The notes under the pieces: generated by a model
The model's input: the letters and a program-made list of their open reading frames with translations, nothing else
Databases searched by the model: none
Told to the model about the DNA's origin: nothing
Assembly: GCA_944325055.1 (NCBI GenBank)
Contig: CALUYP010000036.1
Location: 1 to 51,051 of the forward strand
Length of the DNA: 51,051 bases
Direction: 5' to 3'
Origin: an uncultured Elusimicrobiales bacterium
GTDB lineage: Bacteria > Elusimicrobiota > Elusimicrobia > Elusimicrobiales > Elusimicrobiaceae
Position numbers and translations under genes: made by a program
Shown here: piece after piece, positions 1 through 51,051 of the stretch
Position numbering within the stretch: position 1 is the stretch's first letter
Layout of the letters: every line of letters starts with the position of its first letter

Positions 1-12
1 AAACTGTAAATT

Positions 13-921
13 ATGGCAAATAGTTCGCTGCGCCGGCTGGCTTCAGACTTGAAGCATTTTCTGGCGGCCCAAGATGAGGATGAATTTATTATGACGGCTG
101 CGCCTTCCCGCGCGGCCGCTGTTTCATCTGATTCGGCGGGAAACTCGCCATTGCCTAAAATGCCTGAGGGTGAAAAGCTGACTGTGGAATTTATAAGGGA
201 TAAAGCACACAAGCCGGCGTTGGAAGGATCCAATGAAACAATGGTTCCGACAAATGAACCAAGCGTACAGGGAAAAACAGCGGCTTTGATGAATACTGCC
301 CAAAAAACGGCTGCATTGGAGGCGTTGGCGGAAACGATTAGGAATTGTTCCCGTTGTCCGTTGGGGTCGTCCCGTATCAATGCCGTTCCGGGAGAAGGGA
401 ACGTCAATGCAGATGTCATGTTTGTCGGAGAAGGACCGGGATTCGATGAAGACCGGCAGGGCCGTCCATTTGTGGGCCGCGCCGGACAATTGTTAGATAA
501 AATGATTGCGGCTATGGGGCTTAAGCGGGAAGATGTTTTTATTGCTAACATTGCCAAATGTCATCCGATGACCGATCCGCTCCATCCGGAGAAACACGGC
601 AATGACCGCGCTCCCAATGCGGAGGAGATTGCCTGTTGCCGCAAATATATTGAAAAACAAATTGCCATTATTTGTCCTAAGTATGTGGTGGCGTTGGGAG
701 GAGTGTCGGCCAAGGCGCTTATTGCAGATGCCAAATCACTTGGCGCTTTGCGCGGTAAATTTTATAATTTGCAGTTAGACGGCGTAACACTTGCCCGTCC
801 GGTTAAAATTTTAGCTACATTCCACCCCGCAGCCCTGTTACGTAATCCCGGTTGGAAAAAAGACGCTTGGATTGATTTACAGATGGTCATGGCGGAGTTG
901 GGTTTAAAAGGCGCTAAATAA
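13..921 (+). CDS. Family 4 uracil-DNA glycosylase (4Fe-4S)
   Basis: Predicted to excise uracil from DNA as the first step of base-excision repair. The catalytic domain begins near residue 105. Visible are a Cys pair C112-x2-C115, the active-site motif GEGPG at 139-143 followed by GRPFVGRAG, Asn179 with C183, further cysteines at 208/209 and 221, and the C-terminal HPAALLR motif at 271. The cysteines fit the 4Fe-4S ligands of this family. Residues 1-100 form a low-complexity, probably disordered N-terminal extension, so the 302 aa protein is longer than the usual 190-230 aa. Its TAA stop overlaps the ATG of the next gene (TAATG), so it is translationally coupled to priA. Only 12 bases precede the ATG, so the promoter cannot be judged. 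Confidence 0.9.
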   Translation: MANSSLRRLASDLKHFLAAQDEDEFIMTAAPSRAAAVSSDSAGNSPLPKMPEGEKLTVEFIRDKAHKPALEGSNETMVPTNEPSVQGKTAALMNTAQKTAALEALAETIRNCSRCPLGSSRINAVPGEGNVNADVMFVGEGPGFDEDRQGRPFVGRAGQLLDKMIAAMGLKREDVFIANIAKCHPMTDPLHPEKHGNDRAPNAEEIACCRKYIEKQIAIICPKYVVALGGVSAKALIADAKSLGALRGKFYNLQLDGVTLARPVKILATFHPAALLRNPGWKKDAWIDLQMVMAELGLKGAK

Positions 922-2891
922 TGTACTGCAAAGTGGTTTTTGACGTTCCTTTGGACCGGGATTTTGATTATGCGGTTCCACCTGAGTTAGAAGCAAAAAT
1001 TACTCCCGGTGTACGCATAACGGCCCCGTTTGGACGCATATTGACTGGCGGTATGGTAACGGCTGTGAGTGAAATTTCTACCGCACCGAAAGACATAAAA
1101 CTCAAAGAGATCGTTTCAGTAGTCGATGAGCGTCCGGTTTTCGGATCCGATTTATTTCCTTTAATGCGTTTTATGAAATCGCATTGGGGCGGTCCGATCT
1201 GGCAGATTCTATTTGCGCTGGTTCCCCCCCAACCCTATTTTAAGCTGGACAAGGCGCCGACTTCGGTGCATATCGATATAAAAAATCCCCCATTTAAATT
1301 GACTCCTTCCCAAGAAAAAGCCCTAAAAACAATACGTTCCTTTCCGGCCTATGAATTTCATCCGCTGCTGCTGGAAGGGCCTTCTTATACAGGCAAAACG
1401 GAAACGGTGCTCCGTTTGGCTGGAGAAATACTGGCTGGTTATGGGCAGGCTCTTATCACCGTACCCGATATTGTGGCGGCAAGGCAATTTATCCAGGAAG
1501 CGGAAGAACGTTTCGGAGCGGGAAACGTGTTCTGTTGGCATAGCAGGATGTTACTAAGCAAGAAGAAGAAATATTTTTCCGCTGTTTCCAACGGATTGCC
1601 CTGTGTAGTTATTTCCACCCGCTCAGGAGCGCTTTTACCGTTTAAAAATTTACGCCTAGCCGCCGTACTGGATGAAGGAAACGAAAATTATAAGCAGGAA
1701 GAAAATAAACCCTATTATCATTTAAGGGATTTACTCCTGTTTCGCGCTAAGACACACGGATCAGTTTTATTGTTCGTCTCTTCTACGCCGAGTTTGGAAT
1801 TATTGCAATCCGTACAAAGAAGCGAAGTCCAGCGGCTCTGTTTTACTGATCCGGTTCCGGGACACACCTTTACGCCGCAGATTAAAATTACGGATAAAAA
1901 AGGCGAAAAAAGCCGTTTTTTATCGGATTTTTTGCTGAATCAGCTGCGTGAAAATTTAGCCGGCGGCCAGACTTCTCTTTTAATTTTAAACCGGCGCGGC
2001 TATGCCAATGCTTATTATTGTTTAAATTGCGGTGCTTATGCCAAATGTAAAAAATGCGGCTCTATCTTGGCGCGTGAAAATACGCCGGAACACGGAGACC
2101 GTTTAGTTTGCAAAAAATGCGCTCATACCGAGTCTTTGCAGCAAGAGTGTCCGCAATGCCACAATCTCATTTTTAAATCACGCGGGGGCGGTACGCAAAA
2201 AATTGTAACGGAGCTGGCTAAATTTTTTCCGAAAGCCCGTTTACTGCGGTTAGACTCGGATACGCTGAAAACAAAAAACGGACAAGGATTTGAAGCCGTA
2301 GAAGCTTTAAAGAATGGAAGGGCGGATATGATTGTAGGCACTCGCTTGGCGGCGGGTGCGCTGCGGGGATCGAAAGTAACGCTGGCGGCTGTATTGGATG
2401 CCGAATTGGAGCTAGACGGGCCGGATTTCCGCGCTTCGGAAAAATATGGGCAAATGCTTTTTAATCTGCGCGGTCACTTGTCCGGCCTGCCTGACGGCAG
2501 GCTGATTATTCAATCGGCCGATAAAGACGCCTATGATTATGCACCGCTTTTATCAGGTGATTATACCGCCGCCGCCAATACGGAACTTGCTTTGCGTGAA
2601 AGTTTTTTATATCCTCCCTTTAGCCACCTGATCAAGGTGCTTGTAAAAGCCAAAGATTTGAATGTGCTTCATGCGGAAACGGCACGTTTAAAACGCTTAG
2701 CCGCTGCGTTTGCCTTAGAAACGTTGGGACCGGTATGGTGTGCAAAAAAGACAGACGTTCTTAAAAAACAATACTTGCTTTTTAAGACGGATGAGACGCG
2801 TTGGTTGGAATTATTGGCCGAATTAGATTCCTTCGCACCGGATAAAAAAGCAGTTATAAAGATTACAGCGGATCCATATGATTTTTATTAA
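921..2891 (+). CDS. priA: PriA-like primosomal protein N' with degenerate helicase motifs
   Basis: Replication-restart protein PriA, 656 aa. The N-terminal DNA-binding domain, the central zinc domain (C367, C370, C376, C379, C397, C400, C410, C413) and the C-terminal domain are all recognisable. Walker A survives as GPSYTGKT at 153-160. The DEEH box is DEGN (251-254). Motif V, normally GTQM-x2-KGH, is GTRLAAGALRG (473-483). Motif VI, normally GRAGR, is NLRGHLSG (515-522), so the usual arginines are missing. I infer a structural or DNA-binding role with weak or no helicase activity, as described for actinobacterial PriA. The reading frame is intact and shows no sign of decay. It is coupled to the upstream glycosylase gene by a one-base overlap. 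Confidence 0.85.
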   Translation: MYCKVVFDVPLDRDFDYAVPPELEAKITPGVRITAPFGRILTGGMVTAVSEISTAPKDIKLKEIVSVVDERPVFGSDLFPLMRFMKSHWGGPIWQILFALVPPQPYFKLDKAPTSVHIDIKNPPFKLTPSQEKALKTIRSFPAYEFHPLLLEGPSYTGKTETVLRLAGEILAGYGQALITVPDIVAARQFIQEAEERFGAGNVFCWHSRMLLSKKKKYFSAVSNGLPCVVISTRSGALLPFKNLRLAAVLDEGNENYKQEENKPYYHLRDLLLFRAKTHGSVLLFVSSTPSLELLQSVQRSEVQRLCFTDPVPGHTFTPQIKITDKKGEKSRFLSDFLLNQLRENLAGGQTSLLILNRRGYANAYYCLNCGAYAKCKKCGSILARENTPEHGDRLVCKKCAHTESLQQECPQCHNLIFKSRGGGTQKIVTELAKFFPKARLLRLDSDTLKTKNGQGFEAVEALKNGRADMIVGTRLAAGALRGSKVTLAAVLDAELELDGPDFRASEKYGQMLFNLRGHLSGLPDGRLIIQSADKDAYDYAPLLSGDYTAAANTELALRESFLYPPFSHLIKVLVKAKDLNVLHAETARLKRLAAAFALETLGPVWCAKKTDVLKKQYLLFKTDETRWLELLAELDSFAPDKKAVIKITADPYDFY

Positions 2892-2900
2892 GGAGGAAGT

Positions 2901-3467
2901 ATGAATTTTTTAGATTGGTTTCGTTTTTCCCCCCGTGCGGGGCGGGAGGAGTATGTGTTTATTAATGCATGTTGTCAGTTAGGATCTTTAGCTATTTATA
3001 TAGCTCAGTCTATTTTTTCCATGAAAACATTTTCTTGGCAGGGAGTCGTTTTTAACCTGATGATCGATTTAGTTATACTCGTTTTATCGTTAGGAATCTT
3101 TTGGGTATTCTTAGCGGTTTCATTTAGAAGGATGCATGATCTAAATATGCCCGGATGGTGGTTTATTTTGTGTTTAATTGTAATTGCAATAGGTTCGGTA
3201 TTGTTTTTTTCGATATGGTGGTTATTTAGCATTTTGGGGCTAGGGATTATGCTGTTTTTGAGTCTTAAAAAACCGGCTGATTATATTCCAAATCGTTTTG
3301 GAAAGGAAAGAGCTGCCTTCCTGCCCGGTTTATTTGCTCGTCGGGGTATTTTCACAGCAGTGCTGGCGGCGGGAATCTTGTTTTCTCTCATTCAGACAAC
3401 CATTTCCCGCGTGCAATTAAGCCATTTACAGGCCATGACGCAAATTACGGAAACGAATACTTTCTAA
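2901..3467 (+). CDS. DUF805 family membrane protein
   Basis: Integral membrane protein of the DUF805 (YhaH-like) family, function unknown. The signature RRMHDLNMPGWW is visible, with hydrophobic segments on either side (about residues 22-40, 50-75, 85-115) and a further C-terminal membrane segment near 145-165. At 188 aa it is longer than a minimal DUF805 protein (about 110 aa) because of the C-terminal extension. It has a strong AAGGAGGA ribosome binding site just before the ATG and lies 9 nt after priA, so it probably ends the same operon. A second, shorter family member follows at 3530. Confidence 0.8.
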   Translation: MNFLDWFRFSPRAGREEYVFINACCQLGSLAIYIAQSIFSMKTFSWQGVVFNLMIDLVILVLSLGIFWVFLAVSFRRMHDLNMPGWWFILCLIVIAIGSVLFFSIWWLFSILGLGIMLFLSLKKPADYIPNRFGKERAAFLPGLFARRGIFTAVLAAGILFSLIQTTISRVQLSHLQAMTQITETNTF

Positions 3468-3499
3468 TCATTTTTTTCTCCGTAAAAAAGAACTGTTTG

Positions 3500-3508
3500 T
3501 GTTATACT
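3500..3508 (+). promoter_or_regulatory. Extended -10 promoter for second DUF805 gene
   Basis: TGT followed by TATACT (3503-3508) gives an extended -10. No good -35 is seen. A GGGGGA ribosome binding site and the ATG at 3530 follow, so this unit has a short normal leader. Confidence 0.5.
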
Positions 3509-3529
3509 AAAAGAAACTAGGGGGAATTT

Positions 3530-3856
3530 ATGAATGGGAGATTAGGCCGGTTGGAGTATTTTATCCGTTTATGTTTAATTGGAATTTTGTATGGATTGGG
3601 AATTCTCTTTTTTATGTTGGGAGGAAAGGGAGAATCTTTAAATCCGGTGGAATTAGTTTTTTTGTTTATCGGAAGCGGTATTTTGCTGGTTTCTTTTCTT
3701 TCATGGTGGCTTTCAACAGTGCGCAGGTTGCATGATATGGATTTTTCCGGATGGTGGTTTTTATTAATATGTGTTTTCCCAATTTTAATGCTGGTGCTTT
3801 GTTTGTGGCCTGGAGTACAAGGATATAACCGATTTGGGCCGCCGCATATTTATTAG
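3530..3856 (+). CDS. Small DUF805 family membrane protein
   Basis: A 108 aa protein of minimal DUF805 architecture: an N-terminal GRLGRLEYF element, hydrophobic segments at about 14-35 and 40-60, the family signature RRLHDMDFSGWW, and a last hydrophobic stretch. The C-terminus carries the family's GYNRFGP-like ending. Function is unknown; the family is inner-membrane. It is a paralogue of the gene at 2901, with the same RR-x-HD-x4-GWW core, and probably arose by tandem duplication. A separate promoter and a strong downstream terminator make it a monocistronic unit. Confidence 0.8.
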   Translation: MNGRLGRLEYFIRLCLIGILYGLGILFFMLGGKGESLNPVELVFLFIGSGILLVSFLSWWLSTVRRLHDMDFSGWWFLLICVFPILMLVLCLWPGVQGYNRFGPPHIY

Positions 3857-3873
3857 GAAATATATATTTTGAG

Positions 3874-3906
3874 AACCGTCCCCGTAAACCCGGCGGACGG
3901 TTTTTT
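3874..3906 (+). terminator. Rho-independent terminator after DUF805 pair
   Basis: Eight-bp perfect stem AACCGTCC (3874-3881) / GGACGGTT (3895-3902) followed by a T-run. Confidence 0.85.
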
Positions 3907-3914
3907 GTTGTATA

Positions 3915-3923
3915 TGGTAAAAT
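3915..3923 (+). promoter_or_regulatory. Extended -10 promoter of tyrS-mltG
   Basis: TGG followed by TAAAAT at 3918-3923. No convincing -35. It lies 33 nt upstream of the tyrS ATG, leaving room for the GGAGGGA ribosome binding site. Confidence 0.5.
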
Positions 3924-3956
3924 ATAAAAAGAACCGGTGTGGAGGGAGCATTTAAG

Positions 3957-5117
3957 ATGACTTTAGACGAACAAATCAATTTTTTAACGCGCGGATGTGT
4001 AGATGTAGTATCAAAACAAGATTTAGCCAAGAAATTAGAAAGCGGCAAAAAACTCAAGGTAAAGCTGGGCTGCGATCCGACCAGCGCCGACTTGCATTTG
4101 GGACACAGCGTAGCGCTTTCTTTATTAAGAAGATTTCAAGATTTAGGGCATACGGCGGTGTTAGTGATTGGAGATTTTACCGCCGCGGTGGGCGATCCTT
4201 CGGGACGGGACTCTACCCGCCCGGTATTGCCGCGTGAGAAAATTTTAGAAAATGCCAAAACCTATACCGAACAAGCTTTTAAAGTGTTGGATCCGGAAAA
4301 GACTGAAATCCGCTTTAACAGCAAATGGCTGGATCCGTTCGTTTCCGGTAAAGAATTGATGCAGACCCTTCAAAAAGTGACTGTAGCGCAAGTATTGGAA
4401 CGGGATGATTTTAAGAAACGTATGGCTATGGGCAATCCAATCAGTTTGCTGGAAGTGCTTTATAGTTTATTTCAAGGCCAAGATTCGGTCGCGCTGGAAG
4501 CGGATATAGAATTAGGCGGGACGGATCAGATTTTCAATTTACTGGTGGGACGGCAGCTGCAAAAGAATAACGGACAGGAGCCTCAGGTGGCCATTACCGT
4601 GCCGCTTTTAGTAGGATTGGACGGCGTAAAAAAGATGTCTAAATCCTATGGTAATTATGTGGGGCTGAATGATGAGCCGGGTGATATGTTTGGAAAACTG
4701 ATGTCCATTCCCGATGAATTGATGCCTATGTATTATGAACTTTTGACGTCGGAAAATATGGATGAAATTAAAGCCATGCATCCCATGGCGGCCAAAAAGA
4801 AATTGGCGGGTTTACTGGTAAGCCGGTTCCACGGGGAAGAGGCGGCCCGAGCGGCATTGGAAAATTTTGAAAAAGTGTTTTCTAAAAAAGAACTGCCTAC
4901 GGTCATTCCGGAATTTAAACCCGAGCCTGGAGCACTTTTATCGGCGATCATCTTTGCGGCAGGAGCCGCACAAAGCAAAAATAAAGCACGCGGTTTAATA
5001 GAACAGGGGGCCGTACGGCTAAAAGGCGAGAAAGTAACTGCCGATACGCCTGTTTCTTTTGAAAACGGCGACGTGCTCCAAATTGGAAAACGCTACTTCT
5101 TTAAATTAATCAAATAG
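3957..5117 (+). CDS. tyrS: Tyrosyl-tRNA synthetase
   Basis: Class I aminoacyl-tRNA synthetase charging tRNA-Tyr. The HIGH-type motif HLGH lies within GCDPTSADLHLGH near residue 40, and KKMSKS lies near residue 225. A C-terminal S4 RNA-binding domain is present (from about residue 325, GLIEQGAVRLKGEKV). I chose the ATG at 3957 rather than the in-frame GTG at 3939, because GGAGGGA at 3941-3947 is well spaced for it and would lie inside the coding region otherwise. This gives 386 aa, normal for the TyrZ-like branch. mltG follows after 8 nt, so the two are probably cotranscribed. Confidence 0.95.
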   Translation: MTLDEQINFLTRGCVDVVSKQDLAKKLESGKKLKVKLGCDPTSADLHLGHSVALSLLRRFQDLGHTAVLVIGDFTAAVGDPSGRDSTRPVLPREKILENAKTYTEQAFKVLDPEKTEIRFNSKWLDPFVSGKELMQTLQKVTVAQVLERDDFKKRMAMGNPISLLEVLYSLFQGQDSVALEADIELGGTDQIFNLLVGRQLQKNNGQEPQVAITVPLLVGLDGVKKMSKSYGNYVGLNDEPGDMFGKLMSIPDELMPMYYELLTSENMDEIKAMHPMAAKKKLAGLLVSRFHGEEAARAALENFEKVFSKKELPTVIPEFKPEPGALLSAIIFAAGAAQSKNKARGLIEQGAVRLKGEKVTADTPVSFENGDVLQIGKRYFFKLIK

Positions 5118-5125
5118 CAACCCGA

Positions 5126-6091
5126 ATGAAAAAACTTATTCTCTTGGTTTCTCTGTTTGTTTGTTTGCTGATTGGCGGCTGCTGGGCGGTAAAATCTTAT
5201 TTTTTCAATAAAGGGCCGCTGACGGTTGTACGGATTAAACCGGGCCAGAGCGGCAGTGATGTGGCGCGGATGCTCAAAGAGAAAGGAATTATCCGCAGCG
5301 AGCTGGTTTTTAAGGCGTTATTACGCTTGACTTCTTCGGCACGGGATTTAAAAGCCGGACGATTTGATCTGCGCAAGAATACGTCCGCCTTTGAAGTGAT
5401 TAACTGTATTAAAAGCGGGCGCTGCACCCATTATGAAAAAGTAACTTTTTTGGAAGGATGGAGAAGCGAAGAAATAGCCGAGTTGCTTGCGGAAAAAGGA
5501 ATTACGGATGCTCGGGCATTTTTAGATATTGTCCGTAAAAAGAACTTGGAGGGTTATCTTTTTCCTTCGACCTATTTGTTTGCGGAAAATACTTCCGCCC
5601 AGAAAGTAGTCGATGAGATGTTGGCCCAATACCGTAAAAATATCGCTCCTCTTTTTCGCCAGTATCCGACGGATCTGACGGAAAGACAAGTGCTTACGCT
5701 TGCCTCTATTGTGGAACGGGAAGCCGTCGTACATGATGAACGTCCAAAAATTGCGGCGGTATATTTGAACCGTTTCCGGATTGGCAAACGGCTGGAAGCG
5801 GATCCGACGGTACAATATGCGTTGGGGTTTAATCTAAAAGAGAACCGCTATTGGAAAAAGGGGCTTACCTATAAAGATTTGCGGATAAAATCTCCTTATA
5901 ATACTTATCGGAATGCCGGGCTCCCCCCCGGACCGATTTGTAATCCCAGCCGGGAATCCGTATTAGGGGTATTGAATCCGGAAAAAAATTTTGATGCGCT
6001 CTATTTTGTGGCAGATACCGGCGGAAGACATGTATTTTCTAAGACTTTTGATGAACACCGCCGTAATATCCGCCGCATACGGAACCGTTAA
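5126..6091 (+). CDS. mltG: Endolytic murein transglycosylase MltG
   Basis: Inner-membrane lytic transglycosylase (YceG family) that cuts nascent glycan strands and sets their length. It has an N-terminal membrane anchor at about residues 3-20, a LysM-like segment, and a catalytic domain containing ASIVERE, where the Glu is the expected catalytic residue. The family motifs AAVYLNR, LEADPTVQYALG and SPYNTYRNAGLPPGPI follow. At 321 aa it is close to the usual 330-340 aa. It lies 8 nt after tyrS with no obvious ribosome binding site, suggesting translational coupling. It faces the metal ATPase gene tail to tail; I see no convincing terminator in the 46 bp between them. Confidence 0.93.
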   Translation: MKKLILLVSLFVCLLIGGCWAVKSYFFNKGPLTVVRIKPGQSGSDVARMLKEKGIIRSELVFKALLRLTSSARDLKAGRFDLRKNTSAFEVINCIKSGRCTHYEKVTFLEGWRSEEIAELLAEKGITDARAFLDIVRKKNLEGYLFPSTYLFAENTSAQKVVDEMLAQYRKNIAPLFRQYPTDLTERQVLTLASIVEREAVVHDERPKIAAVYLNRFRIGKRLEADPTVQYALGFNLKENRYWKKGLTYKDLRIKSPYNTYRNAGLPPGPICNPSRESVLGVLNPEKNFDALYFVADTGGRHVFSKTFDEHRRNIRRIRNR

Positions 6092-6137
6092 ATTTAAAAA
6101 TTTCCGCTTTTGACGTTTGGCTCGGCATCTTCGTCGA

Positions 6138-8045
6138 TTATTCTTTAAAATAAAGCGGCCTTAACGAATTGGCCACCGCCAACAGCGAAACACCTACGTC
6201 GGCAAACACAGCAGCCCACATATTCGCCAGCCCGCAGATTCCCATCAAAAGTACCGTTGCTTTTACAAAGAGCGCAAAAGCAATATTTTGTTTTATTACC
6301 CGCAATGTGCGGCGGGAAATTCGGATGGCGGAAACTATTTTTTTCAGATCATCCGTCATTAATACCACATCCGCCGCTTCAATAGCGGCATCCGATCCCA
6401 ATGCTCCCATTGCAATACCTAAATCTGCCCGCGCCAGAACCGGGGCGTCATTGATTCCGTCTCCGGCGAAGGCGGTAACAAAGCCTTTAGGCGATTGGTT
6501 TATAAACGCTTCTATTTGTTGTACTTTTCCTTCCGGGAGCAGTTCGCCGTAAGCGTATTTTATTCCCAACTCTTTAGCGGTTTGTTTTACGGAAGAAGAA
6601 TGATCTCCGCTTAAAATAACTATATGACGGACTAATAGTTTTAATCGTTGCAACGCTTCCAGTGCGGTAGGTTTTATTTTATCCCCTAATTCTATTCTGC
6701 CTTTATAAACGCCATTTTGGGCGATATAGACGCACGTTCCTCTTCCCTCTTGAATTCCGGTTACGCCAAACCGTTTCATTAAGCGGGTATTGCCGGCTAA
6801 AATAACCCTATTTCCTCGTGTATATTCAATTCCTTCTCCGGCGTGTTCCAATGCTTTTCCGCAGTTGTTTGGCGGAGTTGTTCTGGTATTCGCCGCTTTT
6901 AAAACCGCCTTGGCGACCGGATGATTCGAAAAAGATTCGGCTTCTGCACATAAAGACAGCAATTCTTTTTCTGATATATCCACTGCCGGTATGACAGACT
7001 GCACTTCAAAAACCCCTTGGGTAAGAGTTCCAGTTTTATCCAGAGCCAATGTATATATATGCGCCAAACGTTCCAAATAGGAACTGCCTTTTACCAAAAC
7101 CCCATTTTTAGCCGCACCCCCAATTCCGCCAAAAAAACCTAATGGAACTGATAATACCAAAGCACACGGGCAAGAAACCACTAAAAAGACTAATGCCCTA
7201 TAAAACCAATCGGTAAATGAGGCCCCTGCTAAAATTAAAGGAGGAATCACCGCCGTCGCCACGGCAATACATACGACGGCAGGAGTATAAATACGGGCAA
7301 ACCGCGTAATAAATTTTTCAGTGGAAGATTTCTTCTGGACGGCACTTTCCGTGAGTTCTAAAATTTTAGCGACGGCGGAATTTTCATAACTTTTTTGCGT
7401 ACGGATTTGGAGCGTCCCATTCAAGTTAATGTAACCGGCCAGCACTTCTTGCCCGGCATGGGCCCATATTGGACGGGATTCGCCCGTCAGGGCGGATGCG
7501 TCCAGCCCGCCTTCCCCTGAAACAATCATACCGTCCAGCCCTATTCGTTCCCCGGGAAGCACGGTGATGGTTTCCCCCACTTCTACTTGAGACGGATTGA
7601 CCTCTTTTGATTCCCCATTTCTAATGACCCGTACGAAGTCGGGCCGTAAATCCATTAGTTTAACAATGTTCCTGCGTGACTTCCCAGCAGCCGCCTCTTG
7701 CAGCATTTCTCCCGTTTGATAAAAAAGCATTACCGCAGCCGCTTCGGGATATTCGCCAATAGCAAATGCGCCGAAAGTAGCAATCGTCATTAAAAAATTC
7801 TCATCAAATACTTTCCCCGCCTGAATATTGCGTATAGACTGCATCAACACACTGCTGCCGCTTAATAAATAGGAGATTATATAGAGAGTCCATTTCAGCC
7901 ATATTTTATCTGGCACTCCTAAAGCAACGGCAAAGAAAAACGCTGATAAAATGATCTTTTTCCAACGGTGATTTCCAGGGCTGTGTGTATGCCCGCAACA
8001 AGAAGAACAAGAAGTTCCCTTTTTGGTCGGTTGAACTGGCGTCAT
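6138..8045 (-). CDS. Zn2+/Cd2+/Pb2+-exporting P1B-type ATPase
   Basis: Metal-efflux pump (ZntA/CadA-like), 635 aa. The visible P-type ATPase motifs are TGES near 187, the membrane metal site CPC at 292-294, the phosphorylated Asp336 in DKTGTLT, the SNHP motif and GDGINDAP. The later membrane segments contain N-x7-K (NIAFALFVK) and DVG, the signature of the Zn/Cd/Pb subgroup (P1B-2). The usual N-terminal HMA domain is missing. In its place is a short tail at residues 12-26 with Cys and His (CSSCCGHTHSPGNH), probably a metal-binding leader. Its ATG overlaps the TGA of the upstream ArsR-type repressor by 4 nt, so the two form a metal-inducible operon. Confidence 0.93.
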   Translation of the reverse strand: MTPVQPTKKGTSCSSCCGHTHSPGNHRWKKIILSAFFFAVALGVPDKIWLKWTLYIISYLLSGSSVLMQSIRNIQAGKVFDENFLMTIATFGAFAIGEYPEAAAVMLFYQTGEMLQEAAAGKSRRNIVKLMDLRPDFVRVIRNGESKEVNPSQVEVGETITVLPGERIGLDGMIVSGEGGLDASALTGESRPIWAHAGQEVLAGYINLNGTLQIRTQKSYENSAVAKILELTESAVQKKSSTEKFITRFARIYTPAVVCIAVATAVIPPLILAGASFTDWFYRALVFLVVSCPCALVLSVPLGFFGGIGGAAKNGVLVKGSSYLERLAHIYTLALDKTGTLTQGVFEVQSVIPAVDISEKELLSLCAEAESFSNHPVAKAVLKAANTRTTPPNNCGKALEHAGEGIEYTRGNRVILAGNTRLMKRFGVTGIQEGRGTCVYIAQNGVYKGRIELGDKIKPTALEALQRLKLLVRHIVILSGDHSSSVKQTAKELGIKYAYGELLPEGKVQQIEAFINQSPKGFVTAFAGDGINDAPVLARADLGIAMGALGSDAAIEAADVVLMTDDLKKIVSAIRISRRTLRVIKQNIAFALFVKATVLLMGICGLANMWAAVFADVGVSLLAVANSLRPLYFKE

Positions 8046-8380
8046 ACTTCCTCCTGAATATGTTCCAGACCTTGGTCAAAAATACGCCTTACATGTTCAT
8101 CTGCCAGCGCATAAAATATGGTCTTTCCGTTACGCCGGTTTGTAACTAATTTGTTTTGTTTTAAGAAGCGGAGCTGATGGGAAATGGCAGAATGGGTCAT
8201 TCCCAATTCATCGGCGATATGCTGGACGCATTGCTCAGAGTCAAAAAGCGCGCATAAAATACGAAGACGCGTGCTGTCCCCAAACACCTTAAAAAGATCG
8301 GCTAAATCATAAAGCGTTTCTTCGGGAAGTTTAAGAGAAGGTTTGCAAATATGTTTTTGTATTTTTAAAGAATGCTTCAT
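8042..8380 (-). CDS. ArsR/SmtB family metal-responsive repressor
   Basis: Winged-helix repressor of 112 aa that should bind the operator just upstream and release it when zinc or cadmium binds. The recognition helix region reads HSAISHQLRFLK. The alpha-5 segment has D-x-H ... H-x-x-E spacing (DEHVRRIF then EHIQEE), matching the inter-subunit zinc site of SmtB/ZiaR/CzrA proteins. There is one Cys in the alpha-3 region (SEQCVQHIA) and one near the N-terminus (HICKP), so a CadC-type thiolate site is less complete. It is the first gene of the operon, with the ATPase overlapping by 4 nt. Confidence 0.92.
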   Translation of the reverse strand: MKHSLKIQKHICKPSLKLPEETLYDLADLFKVFGDSTRLRILCALFDSEQCVQHIADELGMTHSAISHQLRFLKQNKLVTNRRNGKTIFYALADEHVRRIFDQGLEHIQEEV

Positions 8381-8396
8381 TTTATTTTTTTCTCCA

Positions 8397-8446
8397 AATA
8401 TATGAACGTATGTTCATATATTATAATATATTTGTGCTTTTAACAA
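8397..8446 (-). promoter_or_regulatory. Promoter and ArsR-type operator of the metal efflux operon
   Basis: A perfect 11-bp inverted repeat, AATATATGAAC (8397-8407) and GTTCATATATT (8412-8422) around GTAT, matches the TGAA...TTCA operators of SmtB/CzrA regulators. On the minus strand TTGTTA (8446-8441), 17 bp and TAATAT (8423-8418) form a promoter whose -10 overlaps the repeat, so bound repressor would block polymerase. Confidence 0.85.
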
Positions 8447-8467
8447 CTGATTTTTCAGAATTTAGAG

Positions 8468-8496
8468 TTGAGAAAGCAGGTAAAAAATTTTATACT
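8468..8496 (+). promoter_or_regulatory. Promoter of the pilin gene
   Basis: TTGAGA (8468-8473), 17 bp, TATACT (8491-8496). This is one of the few units here with a good -35. An AAGGAG ribosome binding site lies at 8518-8523, 7 nt before the ATG. Confidence 0.65.
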
Positions 8497-8530
8497 ATTG
8501 TTGTAAAATTACATTTTAAGGAGACTGTTT

Positions 8531-8998
8531 ATGAACCAGCAGGGTTTTACTTTAATTGAAGTATTAGTAGTGGTCTTAATTATAGGTATTCTCTCCGCCA
8601 TCGCATTGCCTCAGTATGAAACGGCGGTAGAAAAAGCACGCATGTCAGAAGCCATGATTAATGCCAAAGCGATAACGGATGCCGCCCAGCGGTATTTTCA
8701 AGCCAATCCAAATGATACGGTTATTTCCAATAAAAACCAAATCGCTGATGTAGATTTGAAAGGCGGCCAGTGGGTAGACGTCGATACTTATCAAACGAAA
8801 TTGTTTATTTATAAGCTGGGTGGCGAAAACGGACGGGTGGATGTTTATCGAACCGATTCTGGTAACACCACAAAATTCATCTATAATTTATGGCAAAAAC
8901 CGGAATTTACGGAAGGGGACACGCTTAAAGGCTGCATAGAGGGGACGGAAGATCCAGACACCGCAGAACAAATGTGTAAGTTCTTTCAAGGCATGTAA
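8531..8998 (+). CDS. Type IV pilin / pseudopilin-like protein
   Basis: Prepilin of 155 aa with a short leader MNQQG, cleavage expected between Gly5 and Phe6, then FTLIEVLVVVLIIGILSAIA, the conserved N-terminal helix with Glu at mature position 5. The globular part is acidic. Two Cys near the C-terminus (GC...MC, about residues 137 and 150) could form the pilin disulfide loop. It stands alone: no prepilin peptidase, assembly ATPase or platform gene is nearby, so it must rely on machinery elsewhere. It could be a major pilin, a minor pilin or a secretion-system pseudopilin; the sequence does not decide. It has its own promoter and terminator. Confidence 0.88.
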   Translation: MNQQGFTLIEVLVVVLIIGILSAIALPQYETAVEKARMSEAMINAKAITDAAQRYFQANPNDTVISNKNQIADVDLKGGQWVDVDTYQTKLFIYKLGGENGRVDVYRTDSGNTTKFIYNLWQKPEFTEGDTLKGCIEGTEDPDTAEQMCKFFQGM

Positions 8999-9006
8999 TG
9001 AACAGA

Positions 9007-9033
9007 AACCCCAAGAAAAAGCTTGGGGTTTTT
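9007..9033 (+). terminator. Terminator of the pilin gene
   Basis: Nine-bp stem AACCCCAAG / CTTGGGGTT with a 6-nt loop, followed by TTT. Confidence 0.8.
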
Positions 9034-9043
9034 GTATGTTGTG

Positions 9044-9068
9044 AAAACCCCCAGCTAGGCTGGGGGTT
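9044..9068 (-). terminator. Terminator of the mnmE-murG gene run
   Basis: Ten-bp stem AACCCCCAGC / GCTGGGGGTT (9046-9068) with a 3-nt loop; read on the minus strand it ends in TTTT, a few bases after the murG stop. Confidence 0.8.
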
Positions 9069-9073
9069 ATTTA

Positions 9074-10165
9074 TCATAAGTTTTTGAGTCGTTTGACAAT
9101 TTCTTTTGCAGCCGTCATCGGATTAGGAATATGCAAACGGGAATAAGCGGAACGCATTAAAAGAAGATCTTTATTTTTTCCCGTCAAACGATGCAGGGTA
9201 TCAAATAAGTTTTGCTTTAAGTATTTATCTTCTTTGACCAAACGAGCACAGCGTGCATTCGTTAAAATTTTAGCGTTATAATACTGGTGGTTTGCCGCTG
9301 CATAGGGAAAGGGTACCAAAACAGCAGGCAGCCGGCAGTAAATTAATTCGGCCAAAGTACTTGCACCGCTTCGGCAAACGGCTAAATCCGCCGTGCGCAT
9401 GAGTGCATAGATTTCATGTGAATACGGCAAAACGGCCACATTATCTAATTGTGCGTATTCTTCCCGAATCACTCCAAACCATCGTTCTCCCGTGATATGG
9501 ATAAACTGCCAGGAAGAAGCGGTAGCAGATGCCAAAGTTTTGATAATTTCAGCACAGGCTGAATTAAGCCCTTTTGCGCCTTGGCTGCCTCCAAAAATAA
9601 GCGCCGTACGTTTTGCAGGATCTAGTCCCAATCCTTCTAAAACGGCGGTACGGTCGGGCATATCCGCAAATTCATGTCGGATAGGAGTACTGGTTAAAAT
9701 GCCGTTTTTGATTTTTTTATCTACAGGAAGCCCCAGCATAAACAAATCCGCAAACTTTCCGCAGACTTTATTGGCAAGCCCTAAGCGGGCATTCGAATCA
9801 TGTACGGCGGTTTTAATCCCGGAAAAATGAGCCGTAAAAATAAGCGGAAAAGAGATATACCCCCCCGTTCCGACGGCTGCATCGGGTCTGAATTCTTTGA
9901 TGATCCGCCGGGTTTCCCATAAAGACTTACAAAATTTATACATAAACCGTATATGCCGCAACGGATTGACCGAGCGGGGCAAGCCGGTGAAATCAATTTC
10001 CCGATAACGTAGTTTATGGGCTTCCAACACTTGGGCGGCCGGATCATTTTTCCGTACGATAAATAGTACGGCCAAGCCTTGTCTTTTTAACTCTTTGCCA
10101 AGTGCTAAGCCCGGGTAAAAATGTCCCCCCGTTCCGCCGGAGGCAATTAAAAAACGTTTATTCAT
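9074..10165 (-). CDS. murG: UDP-GlcNAc:undecaprenyl-PP-MurNAc-pentapeptide transferase MurG
   Basis: Peripheral inner-membrane glycosyltransferase that converts lipid I to lipid II. It shows the N-terminal glycine-rich motif GGTGGHFYPG, GTGGYISFP, the linker-region FGGSQGAKGLN, and the nucleotide-binding segment SGASTLAEL...PAVLVPFPYAAANHQ. I chose the ATG at 10165 (363 aa), since the longer frame would start inside ftsW and add 14 non-conserved residues. The start lies 4 nt after the ftsW stop, so the genes are coupled. It is the last gene of the long minus-strand run and is followed by a strong terminator. Confidence 0.95.
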   Translation of the reverse strand: MNKRFLIASGGTGGHFYPGLALGKELKRQGLAVLFIVRKNDPAAQVLEAHKLRYREIDFTGLPRSVNPLRHIRFMYKFCKSLWETRRIIKEFRPDAAVGTGGYISFPLIFTAHFSGIKTAVHDSNARLGLANKVCGKFADLFMLGLPVDKKIKNGILTSTPIRHEFADMPDRTAVLEGLGLDPAKRTALIFGGSQGAKGLNSACAEIIKTLASATASSWQFIHITGERWFGVIREEYAQLDNVAVLPYSHEIYALMRTADLAVCRSGASTLAELIYCRLPAVLVPFPYAAANHQYYNAKILTNARCARLVKEDKYLKQNLFDTLHRLTGKNKDLLLMRSAYSRLHIPNPMTAAKEIVKRLKNL

Positions 10166-10169
10166 AAGT

Positions 10170-11414
10170 TTATTTATTCCTGTTTTTATAATGGGTAATA
10201 TCTTCACGCAGGTTATTTTGAGTATTGTCTACCGCGGCCATATTCAGGATAATCCCCATCATGACCAAAGTCATGATGACGGAAGATCCCCCGTAAGAAA
10301 AAAATGGCAGCGCAATTCCTTTAGTGGGCAGTAAACCAATTGCCATAGCCATATTAAAAAAGGCTTGCATACAGATAGTAATAGTCAACCCGAAAATAAC
10401 CAAACTGTGAAAATGTGTTTTTGCTACACGGGCTAAACTGATTCCACGGATCAGAAGCCAACAAAAAAATCCTAAAATAACTATTACCCGCAATAATCCG
10501 AGTTCTTCGCACATAATAGAAAAAATAAAATCAGTGTGTGCCGCCGGTAGATATTCTAATTTTAATTCGCTGTTTCCTAATCCTTTTCCGAACCATCCGC
10601 CCGAACCAACCGCTAAAAAAGATTGTACCAACTGATATCCGCTGCTGCCGGCTGTAGCAAACGGATCTAAAAAGGAAAAAATACGCTCCCGGCGATAGCC
10701 CACAAAAAATAATTGATGAATCACTAACGGCGATATGGCAATTGCCGGTATGGCCAAATGTTTCAACCGGGCTCCTACCACCAACAACATAAATACAAAA
10801 ACTGCTCCCATCAAGGTGGGCGTTCCAATGTCTTTTTCCGCTAAAATAAGTCCCAATGTAATCCCCGCTACTACCATGGGTTTAATAAGCAGTTTCCAAT
10901 TTTTAGCCAATTTCCCGGATACATTATTTAAATAATCCGCCACATAAATTACCAGCGTTACTTTTGCAATTTCCGATGGCTGCAACTTAAAAAATCCAAA
11001 ATCGATCCAGCGGTGTACATTTGCCTGAGAACGCGTAAAAAGCACTATAACCAACAATACCCAAGTGGCATACATCAAATTCATGGGCGAAAAAAGCTTT
11101 ATTTTTTGGAGTTTATCATAGGTTTGTGACAAAAATAATGCAGCCAAAATACCCATTGCATCAAACAAAAGCTGGCGTTTAAAAAAGCTGGTGGAATCAA
11201 ACGCACTGGATGAATACGTAAAAATAAGTCCAAACAGAACAAAAGCAAAGGTAATAAAAGCCAACCGTTTATCCAACCGCAGCGGCTGCCAGGCACTGAC
11301 AGCAGAACCCTTTTTCCCCGGCAGCAAATCCGACTTCCTGCTTTTATATAAAACAGGAGATTTTTTTATAAAGTTATTGCGCCGTTTAGGCGCTTTGCTG
11401 AATAAACGTACCAT
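10170..11414 (-). CDS. ftsW: Peptidoglycan glycosyltransferase FtsW (SEDS family)
   Basis: Polytopic membrane protein that polymerises lipid II at the septum with its partner FtsI. About ten hydrophobic segments can be counted, with the SEDS motifs SEIAKVTLVIYVADYL, GYQLVQSFLAVGSGGWFGKG and FSYGGSS. I chose the ATG at 11414 (414 aa), which begins 2 nt after the mraY stop; the longer frame overlaps mraY. A basic N-terminal tail of about 50 residues precedes the first membrane segment. The location between mraY and murG favours FtsW over RodA. Confidence 0.93.
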   Translation of the reverse strand: MVRLFSKAPKRRNNFIKKSPVLYKSRKSDLLPGKKGSAVSAWQPLRLDKRLAFITFAFVLFGLIFTYSSSAFDSTSFFKRQLLFDAMGILAALFLSQTYDKLQKIKLFSPMNLMYATWVLLVIVLFTRSQANVHRWIDFGFFKLQPSEIAKVTLVIYVADYLNNVSGKLAKNWKLLIKPMVVAGITLGLILAEKDIGTPTLMGAVFVFMLLVVGARLKHLAIPAIAISPLVIHQLFFVGYRRERIFSFLDPFATAGSSGYQLVQSFLAVGSGGWFGKGLGNSELKLEYLPAAHTDFIFSIMCEELGLLRVIVILGFFCWLLIRGISLARVAKTHFHSLVIFGLTITICMQAFFNMAMAIGLLPTKGIALPFFSYGGSSVIMTLVMMGIILNMAAVDNTQNNLREDITHYKNRNK

Positions 11415-11416
11415 AT

Positions 11417-12502
11417 TTATCTGATTTTTAAAGAAGCCAGCGCCAGCAACATCAGCATGGCTCCTACAATCCAAAACCGCACGATAACCTTTGGCTCCGG
11501 TACACCCAACAGTTCAAAATGGTGGTGTATCGGCGCCATTTTAAACAGACGTTTTCCATGCGTCACTTTAAAATAGCCCATCTGCAGCATTACGGAAAGG
11601 GTTTCCATTACAAAAATCCCCCCGGCTATGGGCAGTAAAAGCTCCTGTTTGACGCATAGGGCGGCGGTTCCGATTACCCCTCCTAAAAACAAAGAACTGG
11701 TATCTCCCATAAATACTTGTGCCGGATACGCGTTAAACCATAAAAATCCTAAACAAGACCCTATCAAGGCACCCATAAATACCGTAATTTCCCCCGCTCC
11801 GGGCACATAAATGATTTTTAAATAATCGGCAAAATTGACGTTTCCCGCCAAATAGGCAAAAATGGCATAAGTCGCCGCGGTAAATACCATACATCCGCTT
11901 GCCAATCCGTCTAATCCGTCTGTCAGATTTGTAGCATTAGAAGAACCCACCACTACCAGCATTGCAAAGGCAAAATAAAAAACGGACAAATCCACAAACA
12001 TTTTACTCATATATGGAATAATTACCGAAGTCGTATAATTGCCGTTTGGCGGATTAAGCGCTAAATACCCCACCACCACTACAGCCGTAAAAAGTTGGAT
12101 CGCCAATTTGATGGAAGATTTCATTCCTTCCGGATTCTTTTTGACCAGCTTGGTATAGTCATCCATCACTCCGGCAATTCCCAGCGTAACGGTAGTAAAC
12201 AGCAAAAGCCATATATAATTGCTGTCCCAGCGCGCCCACAGTAACACGCTGAGTACCAAACTCACAAAAATCAACAACCCACCCATTGTAGGAGTACCGC
12301 TTTTTGAAAGATGCGACGCCGGCCCATACTCGCGTTCTATTTGCTGAATTTTATAAGAACGTAGTTTCACAACCACTTTTGGACCAATCAAAAGAGTTAT
12401 CAGAAACGATGTAAAAATAGCCGCTCCCGTCCGAAACGTAATATAGCTGAAAATATTTAAAAAACTGAACTCTTCCGTAAATAATGAGAGATAATATAAC
12501 AT
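11417..12502 (-). CDS. mraY: Phospho-N-acetylmuramoyl-pentapeptide transferase MraY
   Basis: Integral membrane enzyme that makes lipid I by transferring phospho-MurNAc-pentapeptide to undecaprenyl phosphate. Signature loops are visible: GVMDDYTKLVKKN with the Mg-binding Asp pair, NATNLTDGLDGLA, MGDTSSL and APIHHHFE. About ten membrane segments. I chose the ATG at 12502 (361 aa, the family length); AAGGAG inside the last murF codons serves as its ribosome binding site and the gap to the murF stop is 4 nt. Confidence 0.95.
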   Translation of the reverse strand: MLYYLSLFTEEFSFLNIFSYITFRTGAAIFTSFLITLLIGPKVVVKLRSYKIQQIEREYGPASHLSKSGTPTMGGLLIFVSLVLSVLLWARWDSNYIWLLLFTTVTLGIAGVMDDYTKLVKKNPEGMKSSIKLAIQLFTAVVVVGYLALNPPNGNYTTSVIIPYMSKMFVDLSVFYFAFAMLVVVGSSNATNLTDGLDGLASGCMVFTAATYAIFAYLAGNVNFADYLKIIYVPGAGEITVFMGALIGSCLGFLWFNAYPAQVFMGDTSSLFLGGVIGTAALCVKQELLLPIAGGIFVMETLSVMLQMGYFKVTHGKRLFKMAPIHHHFELLGVPEPKVIVRFWIVGAMLMLLALASLKIR

Positions 12503-12506
12503 GAAT

Positions 12507-13850
12507 TTAAATCTCCTTAAGAATATTCTCAAAATTCATAGACCGCGAAGCCTTGACTAAACAAGTGCCCCCTTTTTTCAATACCGCGGACAATTCTGCC
12601 ATCCAACCGCTTGGACTTACCGCATAAAAAACTTTAATCCCCGGAAGATCTCTTAGCTTTTCATATGCGTATTTCATTTCCGGGCCGGCTAAAAAAGCAT
12701 ATTCTACCCTGTTATCAAGCAGCTGGCGCGCCACCAGCCGATGATATTCTTTGGATGTTTCCCCTAATTCTTTCATATCGCCTAACACGGCAATTCGGCA
12801 AATCGTATTTTCTCTTCCTAATATTTCCAGCGCATTTTTCATACTGGCCGGATTTGCATTATAACAATCCAAAATAAATTGTACTTTTTCTTTTTGCACC
12901 CTTTCCATCCGCATGGGCATAGGCGTATAAGAAAGCAATCCTTTTTTAACTTGATCCATATAAAGTCCCAATGCGATGGCCGCGGCCGCTGCCGCGGCCG
13001 CATTTAGTTGATCATGCGGTTCTAACGTTAAATCAAATATATAGGCTTCCCCTTTATAGGTAAAAGCGAACTTTTCTGTTTTTAAAATTTGTAAATCTGC
13101 GCTTGAAGTAAAGCCAAAGGAAAGGCTTTTTCCCTTATATTCCGTTTTTAATCTGCAAAGCATACCGTCATCGGCATTATATACCAGCGTACCGCCAAAA
13201 TTTAAACATCGGGCAATTTCGGTCTTTGTTTTATAGACGGTTTCCAAGTCATGAAAGAATTCCAAATGAGCGGCAGATACATTCGTAATTACCGCTACGT
13301 CCGGAACAGCCAACGCGGCAATTTCTTCTATATCGCCGGGATGGGAGGCCCCTAATTCAAAAATCCCGTATTGGTGTTTTTCCTGAATCTCTAATAAAGA
13401 AAAAGGAACTCCAAACTGATTGTTAAAATTACCCATATTGGCAATGGTTTCTCCGGCCGTTTCACAAATGGCGCGCAGGATTTGCTTTGTGGTACTCTTG
13501 CCGTTGGAACCCGTAATGGCCGCTACTTTAAGCGTACTGTTCAGACGGTGATATTTAGCCAATGCCTGAAGGGCTTTTAAAGAATCATCCACCAGTATAA
13601 AAGAAGCTTCCGTGTCCTTCGGAATAGGAAATCCTTTTTCGGCTAAAATAACCAAAGCGCCTTTTTGCAACGCTTGCGGAATAAACTGGCGGGCATCGTG
13701 ATTTTTGCCTTTCAGCGCAATAAAAGCATCACCGGGGCGGATGACGCGGGAGTCCGTCACGAAAGAGGTTACTTTCAGCTGAGGATGAGAGGATACCAGC
13801 TCCGCATGGGTAATTTGGGCTATTTTACTGACAGTTAAATTAAGCTTCAT
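12507..13850 (-). CDS. murF: UDP-MurNAc-tripeptide--D-Ala-D-Ala ligase MurF
   Basis: Cytoplasmic Mur ligase adding D-Ala-D-Ala, the last soluble step before MraY. It shows the Mur ligase ATP site GSNGKSTTK, the Mg-binding region with ELGASHPGDIEEI, the second-domain segment MRMERVQKEKVQFILDCYNANPASM and GDMKELG. At 447 aa it has the usual length. An eight-Ala run (QLNAAAAAAAA) in the central domain is encoded by a GC-rich palindromic stretch near 12980-13000. An AAGGAG site lies 5 nt before the ATG. No murE lies between ftsI and murF, where many genomes have it. Confidence 0.95.
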   Translation of the reverse strand: MKLNLTVSKIAQITHAELVSSHPQLKVTSFVTDSRVIRPGDAFIALKGKNHDARQFIPQALQKGALVILAEKGFPIPKDTEASFILVDDSLKALQALAKYHRLNSTLKVAAITGSNGKSTTKQILRAICETAGETIANMGNFNNQFGVPFSLLEIQEKHQYGIFELGASHPGDIEEIAALAVPDVAVITNVSAAHLEFFHDLETVYKTKTEIARCLNFGGTLVYNADDGMLCRLKTEYKGKSLSFGFTSSADLQILKTEKFAFTYKGEAYIFDLTLEPHDQLNAAAAAAAAIALGLYMDQVKKGLLSYTPMPMRMERVQKEKVQFILDCYNANPASMKNALEILGRENTICRIAVLGDMKELGETSKEYHRLVARQLLDNRVEYAFLAGPEMKYAYEKLRDLPGIKVFYAVSPSGWMAELSAVLKKGGTCLVKASRSMNFENILKEI

Positions 13851-13899
13851 ACATACTCCTTATACAAATCTGTGTCCGGCTTGGTGTTTTGTCAGCGGC

Positions 13900-15597
13900 T
13901 TATTGGAAATCCAGCTGGTCCGGCGGTACTCCTTTCATAGCGAGCATCCGTTCCATAATTTCTTTAAATACCGGGGCCGCCGTCGTGCCTCCGAAAGAAT
14001 ACTTGGACGGATTATCCAAAATCACCAATACCGTAAATTGCGGATCAGAAACCGGCGCAAAACCGCAAAAAGAAACAATATGTTTCCGTTTGGCATATCC
14101 GCCTTCTTCGCTTAACTTTTCTGCGGTTCCCGTCTTACCGGCAACGTTGTATCCCTTTATCTGGGCCCGTTTGCCGGAACCGGTTTCCACTACGCTTTGA
14201 AGCGCTTTCTTCATAATTTCAGTCGTTTCTTCTTTTAATACACGCCGGATCTTTATAGGTTTTGCCTTAGATTCCACTTTCCCTCCCGCATATTCAATAC
14301 GGTCGATAATATGCGGCTGCATTAGTGTCCCCCCGTTCGCAATGGCGGAATAGGCATTAATCAGCTGTATAGGCGTTACCGCCACCCCGTATCCGTATCC
14401 TTTTGTAGCGGTATCCACAACGGTCCAACGGGTATAAGAAGGCACATTTCCTTTGGACTCTCCATTAAAATTAATATCTGTTTTGGTACCAAACCCAAAA
14501 GCTTTGATATAATAAAACAAATTTTTAGCGCCTAACTCCAAAGCGATTTTTCCAGCGCCGATATTGGAAGAAAGCTGTAAAATTTCCGGAATAGACAAGA
14601 AATCTTTTTTATGCTGGTTATCCCGCACTACAACGCCTCGGGCCACCTCCCATTTCCGGTCGGACATTTCAATACTGTCCGTAATATGTACAACCCCGGC
14701 ATCCAAGGCCGACGAAATGGCAATCGTTTTAAAAGTGGACCCCGGCTCATAAGTAAATTGAAAAGCCAGCGACTGGCCGTCTTTAACCGGATAGGAAGCG
14801 GCCGCTAGAATCTTTCCGGTTTTCGGATCTTGTACGATGGCGATGGCATGCTCCGCACCGATTTCTTCCAGTTCTTTTCTAAGGGCATTTTCTACATAAA
14901 ACTGGGCAACGGCGTCAATCGTCAGATAGACGTTTGCCACGGAGAGTTCCTCTTTTAATTTCCGGTCATAAATAATTTCACCCCGGCGGGCCCGTTTGGC
15001 GCGTTTTTTGCTGATGTCCTGGCTCAGCTCCCTGTTGAACATTTGCTCTATACCTGAAAGTCCGAAATTCTTTGAGTTAGAAGCCCCAATTATATCCAAT
15101 GCACTCTCTCCATACGGATGAATACGTTCGTACTCCGGAGTCAACTCCAACCCCTGCCCCAAATTCGTGCGCAGAATTTTGGAAATTTTGATGTAATTAT
15201 CCGGTTTGATTTTTTTTGCCACAAAGAAAAAGTTAGAAGCCCTGTTCCATTTCTCCAAAATGCGTTTTTTGGGAATTCCCAATGTTTTGGAGAGAAACGA
15301 AATTGTTTTATTTTTATCCTGTACATATCTTTTATTAACGCCACAGGAATGCGTGCGTACCGATTCGGCCAATTCTCTGCCGTTAACATCTAAAATTTTT
15401 CCGCGCAGCCGGTCTTCCGCCAGATAATTGTAAATGGCGCGTTCGGCTTTGGAAGAAAATTCTTCATATAAAAACGTTTGCATATAAAACAACCGCACAA
15501 AAATACACAGCGGAGCCAATAAAATAAACATCCCCGCCACGCGCATGCGGCTTTTAACGTTAAATACAAATGGAGAAGCAGTCTTTTTTCTAAACAT
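13900..15597 (-). CDS. ftsI: Septal peptidoglycan transpeptidase FtsI (PBP3/PBP2B type)
   Basis: Class B penicillin-binding protein cross-linking septal peptidoglycan, partner of FtsW. It has an N-terminal membrane anchor at about residues 20-40, a pedestal domain with RLRGKILDVNGRELA, and a transpeptidase domain with all three active-site motifs: S287-T-F-K290, S343-S-N345 and K488-T-G490. At 565 aa it lacks the C-terminal PASTA domains of some Gram-positive homologues. The short spacing to ftsL (3 nt) and the position in the cluster support FtsI rather than the elongation enzyme PBP2. Confidence 0.94.
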   Translation of the reverse strand: MFRKKTASPFVFNVKSRMRVAGMFILLAPLCIFVRLFYMQTFLYEEFSSKAERAIYNYLAEDRLRGKILDVNGRELAESVRTHSCGVNKRYVQDKNKTISFLSKTLGIPKKRILEKWNRASNFFFVAKKIKPDNYIKISKILRTNLGQGLELTPEYERIHPYGESALDIIGASNSKNFGLSGIEQMFNRELSQDISKKRAKRARRGEIIYDRKLKEELSVANVYLTIDAVAQFYVENALRKELEEIGAEHAIAIVQDPKTGKILAAASYPVKDGQSLAFQFTYEPGSTFKTIAISSALDAGVVHITDSIEMSDRKWEVARGVVVRDNQHKKDFLSIPEILQLSSNIGAGKIALELGAKNLFYYIKAFGFGTKTDINFNGESKGNVPSYTRWTVVDTATKGYGYGVAVTPIQLINAYSAIANGGTLMQPHIIDRIEYAGGKVESKAKPIKIRRVLKEETTEIMKKALQSVVETGSGKRAQIKGYNVAGKTGTAEKLSEEGGYAKRKHIVSFCGFAPVSDPQFTVLVILDNPSKYSFGGTTAAPVFKEIMERMLAMKGVPPDQLDFQ

Positions 15598-15600
15598 TAT

Positions 15601-15858
15601 CTATTTTTCTTTCAAAACAACAATTTCATGTGGTTTAGCCGGAACCATTCCCAATTTATCTTCCGCCAGCTGAATAATGGTTTTAGGCCCCGCTAAGCGG
15701 GAAATTTCCAGCTGCAAATATTGGTTCCGGGCTTCTTTTATTTCCACTTCGTTCTGCAGTTGGCTGATGGTGCGCCCGGAACGGTTAATTTCAATCCGCA
15801 TTACCGCCACGCCAAATCCAAATAAGGACAACAAAAATAAAAGCAGGAAAATCCTCAT
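15601..15858 (-). CDS. ftsL: Cell division protein FtsL
   Basis: Bitopic protein of 85 aa with a short cytoplasmic tip, a membrane segment at about residues 3-19 and a periplasmic coiled coil (roughly 25-55) rich in Glu, Gln and Leu. The C-terminal segment LAEDKLGMVPAKP resembles FtsL/FtsB ends. It should join FtsB and FtsQ in the complex activating FtsWI. Sequence conservation in this family is low, so the call rests on size, topology and position between rsmH and ftsI. Its ATG overlaps the rsmH TGA by 4 nt. Confidence 0.85.
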   Translation of the reverse strand: MRIFLLLFLLSLFGFGVAVMRIEINRSGRTISQLQNEVEIKEARNQYLQLEISRLAGPKTIIQLAEDKLGMVPAKPHEIVVLKEK

Positions 15859-16745
15859 AGTTTTACTCGCTCAATGACCCGTAATTTAGCACTTCTTGCA
15901 CGCCGGTTTTGGCGTATCTCTTCAAACGAAGCGGCAATAGCGTGTTTGTTGACAAGCAGCCATTCCCCTCCGTGCGCCAGTTCCTTAAAACGGTTTTTAA
16001 CCAGCCGGTCCTCCAAGGAATGGAAGGTCAATACAGCCGCTCTTCCGCCCGGCTTAATCACATCGCCAAGAGACGCCAGCACTTCTGCCACCGCTTCCAA
16101 TTCCCCGTTGCAAGCAATACGCAACGCTTGGAATGTTTGCGTGGCGGGATGTATTTTACCCCGCTTCGAACCATATACTCCTTCCACGATTCGCACCAGT
16201 TGGCCGGTCGTAGTAATAGGCGCTTGCCGGCGCGCCTGCATAATCGCCAGCGCAATTTTGTTAAAATTCCGTTCTTCGCCGTAATCCTTTAAAATACGCT
16301 CCAATTCCGAAAGCGGCCAGGTATTTACAATTACTTCCGCATTCAGCGGGTTCCCCGTGTCAAAGCGCATATCAAGAGGCCCGTCCCGCAGTATACTAAA
16401 CCCCCGTGCGGGATTATCCAGCTGATAGGAACTTAATCCTAAATCAAATAAAGCTCCGTCTACACCTAAAATCCCTAATTTTTTCAATTCATCGGGAGCT
16501 TGGGTATAACTGGCATGAAAAACCGTCAAACGCCCGTCATGCACGCGTTCTTGTGCTATTTTTAAAGCCTCTTGGTCCTTGTCAAACCCCAATATGCGGG
16601 CTTCTTTTCCCAAACGGCTTAGGAAAAATTTGGCATGTCCTCCCAACCCCAACGTGCCGTCTAAATATATGCCGTTGGGATTGGTTAATAAGAAATCAGC
16701 AATTTGCGGCGCCATAACCGGCACATGAATCCACGTTTCACTCAT
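15855..16745 (-). CDS. rsmH: 16S rRNA (cytosine-1402-N4)-methyltransferase RsmH
   Basis: SAM-dependent enzyme (MraW) that methylates C1402 in the ribosomal P site. The motifs are HVPVMAPQ near the N-terminus, the SAM-binding DGTLGLGGH, the conserved DLGLSSYQLD and RGFSILRDGPLDMRFD, TFQALRIACNGEL, and the C-terminal TFHSLEDR. At 296 aa it is slightly shorter than the E. coli protein (313). Its ATG overlaps the stop of the upstream metallopeptidase gene by one base, and its stop overlaps ftsL, so it is embedded in the operon. No mraZ is present upstream. Confidence 0.96.
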   Translation of the reverse strand: MSETWIHVPVMAPQIADFLLTNPNGIYLDGTLGLGGHAKFFLSRLGKEARILGFDKDQEALKIAQERVHDGRLTVFHASYTQAPDELKKLGILGVDGALFDLGLSSYQLDNPARGFSILRDGPLDMRFDTGNPLNAEVIVNTWPLSELERILKDYGEERNFNKIALAIMQARRQAPITTTGQLVRIVEGVYGSKRGKIHPATQTFQALRIACNGELEAVAEVLASLGDVIKPGGRAAVLTFHSLEDRLVKNRFKELAHGGEWLLVNKHAIAASFEEIRQNRRARSAKLRVIERVKL

Positions 16746-18109
16746 TAATCAAACCCCCCTTTGTAAGCATGGGTTGGCACCAGTTTTAACTTATTAATTT
16801 TCGTTTTTTGTACAGCCGGCTTTGGATTTAATTTTGCCGTTCCGGAAGGACTCTTTTTGGTGGTTCCTTGCCCCGTATTGCCCGCAGAGATGGCAGACGG
16901 CGTTTTGGTGCTGCCGGCGGAATCGGAGCCTGTTTTATTATTGGAGGCAGCCTGTAAAATCTTTCCTTCCCGATACGCCTTTTGTAAATCATGCAGCCAG
17001 ACATTTTCTAAAACGCTTACCCGATTGAAAGGCATTCCGTAAGCGCGGTATAAAGCTTGGTGAAGCGGCGTATTGGATTTAATCTCGTTGCAGAGTTTAT
17101 AAAATTCATCCCGGGTGCGCGCTTTGAGCAGATAAGACACCAAACTGTATGCCTGCGTATACCAGAGTTCCGCTTGGGCAGTATCATATTCCTTTAGGGT
17201 TTCGACCTTAGTCATTTCTTCAAAGGGAATATGTTGTCCGTCTAAAATCCGCCGCAGGCTCCGGTCTACCCAGCTGGGTTTTTGTTTGGTCGTACTGATT
17301 TGCATATAGACAGCCATCCCTTCCGAAAGCCATAAAGGAGAGATCGTAGGCAAAAAATAACCGTCAAAATATAAATGAGTCAATTCATGCACCGACAGCG
17401 GATAGAAACTATCCCCTTCAATTACGTACATAGTATCAGATCTCAAATCAGAAGACGCCCCAGACCAAGCAGGCCGTTTGGTAAACCGGATATAACTGTT
17501 CTTCTTCCCAAAAAGCATAACTAGAATTTTATTGGGTTTAATCAAAATGGTGAAAGGTGTTAAATCCAACATCAAGTTACCATGGATATTATCCAGCAGC
17601 GTTTTAATACTGGGAGTTACGGGATTGGCTTCACGATAGATTAAATAATTAAAAGTATCCGCCGTTAAAAAGCCGGGCGGCGGAGGCATCCAGCGCACTT
17701 TTTGGGCGGAATCAGCCGGACGATAAGGCTGGACGGGCAAATCTTCAACATTGTCTTCCGGAGTGATCTTGGCAATCCCTTCTAAACCGGAGATCATTTC
17801 ATTAAACTGCTTCTCATCGGTTTGTTCAATGGGAAGAGAATCATCCGCTTGTGTCGTTTCCGATTGCGGCGGCACAGGAATATCCGGCCTTAACTCCCGT
17901 GCACGGCCTCGCGTATTCCGTGTGTCATTTTTAGCAGGCACGGCTGGAGAAATTTCTTTTTCTTGGACCAAAATTTGCGGTTTGGAAGAAAACAATTCTT
18001 TGAACGCATCCTTGGGATTTAATCCAAACGACCTCAGCAGCGGCGGTGCAGCCAGTACCGCCGCAAAAATCCATAAGAAAAAAACTATTTTATTGACTGC
18101 ATTCATCAT
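16745..18109 (-). CDS. Membrane-anchored zinc metallopeptidase (peptidase MA-like)
   Basis: Predicted gluzincin protease of 454 aa, substrate unknown. It has an N-terminal hydrophobic segment (about residues 7-22) acting as anchor or signal peptide, then a Pro/Glu-rich linker (about 40-145). The catalytic domain contains HELTH at 241-245 with a downstream Glu in LSEGMAVY at 263, the H-E-x-x-H plus Glu arrangement of zinc peptidases of the MA-like superfamily. The C-terminal 60 residues are Ser/Thr/Gly/Lys-rich and probably disordered. It sits between rsmG and rsmH with 5-nt and overlapping junctions, so it is expressed with the division genes. Function in envelope maintenance is inference from that context only. 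Confidence 0.75.
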   Translation of the reverse strand: MMNAVNKIVFFLWIFAAVLAAPPLLRSFGLNPKDAFKELFSSKPQILVQEKEISPAVPAKNDTRNTRGRARELRPDIPVPPQSETTQADDSLPIEQTDEKQFNEMISGLEGIAKITPEDNVEDLPVQPYRPADSAQKVRWMPPPPGFLTADTFNYLIYREANPVTPSIKTLLDNIHGNLMLDLTPFTILIKPNKILVMLFGKKNSYIRFTKRPAWSGASSDLRSDTMYVIEGDSFYPLSVHELTHLYFDGYFLPTISPLWLSEGMAVYMQISTTKQKPSWVDRSLRRILDGQHIPFEEMTKVETLKEYDTAQAELWYTQAYSLVSYLLKARTRDEFYKLCNEIKSNTPLHQALYRAYGMPFNRVSVLENVWLHDLQKAYREGKILQAASNNKTGSDSAGSTKTPSAISAGNTGQGTTKKSPSGTAKLNPKPAVQKTKINKLKLVPTHAYKGGFD

Positions 18110-18114
18110 CTTTT

Positions 18115-18756
18115 TTATTTTCCAAACAACACCAAATGACGCTTTTTATCATCACATAATAGCGTATACCGCTCTACTCCCAGCAAAACGGCTCCATACT
18201 TTTCGGGATGACAATCCTGAATTTGCGGATTTTCTCCTTGAAAAGCAATAAATACGCCTCCCGGTTTTACCGCGCCCAAACAGGCCGGCAAAATATCCGG
18301 CAGCTGTCCCATCGCGCGTTCCGTCACGAAATCAAAAGCCAGTTTCGTTCCTTGTCCCAAACGTATGTTTTTTACCTTGGCGTTCTGAATACCCAAATGA
18401 AGCAACGCAAAATTCATAAATGAGCAGCGTTTTTCTATGCTTTCAATCAACGTTACCTGGGCCTGCGGCAAGACTGCTGCCATGGTAATACCGATATACC
18501 CGGCTCCTGCACCGGCGTCGGCTAAATGCAGCGGATTTATGCCCTTCACTTGCGCCATTGCATAAATTTTGGCGGCGGCGGTTAGTCCGTCGCAAATATG
18601 GCGCGTGAGAATTTCCTCTATACTCTGCGCGCTGGTAAGATTTAATAATTCTTTTTTCTGCCAAACCAACCGGGCATATTGAACCAGTTTTTCCGCTTGA
18701 TCGGTTGAAAAAGGCAACCCGGTCTGTTGGACAAAACTAACGAGTCGTTCTTGCAT
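18115..18756 (-). CDS. rsmG: 16S rRNA (guanine-527-N7)-methyltransferase RsmG
   Basis: SAM-dependent methyltransferase (GidB) acting on G527 of 16S rRNA; loss in other bacteria gives streptomycin resistance. The SAM-binding motif reads LADAGAGAGYIGI, where most homologues have DVGTGAGFPG, followed by an acidic Glu in LIESIEKR and the late motif ERAMGQLPDIL. At 213 aa the length is typical. Its start overlaps the end of mnmG by 20 nt, a tight coupling. The mnmE-mnmG-rsmG order is the usual bacterial arrangement near the origin, but parA/parB do not follow here. Confidence 0.93.
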   Translation of the reverse strand: MQERLVSFVQQTGLPFSTDQAEKLVQYARLVWQKKELLNLTSAQSIEEILTRHICDGLTAAAKIYAMAQVKGINPLHLADAGAGAGYIGITMAAVLPQAQVTLIESIEKRCSFMNFALLHLGIQNAKVKNIRLGQGTKLAFDFVTERAMGQLPDILPACLGAVKPGGVFIAFQGENPQIQDCHPEKYGAVLLGVERYTLLCDDKKRHLVLFGK

Positions 18757-20530
18757 TTTTCAGCCTCCTAAACCGTTCAATATGCACCGCCAAAAGCTGT
18801 AAATCCGCCGGAGTAACGCCTGGGATACGGCCAGCCTGCCCCAAAGTCTGCGGTTTGACGGACGCCAATTTCTGCGCGCTTTCAAACAACAGCCCGCGTA
18901 CGGAAGAAGGGTCAAACCCTTCCGGAATTTTTACGTTATCCATTTCCGCCAGCCGCTCGGCGTCTTTTTTGTTCCTTTCGTAATATCCCGCGTATTTGTG
19001 GTAGATATCCGCGTGGGCGCGTGCTTTTTCCACTGTCCAAGGAAAGAGTTCTTGTTCATTTTCGTCTGCTTGAGCCGTGGGATGTTCAATCAGTTTTTGG
19101 CAAAGTGATTGGTATTTTTCAAAAGCGGATTTATATTTTTCGTCCAGCATGCCCAGTTTGAACGCATGGGGCATAAGACGTAAATCCGCATTATCGTTAC
19201 GCAGTAAAATGCGATATTCGGCGCGGGACGTAAACATTCGGTACGGCTCGTTGACGCCTTTATTGATTAAATCATCAATCAGCACGCCGATATAAGCTTC
19301 GTCACGGCGCAGGACAAAAGGTTCTTTTTCCTGCACTTTTAAGGCAGCATTAATTCCGGCTACCAATCCTTGTCCGCCGGCTTCTTCATAGCCGGTCGTA
19401 CCGTTGATTTGACCCGCCATAAACAGACCCGGAATCCGCTTGCTTTCCAACGAAGGAAATAAATCCCGCGGATCGGAAAAATCATATTCAATGGCGTATC
19501 CCATTCGGGTAATGGAGGCTTTTTCCATACCCGGTACGGATTTGATCAGCGCACGCTGGACCTCTTCGGGCATACTGGTGGAAAAACCCTGAATGTAGTA
19601 TTCTTCGGTATTAAAGCCTTCCGGTTCTAAGAAAAGCGGATGACTGGTAACTTCGGGAAATTTTTTAATTTTATCTTCTACGGACGGACAATACCTCGGC
19701 CCTAACCCGTGAATATTGCCGCTGTACATGGCCGAACGCTGAAAGTTTTCGCGCAGAATTTTATCCGTCTCCAAAGTAGTGCGGGTGATATAACAGTTTA
19801 AAAACGTTCTTTTGGATTGTTCTCTGACGTCCGTAAAATGGGAAATAGGCTGCAGCGGATTATCAGACGGCTGCAAGCGGAATTTGGAATAATCCAGTCC
19901 GCGCGCGTTAATACGCATCGGCGTACCGGTTTTGAAGCGCAGGATATTTAATTTCAGTTCCTCGCGCAAGTTCTGGGCCAGACCGTCCGAAGGCATATCG
20001 TTGTAACGTCCGCCGCGAAACATTTCCGTTCCGATGTGAATTGTTCCCGCCAAGAAAGTGCCCGTCGTTAAAATGACGGTTTTTGCGTGGTAAAACGTAT
20101 TGCGAAGGGTCAGCACGCCGTCTACGGAACGATCCGAAACGGAGATTTTGACGGCTTCGTCCTGCATAATATCCAAATTGGGCTGAAGTTCCAAAAAATG
20201 CTTAAAAGTAAACTGATAGGTTTTTTTGTCGCATTGTACGCGCGGGGAGTGAACGGCAGGCCCTTTGCCGGTATTAAGCATATGATAATGCAGGGCGGCG
20301 TGATCGGTTACCCGGCCCATTGCTCCGCCCAGTGCGTCAATTTCGCGTACGATCTGCCCCTTGGCTATTCCGCCGATGGAAGGATTGCACGACATTTGGG
20401 CAATGGTATCTAGGCTTTGGGTTAAAAGTAAGGTTTTAGCCCCTAGTTTGGCGGCTGCCAGCGCGGCCTCGCAGCCGGCATGTCCGCCGCCGATAACGAT
20501 TACATCGTATTTGTCTTCACAAACAAACAT
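18737..20530 (-). CDS. mnmG: tRNA uridine-34 carboxymethylaminomethyl modification enzyme MnmG
   Basis: FAD-dependent subunit (GidA) of the MnmEG complex that modifies wobble U34 of certain tRNAs. It opens with the FAD-binding motif VIVIGGGHAGCEAA. Other conserved segments include MSCNPSIGGIAKGQ, the FKTGTP block, GLGPRYCPSVEDK, the GQINGTTGYEEA block and AEYRILLRNDNADLRL. The C-terminal domain ends with IPGVTPADLQLLAVH. At 597 aa it is slightly shorter than E. coli MnmG (629). It starts directly after the mnmE stop with no spacer. Confidence 0.96.
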   Translation of the reverse strand: MFVCEDKYDVIVIGGGHAGCEAALAAAKLGAKTLLLTQSLDTIAQMSCNPSIGGIAKGQIVREIDALGGAMGRVTDHAALHYHMLNTGKGPAVHSPRVQCDKKTYQFTFKHFLELQPNLDIMQDEAVKISVSDRSVDGVLTLRNTFYHAKTVILTTGTFLAGTIHIGTEMFRGGRYNDMPSDGLAQNLREELKLNILRFKTGTPMRINARGLDYSKFRLQPSDNPLQPISHFTDVREQSKRTFLNCYITRTTLETDKILRENFQRSAMYSGNIHGLGPRYCPSVEDKIKKFPEVTSHPLFLEPEGFNTEEYYIQGFSTSMPEEVQRALIKSVPGMEKASITRMGYAIEYDFSDPRDLFPSLESKRIPGLFMAGQINGTTGYEEAGGQGLVAGINAALKVQEKEPFVLRRDEAYIGVLIDDLINKGVNEPYRMFTSRAEYRILLRNDNADLRLMPHAFKLGMLDEKYKSAFEKYQSLCQKLIEHPTAQADENEQELFPWTVEKARAHADIYHKYAGYYERNKKDAERLAEMDNVKIPEGFDPSSVRGLLFESAQKLASVKPQTLGQAGRIPGVTPADLQLLAVHIERFRRLKNARTTR

Positions 20531-21880
20531 TTATTTCCCCATACAAAACTTGGAGAAGATAATCCCCAGTACGTCATCGGGGGTAACTTCTCCGATTAAA
20601 TCTTGTAAATATCTTAACGCGCCACGCAGATGTTCAGCGTAAATTTCGCCCCCGGCTTGCGCCTGCAAACGGATTAGAGCGCTTTCCAATTCCGTCTGCG
20701 CACGCAGCAGAGATTGATAGTGCCGCAGATTGGAAATCATTAACCCGTCCGCCGTTTGCGCTTCCGTTACATCGGCTGTGATAAGCGTTTTTAAAGCGTT
20801 TAATCCATCGCCTGTTTTGCACGATACCGCCGCAGAGGGATATTTCTCCTGCTCTTCAAGCGGCGGCTGCTGCGCGGCTAGATCCTTTTTATTCCATACG
20901 ATCACCGTACGCTTATTTTGGCGGCGGATATCCCGCCAAAGTTCTTTTTCTTCCAGCGTCAGAGAGCGGGAAGAATCCAATACAAACAAAATTAAATCCG
21001 CCGCTTCCATAGCCCGGTGACTGCGGCGCATTCCTTCCTTTTCCGCCGGATCCAATGCGTGTTCGCGGATGCCGGCCGTATCGGTTAGGATTATTTTCTG
21101 ACCGTTTATTTCCAGTATTTCTTCCACCGTATCGCGCGTCGTTCCGCTCTGGTCCGATACAATCGCCCGGTCAAACCCTACCAGCGCATTAAGCAGGCTG
21201 GATTTTCCGCTGTTGGGCGCGCCTACAATCGCCGTTTTCAAACCGTCTTTAATGTATTTTCCAACCGAAAAAGTATCCGCCAATGCTTTAATATGCCCCA
21301 GCACGGCGTTCATTTCACCCTGCACAAACTTATCCGACAAAGGCGTCATTTCTTCGTCTACATCATCCAAACGCACTTCAATCTGCGCCAACAGTTCAGA
21401 AAGCCGTCTCTTGATTTCGGCCAACCGCTCAGACAGCTTCCCTCCCAGAGAATCCATCGCTAACTTATGAGCCGCTTTATTACACGACGCTATTAAATCA
21501 CACAATCCCTCCGCTTCCACCAAGTCCATTTTCCCGTTTAAAAACGCCCGCTCAGAAAATTCCCCCCGTCTAGCCATTACCGCACCGCGTTCGCATAACA
21601 GTTCCAGCAGGCGGCCTTTTATATAAGGCGAAGCGTGAAGGGCAAATTCGGCCACGTCTTCCCCCGTAAAGGAATGCGGCGCTTGAAAATAGGTAATAAG
21701 GGCTTTATCCAGTATTTCTTCGCCGTCATAAATGGAACACAGGGTTTGTCTGCGCGGATCCGGTACGCCAGCATGTTTGGTAAGCTCTTGCAAAATACGG
21801 CATACCTCCGGACCGGACAGCCGCACCAAAGCGACCGCACCTCCTGTTCCCGTAGCCAATGCGCAGATGGTTTGTTGCAT
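20531..21880 (-). CDS. mnmE: tRNA modification GTPase MnmE
   Basis: GTPase partner of MnmG (TrmE), 449 aa. It has an N-terminal formyl-THF-binding domain beginning TICALATGTGGAVALVRLSG, a helical domain, and an inserted G domain with GAPNSGKSS (G1), TT in SGTTRD (G2), DTAGI (G3) and NKKD (G4). The C-terminus ends with FCMGK, matching the conserved C-[IML]-GK tail with the essential Cys. It is the first gene of the 12.8-kb minus-strand run ending at murG. No Shine-Dalgarno sequence precedes the ATG; an extended -10 lies 6 nt upstream, so a leaderless mRNA is predicted. Confidence 0.96.
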   Translation of the reverse strand: MQQTICALATGTGGAVALVRLSGPEVCRILQELTKHAGVPDPRRQTLCSIYDGEEILDKALITYFQAPHSFTGEDVAEFALHASPYIKGRLLELLCERGAVMARRGEFSERAFLNGKMDLVEAEGLCDLIASCNKAAHKLAMDSLGGKLSERLAEIKRRLSELLAQIEVRLDDVDEEMTPLSDKFVQGEMNAVLGHIKALADTFSVGKYIKDGLKTAIVGAPNSGKSSLLNALVGFDRAIVSDQSGTTRDTVEEILEINGQKIILTDTAGIREHALDPAEKEGMRRSHRAMEAADLILFVLDSSRSLTLEEKELWRDIRRQNKRTVIVWNKKDLAAQQPPLEEQEKYPSAAVSCKTGDGLNALKTLITADVTEAQTADGLMISNLRHYQSLLRAQTELESALIRLQAQAGGEIYAEHLRGALRYLQDLIGEVTPDDVLGIIFSKFCMGK

Positions 21881-21886
21881 AGTTAT

Positions 21887-21895
21887 ATTTTATCA
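21887..21895 (-). promoter_or_regulatory. Leaderless-type extended -10 promoter of mnmE operon
   Basis: TGA followed by TAAAAT (21892-21887), ending 6 nt before the ATG at 21880. Transcription would start at or next to the A of ATG. No recognisable -35. Confidence 0.6.
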
Positions 21896-22066
21896 ATTTT
21901 TAAAGACGTTTTTAGACGCTTTTTTCTCTTCGGAAAATACAATCTTTTTTATCCTGTGCAAATCTCCCTAAAAAAGCTATACTCAAAAAGTAGGAAAACA
22001 ATGTCTTATTTTTACTTTTTTACGGCAAATTACAGAACGAATTTTAAGGGTTAGGAGATTAACAAT

Positions 22067-22621
22067 ATGGCTAAAAAAGTGTTGGTTTTGACCGGCAGTC
22101 CGCGTCAACTGGGCAACAGCGCCCTCTTGGCCGATGCTTTTATACAAGGCGTGAAAGCCGCCGGACATACGGCGCAGGTGTTTGAAACGGCTTTCCATCC
22201 CATTTTGCCTTGTAAAGCGTGTGATAAATGTTGGACCAATGGACATCCGTGTATCTTTAACGATGATTTTGAAAAATTATCGCCGATGTTGGAAGAAGCC
22301 GATGTGTTGGTTTTCTGTACGCCTTTGTATTGGTTTACGATGACCGCCCAACTGAAAGCCGCCGTAGATAAACTCTACGCCTACATGAAACCCGATGCCC
22401 TGCGGAAACTAAAAATAAAAGAATGCGTTTTACTCTCCGCCGCCGAAGGCACCGAACAAGACGGCGATTTTGAGGGTTTAAAAGCTACCTATAAAGCTAT
22501 GGCGGACTATTTAAAATGGACGAATCGCGGAATGCTTTTGGCCGGAGGCACGTGGGACGCCGGAGACGTTATTAAAACCGGAAAACTGAAAGAAGCCTTG
22601 GAATTAGGCAGAGCGTTATAA
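22067..22621 (+). CDS. Iron-sulfur flavoprotein / NAD(P)H-dependent FMN reductase family
   Basis: Flavodoxin-fold protein of 184 aa. The N-terminal GSPRQLGNS loop (10-18) is the FMN phosphate-binding site, and TPLYWFTMTAQLKAAVDKLY is the second FMN-contact region. Between them C49-x2-C52-x2-C55-x6-C62 forms a compact cysteine motif like that holding the 4Fe-4S cluster in iron-sulfur flavoproteins. Likely a cytosolic electron-transfer or quinone/FMN reductase; the substrate is unknown. It has an AGGAG site at 22053-22057, and TATACT at 21978-21983 may be its -10. It lies on the opposite strand to jag and mnmE and interrupts an otherwise standard gene order. Confidence 0.85.
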   Translation: MAKKVLVLTGSPRQLGNSALLADAFIQGVKAAGHTAQVFETAFHPILPCKACDKCWTNGHPCIFNDDFEKLSPMLEEADVLVFCTPLYWFTMTAQLKAAVDKLYAYMKPDALRKLKIKECVLLSAAEGTEQDGDFEGLKATYKAMADYLKWTNRGMLLAGGTWDAGDVIKTGKLKEALELGRAL

Positions 22622-22654
22622 AACAGTTCCTCTTACAAATAGCTTGTTTAATAT

Positions 22655-22688
22655 GAAAAAACCCCGGTCTAAAAAGCCGGGGTCTTTT
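22655..22688. terminator. Bidirectional terminator between flavoprotein gene and jag
   Basis: Stem ACCCCGG (22661-22667) / CCGGGGT (22677-22683) with A-run before and CTTTT after. The minus-strand T-run is longer, so it mainly ends the rpmH-jag transcript. Confidence 0.85.
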
Positions 22689-22701
22689 GGGATACATCAA
22701 A

Positions 22702-24039
22702 CTATTTGTTTTTTGATTCGTTGGCTTCCGGGGCTTCAAACAGCGGGCCGCAGTCGCAGGCCGGTTTTTCTGTCGAAACCGCTGTTTGGGGCGCTGCGGC
22801 CGGGACTTGCTCGGCGGCAGACGCTTGTTCCTGCGAAGCGGCAGCTTCGGGCTGGGTCACGGGTTCGACCGCAGCCGGAGAAATTACGGTTACCGTTTCC
22901 TGTACCGTAACAGTTTCTTGCACCAAAACGGATTCAGGGGCTTTTTGCTCAACCGCCGGTTGTTCTTGCGCCGGAGCAGTTGTTTCGGCCGGGGCATCTC
23001 CCCCACAGCAGGAGCAGGATTCGTGATATTCGTTTAACGCCTTTTCCTGTTCCGATTCGGCTACGGCCTGTTGGGCAGGCGTTTGTTCGGGAATGTCTTC
23101 GCCGATTACGCCAGGCACGAAATCGGCAGGCGCAGTGTTGATGCGAGCCGCTTCCAGGGCTTTTTCAGTCGGGCGGAGAGTGACTTTACGCCATTTTCCT
23201 TCCCCTTCCGATGCGGTGCAAACAAATTCGTTCCCCTCCACGGCGCGATGGATATAGCGGCGCAACTGGGCGCTCATCGGACGAAAACGAAATACACTGT
23301 TGCCGCGTTTAATCAGCTCAATGCCTTTTTCGATTTCCGCATCAATTTTATCTTCCGCTTTTCTCCAGTAATTCTGGGTGTCGGTAATCACGGAAATCGG
23401 TTTATCAAAATGACGGCTGAGCGCCAGCGTCGATAAATACTGGATCGCTTCTAACGTTTTGCCTTCTTTCCCAATAACGATAGCCGGATGATCGCAGTCA
23501 AAAGTCAGCAAGATGCGCTGTTGTTTTTCGTCCCACCAGACGTTTAAATTCTCCACTTTTACCCCAATATGGGTAAGCACTTGTTCCAAATATGCTTTCG
23601 CTTGCCGCATCGGTTCCTTCAAATTTTCCGGAATGACGGCGTTGCGAATAGACTCATTAGGCAGCATTTGAGGTTCATTGGCTTTAGGTTGTTTCTCCCG
23701 AATTTCACGCGCTTCCGTTCCGAGTGGTTCGGTACGGCGGGAATTCTTCCGGCCGCCGCGGGCTTCATGGCGTTCTTTGCGGCCCCGGCCGCCGCGGGCG
23801 GATTTAGAAGAGCGTCTTTTCGGTACGTCCATATAGATTTGCGAGTCTAAATCCGACGTGCTCCAACGTTTTTGGCGCAATTCCACCAACGCCGGACGGG
23901 AACCTATCCCCAAAAAACCTTTTTTGGGCGTTTCCAATACGGTTACTTCCACTTGATCTCTGCGTAACCCTAATTCTTTAAGTCCTTTTGCTATCGCTTC
24001 GGACACTTCTTTCGCTTGTACTTTAATTTTGCTCGGCAT
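22702..24039 (-). CDS. jag: RNA-binding protein Jag/KhpB with long Cys-containing C-terminal tail
   Basis: Jag (KhpB, SpoIIIJ-associated) RNA-binding protein, implicated in other bacteria in cell division and envelope regulation. Domains in order: Jag-N (about 1-55, with KKGFLGIGSRPA), a basic Arg/Gly-rich linker (75-115), a KH domain containing VIGKEGKTLEAIQYL (about 185-200), and an R3H-like segment (about 245-290). Residues from about 310 form an unusual extension: low-complexity Ala/Glu/Gln/Pro sequence with SCSCCGGDAP near 340 and CDCGP near the end. At 445 aa it is about twice the normal size. It follows yidC by 17 nt, the usual order, with AAGGAGC before the ATG. Confidence 0.9.
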   Translation of the reverse strand: MPSKIKVQAKEVSEAIAKGLKELGLRRDQVEVTVLETPKKGFLGIGSRPALVELRQKRWSTSDLDSQIYMDVPKRRSSKSARGGRGRKERHEARGGRKNSRRTEPLGTEAREIREKQPKANEPQMLPNESIRNAVIPENLKEPMRQAKAYLEQVLTHIGVKVENLNVWWDEKQQRILLTFDCDHPAIVIGKEGKTLEAIQYLSTLALSRHFDKPISVITDTQNYWRKAEDKIDAEIEKGIELIKRGNSVFRFRPMSAQLRRYIHRAVEGNEFVCTASEGEGKWRKVTLRPTEKALEAARINTAPADFVPGVIGEDIPEQTPAQQAVAESEQEKALNEYHESCSCCGGDAPAETTAPAQEQPAVEQKAPESVLVQETVTVQETVTVISPAAVEPVTQPEAAASQEQASAAEQVPAAAPQTAVSTEKPACDCGPLFEAPEANESKNK

Positions 24040-24056
24040 AAAAATTTGCTCCTTGC

Positions 24057-25658
24057 TTAGTTGGCCTTAATCATTTTTTTGTTGACGAATGTCTGAATCC
24101 CAAAAGTAAGCAGGCTGTTTGTCAGCCAGTACAATACCAGTCCAGACGGAAAATTCATAAACAGCAACGTAAAAATAAGCGGCATATATTTAAACATAGC
24201 CGCCTGCGCCGGATCGGTGCCGGCGGGAATATTGCCCTTTTGTTGGAAATACATCACCGCTCCCATCAATATAGGCAATATATAATACGGATCTTTCGAT
24301 GACAAATCCGTAATCCAAAACACGAACTTCGCCCCGTGTAAGGACCAAGACGTCCTAAGGGCATTAAACAGCGCCAAGAAAATAGGCAGCTGTATTAACA
24401 TCGGCAAACAGCCGGACAGCGGGTTAATCTGATACTTGCGGTACAGGGCCAACGTTTCACGGCTCAACGCCTCTTGGTTGCCTTTATATTTCTCTTGAAG
24501 TCGCTTCATTTCTGGCTGGATTTTTTTCATTTGGGCGGCTGATTTTAACTGCATAAGCGTGAATTTGAACAGAATCGCCTGCAGCAAAATGGTAATCATA
24601 ATAATGGCTACGCCGTAATTGCCCGTCCATCCGTAAAATGTTTCCAGTACGTTGCGGGCAATCTTACCAAGCGCTCCAAAAAAACCAAACGCGATAGAAC
24701 GGTCCAAATGATAAGGCAGTTTCAAAAACTGTTTATAATCCTTAGGTCCAAAATAGAAGTCTGATTTATAAACTGCTTTTGATTTCGCTTCCACCGTTAC
24801 GCCGGGTACCGTAATAGAGAAATGAGGTCCTTTCAAATCCGATTCCCCTAATAACCCCCACATCCTTTTCTGCTTGCCTATTGTTTCTTGTTTGGCTCTT
24901 AAGTCGCCCGGCTGCCAATCTTGCGGAATAAGAACCGACAGAAAATACCGGTTTTCCACCCCGGCCCATATCCAAGGTAGCTTCGGTTGTTCATCTCCTT
25001 TCTGAAACACTTCCAAAGTAGGCTTCTTTTTTCCTTTTTCCTGAACGAGGTAAACGGCTTTTGACTCACGTTCATTATCGTTCATCTCGCTTTTTACTGT
25101 GGCCAACCCGGGACCAAAATTCCAATCCCATGCAGCAACAGATAAAGGTTGGGCTGTTTTATTTTCAAATGCAACTGTTACATTGTTTATTCCATTTTCA
25201 TTAAACCGGTATTCTTTGTATACGCTAAAACCGGGAAGAATATCTCCCACAAACGTAATGGTGTTTCGGGTACGCGCAAATTCCGTAAAATCTATCTGCG
25301 GCAACGTAGCAAAATAACCCGTTCCTTTATAAGGGGTTAAATCTACGTCTGCAATACTATCCTTAAACAAATACGTCTTGATGCCTGCTCCTTTGGACGA
25401 AAAAGTAACATCGGCCTGAGGCAAGCTCAGCGTAAACAGCTCTTCTGGTTTCGAAATGGAAGCGGTCTCTTTAACGAGAAGGGAAGAAACATCCGACACG
25501 GCTTGAACTCCGGTTTGTCGTTTGTTTCCTTGTTCGGTTTTAAGCTGTTCCTCGGCGGCTTTTTGCGCCGCACGGGCACGGGGAAGGGCTACAAATTGGT
25601 TGTAACCCGTAATTATCAGCAAAAATAACATTGCTGTAATTAAAAACTGTCTGTTCAT
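24057..25658 (-). CDS. yidC: Membrane protein insertase YidC
   Basis: Inner-membrane insertase that acts alone or with SecYEG. It shows the Gram-negative layout: an N-terminal membrane segment (about 5-22), a large periplasmic beta domain (about 50-330) and the conserved five-helix core containing GNYGVAIIMITILLQAILF, LQEKYKGNQEALSRETLALY, NPLSGCLPMLIQLPIFLALF and the last helix FPSGLVLYWLTNSLLT. At 533 aa it is close to E. coli YidC (548). GAGGAG precedes the ATG. It lies in the rpmH-rnpA-yidD-yidC-jag order. Confidence 0.96.
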   Translation of the reverse strand: MNRQFLITAMLFLLIITGYNQFVALPRARAAQKAAEEQLKTEQGNKRQTGVQAVSDVSSLLVKETASISKPEELFTLSLPQADVTFSSKGAGIKTYLFKDSIADVDLTPYKGTGYFATLPQIDFTEFARTRNTITFVGDILPGFSVYKEYRFNENGINNVTVAFENKTAQPLSVAAWDWNFGPGLATVKSEMNDNERESKAVYLVQEKGKKKPTLEVFQKGDEQPKLPWIWAGVENRYFLSVLIPQDWQPGDLRAKQETIGKQKRMWGLLGESDLKGPHFSITVPGVTVEAKSKAVYKSDFYFGPKDYKQFLKLPYHLDRSIAFGFFGALGKIARNVLETFYGWTGNYGVAIIMITILLQAILFKFTLMQLKSAAQMKKIQPEMKRLQEKYKGNQEALSRETLALYRKYQINPLSGCLPMLIQLPIFLALFNALRTSWSLHGAKFVFWITDLSSKDPYYILPILMGAVMYFQQKGNIPAGTDPAQAAMFKYMPLIFTLLFMNFPSGLVLYWLTNSLLTFGIQTFVNKKMIKAN

Positions 25659-25743
25659 AAGTCTCCTCTTCTTGGAACACCGTGCAGAACGGACTCTGGA
25701 GGTGTCTTAAGAGGAAGCCGTCTAAACTAAATCAGAAAATACT

Positions 25744-25980
25744 TTACGGTACCGGATCGTATCCGCCCGGATGCAGAGGATGACACTTTAATACCCGCAC
25801 CAACGCGAGCCACCCGCCTCTTAGGGCGCCGTATTTACTAATCGCTTGCTTTGCATATCGGCTGCATGTCGGTTCAAAACGACACATGCCGCGCGGTCCT
25901 AACAAAGGACGCACCAGCATCATAAATATGCTGAGAAGCATAAGCAATAAATTCTTACATAAAAGCGAAACTTTCTGCAT
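25744..25980 (-). CDS. yidD: Membrane protein insertion efficiency factor YidD
   Basis: Small peripheral membrane protein of 78 aa thought to assist YidC-dependent insertion. The family core is clear: [20 protein letters not shown], then [18 protein letters not shown]. The three conserved Cys are present. The N-terminal hydrophobic amphipathic stretch is about residues 8-25. It lies between rnpA (24 nt) and yidC (85 nt), the standard order. Confidence 0.95.
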
Positions 25981-26004
25981 AATCCCTTCAATAATATACG
26001 GTTA

Positions 26005-26379
26005 TCATTTCTTTTCTGAAGAGCTGTTAAGTAAAGCGGCTTTGCCGCATAGTGTCTTGAGCGCTTCCTGCGCTGCATGCACATGAATTAATTTTTCGCT
26101 TTCTCGGGGACTTACAACAAGATCCGTTCCCAATTTGATATCTTTTCCGTTTAATCTGAAAGCTTCTCTTAAAAGTCTTTTGATACGGTTTCGTACAACC
26201 GCCGGCCCCAGTTTCCTGGATACTACCACCGCAAAACGGACCGGCCGGTTTACTTCAGGGCCGGACCGCCACCACAATATAATCCCGTTATATTGCAATT
26301 TAAAACCGCCTTGGATTACCTGCTCAAAATCCCTCTTCAGGTGCAGGCGGTGCTTGCGCGGCAGACCGTAAGACCGCAT
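26005..26379 (-). CDS. rnpA: Ribonuclease P protein component
   Basis: Protein subunit of RNase P, needed for tRNA 5' maturation. At 124 aa it is a basic protein with the family motif AVVVSRKLGPAVVRNRIKRLLREAFR, in which the RNR core (V-x-RN-x-IKR) contacts the RNA. An N-terminal aromatic/basic segment (HRLHLKRDFEQVIQ) is also typical. It starts 5 nt downstream of the rpmH stop, so the two are cotranscribed. Confidence 0.96.
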   Translation of the reverse strand: MRSYGLPRKHRLHLKRDFEQVIQGGFKLQYNGIILWWRSGPEVNRPVRFAVVVSRKLGPAVVRNRIKRLLREAFRLNGKDIKLGTDLVVSPRESEKLIHVHAAQEALKTLCGKAALLNSSSEKK

Positions 26380-26384
26380 CTTTC

Positions 26385-26522
26385 TTACGCTCTAATCAGC
26401 TCGTGACGGCCTTTCGCTCTTCTGGCGCTGAGTACTTTGCGGCCTCCGGCGGTGGCCATTCTGGCTCTAAAACCAATGTGTTTGGCACGTCTTCTTTTGT
26501 TTGGTCTATAAGTCGGTAACAT
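26385..26522 (-). CDS. rpmH: 50S ribosomal protein L34
   Basis: A 45 aa ribosomal protein read directly from the sequence. It begins [18 protein letters not shown] and continues [20 protein letters not shown], then ends RHELIRA. The L34 signature (TYRPNKR-x4-HGFR, then GR-x-VL-x-RR-x-KGR) is present with HIGFR in place of HGFR. It leads the rpmH-rnpA-yidD-yidC-jag operon. There is no clear Shine-Dalgarno sequence; AAGAAGAAC just before the ATG may serve weakly. Confidence 0.95.
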
Positions 26523-26618
26523 GTTCTTCTTATACGTTATTTCTGGCCCAAGTTTCGAACTGGAAAAAACGTATCTCCTGTAATTAATTTAAATTGGTTT
26601 CTGTTGAAACGTATTGAT

Positions 26619-26648
26619 ATTATATCTTTTCTGGATAAACTTTGCCAA
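26619..26648 (-). promoter_or_regulatory. Promoter of the rpmH operon
   Basis: TTGGCA (26648-26643), 18 bp, TATAAT (26624-26619), about 97 nt before the rpmH ATG. A good sigma-70-type promoter. The long 5' leader contains no obvious known riboswitch. Confidence 0.7.
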
Positions 26649-26777
26649 GATTTTTACATTCATATTTACAATTTTCACTATACAATTTCAATTTAAATTC
26701 CTTCCTAAATAAAATTTATTGCGATGTTTTGTTTTTTCTGGCGACCGCTTTTTTACCAGCCAGAACGTTTTTAAATT

Positions 26778-26786
26778 TGCTATGCT
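26778..26786 (+). promoter_or_regulatory. Leaderless-type extended -10 promoter of recO
   Basis: TGC followed by TATGCT (26781-26786), ending 7 nt before the chosen recO ATG at 26794. No ribosome binding site is visible. Confidence 0.45.
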
Positions 26787-26793
26787 TTTAATT

Positions 26794-27486
26794 ATGATAT
26801 TTACCGACTCGGGCATTGTTCTGTTCCGGCAGGAATTCCGCGAAGCGGATCGGATTATTTCTCTCTACACACGCCACCATGGCCGCATTCACCTGCGTGT
26901 TCCCGGCGTATCGCGTCCGACCGGAAAATTAAAAGCATTAAGCGAAATCTTTACCCACGCTGATTACCGCGTCTATGTAAAACGAGGCGGCACGCTGGGA
27001 ACGGTAACGGGAGGCAAGTTGCAGCGGGTTTTTCCAAATATACGGCAAAATTTAAAAAAAACGTCGCTGGCACTTCATTTTTGCGAACTTTTCCAACGTT
27101 TAACGCCTCTTCATCAGCCCAGTGAAGAAAAATTCGAACTCTTACTTTCCGCTTTAACGGAATTAGAATACGCCGAACCAAACACTGCCTTTGCCGCCGC
27201 TTTTACTTTGAGATTGATGATGTTGGCAGGATTTGGGTTGGATCATCCTGTATTAAAAATTAATCCCGAGTTTTGGCGCCGAATGCATGAAGACAGATTT
27301 TCTTCTTTGCTTTTTACAAAAGAGAAAGATTTGATCGATTTAGAAAAATGCAACAATGTCTGCCGCCGATTCCTGACTCAATCACTCTCTTATCCCCTTC
27401 ATACGCTTAAAAATATGGGATTGGATGAAATTGCACAGAACCATTCTGAAGCCCCTCTTTCCTTTACTCCAGTTGCAACGCATTAG
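26794..27486 (+). CDS. recO: DNA repair protein RecO
   Basis: Recombination mediator of the RecFOR pathway that helps RecA load on SSB-coated DNA. The N-terminal OB-fold motif IVLFRQEFREADRIISLYTRHHGRI is diagnostic. The helical C-terminal domain lacks the four-Cys zinc site of some homologues. I chose the ATG at 26794 (230 aa), because conserved sequence starts there; the longer frame from 26719 adds 25 hydrophobic residues not typical of RecO. No Shine-Dalgarno sequence is present. It diverges from rpmH. Confidence in the family is high, in the start moderate. Confidence 0.88.
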   Translation: MIFTDSGIVLFRQEFREADRIISLYTRHHGRIHLRVPGVSRPTGKLKALSEIFTHADYRVYVKRGGTLGTVTGGKLQRVFPNIRQNLKKTSLALHFCELFQRLTPLHQPSEEKFELLLSALTELEYAEPNTAFAAAFTLRLMMLAGFGLDHPVLKINPEFWRRMHEDRFSSLLFTKEKDLIDLEKCNNVCRRFLTQSLSYPLHTLKNMGLDEIAQNHSEAPLSFTPVATH

Positions 27487-27531
27487 TCCAATTATATATC
27501 AAAGACCTAGATGCAATGGGTCTAAAGGCCC

Positions 27532-27560
27532 TTGTTAGATGATTTTATTTTTGCCATAAT
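27532..27560 (+). promoter_or_regulatory. Possible promoter of first secreted paralogue
   Basis: TTGTTA (27532-27537), 17 bp, CATAAT (27555-27560). The start point would fall just before the GGAGGGA ribosome binding site, giving a very short leader. Confidence 0.45.
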
Positions 27561-27578
27561 TATATGGAGGGAATAAAT

Positions 27579-28214
27579 ATGCGTTGTCCACGTAAAATAT
27601 TGTTTTTTGCATTGTTTTTTTTAACGACTGCACCGCTTTCTCCCAGCTGCGCCCAAGCCATTCTTCCTGATTTTATGTCCATTCCCTCTCCTTGGCAAAA
27701 TGTAGTAGCCCAAGCTAATCAAAAGGTAAAACAGGATAATAGCAATTCCATGCTTGCATTTCGTTTGTTTGAGTATGTAAGAATAAATACGGAAAAGAGC
27801 AAAGGGGAAGAAGAAATTAAAGATTTTTTTAATGTCCTGTACCGCAAGAGGACACCTAGAAGGATGATTCGTAAATGTCAAGCCAATTACGGAGTGATAA
27901 AAGAAGCGCTTGCAGGAAATAAACTGTTCTCTGATTACGGAATAAAAGCGCTTTACCCTAATGATCTGTGCCGCCTTACCGGTGAAGATACCGGATATAT
28001 TAAACGTTTTTTTAATGGAGAGGAAGCTCCCTATAAAGTGATCAGAAACAATAATGCGTTCTTAATTTTCTTACTTCGGGAAGATAGCGTTTTATGGTTT
28101 ATTGCCAATCCAAAAGATATGCTGCTTACTTTCAGTTTTAATGATATGGATGATTTCTTTTCGTTTTCTTTTTTGCAAAATAAATGGAAAGAAATTGCCC
28201 CGTTATGCGATTAA
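27579..28214 (+). CDS. Secreted protein of unknown function (paralogue A)
   Basis: Not a family I recognise. It has a signal peptide (basic MRCPRK, hydrophobic core to about residue 20, likely cleavage after SCAQ) and a mature domain of about 185 aa. Its C-terminal two thirds match the next gene: RKCQANYGVIK, LFSDYGIKAL, the second Cys in NDLCRLT, and SVLWFIANPKDMLLTFSFND. The two conserved Cys could form a disulfide. I chose the ATG at 27579 because GGAGGGA (27566-27572) is well spaced; the ATG at 27564 overlaps that site. It is probably periplasmic or exported. Confidence 0.7.
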   Translation: MRCPRKILFFALFFLTTAPLSPSCAQAILPDFMSIPSPWQNVVAQANQKVKQDNSNSMLAFRLFEYVRINTEKSKGEEEIKDFFNVLYRKRTPRRMIRKCQANYGVIKEALAGNKLFSDYGIKALYPNDLCRLTGEDTGYIKRFFNGEEAPYKVIRNNNAFLIFLLREDSVLWFIANPKDMLLTFSFNDMDDFFSFSFLQNKWKEIAPLCD

Positions 28215-28331
28215 GGGTACAGCCCCTATCCTCTTATTATAGGTCTTTTGGCCCTTTAAAATTAGGTACAAATACCCTTTTATAAAATGACTATTTTTTG
28301 AATAATATAAAAAATAGGAACTGGAGAAAAG

Positions 28332-28946
28332 ATGATGCATTTTATAAAAAAAATTAAAATAATAGCGTTTTTGGTTCTATCTTTCTTACCGGCTTATATG
28401 CTGCACGCTGAAAAAGGCGTTTCTGATAATAAGAATCCTATATCGTGGCAAGAAGCATTGAAAAACTTAAACAAAAAAGTTGCTTATGAAGAAGAAGGCG
28501 GCGTGTTAGGCGTTTCAGTTGGAAAACAGATAGCCCGTATTACTGTACATGCACAAGAAACAGAAAAATTATCAGACTATTATTTTCAATTGCCTGAAAC
28601 CTACGCAAACAGATGTAAAACGAATTATGGAATTGTAAAAACATATTTGCAAGAGAATCCACTGTTTAAAGACTATGGGTTGACGGCGATTGACCCAGAA
28701 AGTTTTTGTGAACTCACGATAGACGATTTATCTATCATAGGCTCTTTTGCCGAAGACGAATATCCCGTTTCCCAAGCCAGCCAGTATAAGAAAGTTATAC
28801 TTCTTATGCTCCATTCAGAAAACTCTTTATTTTGGTTTGTGATCAATCCGCAGGATAAAATGATTACGTTCAACTATGATGATGCTTTGAACCTGAATAA
28901 ACTGGAAGTATTGAATACGGCATCTAAAACGCTTTCTGTGAAATAA
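28332..28946 (+). CDS. Secreted protein of unknown function (paralogue B)
   Basis: A 204 aa exported protein, paralogous to the gene at 27579. It has a signal peptide at about residues 1-27 (KKIKIIAFLVLSFLPAYML, then HAE) and the shared domain: NRCKTNYGIVK, LFKDYGLTAI, SFCELT, NSLFWFVINPQDKMITFNYDD. The N-terminal part of the mature region, between the signal peptide and NRCKTNYG, differs from paralogue A. GGAG at 28323-28326 fits either of two adjacent ATG codons. A strong terminator follows. Lower G+C than the neighbouring aminoacyl-tRNA synthetase genes is apparent. Function unknown. Confidence 0.7.
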   Translation: MMHFIKKIKIIAFLVLSFLPAYMLHAEKGVSDNKNPISWQEALKNLNKKVAYEEEGGVLGVSVGKQIARITVHAQETEKLSDYYFQLPETYANRCKTNYGIVKTYLQENPLFKDYGLTAIDPESFCELTIDDLSIIGSFAEDEYPVSQASQYKKVILLMLHSENSLFWFVINPQDKMITFNYDDALNLNKLEVLNTASKTLSVK

Positions 28947-28956
28947 TCTCTATCCC

Positions 28957-28988
28957 AACCCCCCCGGATATTAACGCCGGGGGTTTTA
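28957..28988 (+). terminator. Terminator after secreted paralogue B
   Basis: AACCCCC(CC)GG (28957-28967) pairs with CCGGGGGTT (28977-28985), followed by a TTTT run. Confidence 0.75.
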
Positions 28989-28991
28989 AAT

Positions 28992-29651
28992 TCAAGATAA
29001 CAAATCATCCATATCGGGATAAATATCTTCCAGTGATCTATAGATTTTAAAAGCATTCTCCAATATATATTGGGTTGGTTTCTTGATTTGAGGCACAACA
29101 CAAGTACGCATTCGGGCGGTAATAGCGGCAGTAGCCCCGGCGACGGAATCTTCAAACACCAAACACTCCGAAACATCCACCTCCAACTTTTGGGCCGTTT
29201 TCAAATAAACCTCCGGATCGGGTTTTGGACGAGAAACGTTGTTAGAAGTAGTAATAGAAGAAAAGTATTTTTTGATTTCTTTTTTTTCCAACAGAAACAT
29301 GACCCAACGCGTAATATTGGAAGAAGCAAGCGCCAATTTAAGACCCCGGTTATAAAAAAATTCTAATGCCTTTCGCGCCCCGGGACGGAAATGTATTTCT
29401 CCGTTGGAAGCTAGGTATTCTTCAAAAATTTCGCCGGTACGTTTATGGATTTTATGAATATCCGTTTCCGGGCCAAAATGCTGGATAATAAACCGGGCGG
29501 CGTCGTCACGGCTGATACCCACGCAGGATTCGAACAATTCATAGGTAAAATTTAATCCTTCCTCCGCAGCCGCTTTTTTATAACATTCGAAATAAATCGG
29601 TTCGGTATTAAAAAGCAAACCGTCCATATCAAAAATAACGGTTGTAATCAT
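28992..29651 (-). CDS. HAD superfamily hydrolase, beta-phosphoglucomutase-like
   Basis: Haloacid dehalogenase-like phosphatase or phosphomutase of 219 aa. Motif I is FDMDGLLFNTEP with the nucleophile and acid/base Asp pair. A helical cap follows. Motif II is the ASSNIT segment, then a Lys in SRPKPDPEVYL, and motif IV is VFEDSVAGATAA. This pattern suits sugar-phosphate phosphatases and beta-phosphoglucomutases; the substrate cannot be named. It is a single gene. There is no ribosome binding site, and an extended -10 ends 6 nt before the ATG, so the mRNA is probably leaderless. The ATG ends a convergent-divergent junction with glyQ on the other side. Confidence 0.88.
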   Translation of the reverse strand: MITTVIFDMDGLLFNTEPIYFECYKKAAAEEGLNFTYELFESCVGISRDDAARFIIQHFGPETDIHKIHKRTGEIFEEYLASNGEIHFRPGARKALEFFYNRGLKLALASSNITRWVMFLLEKKEIKKYFSSITTSNNVSRPKPDPEVYLKTAQKLEVDVSECLVFEDSVAGATAAITARMRTCVVPQIKKPTQYILENAFKIYRSLEDIYPDMDDLLS

Positions 29652-29657
29652 ATACGT

Positions 29658-29666
29658 ATTATAGCA
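29658..29666 (-). promoter_or_regulatory. Leaderless-type extended -10 promoter of HAD gene
   Basis: TGC followed by TATAAT (29663-29658), 6 nt before the ATG at 29651. No -35 needed by the extended -10 model. Confidence 0.6.
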
Positions 29667-29709
29667 GTTTTTGTAAAGGGCAGCCTCTGCAGCGTACGTC
29701 CGTATTTTA

Positions 29710-29715
29710 TATAAT
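29710..29715 (+). promoter_or_regulatory. -10 element of glyQ-glyS
   Basis: TATAAT at 29710-29715, 9 nt before the ATG at 29725. No clear -35 and no TG extension; no Shine-Dalgarno sequence, so a leaderless or nearly leaderless mRNA is likely. Confidence 0.45.
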
Positions 29716-29724
29716 ATTTTGGTT

Positions 29725-30612
29725 ATGAAACATGGTATGAATTTTCAGGATATGATATCCGCATTAAACACTTACTGGACTAAACAAGGCTGCATCCTTG
29801 TTCAGCCCTATGACGTTGAAAAAGGAGCCGGCACCTACAATCCGGAAACTTTTTTCGGCTCGCTGACTCATAAACCGGTCAAAAGAGCTTACGTGGAACC
29901 CTGCCGCAGACCCGCTGACGGACGTTACGGCGAAAATCCAAACCGCTTAGGTAAATATTATCAATACCAAGTCATCATGAAACCTTCGCCAGCCAATATT
30001 CAAGAAATTTATTTAAATTCTTTAAAGACTATCGGATTGGATCCCAAACAACATGACGTGCGCTGGATTGAGGATGATTGGCAGTCCCCCACGTTGGGCG
30101 CCTCCGGCGTCGGCTGGGAAATATGGCTGGACGGCATGGAAATCACCCAATTTACCTATTTCCAAAATATGGCTGGTTATGCGCTCAATCCGATTACCGT
30201 GGAAATTACTTACGGGCTGGAACGTATTGCCATGTATTGCCAAAAAGTGGATAATGTTTTCGATGTGAGATGGAATGATGAAGTGACCTATCGGGACGTC
30301 CATCATGAAGGTGAAAGACAGTTTTCCCATTATTACTTTGAAGAAACGAATGTGGATCATCTGCGCCGTTATATTCAGGAATGTGAAGAAGAGTGTTTTG
30401 CTTTGTGTAAAAAAGGGCTTTATCTTCCGGCTTATGATGACGCGATGAAACTGTCGCATTACTTTAACATGCTCGAAGCGCGCGGAGCGATTTCCGTTTC
30501 CGACCGCACCAACAACATTACCCGCATTCGCAACTTAGCCAAAGCCTGTGCAAAAGCCTATGTAGAAAGCGTAGAAAAAGATTCATCTTGTAAAGAGGAG
30601 GCCGCCCAATGA
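29725..30612 (+). CDS. glyQ: Glycyl-tRNA synthetase alpha subunit
   Basis: Catalytic subunit of the bacterial alpha2beta2 glycyl-tRNA synthetase, class II. Conserved segments include [44 protein letters not shown] and [18 protein letters not shown]. The ATG at 29725 gives 295 aa; an alternative in-frame ATG at 29737 (MNFQDM) is equally conserved, and neither has a ribosome binding site. I prefer 29725 because of its distance from the -10. It overlaps glyS by 4 nt. Confidence 0.95.
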
Positions 30613-32687
30613 ACGCATTGCTGGAAATTGGGGTGGAACATTTACCCGCCCGCTTTATGGCTCCGGCCTTAAAGCAACTGGAAACCTTAACCGCACAACT
30701 ATTGGATGAGAAAAGAATCGCCTATAAATCGGTAGAGTCCTTTGGCACTTACCGCAGGTTGGTTGTATTTATAGAAGAAATTGCGGACAAGTCGGCAGAT
30801 ATACAAAAAGAAGTGAAAGGCCCGCCCGCTAAACTTTTAAAAGACGCCAACGGTAATTTCACCCCCCAAAGCGCGGGTTTTGCGCAGAAAAACGGTATTG
30901 CGCCTGAAAAGCTGACGGTAGTAGAAACGGACAAAGGCCCATTTATCTACGCTGTCATAAAAACAAAAGGCGAAAAAACGGCAAAATTATTGCCGGAAAT
31001 TTTTACGCGTATCGTAACGGGGCTGGAGTTTGCAAAAAATATGATTTGGGAAGAGTCCGGCCTGCGCTACGGACGCCCGATACGGTCTCTGATCGGACTT
31101 TACGGAAACAAAGTGATTAAATTCTCTGTAGCCGGAGTCCACTCAAACCGCAATACCTATCCGCTTTCTTCGTTCGGACGAAAACCGATTAAAGTGGAAA
31201 AAGCCGATAAATTTTACTATGCCGACCTGCTCCGCTCCCAACCGCAGCCTATTTTAGTGCTGCCGCAAGAACGCCGGGACGCGCTTATAAAGACGGTTTC
31301 CAATGAAGCAAAAGTACGCGGCTACCAGGCCGATTTAGATCCTGCCTTAATCGAGGAGACCGTTTGGTTTACCGAACATCCCGTGGCGGTAAGCGGGGAT
31401 TTTGAAATCAAATTTTTAACTCTGCCAAAAGATTTGGTAACCACGGTGTTAAAAAAACAAATCAAGATGTTTCCCGTCTTAAACGACAAGGGCGGTTTGG
31501 AACCGTATTTTATTGCCGTGCGGGACGGAATATCCGTTAACCAAAATGAAGTGCGCGACGGATTTAAAAAAGTAATGTCGGCACGCCTGTCGGATGCGGT
31601 GTTCTTTTTTGAAAATGATAAAAAAGAAGGATTGGAAAAATTTAAAGAAAAGCTTAAAAATGTACAATTTTTAGAAGGTCTCGGTTCGATGTACGACAAG
31701 TCCGAACGGACCCGCCGGCTGGCAGACTGGCTGTGTGAAAAATTGGGCAAGAATGAGTTGGCAAAAACGGTAGATTATGCGGGATCGTATGCATATGCGG
31801 ATTTAGCCAGCCATGTGGTTTATGAATTTCCGGAATTGCAAGGATACATGGGCGGGCGGTATGCCGCTTTAGAAGGACGTACGGATGCGGCCCAAGCGAT
31901 GGAGGAATTTTACTTCCCGCTTACTTCTTCCTCCGAGTTGCCAAATACGGAAGCGGGCTGTCTTGTTTCTTTAGCCGGGAAGATAGATACGCTGACGGGT
32001 AATTTTTTAATTGGACAAATCCCCACGGGAAGTGAAGATCCTTTTGCCTTACGCCGCCAAGCATTTGGAGCGGTGCGTATTCTGTTGGAAAAAGGATTGA
32101 ACGTCTCCTTAAAAGAACTGGTTGAAAAATCGGCCTCTTTGTATCCGGCTGGGACGCCTGATAAAGGATTAAAAGAGTTACCCGGCTTTTTATTTCAGCG
32201 GGTAGCTTCCATATTAGAACAACGCGGCCACCAAGCCAACAGCCTAAACGCGGTATCCAATTGGTATGAAATACCGCTTACGCAGGCAGAAGCGTTAGTC
32301 AGCGCATTGGAAACGGTTAAACAGGGCGAAAATTTCGCCTTGCTGATGGAACCGGCAAAGCGCGTATGTAATATTTTAAAGAAATCTGAAGACATAACGG
32401 AAGAGATCGACGAGAAGAAACTGCTCCTGCCGGCTGAAAAAGCATTGTATGAAAAAATTTATGAAGTAGATTGCGCCTTGGGTTGTTCTGTAAGCAAAGC
32501 TTGCAGTAAAGAGGAATACCTTCAAATACTCAAGACATACAGCGCTTTCAGAGAACCGTTGGAGCAATTTTTCAAAGACGTCATGGTAAACGATAAAGAT
32601 GCTTCCATACGGAAAAATCGTTTGGCCTTGCTGGCGCGCGTGCGTCGTTATTTAACGCAAACGCTGGCGGATATTACTAAGCTGTAA
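30609..32687 (+). CDS. glyS: Glycyl-tRNA synthetase beta subunit
   Basis: tRNA-binding subunit of the alpha2beta2 enzyme, 692 aa (E. coli 689). It starts with the typical [19 protein letters not shown] central HD-like domain and the segment [19 protein letters not shown] are present, and the C-terminal anticodon-binding domain contains [25 protein letters not shown] precedes the ATG, which overlaps the glyQ stop in an ATGA junction. A strong terminator follows. Confidence 0.95.
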
Positions 32688-32702
32688 TTTTGATACCGTC
32701 TT

Positions 32703-32740
32703 AAAATACCCGCTCCGTAAAAAAACGGTGCGGGTATTTT
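32703..32740 (+). terminator. Terminator of glyQ-glyS
   Basis: Eleven-bp stem AAAATACCCGC (32703-32713) / GCGGGTATTTT (32730-32740), with an inner CCGT/ACGG helix. Confidence 0.88.
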
Positions 32741-32772
32741 AAAAAGATGATTTCAAACGATAAATTTACCCC

Positions 32773-32800
32773 TTGAAAAATCATTAAAAATTCCTATACT
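32773..32800 (+). promoter_or_regulatory. Promoter of orphan noncoding RNA
   Basis: TTGAAA (32773-32778), 16 bp, TATACT (32795-32800). Predicted start near 32807. It is separated from glyS by a strong terminator. Confidence 0.65.
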
Positions 32801-32806
32801 ATCCAT

Positions 32807-33297
32807 ACAGGAAGTAAGTCCGTAGGCCTGCCGGGTGTTGCTTGGTAAGCGGACAAAAGCGGTAACGAGAGGTAGTGTTGCTGTTGTTGTAAAGGCGCCA
32901 GTCTGAAAGAAGTTGGCATACGTGCTTGTAAAAAGCGAAGATGGTTGGGTTACATAACTGTCTGTAGGCTGGTAAGGCGTAGAGCAAGATGTATTCGGAC
33001 GCGGATGGAGCAGGGCAATAGATGTTGTTTCATCTGGAAGTTAAGGCGCTGACGTGAAGTTGTAAAGCGGTGTAGTGCGGCAAGAAGGATGAGGTAGTCG
33101 TACAAAGTCGTTGGCAGCGTTGTTTCCGGAGGTTGATGTAATTGGTTCGGCCGGAAGGAAACGTAAAAAGCAGCATAAAACCCGGTGATGTGGGTTGTGT
33201 AAGGCCTATCTCGGAAGAAGGAAAAAAGCAGTGAGGAGTAAAAATGGAGACGTCAAGATGAACCCCTCGGTTTAGGTAAACCGGGGGGTTCTACTTT
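32807..33297 (+). ncRNA. Uncharacterised structured noncoding RNA (about 490 nt)
   Basis: No plausible coding frame crosses this region, yet it has a good promoter and a strong terminator. It is purine-rich, with far more G than C, unlike flanking genes. Its ends can pair: TCCG-TAGGCCT (32819-32829) with AGGCCTA-tct-CGGA (33202-33215), and nested inside CCGGGT (32831-32836) with ACCCGG (33180-33185). The latter competes with a local hairpin AACCC/GGGTT (33179-33196). Local hairpins include GCTT-GGT-AAGC (32840-32850), GCTT...AAGC (32924-32936), AGATG/CATCT (33020-33035) and TTCCGG/CCGGAA (33124-33156). The tetranucleotide GTAA occurs 11 times before the terminator. I cannot match it to RNase P, tmRNA, SRP or 6S RNA. 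Function unknown. Confidence 0.65.
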
Positions 33298-33298
33298 T
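33260..33298 (+). terminator. Terminator of the noncoding RNA
   Basis: GAACCCC (33260-33266) / GGGGTTC (33285-33291) with inner CGGTTT/AAACCG, followed by TACTTTTT. Confidence 0.88.
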
Positions 33299-33335
33299 TA
33301 AAAGGAAATAATCCAAAACGGCAAAAGAACGGTAT

Positions 33336-33689
33336 TTATTCCAGCACACTGGGCGGCGGAAGCGGCTGCATTTCAGTGGGTGCGCTTTGGGAGGAAGAAA
33401 CGCCGGAATCATTCTCAACTTCTTCATCTTGTAATGGAGTTAAGATCATTTCTTCATAAGATTCGTCCGGCAACGGCGCCATATCGATTTCTTGTGGAAT
33501 TGGTGTTTCTTCCGAAAACTGCGGCTGTGTTTCTTCCGTACCGGATGACGAGGAACCTTTAGAGGAAGAAGAGATGGAAGATCCGTCTGATGAATAGGCA
33601 TTGCTAGGGTTCCACCAAGCGGGCGGATTGCCTGCACAAGCCGTTAAAAAGACAGCAAAGGCCAATATCGAAAACAAGTTCTTTTTCAT
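33336..33689 (-). CDS. Small Ser-rich lipoprotein
   Basis: Predicted lipoprotein of 117 aa, function unknown. The signal peptide MKKNLFSILAFAVF ends in the lipobox LTAC, so Cys18 should be lipidated. The mature part starts AGNPPAWWNPSN, then a Ser-rich stretch (about 33-50), and the rest is Pro/Glu-rich, acidic and probably disordered. No known domain. It is a single gene. There is no ribosome binding site, and TGG-TATAAT ends 6 nt before the ATG, predicting a leaderless mRNA. It is convergent with the noncoding RNA. Confidence 0.7.
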   Translation of the reverse strand: MKKNLFSILAFAVFLTACAGNPPAWWNPSNAYSSDGSSISSSSKGSSSSGTEETQPQFSEETPIPQEIDMAPLPDESYEEMILTPLQDEEVENDSGVSSSQSAPTEMQPLPPPSVLE

Positions 33690-33695
33690 AATCTC

Positions 33696-33704
33696 ATTAT
33701 ACCA
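33696..33704 (-). promoter_or_regulatory. Leaderless-type extended -10 promoter of lipoprotein gene
   Basis: TGG followed by TATAAT (33701-33696), 6 nt before the ATG at 33689. Confidence 0.6.
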
Positions 33705-33714
33705 ATATCATATA

Positions 33715-34608
33715 TTATTTAGTCAAAGCGGTTTTCATAGCGCGGCTATATAACGCACCGGCACGATAACTGCTGCGCACCAAGGGGCCGCAAGCAGCCC
33801 CTTTAAAGCCGATTGAAAGGGCATAGGCTTCCCAATTTGCGTATTCCTGCGGTTCCGGATAACGAACTGCCGGATAATGCGAGGCAGAAGGAGCCAAATA
33901 TTGGCCTACGGTTAATAAATCCACTCCGACATTACGTAAATCTTTCATTAAAGTTTTAATTTGATCTTCCGTTTCTCCCAATCCGACCATAAAACCCGTC
34001 TTGGTAAGAATATCCGGCGCCAATTTTTTGGATTGCTCCAGTAAAGCAAGCGTACGCTGGTAGTCCGCGCCGACTCTGACGGCAGAATACAGTTGAGAAA
34101 CGGTTTCTACATTGTGGGCAAGAACTTGGGGTCGCGCGTCAAGGACCGTTTTTAACGCCTGTTTATCTCCTTGAAAATCCGAAATAAGAGGTTCGGTTTT
34201 TACATGCGGAGTAAGCGTTTGAATAGCCGTAATCACGCGTGCAAAATGACCGGCTCCCCCATCCGGCAAATCATCACGGGTCGGCATCGTTAAAACCGCA
34301 TAACGAATATTCCATTCTTTTACGGCCTGCGCCACGCGGGAGTGTTCTTCCGGATCCGGCGGCAGCGGGCGTCCTTTCGTGACCGCACAAAAACGACAGC
34401 CGCGCGTACAAACATCTCCCAAAACCATAAAGGTTGCATCCCCGCAATTAAAACATTCACCCCGGTTAGGGCAACGGGCGGCATGGCATACTGTATGCAA
34501 TAAATGCCGGTCTATAGACTGCTGGGCCTGCAAAGCCGGGCTAAGCCGCAAGGCCGCTTTATTACGGCCTACCAAATCTTTAAGCCACTGAGGCATGGGT
34601 GTAGTCAT
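33715..34608 (-). CDS. lipA: Lipoyl synthase
   Basis: Radical-SAM enzyme that inserts two sulfurs into octanoyl groups on lipoyl-dependent enzymes. Both iron-sulfur clusters are marked: the auxiliary site C41-x4-C46-x5-C52 and the radical-SAM site C67-x3-C71-x2-C74. The motif FMVLGDVCTRGCRFC and the C-terminal RSSY (Ser ligand region) are present. I chose the ATG at 34608 (297 aa); the longer frame adds 54 residues that run through the divergent promoter. No Shine-Dalgarno sequence; TGG-TATAAT ends 7 nt upstream, so a leaderless mRNA is predicted. No lipB or lplA is adjacent. Confidence 0.94.
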   Translation of the reverse strand: MTTPMPQWLKDLVGRNKAALRLSPALQAQQSIDRHLLHTVCHAARCPNRGECFNCGDATFMVLGDVCTRGCRFCAVTKGRPLPPDPEEHSRVAQAVKEWNIRYAVLTMPTRDDLPDGGAGHFARVITAIQTLTPHVKTEPLISDFQGDKQALKTVLDARPQVLAHNVETVSQLYSAVRVGADYQRTLALLEQSKKLAPDILTKTGFMVGLGETEDQIKTLMKDLRNVGVDLLTVGQYLAPSASHYPAVRYPEPQEYANWEAYALSIGFKGAACGPLVRSSYRAGALYSRAMKTALTK

Positions 34609-34615
34609 TAAGATT

Positions 34616-34624
34616 ATTATACCA
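34616..34624 (-). promoter_or_regulatory. Leaderless-type extended -10 promoter of lipA
   Basis: TGG followed by TATAAT (34621-34616), 7 nt before the ATG at 34608. Confidence 0.6.
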
Positions 34625-34654
34625 AAACCGTTACCGATACCGCCGGAAACGATA

Positions 34655-34663
34655 TGATATAAT
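34655..34663 (+). promoter_or_regulatory. Extended -10 promoter of SpoIID-domain gene
   Basis: TGA followed by TATAAT (34658-34663). Here a normal leader follows, with GGGGGA at 34679-34684 before the GTG start at 34691. Confidence 0.55.
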
Positions 34664-34690
34664 AGTAGAAATTCTACCGGGGGATACCGC

Positions 34691-36796
34691 GTGAAACGTT
34701 TGTTGGTTTTATTTTGTTGCTTGTTCGCCGCTTTTGAGGTAGGAGCGGCGGCATCAACCGTCGAATCCAAATCCGAGCAGCAACGACTTCAGGAAGCGGG
34801 CGATTTATATTTTGCCTATAAACACGATGACGCCCTAGAGTCTTATATTGCCCTTTCCAAAGAAACCGCCAACCGACAAGCTTTTTTGAATGCAGCCTTT
34901 ATCGCCATGGAACAGAATAATCCAAAACAAGCGGTTGATATTATGACCGCCGCTTATCAATTTTATCCGCAGGACCGGGAAACAATTGAAATGGCGGCGG
35001 AAGCATACTTGGCAGACGGACAATACCAAAGTGCGGAAAAACTGCTCTCTCTGCTACCCGAAGACCCCGCCCGCGCCGGTTTTTTTCATATCAATTTGGC
35101 GCGCGCCCAAATCGGATTAGGCGAAAAAAAACTGGCAAAATATAATTTAAAAATGGCGGCGCGGGCGGGTACCCATCCTGCCTTGGCAAATTATCTGTTA
35201 GGTCTTTTATACGAAGAAGAAAAAAATTACAAAAAAGCAGCCGCCGTTTTTCAAAAAGCTGCCGAATACGACCATCAATTCATCGAAGCGAGACAACATT
35301 ATGCCGCCATGCTGGAAAAATTAGGCAATTATAATGAGTCTTACCGCCAATACCGTATGATTTATTCTTCGGAGAAACACATTCAGAAAGTCAACCAAGC
35401 CCTTTCCCGCCTAAAACCGCGTTTATCCCGCCCGGAAAAAGAAATTACCGGCGGAAAAGAAATTTTAAAACATACTTTTGTCAAACCGGTCATCCCACCC
35501 GAAAATACCGCTTCAAAACAAATCAAAATCGGAATCGGCATGCGTTCTAACGGACGTCCTTCCATCCGCTCTACGGTGCATTTCATTCCTTCCCATGATT
35601 TCAAAATAACGGATCCCCAAACCGGCAAAGCCATTGCTTCGGGCAAAGCCAAAGAGAGCTGGGTGGCTGTACTGCAAAACGGCAAGACGCATTTACTCTC
35701 TCCGTCCAATACCAAAATACCTTTTAAAAAATCAATTCTTATTACCCCCTCTTCCAAGACGCAAGGCGAAGGACATACCATCATTGTCAAAAATGTCATG
35801 AGCGGCGCCGGAATGACTTGGGCCAGCGTGGATGACAAAGAATACCGCGGACAACTACAAATTACCCATAATACGAACTTAAATACCCTCATCCCCATTA
35901 ATATCGTTCATATAGAAGAATACCTTCAAGGAGTTATCTCTTCAGAAATGCCCACTCAATTTCCGATGGATGCGCTGCGCGCCCAAGCTGTTCTGGCACG
36001 CACTTACGCTTTAAAGCATTTAGGAAAACATAAATATTACGGTTACGATTTATGCGATACGCAAAACTGTCAAGTATATGGCGGAGTCAGTTCCGAAAGT
36101 GAACGCGCCAATGCCGCCGTAGAATCAACCATGGGCGAAATCTTACTGTATGAAAACAAACCCATTGAAAGCGTATTTTCCGCCAATTGCGGAGGTATCA
36201 CACAAAGCGCCAAAGAAGCCGGATGGAGCGATACTCCGTATCTAAATCCGGTCTCCGATTATAAAGATTTTGATTTTAGCCAATTACAGCCTTACCACTT
36301 TAAAGAACTTTTGCAATACCCGCATGATGCCTACAGTCGTTATGACAAAAACGTCAGCTTGGCGGCCTTCCGTTGGACGCGCGTTATAGATGAGGAGGAA
36401 TTGAGCCAAATTATTAAACGCCAAAAGAAAGATATCGGCCGCATAACCGCTCTGATTCCGTTACGTCGCGGAAAATCCGGATATGTAAGCCGGTTGTTGG
36501 TCAAAGGGACGAAAGGAAGTATTACTTTAAATAAAGAAAACGTAATCCGCAATAACTTAAGTCTAGGGATGTTGCGAAGCAGTTATTTTATAGTGGAACC
36601 TAATTACCAAGACCGACAGCTAAAATTCTTCGTTTTTTATGGAGGCGGATGGGGCCATGGGGTGGGGTTCGACCAAACCGGAGCCGCCGGACGCGCTGCT
36701 GCCGGAGAAAATTATAAGGATATTCTTTCCCACTATTTTCCATTAGCTGAATTTTATTCTCCCGCCGCCGAAGAATCCGCCAACAACCCCTATTAA
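34691..36796 (+). CDS. Exported TPR protein with SpoIID/LytB domain
   Basis: A 701 aa exported protein starting at GTG. It has a signal peptide (about 1-20, ending GAAA), tetratricopeptide-like helical repeats from about 25 to 250 (for example YLLGLLYEEEKNYKKAAAVF), then a beta-rich part and a SpoIID/LytB domain. The SpoIID signature is clear: IEEYLQGVISSEMP, ALRAQAVLARTYAL, YGGVSSES, VFSANCGGITQSA, and the C-terminal GGGWGHGVGFDQTGAAG. SpoIID is a lytic transglycosylase acting on denuded glycan; in non-sporulating bacteria such proteins are thought to work at the cell wall or septum. The TPR part may recruit partners. It diverges from lipA. Confidence 0.88.
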   Translation: MKRLLVLFCCLFAAFEVGAAASTVESKSEQQRLQEAGDLYFAYKHDDALESYIALSKETANRQAFLNAAFIAMEQNNPKQAVDIMTAAYQFYPQDRETIEMAAEAYLADGQYQSAEKLLSLLPEDPARAGFFHINLARAQIGLGEKKLAKYNLKMAARAGTHPALANYLLGLLYEEEKNYKKAAAVFQKAAEYDHQFIEARQHYAAMLEKLGNYNESYRQYRMIYSSEKHIQKVNQALSRLKPRLSRPEKEITGGKEILKHTFVKPVIPPENTASKQIKIGIGMRSNGRPSIRSTVHFIPSHDFKITDPQTGKAIASGKAKESWVAVLQNGKTHLLSPSNTKIPFKKSILITPSSKTQGEGHTIIVKNVMSGAGMTWASVDDKEYRGQLQITHNTNLNTLIPINIVHIEEYLQGVISSEMPTQFPMDALRAQAVLARTYALKHLGKHKYYGYDLCDTQNCQVYGGVSSESERANAAVESTMGEILLYENKPIESVFSANCGGITQSAKEAGWSDTPYLNPVSDYKDFDFSQLQPYHFKELLQYPHDAYSRYDKNVSLAAFRWTRVIDEEELSQIIKRQKKDIGRITALIPLRRGKSGYVSRLLVKGTKGSITLNKENVIRNNLSLGMLRSSYFIVEPNYQDRQLKFFVFYGGGWGHGVGFDQTGAAGRAAAGENYKDILSHYFPLAEFYSPAAEESANNPY

Positions 36797-36862
36797 CCTC
36801 TCCCCCGCGCTTGCGGCAGGCGCATAACCGGTATCCGAAGATACAGTTTTTTCCTATATGAA

Positions 36863-36887
36863 AAGCCCCGGTTTTCAGCCGGGGCTT
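36863..36887 (-). terminator. Terminator of the coiled-coil envelope gene pair
   Basis: Nine-bp stem AAGCCCCGG / CCGGGGCTT with a 7-nt loop; TTTT follows on the minus strand. Confidence 0.8.
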
Positions 36888-36913
36888 GATGACAGAAAAG
36901 CGGGCCAAACTGC

Positions 36914-38716
36914 TTATTGGCCGGACAATTTGCGTTGGGCCTCTTCCTGTATCTGCTGGAGCCGTTTCTGTTTTTCCGAATCCGGCAAATCAGAGGACAC
37001 TATTTCGTTTACTTTTTCATACATTTCCCGCAATATCGGACGGGCATGCTGTACCAATGCGGCTTTTTGTTCAGAAGAAGCCTTTTGTAAATCCGGACTT
37101 TTCATTAACTGAGATAAGGAATTTTCCACCTGTCTATTCAACCGTTCTTCCTGCAGCTTTGGATCTTTCTGAATTTGTTCCAGCTGTTTGTTTACATCTT
37201 GCCTCAGTTTCATAGAAGCCTGCTGTTTGGTTGTCTTGGAAGAGTCAGGATCTTGCCAAATTTTCATATATTCGTCATAATATTTCTGATAAACGGCGTC
37301 AATACGGCGGGCGCCTTCTTCGCCATAAATCTCTCCGGCCGCCTGAAGCTTTTCATCGCGTTCTTGACTCAACGAAGCGCCAATAGCCGCCAATTCTTTT
37401 TCACCCGTTCTATAACTACGGGCCAGTGTTTTGCCTTCTTCTTCATCTTTTATTTTTTGTTCTACTTCCTTGCGTTCCAGCTCATTTTCGGCGTTAAACA
37501 ATCCTTTCGTGGATTTTCCATGTTGAATGATCAATTCTTCTAATGCTTTTCGTCGCGCGCTCTGATTAGCCAATTGTTGCTCATAATATTTTTCGGCAGG
37601 AAGCCCTTGGCGGGCCAAAAGCATATCTTTTTCGCGAAATTCGTCAATCGTTTTACTTGCTTGAGAAGCAATTTCAGGACCATATTGTTTAGAAATTTCC
37701 TGTTTGAGTAAGTTATCTTTTTCAATGCGTTCCTGTTCGAATTTCTTAAACCCGTTATCTTCCGACATTTTTTGAAGCTCTTGCTCGTATTTTTGCGCCA
37801 CTTCTTTTACTTTTTCTGCAATTTGTTGCGGCGTTTTTCCCGGAGCATTGACGGCAGACGCCATTTCGTTTTGGAACGAATCCATTACTTTAGAAGCTTC
37901 TTGGGCGGCTTGCTGTCCAAACGCTTGCCCCATACTCTTTACTACCCCCGCTTTTTGAGCAGCTACTTGTTCCAATACCGGCGCAAACGGACCGGCCGCC
38001 ACCGCTTGGGGAGAAGCATTCCGCTGAAGATATTTTTCGATATTCATTTCCTTTTTGCTTTTTGGCAACAGTGCCTTCGCCACCGCTCGGTCAATCCCGC
38101 TGGAAAGACCTTTCAATTGATTTTCCAGCTGTTCTTTTTGCTCTTTAGTCAGGGAATCCATATAAGGAGAAAACGCTCTTTGACGCTCAGCAGCCATTTG
38201 TTCTTCCGCATCCGGACGGTACACCCCCGTCCCTTGCATATCGTCAGAAACCGACCCGCTGCTTTGACTCATATAGGATGACGAAGAAGATGGATATTTC
38301 CCATAATCAGGAACAGAAAGCTTTTTAGGACGGTAAACGTAACCGTCTCCCAACCCCCCGCCTCCCGTAGTAACAGAAGGCAGCTCCGAATAAGGATTCC
38401 GTAGCGAAAAATTATTTTTCAAAGTGTAATCTTTTGGTTGAACGGATAAAGCCGTATGGGGTGCGTAACGCTGTAAGGCTTGAGTACGTTTTAATTCTTT
38501 ATCTGGAGTCAATTCCTGCGGGTCGATCCCTAAAATTTCTTCATCTTTTAAACCCGCAAGAAAATGCTGTTCGGTTTCTTGTTTGGGCTCTGCATAAATA
38601 TTTCCCGAAGGAAATATTTCTTTGTTATACGAAGAAGTCCGAAGCAATGCAAGTCCCATTGCAAGCAAGGCTATAATTAAAATTCCCAATTGAAATAAGC
38701 GCTTATTATTATCCAT
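36914..38716 (-). CDS. Membrane-anchored coiled-coil protein with YG repeats
   Basis: Unknown 600 aa protein. It has a single N-terminal membrane segment (about residues 8-25), a Gly/Ser/Tyr-rich linker (105-165), and a long helical region (180-600) rich in Gln, Glu, Lys and Ala with coiled-coil character. Three copies of a degenerate module begin at about 265, 345 and 463 with [FY]G-x2-x-A followed by a helix: AFGQQAAQEASKV, QYGPEIASQASKT, IYGEEGARRIDAV. The same module occurs in the lipoprotein encoded just upstream, 6 nt away. There are no Cys residues in the long helical part. Probably periplasmic; a structural or envelope-spanning role is inference. Confidence 0.65.
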   Translation of the reverse strand: MDNNKRLFQLGILIIALLAMGLALLRTSSYNKEIFPSGNIYAEPKQETEQHFLAGLKDEEILGIDPQELTPDKELKRTQALQRYAPHTALSVQPKDYTLKNNFSLRNPYSELPSVTTGGGGLGDGYVYRPKKLSVPDYGKYPSSSSSYMSQSSGSVSDDMQGTGVYRPDAEEQMAAERQRAFSPYMDSLTKEQKEQLENQLKGLSSGIDRAVAKALLPKSKKEMNIEKYLQRNASPQAVAAGPFAPVLEQVAAQKAGVVKSMGQAFGQQAAQEASKVMDSFQNEMASAVNAPGKTPQQIAEKVKEVAQKYEQELQKMSEDNGFKKFEQERIEKDNLLKQEISKQYGPEIASQASKTIDEFREKDMLLARQGLPAEKYYEQQLANQSARRKALEELIIQHGKSTKGLFNAENELERKEVEQKIKDEEEGKTLARSYRTGEKELAAIGASLSQERDEKLQAAGEIYGEEGARRIDAVYQKYYDEYMKIWQDPDSSKTTKQQASMKLRQDVNKQLEQIQKDPKLQEERLNRQVENSLSQLMKSPDLQKASSEQKAALVQHARPILREMYEKVNEIVSSDLPDSEKQKRLQQIQEEAQRKLSGQ

Positions 38717-38722
38717 ATATCA

Positions 38723-39784
38723 TCATTTAGCCGCAACCGATACAGGAATGCCGCGTACTTCTGCCGAACGGCGTTCTAAGTCTTCATTTAAACGCACTTG
38801 CAGTTCCAGCATTTCTTGACGGTAGACTTCGCCTTCACGGTTAAAGGCTTCTTGCATGCGGCTTAAACGGGCTGGTTTTTGCAATATTTGCTCCAAGTTA
38901 TTCTTGTAGTTTTCAAAAATTTCGCGCGTCTGCAACACGGCGTCCTTTCCATAAAGCTTTTCAAATTGGCTTTCTATCTCTTGCTGGGCTTCAATCAGCT
39001 GCACACGCAACGAGGCAGCCTGTGCTTCAGACACACTCAACATCGGATCCCCATACTGGACTATCACGCGGTTGAAAGCGGCATCCGCACCCCTTCCGAC
39101 ACGAATTAACTCCTGCTCCATATCCTGCCGGTTATTCACAGACGATAAAACCAACCAATAATCATCTGCCGCTTTTTGCAGTACAGGTTTTGTCTTTTCT
39201 GCACATTCGTTGCCGTAATCAAGTGCAATGTTTTCCAGCAGAGAATGGACCGCCTCCTGCAATGTTTGCCGGGAAAGGCGGCTTTGCTCTACATCCGGAC
39301 CGGTCCATTGAATCTGTTCCTGGCTTTGGGAAAAATCAGCTAATTTTTTAGCATATAAATCCGTTATCTCATTGACTGCAGCTGCCACTTCTTTTGCGGA
39401 TTGCGCGGCTAAAATCTTCGGCTGTATCTGTTCTTTCATTTGGTTCAACAACGATTCCACCTGTTCCAAAGCTTCGCGGGTGTATTTCTCCCGCACGACA
39501 GATTCCAAAAGATTCTTTTGGGCAAATATTTGCGAAGATACCCGTAAATCCTGTGTCTTGGGTAAAAAAGCATTTAACACGGAAGAGTCCACCAACCCCC
39601 CTTGTACAACCGGCTTCGAACGCGCTTGGGCAAAAGCACGGTATTCTTGGGCCTTATTCACATACCGTTGCAAATTGTCTGCCCGGGCCGAACGGCGTTT
39701 AGGGTGCACTTCCTCTTCCGGAGGAGTGCAGGCAAGCAAACCAAAACTAACTGCTAAAGCAACAAAAAAAGGACCCTTTTTCAT
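38723..39784 (-). CDS. Coiled-coil lipoprotein with YG repeats
   Basis: Predicted lipoprotein of 353 aa, function unknown. The signal peptide MKKGPFFVALAVSFG ends in the lipobox LLAC (Cys19), followed by acidic TPPEEEV. The rest is helical, with modules at about 190 (DYGNECAEKTKPV) and 278 (LYGKDAVLQTREI) like those of the next gene. I chose the ATG at 39784, since the longer frame has no signal peptide at its start. TATAAT ends 7 nt upstream and there is no ribosome binding site, so a leaderless mRNA is predicted. It is likely cotranscribed with the membrane-anchored partner. Confidence 0.72.
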   Translation of the reverse strand: MKKGPFFVALAVSFGLLACTPPEEEVHPKRRSARADNLQRYVNKAQEYRAFAQARSKPVVQGGLVDSSVLNAFLPKTQDLRVSSQIFAQKNLLESVVREKYTREALEQVESLLNQMKEQIQPKILAAQSAKEVAAAVNEITDLYAKKLADFSQSQEQIQWTGPDVEQSRLSRQTLQEAVHSLLENIALDYGNECAEKTKPVLQKAADDYWLVLSSVNNRQDMEQELIRVGRGADAAFNRVIVQYGDPMLSVSEAQAASLRVQLIEAQQEIESQFEKLYGKDAVLQTREIFENYKNNLEQILQKPARLSRMQEAFNREGEVYRQEMLELQVRLNEDLERRSAEVRGIPVSVAAK

Positions 39785-39791
39785 ATTTCTC

Positions 39792-39820
39792 ATTATACTC
39801 CAAAATGACTCTTTTGTCAT
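39792..39820 (-). promoter_or_regulatory. Leaderless-type promoter of coiled-coil lipoprotein operon
   Basis: ATGACA (39820-39815), 17 bp, TATAAT (39797-39792), ending 7 nt before the ATG at 39784. It has a real -35 and lacks the TG extension, unlike most leaderless units here. Confidence 0.6.
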
Positions 39821-39938
39821 CGTTGCAAACAATATCCTTACTCGCCTAACATAAAACTCCACTTTTTTCACGCCAGCGGGAATCCTTGTATTTCAAAATA
39901 TTCACTTCGTTAGAATTTGCCTAACCACAAAACTACCA

Positions 39939-39961
39939 CTCAGAAAACTCCGTTTTCTGAG
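39939..39961. other. Perfect hairpin in gap between lipoprotein and aspS genes
   Basis: CTCAGAAAAC (39939-39948), TCC, GTTTTCTGAG (39952-39961): a 10-bp perfect stem with no T-run on either strand. A second small inverted repeat GTTAG...CTAAC lies just before it. Nothing else recognisable is seen in 39821-40028. Confidence 0.5.
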
Positions 39962-40028
39962 GCCAGGTTTCCTGCCCTATACTTCACTCCCAAATTTGTG
40001 ACCGGGGTTACGGGATGAGTTATTTATA

Positions 40029-40061
40029 AAACATTCCCCGGCGCTGCCGGGGAATGTTTTA
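40029..40061 (-). terminator. Terminator of hisS-aspS
   Basis: Fifteen-bp perfect stem (40029-40043 with 40047-40061, loop GCT). It overlaps the aspS stop codon. Confidence 0.88.
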
Positions 40062-41807
40062 TTCTTTTGAGATTTCAATTCCAAGTTCTTTCAGCTGGCT
40101 TTCATCCACCCTGTTGGGAGAATCCGTCAGCGGACAAACTGCTTGGGCCGTTTTCGGAAACGCAATAACTTCGCGAATGGATTCTTCTCCCGCCAACAAT
40201 GCGGTAATCCGGTCCAGCCCTAACCCAATTCCCCCATGGGGCGGGGCTCCCGCTTCCAAGGCATTTAGCAGCATACCAAACCGGCGGGCGGACTCTTCCT
40301 TCGAATGTTTCATTAACGCCAAAATACGTTCCTGTACATCGCGGCGGCAATTGCGCACCGAACCGGAGGCCAATTCGTTGCCATTAAGCACCAAATCAAA
40401 TTGGTAGGAACGGACAGATCCCGGATCTTTTTCTAGATTAGGCAAATCCTCTTCTACCGGGGCCGTAAACGGATTATGGGCGGCATCCCAACGGTTTTCT
40501 TCCGGTACATATTCCAAAAGCGGAAAATTGGTAATCCATACAAACGCCCAATCCGTTACTTGGGGAAGTCCTTTCACCAATTCCTTACGCAACGCCCCCA
40601 TAAAGCTTTGGCACCTATGCAGATCCATATCACTGCCGATAAATATAATATCACCGTCCTGCGCACCAACCGCGGCTTGCAGAGCTTTCATCTCTTCCAA
40701 AGTGAAGAATTTGGCGGACGGACTTTCAAAAGAACCTTCCTTGATTTTTAGCCATACCAGCCCTTTTGCACCGTTCTTTTTTACCAAATCGGTTAACTTA
40801 TCCGTTTGGCTGCGGGAATAAGAAGCGCCTTTCTCGCCCCGTATGGCACGTATCGCGCCGCCAGCCGCTAAAATATCTTTAAACACTTTGAAGTCGGTGT
40901 TTTGGAATACGTCATTGACGTTTTTCATCTCAAGCGTATAACGTAAATCCGGCTTATCGGAACCATACTTGTCCATCGCTTCAGCAAAAGAAATCTTCGG
41001 AAAAGGAACCGTCAGCTCTTTTCCCGCCGTTTTGAAAATTTCTTTCATCAATCCTTCTACCGTTTCATGAATGTCATTAATCGTCACAAACGACATTTCC
41101 ATATCAATTTGCGTATGTTCCGGTTGACGGTCAGCCCGTAAGTCTTCATCGCGGAAACAACGCGCTAACTGAAAATAACGGTCTATTCCGCTGGCCATCA
41201 GCGTTTGTTTAAACATCTGCGGACTTTGCGGCAACGCATAAAATTCTCCATGATGCACACGGGAAGGAACCAAATAATCCCGCGCTCCCTCTGGGGTAGA
41301 GCGGGTTAAAACCGGCGTTTCCACTTCCAAAAAGCCGTTGGCGTCCAGATACCGGCGCGCCGCTTGCGCTATACGGTGCCGTAACAACAAATTCGCATAC
41401 ATCTTCGGATTACGCAAATCTAAATAACGGTATTTTAAACGGGTTTCTTCCGTAACTGAACGGGATTTTTCCACATCAAACGGAAGAGGAATAGAGGTGT
41501 TCAAAATCTTAAACGCTTCCGCCACTACTTCTATCTCGCCCGTCTTCAAATTTTTATTAACCGCACCTTCTATCCGCTTTTTGACCGTTCCCGTTACCTC
41601 AATTACATACTCGCTGCGAACGGTGGAAGCTTCCGCAAAAAACGGTTGGGAAGGCTCCACTACTACTTGACATATACCGCTTCTGTCTCTTAAATCAATA
41701 AAAAGCACGCCCCCATGGTCCCGGTAACTGTTTACCCATCCGCACAGAGTTTGTTTGGTGCCCTGCAGGGACGCTGTAATATCCCCGCAATAATTCGTTC
41801 TTTTCAT
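40059..41807 (-). CDS. aspS: Aspartyl-tRNA synthetase
   Basis: Class IIb synthetase, 582 aa. It has an N-terminal OB-fold anticodon domain (TLCGWVNSYRDHGGVLFIDLRDR), class II motif 2 around FRDEDLRADRQPEHTQID, a GAD insertion domain in the middle (about 290-420), and motif 3 GLGLDRI near the C-terminus. The size and GAD domain mark the bacterial type. Because asnS is also present nearby, the enzyme may be discriminating for tRNA-Asp; the sequence alone does not prove this. Its ATG overlaps the hisS stop by 4 nt. Confidence 0.95.
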   Translation of the reverse strand: MKRTNYCGDITASLQGTKQTLCGWVNSYRDHGGVLFIDLRDRSGICQVVVEPSQPFFAEASTVRSEYVIEVTGTVKKRIEGAVNKNLKTGEIEVVAEAFKILNTSIPLPFDVEKSRSVTEETRLKYRYLDLRNPKMYANLLLRHRIAQAARRYLDANGFLEVETPVLTRSTPEGARDYLVPSRVHHGEFYALPQSPQMFKQTLMASGIDRYFQLARCFRDEDLRADRQPEHTQIDMEMSFVTINDIHETVEGLMKEIFKTAGKELTVPFPKISFAEAMDKYGSDKPDLRYTLEMKNVNDVFQNTDFKVFKDILAAGGAIRAIRGEKGASYSRSQTDKLTDLVKKNGAKGLVWLKIKEGSFESPSAKFFTLEEMKALQAAVGAQDGDIIFIGSDMDLHRCQSFMGALRKELVKGLPQVTDWAFVWITNFPLLEYVPEENRWDAAHNPFTAPVEEDLPNLEKDPGSVRSYQFDLVLNGNELASGSVRNCRRDVQERILALMKHSKEESARRFGMLLNALEAGAPPHGGIGLGLDRITALLAGEESIREVIAFPKTAQAVCPLTDSPNRVDESQLKELGIEISKE

Positions 41808-43033
41808 ACCAGTTTTTTTACCTCTTCAGTTAATGCTTCAAAAGAAATTTGTTTTTGTTCGCCGGTTGTTAAATTTTTAAGCGTAACGACTTTTTTGGTT
41901 AACTCATCCTCGCCTAAAATAACGGCGTAGGATGCGCCGCACCTGTCGGACTGTTTCATTTGGCCTTTAATGTTTTTATCAAACAACCCGCCTTCCGTCC
42001 GAATTCCTGCATGCCGCAAGGATTGCATAATATTAAAAGCCGTTTCATTGCACTTCTTATCCAAAGAAACGACATAGATGCTTTTTTGTTGAACGGGATT
42101 TCTTTCTCCTCGGGCCATAATCACGCGTTCCGCGCCCATCGCCCATCCGATAGCCGGCGTGGCCGGACCGCCCATATTTTTTACCAAAGTATCATAACGT
42201 CCGCCGGCCGCTATGGCATTTTGGGAAGTTTCTCCCGCTTGAAATTCAAATACCGTACGGGAATAATAGTCCAGTCCGCGCACCAGCATTGGATCCACTT
42301 CAAAGTCTATTTTCCCTTTCAGCAAAGATTGCACTTCATTAAAGTGGGACTGGCATTCCGGACACAGCGCCATGGTTGGAACCCGGCCGGAAAAACGGGG
42401 ACCGTCTATCTTGCAATCCAATACCCGAAGCGGATTTTTTTCCAAGCGGGTCTGGCAATTTTCGCAAAGGGTGTCTTTTTCCGCAGACAGAAAATCAATC
42501 AACGCTTGCCGATATACAGGACGGCATTTATCGCACCCCAGACTGTTGATTTTGACTTTATAATTTTTCGCACCGAATTTGGCGATAATATCTTTCAGCA
42601 TTAAAATCACTTCTGCATCGGCCGCCGGCGCTGAATTGCCAATATATTCCGCTCCGATTTGTTCAAATTCACGGTATCGGCCCGCCTGCGGACGTTCCGC
42701 CCGAAACATATTGCCTATGTAATAGAATTTTTGCACCGGCGCGCTCTGCGTAAAATTATTTTCCAAATAGGCGCGCACCACTCCCGGGGTTCCCTCCGGG
42801 CGAATCGCCAGCTGACGGTGTCCGGCGTCTTCAAAAGAATACATTTCTTTCTGTACAATATCGGTAGTCTCTCCGGTGGATTTAACGAATAATTCCTTTA
42901 ACTCCACCGTAGGCAGCCGAAGCTCGCCAAACCCATAAAGCGAAAAAACGCTCCGGGCGCAATTTTCCAATTCGGTAAAATTTGTAGATTGGGGCTCAAA
43001 AATATCTCTAAATCCGCGTACTAGTTTAGCCAT
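41804..43033 (-). CDS. hisS: Histidyl-tRNA synthetase
   Basis: Class II synthetase, 409 aa. Motifs: RGFRDIFEP at the N-terminus, IRPEGTPGVVRAY, motif 2 FRAERPQAGRYREFEQIGAE, the histidine A loop LVRGLDYYSRTVFEF, AAGGRYDTL and motif 3 AIGWAMGAERV. An insertion has Cys pairs (GCDKCRP, CENCQ, LCPECQ), a putative zinc-binding segment of the insertion domain seen in some bacterial HisRS. First gene of the hisS-aspS operon. No ribosome binding site; TGC-TAAAAT ends 7 nt upstream, predicting a leaderless mRNA. Confidence 0.95.
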   Translation of the reverse strand: MAKLVRGFRDIFEPQSTNFTELENCARSVFSLYGFGELRLPTVELKELFVKSTGETTDIVQKEMYSFEDAGHRQLAIRPEGTPGVVRAYLENNFTQSAPVQKFYYIGNMFRAERPQAGRYREFEQIGAEYIGNSAPAADAEVILMLKDIIAKFGAKNYKVKINSLGCDKCRPVYRQALIDFLSAEKDTLCENCQTRLEKNPLRVLDCKIDGPRFSGRVPTMALCPECQSHFNEVQSLLKGKIDFEVDPMLVRGLDYYSRTVFEFQAGETSQNAIAAGGRYDTLVKNMGGPATPAIGWAMGAERVIMARGERNPVQQKSIYVVSLDKKCNETAFNIMQSLRHAGIRTEGGLFDKNIKGQMKQSDRCGASYAVILGEDELTKKVVTLKNLTTGEQKQISFEALTEEVKKLV

Positions 43034-43040
43034 ATATTTA

Positions 43041-43049
43041 ATTTTAGCA
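43041..43049 (-). promoter_or_regulatory. Leaderless-type extended -10 promoter of hisS-aspS
   Basis: TGC followed by TAAAAT (43046-43041), 7 nt before the ATG at 43033. Confidence 0.6.
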
Positions 43050-43174
43050 TTTTCTAACGGGGCATATCAGCAAAACTTCCTCCACTGCGCGAAATCCGCA
43101 ATCAAATTTTTTCTAAACAAAAAAGCAACAATGCTTTTGCATTCCGCCCGTTTTTAATTGTTCCCCAAAATAAG

Positions 43175-43198
43175 AAAACCACGCTAAGGCGCGGTTTT
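43175..43198 (-). terminator. Terminator of the tRNA-Ala gene
   Basis: Ten-bp stem AAAACCACGC / GCGCGGTTTT with one G-U pair and loop TAAG; on the minus strand it ends in TTTTCTTATTTT. Confidence 0.75.
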
Positions 43199-43202
43199 GA
43201 AA

Positions 43203-43278
43203 TGGTGGACGTGATCGGGATCGAACCGACGACCTCCTCGTTGCGAACGAGGCGCTCTCCCAGCTGAGCTACACGCCC
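43203..43278 (-). tRNA. tRNA-Ala (anticodon CGC)
   Basis: A 76-nt cloverleaf read on the minus strand. The acceptor stem GGGCGTG/CACGTCC contains the G3-U70 pair, the alanine identity element. The anticodon arm is CCTCG-TTCGCAA-CGAGG with anticodon CGC (reads GCG). The T arm has GGTTCGATCC. Discriminator A and an encoded CCA end the gene. Confidence 0.96.
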
Positions 43279-43321
43279 AAAAATCGGAGTTCCCTGTTTG
43301 GGATTCACTTCTGATATGTTT

Positions 43322-43330
43322 ATTATACCA
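43322..43330 (-). promoter_or_regulatory. Extended -10 promoter of tRNA-Ala
   Basis: TGG followed by TATAAT (43327-43322), about 44 nt before the mature tRNA 5' end. The -35 is poor. Confidence 0.55.
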
Positions 43331-43419
43331 TATCCGAAATCAAAAAGAAAATTTTTTCTTCTGCTGATACATTTACTTTTTCTTCACGTTATTTTCTTTC
43401 CGCTTCCAAAAAGTTACAA

Positions 43420-43425
43420 TATAAT
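43420..43425 (+). promoter_or_regulatory. -10 element of asnS
   Basis: TATAAT at 43420-43425 with no good -35. A GAGGAAA ribosome binding site lies before the ATG at 43453, so this mRNA has a normal short leader. Confidence 0.45.
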
Positions 43426-43452
43426 AAATCTTTTATTTTTATCGAGGAAACT

Positions 43453-44751
43453 ATGTCCAGCAAAATTCGCGTCAAAGACGTCGGCCAATATTTGGGCCAA
43501 GAAATCACTCTGAAAGGATGGCTGTATAATAAACGTTCCAGCGGCAAATTGCACTTCCTGCAGTTGCGCGACGGAAGCGGTATTATCCAATGCGTTATGT
43601 TTAAAGGGGATGTTTCTGCCGAACAGTTTGACCTTGGCGATAAGGTAACACAAGAATCTTCGATTATCGTTACAGGCACTGTACGCGAGGACAAACGTTC
43701 TCCTTTGGGATTTGAATTAGGCGTCAAAAATTTGGAAGTGCTGCAAATGGCCAAAGATTACCCCATTTCTCCTAAAGAACACGGACCGGATTTCCTGATG
43801 CAAAACCGTCATTTATGGCTTCGTTCCGCTAAACAAACCGCTATTTTACGCATCCGGGACGAAATTATCTTTGCGATTCGTGAATACCTGCATAAAAATG
43901 GATTTATTTTATCCGACTCGCCCATTCTAACCCCCGCCGCTTGCGAAGGAAAAAGCACCTTGTTTGAAACGGACTATTTCGGAGAAAAAGCCTTCTTATC
44001 CCAAAGCGGACAGCTTTACGCTGAAGCCGCCGCAATGGCTTTAGGACGCACTTATTGCTTCGGCCCCACCTTCCGCGCTGAAAAAAGCAAAACACGCCGT
44101 CATTTGACCGAGTTCTGGATGGTTGAGCCTGAAGTCGCTTATAATGATCTGGACGACAATATGGATCTGGCTGAAGACTTTATCAAATATATCGTACGCC
44201 AAGTACTCCAAAATTGTGCAGACGATTTAAAAACCCTGGAACGCGATACTTCCAAACTGCAGGCAACTGTTGAGAAAAAATTCCCCCGTATTGATTACAC
44301 CGATGCCATTGAAATTCTGCACAAGAAAGGGAATGACACCCCTTGGGGCGGTGATATTGGCGGAGATGAAGAAACTTTGTTGGGAGAGGACTATGATACC
44401 CCAATTATGATTCACCGTTATCCAGCCGCTATCAAAGCCTTCTATATGAAACGGGATCCTAAAAATCCTAAAGTGGTATTGGCTGTAGACGTGATCGGAC
44501 CGGAAGGCGCCGGCGAAATTATTGGCGGCAGCGAAAGAGAAGCCGACTACGATACCCTGCTGGCCCGCATGCAGGAACAAGGCTTAGATCCCAAAGGATA
44601 CGATTGGTACTTGGATTTACGCCGCTATGGAAGCGTTCCCCATGCCGGATTTGGTATGGGAATTGAACGGATGGTCCGCTGGATTTGCGGACTTCAACAC
44701 GTACGGGAAACGATTCCTTTTGCCCGTATGATGGACAAAATCCATCCGTAA
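43453..44751 (+). CDS. asnS: Asparaginyl-tRNA synthetase
   Basis: Class IIb synthetase, 432 aa. The N-terminal OB fold contains [24 protein letters not shown]. The catalytic core has motif 2 [21 protein letters not shown], where the HLTEFWM... form is typical of AsnRS rather than AspRS, and motif 3 [12 protein letters not shown]. There is no GAD insertion, consistent with AsnRS. GAGGAAA precedes the ATG. Its presence means the cell can make Asn-tRNA directly. Single gene with its own terminator. Confidence 0.94.
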
Positions 44752-44767
44752 GCTGTATTTTTACCGA

Positions 44768-44797
44768 AAAACCCTGGAGAATATTCCGGGGTTTTTT
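44768..44797 (+). terminator. Terminator of asnS
   Basis: Eleven-bp stem AAAACCCTGGA (44768-44778) / TCCGGGGTTTT (44785-44795) with one T-G pair, followed by T-run. Confidence 0.85.
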
Positions 44798-45042
44798 CAT
44801 CATAAATTACGGACCCAAACCCCAAAACAGAAGAAAAAATCCATCAAAAAGAGGTGCTTCCCTATAAATTTGGCTGGTAGATAAAAACGCTGGAATTTTG
44901 AAGTAAAAACCTAAGGTATAAGCCCGAAAAGTTTCATATCACTAAAAAAGATCCTCTTCATAAACCAAGACCGAAACGGTTATTTCTTCCTTGCCATATT
45001 TTATCGAACCCACCTCTTCCCCTCAAATGGTTTTCTAAATAT
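44798..45042. other. Gap without a supported gene
   Basis: AT-rich spacer between the asnS terminator and the next terminator. A frame open from about 44900 to 45080 on the plus strand lacks a start codon, ribosome binding site and recognisable homology, so I do not call it. It could be a decayed gene remnant. Confidence 0.4.
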
Positions 45043-45079
45043 AAAAACTCCCGAATACGAAATAATCGGGAGTTTTTTT
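45043..45079. terminator. Bidirectional terminator after ankyrin gene
   Basis: ACTCCCGA (45047-45054) / TCGGGAGT (45066-45073) with A-run before and T-run after, suiting both strands; it mainly ends the minus-strand operon. Confidence 0.85.
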
Positions 45080-45093
45080 AAAATGAAAATAAT

Positions 45094-46827
45094 TTAGCGC
45101 GTCAACGTTTTTGCCTGTGCCGGCTTGGCTTTGCATTCCTGCATTAAATCCGCAGGCGTTTTGTATCCCACAATATTTGATTTTTTGCTGATTCCTCCGT
45201 CTTTAGCGCCAATGGAAATCAAATAATCATAAATCTCTTTATTACACGCCAAAGCCGCATATCCAAGCGGCGTCATCGGCATAGCGTTTTTCTGTGGTGC
45301 AGCGCGATATTCCAACATCATGGCCAAACGGCCTTCTTTACGGGCTAAGTTTACCAAATGCTTCAGCATCTCCAGGTTTTGGCTATTTACCGCCACATGA
45401 AACACATTGCCTTGCGGAGAAGATTCAAACAAACGGGCCATATTATCCACTAAATAAGTAACCATTTCCGTATTTCCGTTTTGTACGGCTATAAATAACG
45501 GCGTATATCCGGCTTTGTCCTTTTTAAAAACGGCCGCTTTATTAGATGCAATTACTTTCTTGGCTAATTCCATATCACCCGTCTGGGCCGCGGTAAAAAG
45601 ATCATCTTCCGTTACAGGTTTATTTTGTGTTTGGTTCGCCTCTAAAGTGGGAATTTCACGTCCTTCCGCCTTGGCCTTCGCGATTAAGGCGGCATTATCC
45701 TGTTCAATCACGCTGTTTTTAACTTCCCTTAAATCTTTATTGAACCATTCCAACACTTGTCCGCGTTTATTTTTACGGGCAATCATATACGGGATTAAAC
45801 CGTCTTTAGCGGCAATAGTCGGATCCGCATCCGCCGCCAGCAAGCGGCGTACCACTTCTTCATATCCTTTGGAAGCCCCCCAATATAAAGCCGTTTGACC
45901 CAATTTATTTTGCATATTTACATCCAACGGCGCCTGCATCGTTTGCGGTTTTAATAACTCCCGGATAATTTCCGGATGATTGTAGCGGGCGGCATAAATA
46001 AGCGCCGTATTCCCATCGTTGTTGGCTGCATTTACATCGGCGCGGTACGCCATTAAAGACTGTACGCTCGGCACATCACCCAGTGAAGCCGAAATAATAA
46101 GAGGCGTATTTCCCTTTCTATTCTTAACATTCGGATCCACTCCCCCCTTCAGCATAGCCAATACCCCCATCGCATTTTTTTGCGCGCTGGCACGGAATAA
46201 ATAGTCCGAATTTAACCCTTCATGCACCCCGCTGGCTAGAAACAAATCAATAAATTCAGGCATTTTCTTCTCCAACGCCAAATACATGGGAGAATGATTA
46301 TAATTGTTCTTTGCGTTTATATCCGCCCCCGAATATACCAACAAACGGATAATCGCCGGAAAATTGCCATACAAACTTCTTAATAAGGCCGTATCTTTAT
46401 TAAAAGCATTCACTTTATTTACATCCGCTCCGCTTAAAATAAGTTGTTGCACGGCTTCCAAATTCCCCATTGTCGCCGCCGCCACAATTAAAGGGTCCCC
46501 TTTGCTGTTAACGATATTCGGATTATTGGCAGTCTGGTTATTTAAAATATCCAAAAAGGTTTGCGTGTCTTTTTTTTGCAAGGCTTCGGTAGCATCGTCG
46601 GCAATTTCGGTAGGCGTTTTGACCACTACAATTTTGTCAAATTTTCCGCTTTTTTTGCCGGGAGTATAGCCGCTTTTAAACGTAAAAGCAAGCATTAACA
46701 CAACAGGTATCGCCGCTATAATGGCTAATGTGACAAGAGGTTTTTTAGTCAACACAGAAAATACTTCCGGCATTTTCTTTTCCGACGAAACATTTTCTTT
46801 CGTAGAATCTTTTTGATTCGGAAGCAT
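45094..46827 (-). CDS. Membrane-anchored ankyrin-repeat protein
   Basis: A 577 aa protein with a short cytoplasmic N-terminus, one membrane segment (about residues 31-47) and then about ten ankyrin repeats, mostly 30-34 aa, with consensus pieces such as GNTPLIISASLGDVPSVQSLM, GNTALIYAARYNHPEIIRELL and GYTPLFIAVQNGNTEMVTYLV. A charged linker at about 360-400 splits them into two blocks. The topology suggests a periplasmic repeat domain that binds other proteins; the partner is unknown. It has an AGGAG site and follows rnc by 11 nt, so it is the last gene of the yceD-acpP-rnc operon, an unusual partner for these genes. Confidence 0.85.
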   Translation of the reverse strand: MLPNQKDSTKENVSSEKKMPEVFSVLTKKPLVTLAIIAAIPVVLMLAFTFKSGYTPGKKSGKFDKIVVVKTPTEIADDATEALQKKDTQTFLDILNNQTANNPNIVNSKGDPLIVAAATMGNLEAVQQLILSGADVNKVNAFNKDTALLRSLYGNFPAIIRLLVYSGADINAKNNYNHSPMYLALEKKMPEFIDLFLASGVHEGLNSDYLFRASAQKNAMGVLAMLKGGVDPNVKNRKGNTPLIISASLGDVPSVQSLMAYRADVNAANNDGNTALIYAARYNHPEIIRELLKPQTMQAPLDVNMQNKLGQTALYWGASKGYEEVVRRLLAADADPTIAAKDGLIPYMIARKNKRGQVLEWFNKDLREVKNSVIEQDNAALIAKAKAEGREIPTLEANQTQNKPVTEDDLFTAAQTGDMELAKKVIASNKAAVFKKDKAGYTPLFIAVQNGNTEMVTYLVDNMARLFESSPQGNVFHVAVNSQNLEMLKHLVNLARKEGRLAMMLEYRAAPQKNAMPMTPLGYAALACNKEIYDYLISIGAKDGGISKKSNIVGYKTPADLMQECKAKPAQAKTLTR

Positions 46828-46838
46828 AACCCCTCTCC

Positions 46839-47510
46839 TTATTTCTTTTTCTTCAATTCTTCTAAAGCCGCCCGTGCAGCTGCCTGCTCCGCCAGTTTTT
46901 TATTCCGCCCTTTTCCAACACCTAACTCTTTGCCATCCAAACTTACCCGTACCGTAAACACTTTATCATGTTCCGGCCCTACTGTTTGGATGACTTCATA
47001 TACCGGCGTATGTTTGCCTCTTTTCTGCAGAAATTCCTGTAATACGCTCTTAAAATCTTGTGCATCCTGGGTAAGCGGCTGAGTTTTGACCCACGGCAAA
47101 ATCACCTTTTCCGCCGCGTCATAACCCCCGTCAATATAGACCGCGCCGATTACCGCTTCCACGGCATTGGAGATGATGCTGTCGCGCTCTCTGCCGCCCG
47201 TAGCCAACTCGCCATGGCCCAAGCTCATAAACCGGCCCAAGCCCAGCTCCTTGCCCCAAAGATACAGGTTCCGCCTAGAAACTAAGTTAGACTTAATTTT
47301 AGAAAGCACCCCCTCTTCTACATGAGGGCATTGGTTGTAGATATAATCTGCAACAATGGCTCCTAATATACTGTCTCCCAAGAATTCCAGCCGCTCGTTA
47401 TGCTTCGAACTGCGGTGCTCCCCGGAAAAAGACTTATGAGTGAGTGCTTCCTTTAAAACGGCCTTATCTTTAAAGCTATATCCTATGATATGCTCTATAT
47501 CCGTATACAC
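46839..47510 (-). CDS. rnc: Ribonuclease III
   Basis: Double-strand-specific endoribonuclease acting in rRNA processing and RNA decay, 223 aa (E. coli 226). The catalytic signature NERLEFLGDSILG is followed by the second acidic site in AVEAVIGAVYIDGG. The C-terminal double-stranded-RNA-binding domain runs from about 150 to 220 (FKSVLQEFLQKRG, then KELGVGKGRNKKLAEQAAA). It begins 2 nt after the acpP stop, so it is cotranscribed with fatty-acid genes, an arrangement common in bacteria. Confidence 0.96.
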   Translation of the reverse strand: MYTDIEHIIGYSFKDKAVLKEALTHKSFSGEHRSSKHNERLEFLGDSILGAIVADYIYNQCPHVEEGVLSKIKSNLVSRRNLYLWGKELGLGRFMSLGHGELATGGRERDSIISNAVEAVIGAVYIDGGYDAAEKVILPWVKTQPLTQDAQDFKSVLQEFLQKRGKHTPVYEVIQTVGPEHDKVFTVRVSLDGKELGVGKGRNKKLAEQAAARAALEELKKKK

Positions 47511-47512
47511 AA

Positions 47513-47758
47513 TTAATTTTTGGCGTTTTGTTCAATGTATTCAATCGCTTCGCCGACGGTTTTAATTTTTTCGGCTTTTTCATCCGGAATATCAATTTTG
47601 AATTCGTCTTCCAACGCCATAATCAGCTCCACCGTATCCAAGGAATCCGCGCCCAAATCATTAACAAATTGAGCTTCCGGTTTTACTTGGTCAGCTTCTA
47701 CTCCCAGTTGTTCCACAATAATATTCTTTACTCTTTCTTGCACGTTTTCTACAGACAT
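47513..47758 (-). CDS. acpP: Acyl carrier protein
   Basis: Acidic 81 aa carrier protein for fatty-acid synthesis. The phosphopantetheine attachment Ser39 lies in [10 protein letters not shown], the conserved DSL motif at the start of helix II, followed by [16 protein letters not shown] precedes the ATG. It lies between fabG and rnc, the usual plsX-fabG-acpP order with fabD and fabF absent from this position. Confidence 0.97.
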
Positions 47759-47805
47759 TTTTGTCCTCCGGTAATTAAAAGGGGCTTACCCTTGTTACAA
47801 TTTTA

Positions 47806-48549
47806 TCAAATATAAAGCCCGCCATTGACGGCGAGGATATGCCCCGTAATATACGAAGCATCTTCGCTGGCCAAGAACATTACTGCTTTGGCGATGTCCT
47901 GCGTCTTTGCAAATCGTTTTAAAGGAACGGCTTCTAAAGCTTTTGCCTTTACCTCTTCCGGCAGCGCCTCTGTCATTGCCGTCTGCACAAAACCGGGCGC
48001 TACCGCATTGATGCGTACCCCGCGGGAACCAAATTCTTTGGCAAAGGTTTTCGTTAAACCGATTATTCCCGCTTTGCTCGCTACATAATTGGCCTGCCCC
48101 GCATTGCCCATCTCCCCTACCACAGAAGAAATATTTACAATATTGCCGCTCCTTTTTTTAAACATAATTTTTAACGCCGATTTTGACATTAAAAACGTCC
48201 CTTTCAAATTGACGGCAATCACTGCATCCCAATCTTCTTCGCTCATCCGGACAGTCAAATTATCCTTCGTTATCCCCGCATTATTTACAAGCACATCCAA
48301 AGAACCGAACTCTTTTACCGTATCCTGCACAAACTGTTCACATTCCTCCGCTTTGGATACATTGACTTGCTGCGTATACACTTTTACTCCATAACCGCCC
48401 AGTATTCCTTCCGCCTGTTTCAAAGCTTCCGGGTGGGTGCCGCACACCGACAAATTAGCACCTGCTTTCGCAAATTCTTCCGCAATCGCCAATCCGATTC
48501 CGCGCGTCGCGCCGGTAATCATAACGGTTTTACCCTGAAAATCCGACAT
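47806..48549 (-). CDS. fabG: 3-oxoacyl-[acyl-carrier-protein] reductase
   Basis: NADPH-dependent reductase of the fatty-acid elongation cycle, 247 aa. Short-chain dehydrogenase motifs: cofactor loop TGATRGIG, the NNAG segment in VLVNNAGITKDN, the catalytic Ser in NISSVVGEMGN, and Tyr-x3-Lys in NYVASKAG. The C-terminus GHILAVNGGLYI is typical of FabG. Its ATG and the plsX stop meet at 48549, so they are coupled. No fabD lies between plsX and fabG. Confidence 0.96.
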   Translation of the reverse strand: MSDFQGKTVMITGATRGIGLAIAEEFAKAGANLSVCGTHPEALKQAEGILGGYGVKVYTQQVNVSKAEECEQFVQDTVKEFGSLDVLVNNAGITKDNLTVRMSEEDWDAVIAVNLKGTFLMSKSALKIMFKKRSGNIVNISSVVGEMGNAGQANYVASKAGIIGLTKTFAKEFGSRGVRINAVAPGFVQTAMTEALPEEVKAKALEAVPLKRFAKTQDIAKAVMFLASEDASYITGHILAVNGGLYI

Positions 48550-49592
48550 TACGCTTCCTCCTGATGGATTTCTTTCTCAATTTGATCAAAAACAGGTTTC
48601 AAAGCCGCTATTTTCGACGCAATATCCCCAATAAAATCTTTTTCCACCAACCGGGCCGCCGTCTTGATGGCGTTATAAATGGCAAAATCGTTCGATTTAC
48701 CGTGGGAAATGATGGCTACCCCGTTTACCCCTACCAGCGGCGCCCCTCCATAACAATCCGGATTGGTATGATTCTTGACCGCCTTAAAAGCACCTTTAGA
48801 TAAAAGCGCGCCCAAAACAGCCAAAGGACGTTTTTTGATTTCGCGCTTAATCATATGAATCATCGTTTTAGCCAAACCTTCCGCCATTTTTAAAACGATA
48901 TTCCCCACAAAACCGTCACAAACGATCACGTCCGTATCACCGGTATTGATGTCGCGTCCTTCCACGGTGCCTCTAAAGTTTACGCCTATTTCACGCATAT
49001 GCGGAACCGTATGCTTGACTAAAAAGTTGCCTTTTGTCTCCTCTTCTCCAATCGATAAAACGCCCACCGTAGGAGCGGGAATATCAAACACCTTCTGCAT
49101 ATAAGCCGACCCCATCACCGCAAATTGCAGCAGATGAATCGGTTTACAATCGGCGTTAGCGCCACCGTCCAATAACAAACTTACGCCTTTATAAGTGGGC
49201 ATGGGCGTAGCAATAGCCGGACGTTGGACCCCCTTAATCCGTCCCATCCCAAACAACGCCGCTACCATAGCGGCGCCGGAATGACCGGCAGACACAAATG
49301 CGTCCGCCTGCTTCCGGCGTACTAAATTGGCGCATACCAAAATACTCGCATCTTTTTTATTGCGGCATTCTTTGGCCGGTTCGGCATTCATATCTATAGT
49401 CAACGGGGCGTGGACAATAGATATATTTTTAGGCGTTTGTTGATAGCCTAACGCAGCAAGTTCACGGCGCAAAACAGCCTCGTCCCCCACCAAGATAATC
49501 TCTAAACCAAGATCCTTGGCGGCTTTCAAAGCGCCCAATACATTGGGTTTTGCGCCGAAATCTCCGCCTAATGCGTCTAAGGCTATTTTCAT
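48549..49592 (-). CDS. plsX: Phosphate acyltransferase PlsX
   Basis: Enzyme converting acyl-ACP to acyl-phosphate, the first step of the PlsX/PlsY route to phosphatidic acid. 347 aa (typical 330-356). Conserved features: ALDALGGDFGAKPNVLGAL at the N-terminus, SAGHSGAAMVAAL, TPMPTYKGVSLLLDGGAN, DVIVCDGFVGNIVLK and YGGAPLVGVNGVAIISHGKS. It lies 10 nt after rpmF, the classical yceD-rpmF-plsX linkage. Confidence 0.96.
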   Translation of the reverse strand: MKIALDALGGDFGAKPNVLGALKAAKDLGLEIILVGDEAVLRRELAALGYQQTPKNISIVHAPLTIDMNAEPAKECRNKKDASILVCANLVRRKQADAFVSAGHSGAAMVAALFGMGRIKGVQRPAIATPMPTYKGVSLLLDGGANADCKPIHLLQFAVMGSAYMQKVFDIPAPTVGVLSIGEEETKGNFLVKHTVPHMREIGVNFRGTVEGRDINTGDTDVIVCDGFVGNIVLKMAEGLAKTMIHMIKREIKKRPLAVLGALLSKGAFKAVKNHTNPDCYGGAPLVGVNGVAIISHGKSNDFAIYNAIKTAARLVEKDFIGDIASKIAALKPVFDQIEKEIHQEEA

Positions 49593-49602
49593 ATCAAACC
49601 GT

Positions 49603-49812
49603 TTATTTGGCTTCTTCAGCCGCTTCGGCTTTCGTTTTCTGCGCCACGACTACTCGGTCTTTATAGAACCCGCAGGTCGGACAGACGTTGTGCGGCAATC
49701 TGGGAGATTTGCAATTCGGGCAGGCTACGAGCTGCGGTAATTCCACCCCGGAATTGTGAGATCTTCTCATATCCCGGCGGGAACGAGTATGTTTTTTCTT
49801 TGGATTCGGCAT
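49603..49812 (-). CDS. rpmF: 50S ribosomal protein L32
   Basis: Zinc-ribbon ribosomal protein of 69 aa. The N-terminus MPNPKKKHTRSRRDMRRSHN is diagnostic for L32. The zinc ribbon is CPNC...CPTC. A short acidic-basic Ala/Lys/Glu tail follows. CAGGAGT precedes the ATG. It follows the YceD gene, with plsX downstream. Confidence 0.96.
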   Translation of the reverse strand: MPNPKKKHTRSRRDMRRSHNSGVELPQLVACPNCKSPRLPHNVCPTCGFYKDRVVVAQKTKAEAAEEAK

Positions 49813-49856
49813 TGGTTTAACTCCTGTTTTACTCTAGTAAAATTCAAAAAGAATTC

Positions 49857-50351
49857 TTACTTAAATTTTCCTTTTAACTCAGCAAAAGGCGACAAACTGA
49901 CCGGCTTACATCCGCATTCAGCGGTATTTAAGTCCTGCCCGCACTGGGGACACAGCCCCTTGCAGTCAGGCTTGCATAAAAAACGGATATCCTCCGTTAA
50001 AGCCAGTGTTTGCCTTACCAGTAACATTATATCAATTATTTCCGACTTGTTGCTATATGTTTCCAAAAATTCTTCGGCAAAATCCTGTTCCGTCATCTTC
50101 AGACACCGCGCACACTGCACCAAACGTTTCCCGGCGATTTTCCCTTTGACCAGTATCTCTTTTGAAGCCACGGAAAAAGAAAGCGAAACCGTTACGCTGG
50201 TAATTTTATTGGGTTGTGTAAAAACATCGCTGAAATATTTCGGGCTCAACTGCGCCGTACACTCCAGTCCGCCCAACCGCAAAATATCAGCCGTCTTAAA
50301 TTGTAAATCCTGTGGAACATCATAATCATGATAAAACGCATTTTCAGTCAT
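49857..50351 (-). CDS. yceD: YceD/DUF177 family protein (large ribosomal RNA accumulation protein)
   Basis: Protein of 164 aa of the DUF177 family, linked in other bacteria to 23S rRNA accumulation and typically encoded beside rpmF. The family core is visible: a Cys pair CARC (about 105-108) and the cysteine-rich C-terminal motif DCKGLCPQCGQDLNT followed by CGC, which could bind zinc. It is the first gene of the fatty-acid operon. No ribosome binding site; TGT-TAAAAT ends 6 nt before the ATG, so a leaderless mRNA is predicted. Confidence 0.88.
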   Translation of the reverse strand: MTENAFYHDYDVPQDLQFKTADILRLGGLECTAQLSPKYFSDVFTQPNKITSVTVSLSFSVASKEILVKGKIAGKRLVQCARCLKMTEQDFAEEFLETYSNKSEIIDIMLLVRQTLALTEDIRFLCKPDCKGLCPQCGQDLNTAECGCKPVSLSPFAELKGKFK

Positions 50352-50357
50352 ATTTAT

Positions 50358-50366
50358 ATTTTAACA
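50358..50366 (-). promoter_or_regulatory. Leaderless-type extended -10 promoter of the yceD-rpmF-plsX operon
   Basis: TGT followed by TAAAAT (50363-50358), 6 nt before the ATG at 50351. Confidence 0.6.
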
Positions 50367-50433
50367 ATTTTTCCCATACGCCGGCATATATGAACCTTTC
50401 TCTATTAATCGAGATAGGCCAACACACGAAATA

Positions 50434-51051
50434 TTAATTCTCTTTCTCGAACTGACGCTCTAATGCGGCTACGTCAATCATCCCGTTTCCTTGGGCGATA
50501 TCGGGCAGACCGGGTATTTTAACGGAGGCCTTTTTGAGAGCCTCTTTTACTTCCTGTACCGTAGGATAGCGTCCTAATTTCCGCTGGAGCCCTTCTACCG
50601 CCAGAGCCGCCGCCGCACTGACAAATCCAGCCGCCGCGGAAGTACCGCTCATCAACGTATAATCTCCATCCGCAGAAGTCGTATAGATCCGGTCCCCGGG
50701 TGCGATAAATTCTATCTCAGGGCCATAAGCCGAATTGGAATAAAGAGTTTTACCGTCCGCCGCCAACGCACTGACCGCAATGACCGTATCCAAATCTGCC
50801 GGATAAAACACTCCCGGAAATCCAAAATTCCCAGCCGGAGAAACGATTGTAACACCCGAATCATGCGCACGGTTAATGGCATGGGTAAGCGCCGCGTAGC
50901 CTCCGCCTGAAACGCCATAGCTTAAATTAATCACGGTAATTTTGTCCGCGGGATTTTGCTCATTATACGTTAAAATCGTGTTAATGGCTGCCGCGGCGGC
51001 CTGCGGACCAATTAAACGACTTCCGTCATCAATTTTATAGACTAATAAAGC
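50434..51051 (-). CDS. Subtilisin-like serine protease (S8 family), N-terminal part outside window
   Basis: Open frame running off the right edge; 205 residues of the C-terminal part are visible, continuing upstream of the GTG at 50934 without a stop. It contains VINLSYGVSGGGY, the oxyanion-hole Asn in SPAGNFGFPG and the catalytic Ser in SGTSAAAG. The Ser motif is unusual: the Pro that normally follows GTS-x-A is Gly and the next His is Phe. The catalytic Asp and His lie beyond the edge, so activity cannot be judged. A short C-terminal stretch after the core ends DVAALERQFEKEN. No terminator is evident. Confidence 0.8.
   Translation of the reverse strand, partial: ALLVYKIDDGSRLIGPQAAAAAINTILTYNEQNPADKITVINLSYGVSGGGYAALTHAINRAHDSGVTIVSPAGNFGFPGVFYPADLDTVIAVSALAADGKTLYSNSAYGPEIEFIAPGDRIYTTSADGDYTLMSGTSAAAGFVSAAAALAVEGLQRKLGRYPTVQEVKEALKKASVKIPGLPDIAQGNGMIDVAALERQFEKEN

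Follow-up and report, generated by a model that had tools for sequence, protein, structure and literature searches.

Both large orphan RNAs and mini-ORF RNAs with a hairpin are already known: OLE, ROOL and GOLLD are large, intricately folded, free-standing RNAs without obvious protein product (PMC12286853), and CreT, from the CreTA toxin-antitoxin modules, is a small RNA whose mini-ORF of about six codons is immediately followed by a stable stem-loop (PMC8501985). This small toxin is repressed by CRISPR and carries tandem rare codons; what counts is that its mini-ORF is translated, and the H. hispanica version has a strong Shine-Dalgarno sequence (SD) (PMC8501985). The window analysed here, i.e. 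a stretch of 51,051 nt from an uncultured Elusimicrobiales bacterium, contains an RNA (hereafter family 1) that resembles OLE, ROOL and GOLLD in being large, intricately folded and free-standing, but differs from them in occurring in one lineage only, in its conserved 3' mini-ORF and in having no Rfam match to any of them. As in CreT, a short ORF (five codons) is followed by a hairpin, here that of the terminator; unlike CreT, family 1 has a folded domain of 350–500 nt and changing codons, and is near-universal in its genus. Dual-function small RNAs such as RNAIII, SgrS and SR1 carry ORFs that encode functional peptides of tens of residues. Like these, a family 1 transcript combines a folded RNA with an ORF (here translatable by sequence), but the ORF has only about five codons and its peptide changes from species to species. 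Finally, leader-peptide attenuators and riboswitches classically consist of a folded domain, an SD, a short ORF and a terminator, and the same order of elements is seen here, except that family 1 lacks a co-directional downstream gene.

The first-pass annotation of this stretch had proposed a large, structured and purely non-coding RNA with its own promoter and terminator, belonging to no known RNA class and specific to its lineage, and had asked for its conservation in related genomes and its covariation to be checked. The features of the locus, in window positions, are the following.

32773–32800, plus strand: promoter TTGAAA-16-TATACT (-35 box at 32773–32778, -10 box at 32795–32800), read from the sequence
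32807–33299, plus strand: whole RNA, present in 56 of 66 genus genomes; start inferred from the promoter, about ±3 nt
32821–33216, plus strand: folded domain with P1 as its closing helix, containing nested CCGGGU/ACCCGG and a number of hairpins, from RNAalifold and covariation
33131–33152, plus strand: most conserved element, hairpin GGUUGAUGUAAUUGGUUCGGCC, consensus GGUUGAUGUAnnUGSUUCGGCC
33234–33238, plus strand: SD AGGAG, 5 nt 5' of the AUG
33244–33261, plus strand: mini-ORF AUG GAG ACG UCA AGA UGA (METSR), five codons, between P1 and the terminator
33260–33299, plus strand: intrinsic terminator, hairpin at 33260–33291, then TACTTTTT to 33299
30609–32687, plus strand: glyS, upstream neighbour (context only)
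33336–33689, minus strand: convergent lipoprotein gene, downstream (context only), followed by a lipA-like gene

Several lines of evidence indicate that positions 32807–33299 almost certainly represent a structured RNA family. The minimum free energy of this region is -161.1 kcal/mol, compared with -135.0 ± 5.5 kcal/mol for 100 dinucleotide shuffles (z = -4.78, none of the 100 being as good), while the opposite strand yields a z of only -0.99. In an RNAalifold analysis of 13 close relatives, 145 pairs were predicted, with both-sided changes in 29. For the 113 pairs of the folded domain, 98.2 % of the cells pair and both-sided changes occur in 27 pairs, versus 9.9 ± 2.0 after shuffling and 4–8 when the partner strand is slid by 1–3 columns, although these counts come from related sequences and are therefore not independent events. 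The fold of the approximately 490 nt RNA is predicted to be multibranched, and its two ends pair as had been claimed, i.e. CGTAGGCCT near 32821 and AGGCCTATCTCGGA near 33202 were found and are also paired in the minimum-energy fold, with P1 formed by UAGGCC near 32823–32828 and GGCCUA near 33203–33208. P1 is nearly invariant among the 13 close relatives; other subgroups have a closing helix of another sequence (e.g. UUAGUC with GACUAA) at the same place just 5' of the SD, and the length of the RNA ranges from about 350 to 540 nt in the family. The positions of the core hairpin are mostly invariant or more than 90 % conserved among 32 sequences, and a relaxed pattern of this hairpin has one match per genome in 40 of the 66 genus genomes. 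The previously described excess of GTAA is also reproduced, with 12 occurrences in the 499 nt after the -10 box versus 3.1 in base shuffles.

The distribution was determined with a covariance model of the 3' part of the RNA, which matched 56 of the 66 species genomes of one genus of gut Elusimicrobiota, once each, with 46 to 131 bits. In a phylum-wide search of 341 genomes, none of the 275 genomes outside the genus was matched; conservation among relatives and lineage specificity thus both hold. The next matches, from 35 bits downwards, are largely background, but two further true members and members of two other RNA families (families 2 and 3, see below) are among them. The two further members are divergent copies with promoter and mini-ORF in two of the 10 sub-threshold genomes (L162 and L163); as the genus genomes are mostly metagenome-assembled and some are incomplete, the 10 sub-threshold genomes are no proof of absence. 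The named relatives are gut Elusimicrobia, i.e. UBA1436 and Elusimicrobiaceae from sheep, buffalo and roe deer.

Weak model matches were also seen in sister genera, and the four that were read lack both a promoter of this kind and a mini-ORF; they seem unrelated, being mostly gene ends followed by terminators. A mobile or phage origin was considered and rejected, as the core motif has no match in a viral contig collection. The core motif also matches a Colwellia contig, but within what looks like a coding sequence, so that chance is the probable explanation.

Both the promoter and the terminator that had been assigned to the RNA are present in the sequence, and a promoter of the TTGA...TATACT type precedes all 40 homologues of the first set and 17 of 18 others examined. 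The terminator hairpin consists of GAACCCCTCGGTTT-AGGT-AAACCGGGGGGTTC followed by TACTTTTT, and its 5' arm begins within the stop codon of the mini-ORF. glyS is the neighbour of the RNA in 16 of the 18 homologous loci that were looked at first, and the lipoprotein gene and the lipA-like gene are nearly as regular. Other members sit elsewhere in the genome, which indicates that the RNA is an independent gene. The RNA could also be a leader or attenuator, with a ribosome on the mini-ORF controlling terminator readthrough into a downstream gene, for which the order of folded domain, SD, short ORF and terminator would be the expected one. However, there is no downstream gene to control, since at least 29 of 36 family 1 loci have a convergent gene next to the RNA on this side, and the neighbouring genes vary among subgroups, which makes such a role very improbable.

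An assignment to a known RNA class was not obtained, in agreement with the earlier description. Rfam 15 returned one tRNA only for the whole window at the gathering cut-off; for the RNA region at a relaxed threshold, the best sub-threshold match remained far below its own cut-off, and no family was matched by 20 diverse loci of families 1–3. Since the scope of Rfam includes RNase P RNA, tmRNA, SRP RNA, 6S RNA and the large ornate RNAs, the RNA locus lies below the gathering cut-offs of all of these. A divergent housekeeping RNA (RNase P, tmRNA or 6S) is the least probable of the readings considered here: RNase P RNA (200 bits) and tmRNA (101.5 bits) are located elsewhere in this genome, and the multibranched fold differs from the 6S rod. 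In its favour, the 6S model (RF00013) finds no match in this genome, but 9 of 14 control genomes are missed by it as well, and this absence therefore means little. The mini-ORF ending was also looked for on the RNase P RNA and the tmRNA of this genome, and none was seen.

While the structured nature of the RNA, its own promoter and terminator and its restriction to one lineage stand, the picture of a purely non-coding RNA does not, because it missed the conserved mini-ORF at the 3' end. The first-pass annotation had noted no credible reading frame; there is indeed no long one, yet a five-codon frame with its SD lies directly before the terminator and is present in all 58 homologues read (58 species-level genomes), with the stop codon at the base of the terminator hairpin. 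Its length is exactly five codons in 53 of the 58; the remaining five have 4, 6, 8, 8 and 9 codons, the one with six starts with two adjacent AUGs and would count as five if initiation took place at the second. All homologues have an SD of at least 4 nt and 56 of 58 one of at least 5 nt, compared with 46 % and 27 %, respectively, of 515 long ORFs of this genome. These counts establish, at the level of sequence, that a translatable mini-ORF is conserved in family 1 RNAs. Moreover, 714 terminator-like sites were scanned in about 1.3 Mb of this genome, which covers most of the assembly with small overlaps, and a hairpin with a five- or six-codon ORF next to it and a consensus promoter 390–470 nt upstream occurs at just two of them, this locus and that of family 2.

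The 58 homologues comprise 40 distinct mini-ORF sequences and 37 distinct peptides, and use all three stop codons (TGA 43, TAA 9 and TAG 6). Valine, isoleucine, leucine, methionine, phenylalanine and tryptophan make up 7 % of the peptide residues versus 31 % in the proteome, although the mini-ORF is A-rich and may owe some of this polarity simply to being kept unpaired. The base T is rare at codon position 2 (12/170) compared with position 3 (43/170; Fisher p = 6e-6, with related sequences that are not independent). Since this bias is frame-specific, it is hard to explain without translation, and the mini-ORF is very probably under selection to be translated. The peptide itself could in principle be the product, e.g. 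a signal, and the peptides are indeed consistently short and polar; considering that they differ so widely among the 58 species and that polarity is the only feature they have in common, we regard this as most improbable. The variation of the peptide alongside constant start, SD, stop and length instead makes it reasonably probable that what selection maintains is not the peptide but the fact that a ribosome loads and is released at the 3' end.

The tail could also be read as untranslated, with AGGAG and the AUG region serving as seed or binding element of an orphan structured or base-pairing regulatory RNA and the mini-ORF being incidental. Purine-rich single-stranded tails with SD-like motifs are common as seeds in regulatory RNAs, and in family 3 the tail keeps its nucleotide sequence and may fold into a hairpin. 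In family 1, however, the ORF drifts freely between a fixed start and an in-frame stop, for which all three codons are in use, and a codon-position bias is not expected for a seed. Such a regulatory RNA is therefore unlikely, but of the alternatives to a translated tail it is the one we take most seriously.

Given the resemblance to CreT, the RNA might act as a minigene that sequesters tRNAs, initiation factors or ribosomes and whose exposure is governed by the large domain. The 3' end of CreT has the same anatomy, i.e. a six-codon mini-ORF with a stable stem-loop downstream (PMC8501985), and in the mini-ORF of this genome two of the four codons after the AUG (UCA and AGA) are rare. Yet codon identity varies between species, and family 1 has no tandem rare codon or conserved rare codons across its mini-ORFs. 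CRISPR is patchy in the genus: Cas1 occurs in just 13 of the 66 genomes and is absent from this one, so a CRISPR link as in CreT is missing for an RNA found in 56–58 genomes. Considering also that a strong promoter beside housekeeping genes and a near-universal presence are unlike a toxin, we consider a CreT-like minigene quite improbable.

The best explanation as a whole, in which our confidence is evenly balanced, would be a new free-standing RNA family that combines a folded domain with a tail loading a ribosome on a minimal ORF. The first module would be the multibranched domain, closed by the helix that joins the 5' end to a point just 5' of the SD; the second would be a single-stranded tail, in which an SD and an AUG are followed by some four codons and then a stop at the terminator hairpin, and on which a ribosome would be loaded and the mini-ORF presumably translated. 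This ORF would be so short that its ribosome reaches the terminator hairpin and that only one ribosome fits at a time, a second one being blocked until the first has left. An initiating ribosome covers roughly up to +15 to +18 from the AUG, and in predicted folds pairing in the 3' hairpin mostly begins at +12 or +17; such a ribosome would thus touch the hairpin and further steps would push into it, an effect that follows from geometry. Ribosome traffic may in this way open or shield the 3' end of the RNA and tie the stability or activity of the folded domain to the amount of translation initiation. That translation controls the fate of the RNA is a possibility we rate as rather doubtful.

In close relatives, UCCU after P1 (window 33208–33240) can pair with AGGA of the SD, and a weaker pairing exists in this genome. 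The pairing in the close relatives suggests that initiation at the mini-ORF may be regulated or weak, and access to the mini-ORF could be switchable.

The same ending is not restricted to family 1. Two other RNA families emerged from the weak matches of the family 1 covariance model, with the following representative loci.

L203:1249-1670, G000:C77:12132-12553, minus strand: family 2 RNA, in this genome (G000), ending in MEESTK and a stop
L204:1391-1570, plus strand: family 3 RNA, also in L165/L172 and L205–L216

Family 2 RNAs are about 380–430 nt long, contain the motif AGAAAAUAAGAGUUCUUU and have the same order of promoter, fold, SD, mini-ORF and terminator. Both-sided changes occur in 57 of 100 pairs of their fold versus 19–32 when slid, and family 2 is without match in Rfam. 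Their mini-ORFs have mostly six and sometimes five codons, the endings in other genomes including MEESTR, MNKPVR, MNMSAN, MNQTK, MAETK and others, each closed by a stop codon, and their SD matches are weak (3–5 nt). Family 3 RNAs, present in 12 genomes, comprise about 150 nt before the terminator and have a highly conserved tail AUGAC...AUGAGCUAA, which would encode MTRMS and variants before the stop and the start codon of which may sit in a small hairpin GUCAU...AUGAC. As conservation here extends to the nucleotides and the frame is overlapped by a second short one, the case for coding is weaker, and family 3 probably shares the mini-ORF ending.

Based on these families, it is tempting to speculate that the ribosome-loading tail is a portable 3' module common to at least two, probably three, unrelated structured RNA families of the genus, i.e. 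that RNAs which are otherwise non-coding undergo translation in order to make contact with a ribosome, a proposal that we put forward tentatively and hold to be somewhat less probable than the two-part design of family 1 itself. If true, it would define an RNA class that is neither mRNA nor classical non-coding RNA. A literature search on non-coding RNA in Elusimicrobia returned nothing relevant, and the open-licence literature searched yielded no description of folded RNAs with a mini-ORF ending that is maintained throughout a genus and shared by several RNA families. Large bacterial RNAs of unknown function are mostly treated as untranslated, whereas here a five-codon ORF is kept in 58 species with a drifting peptide, and the ORF-length filters of non-coding RNA and small-protein surveys hide mini-ORF designs of this kind. 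The AUG of the mini-ORF offers a direct handle on why a structured RNA would need a ribosome.

Two minor observations concern individual subgroups and loci. One subgroup of family 1 (L037, L162, L163, L028, L038, L151 and L154) has cysteine-containing mini-ORFs, some of them longer than five codons, with peptides such as MHSCK, MYSCC, MSSCKIEQ, MGCCSGAV and MMVCSGCGC. The family 2 RNA lies a few nucleotides after a gene that, as read from the sequence, encodes a helix-turn-helix regulator.
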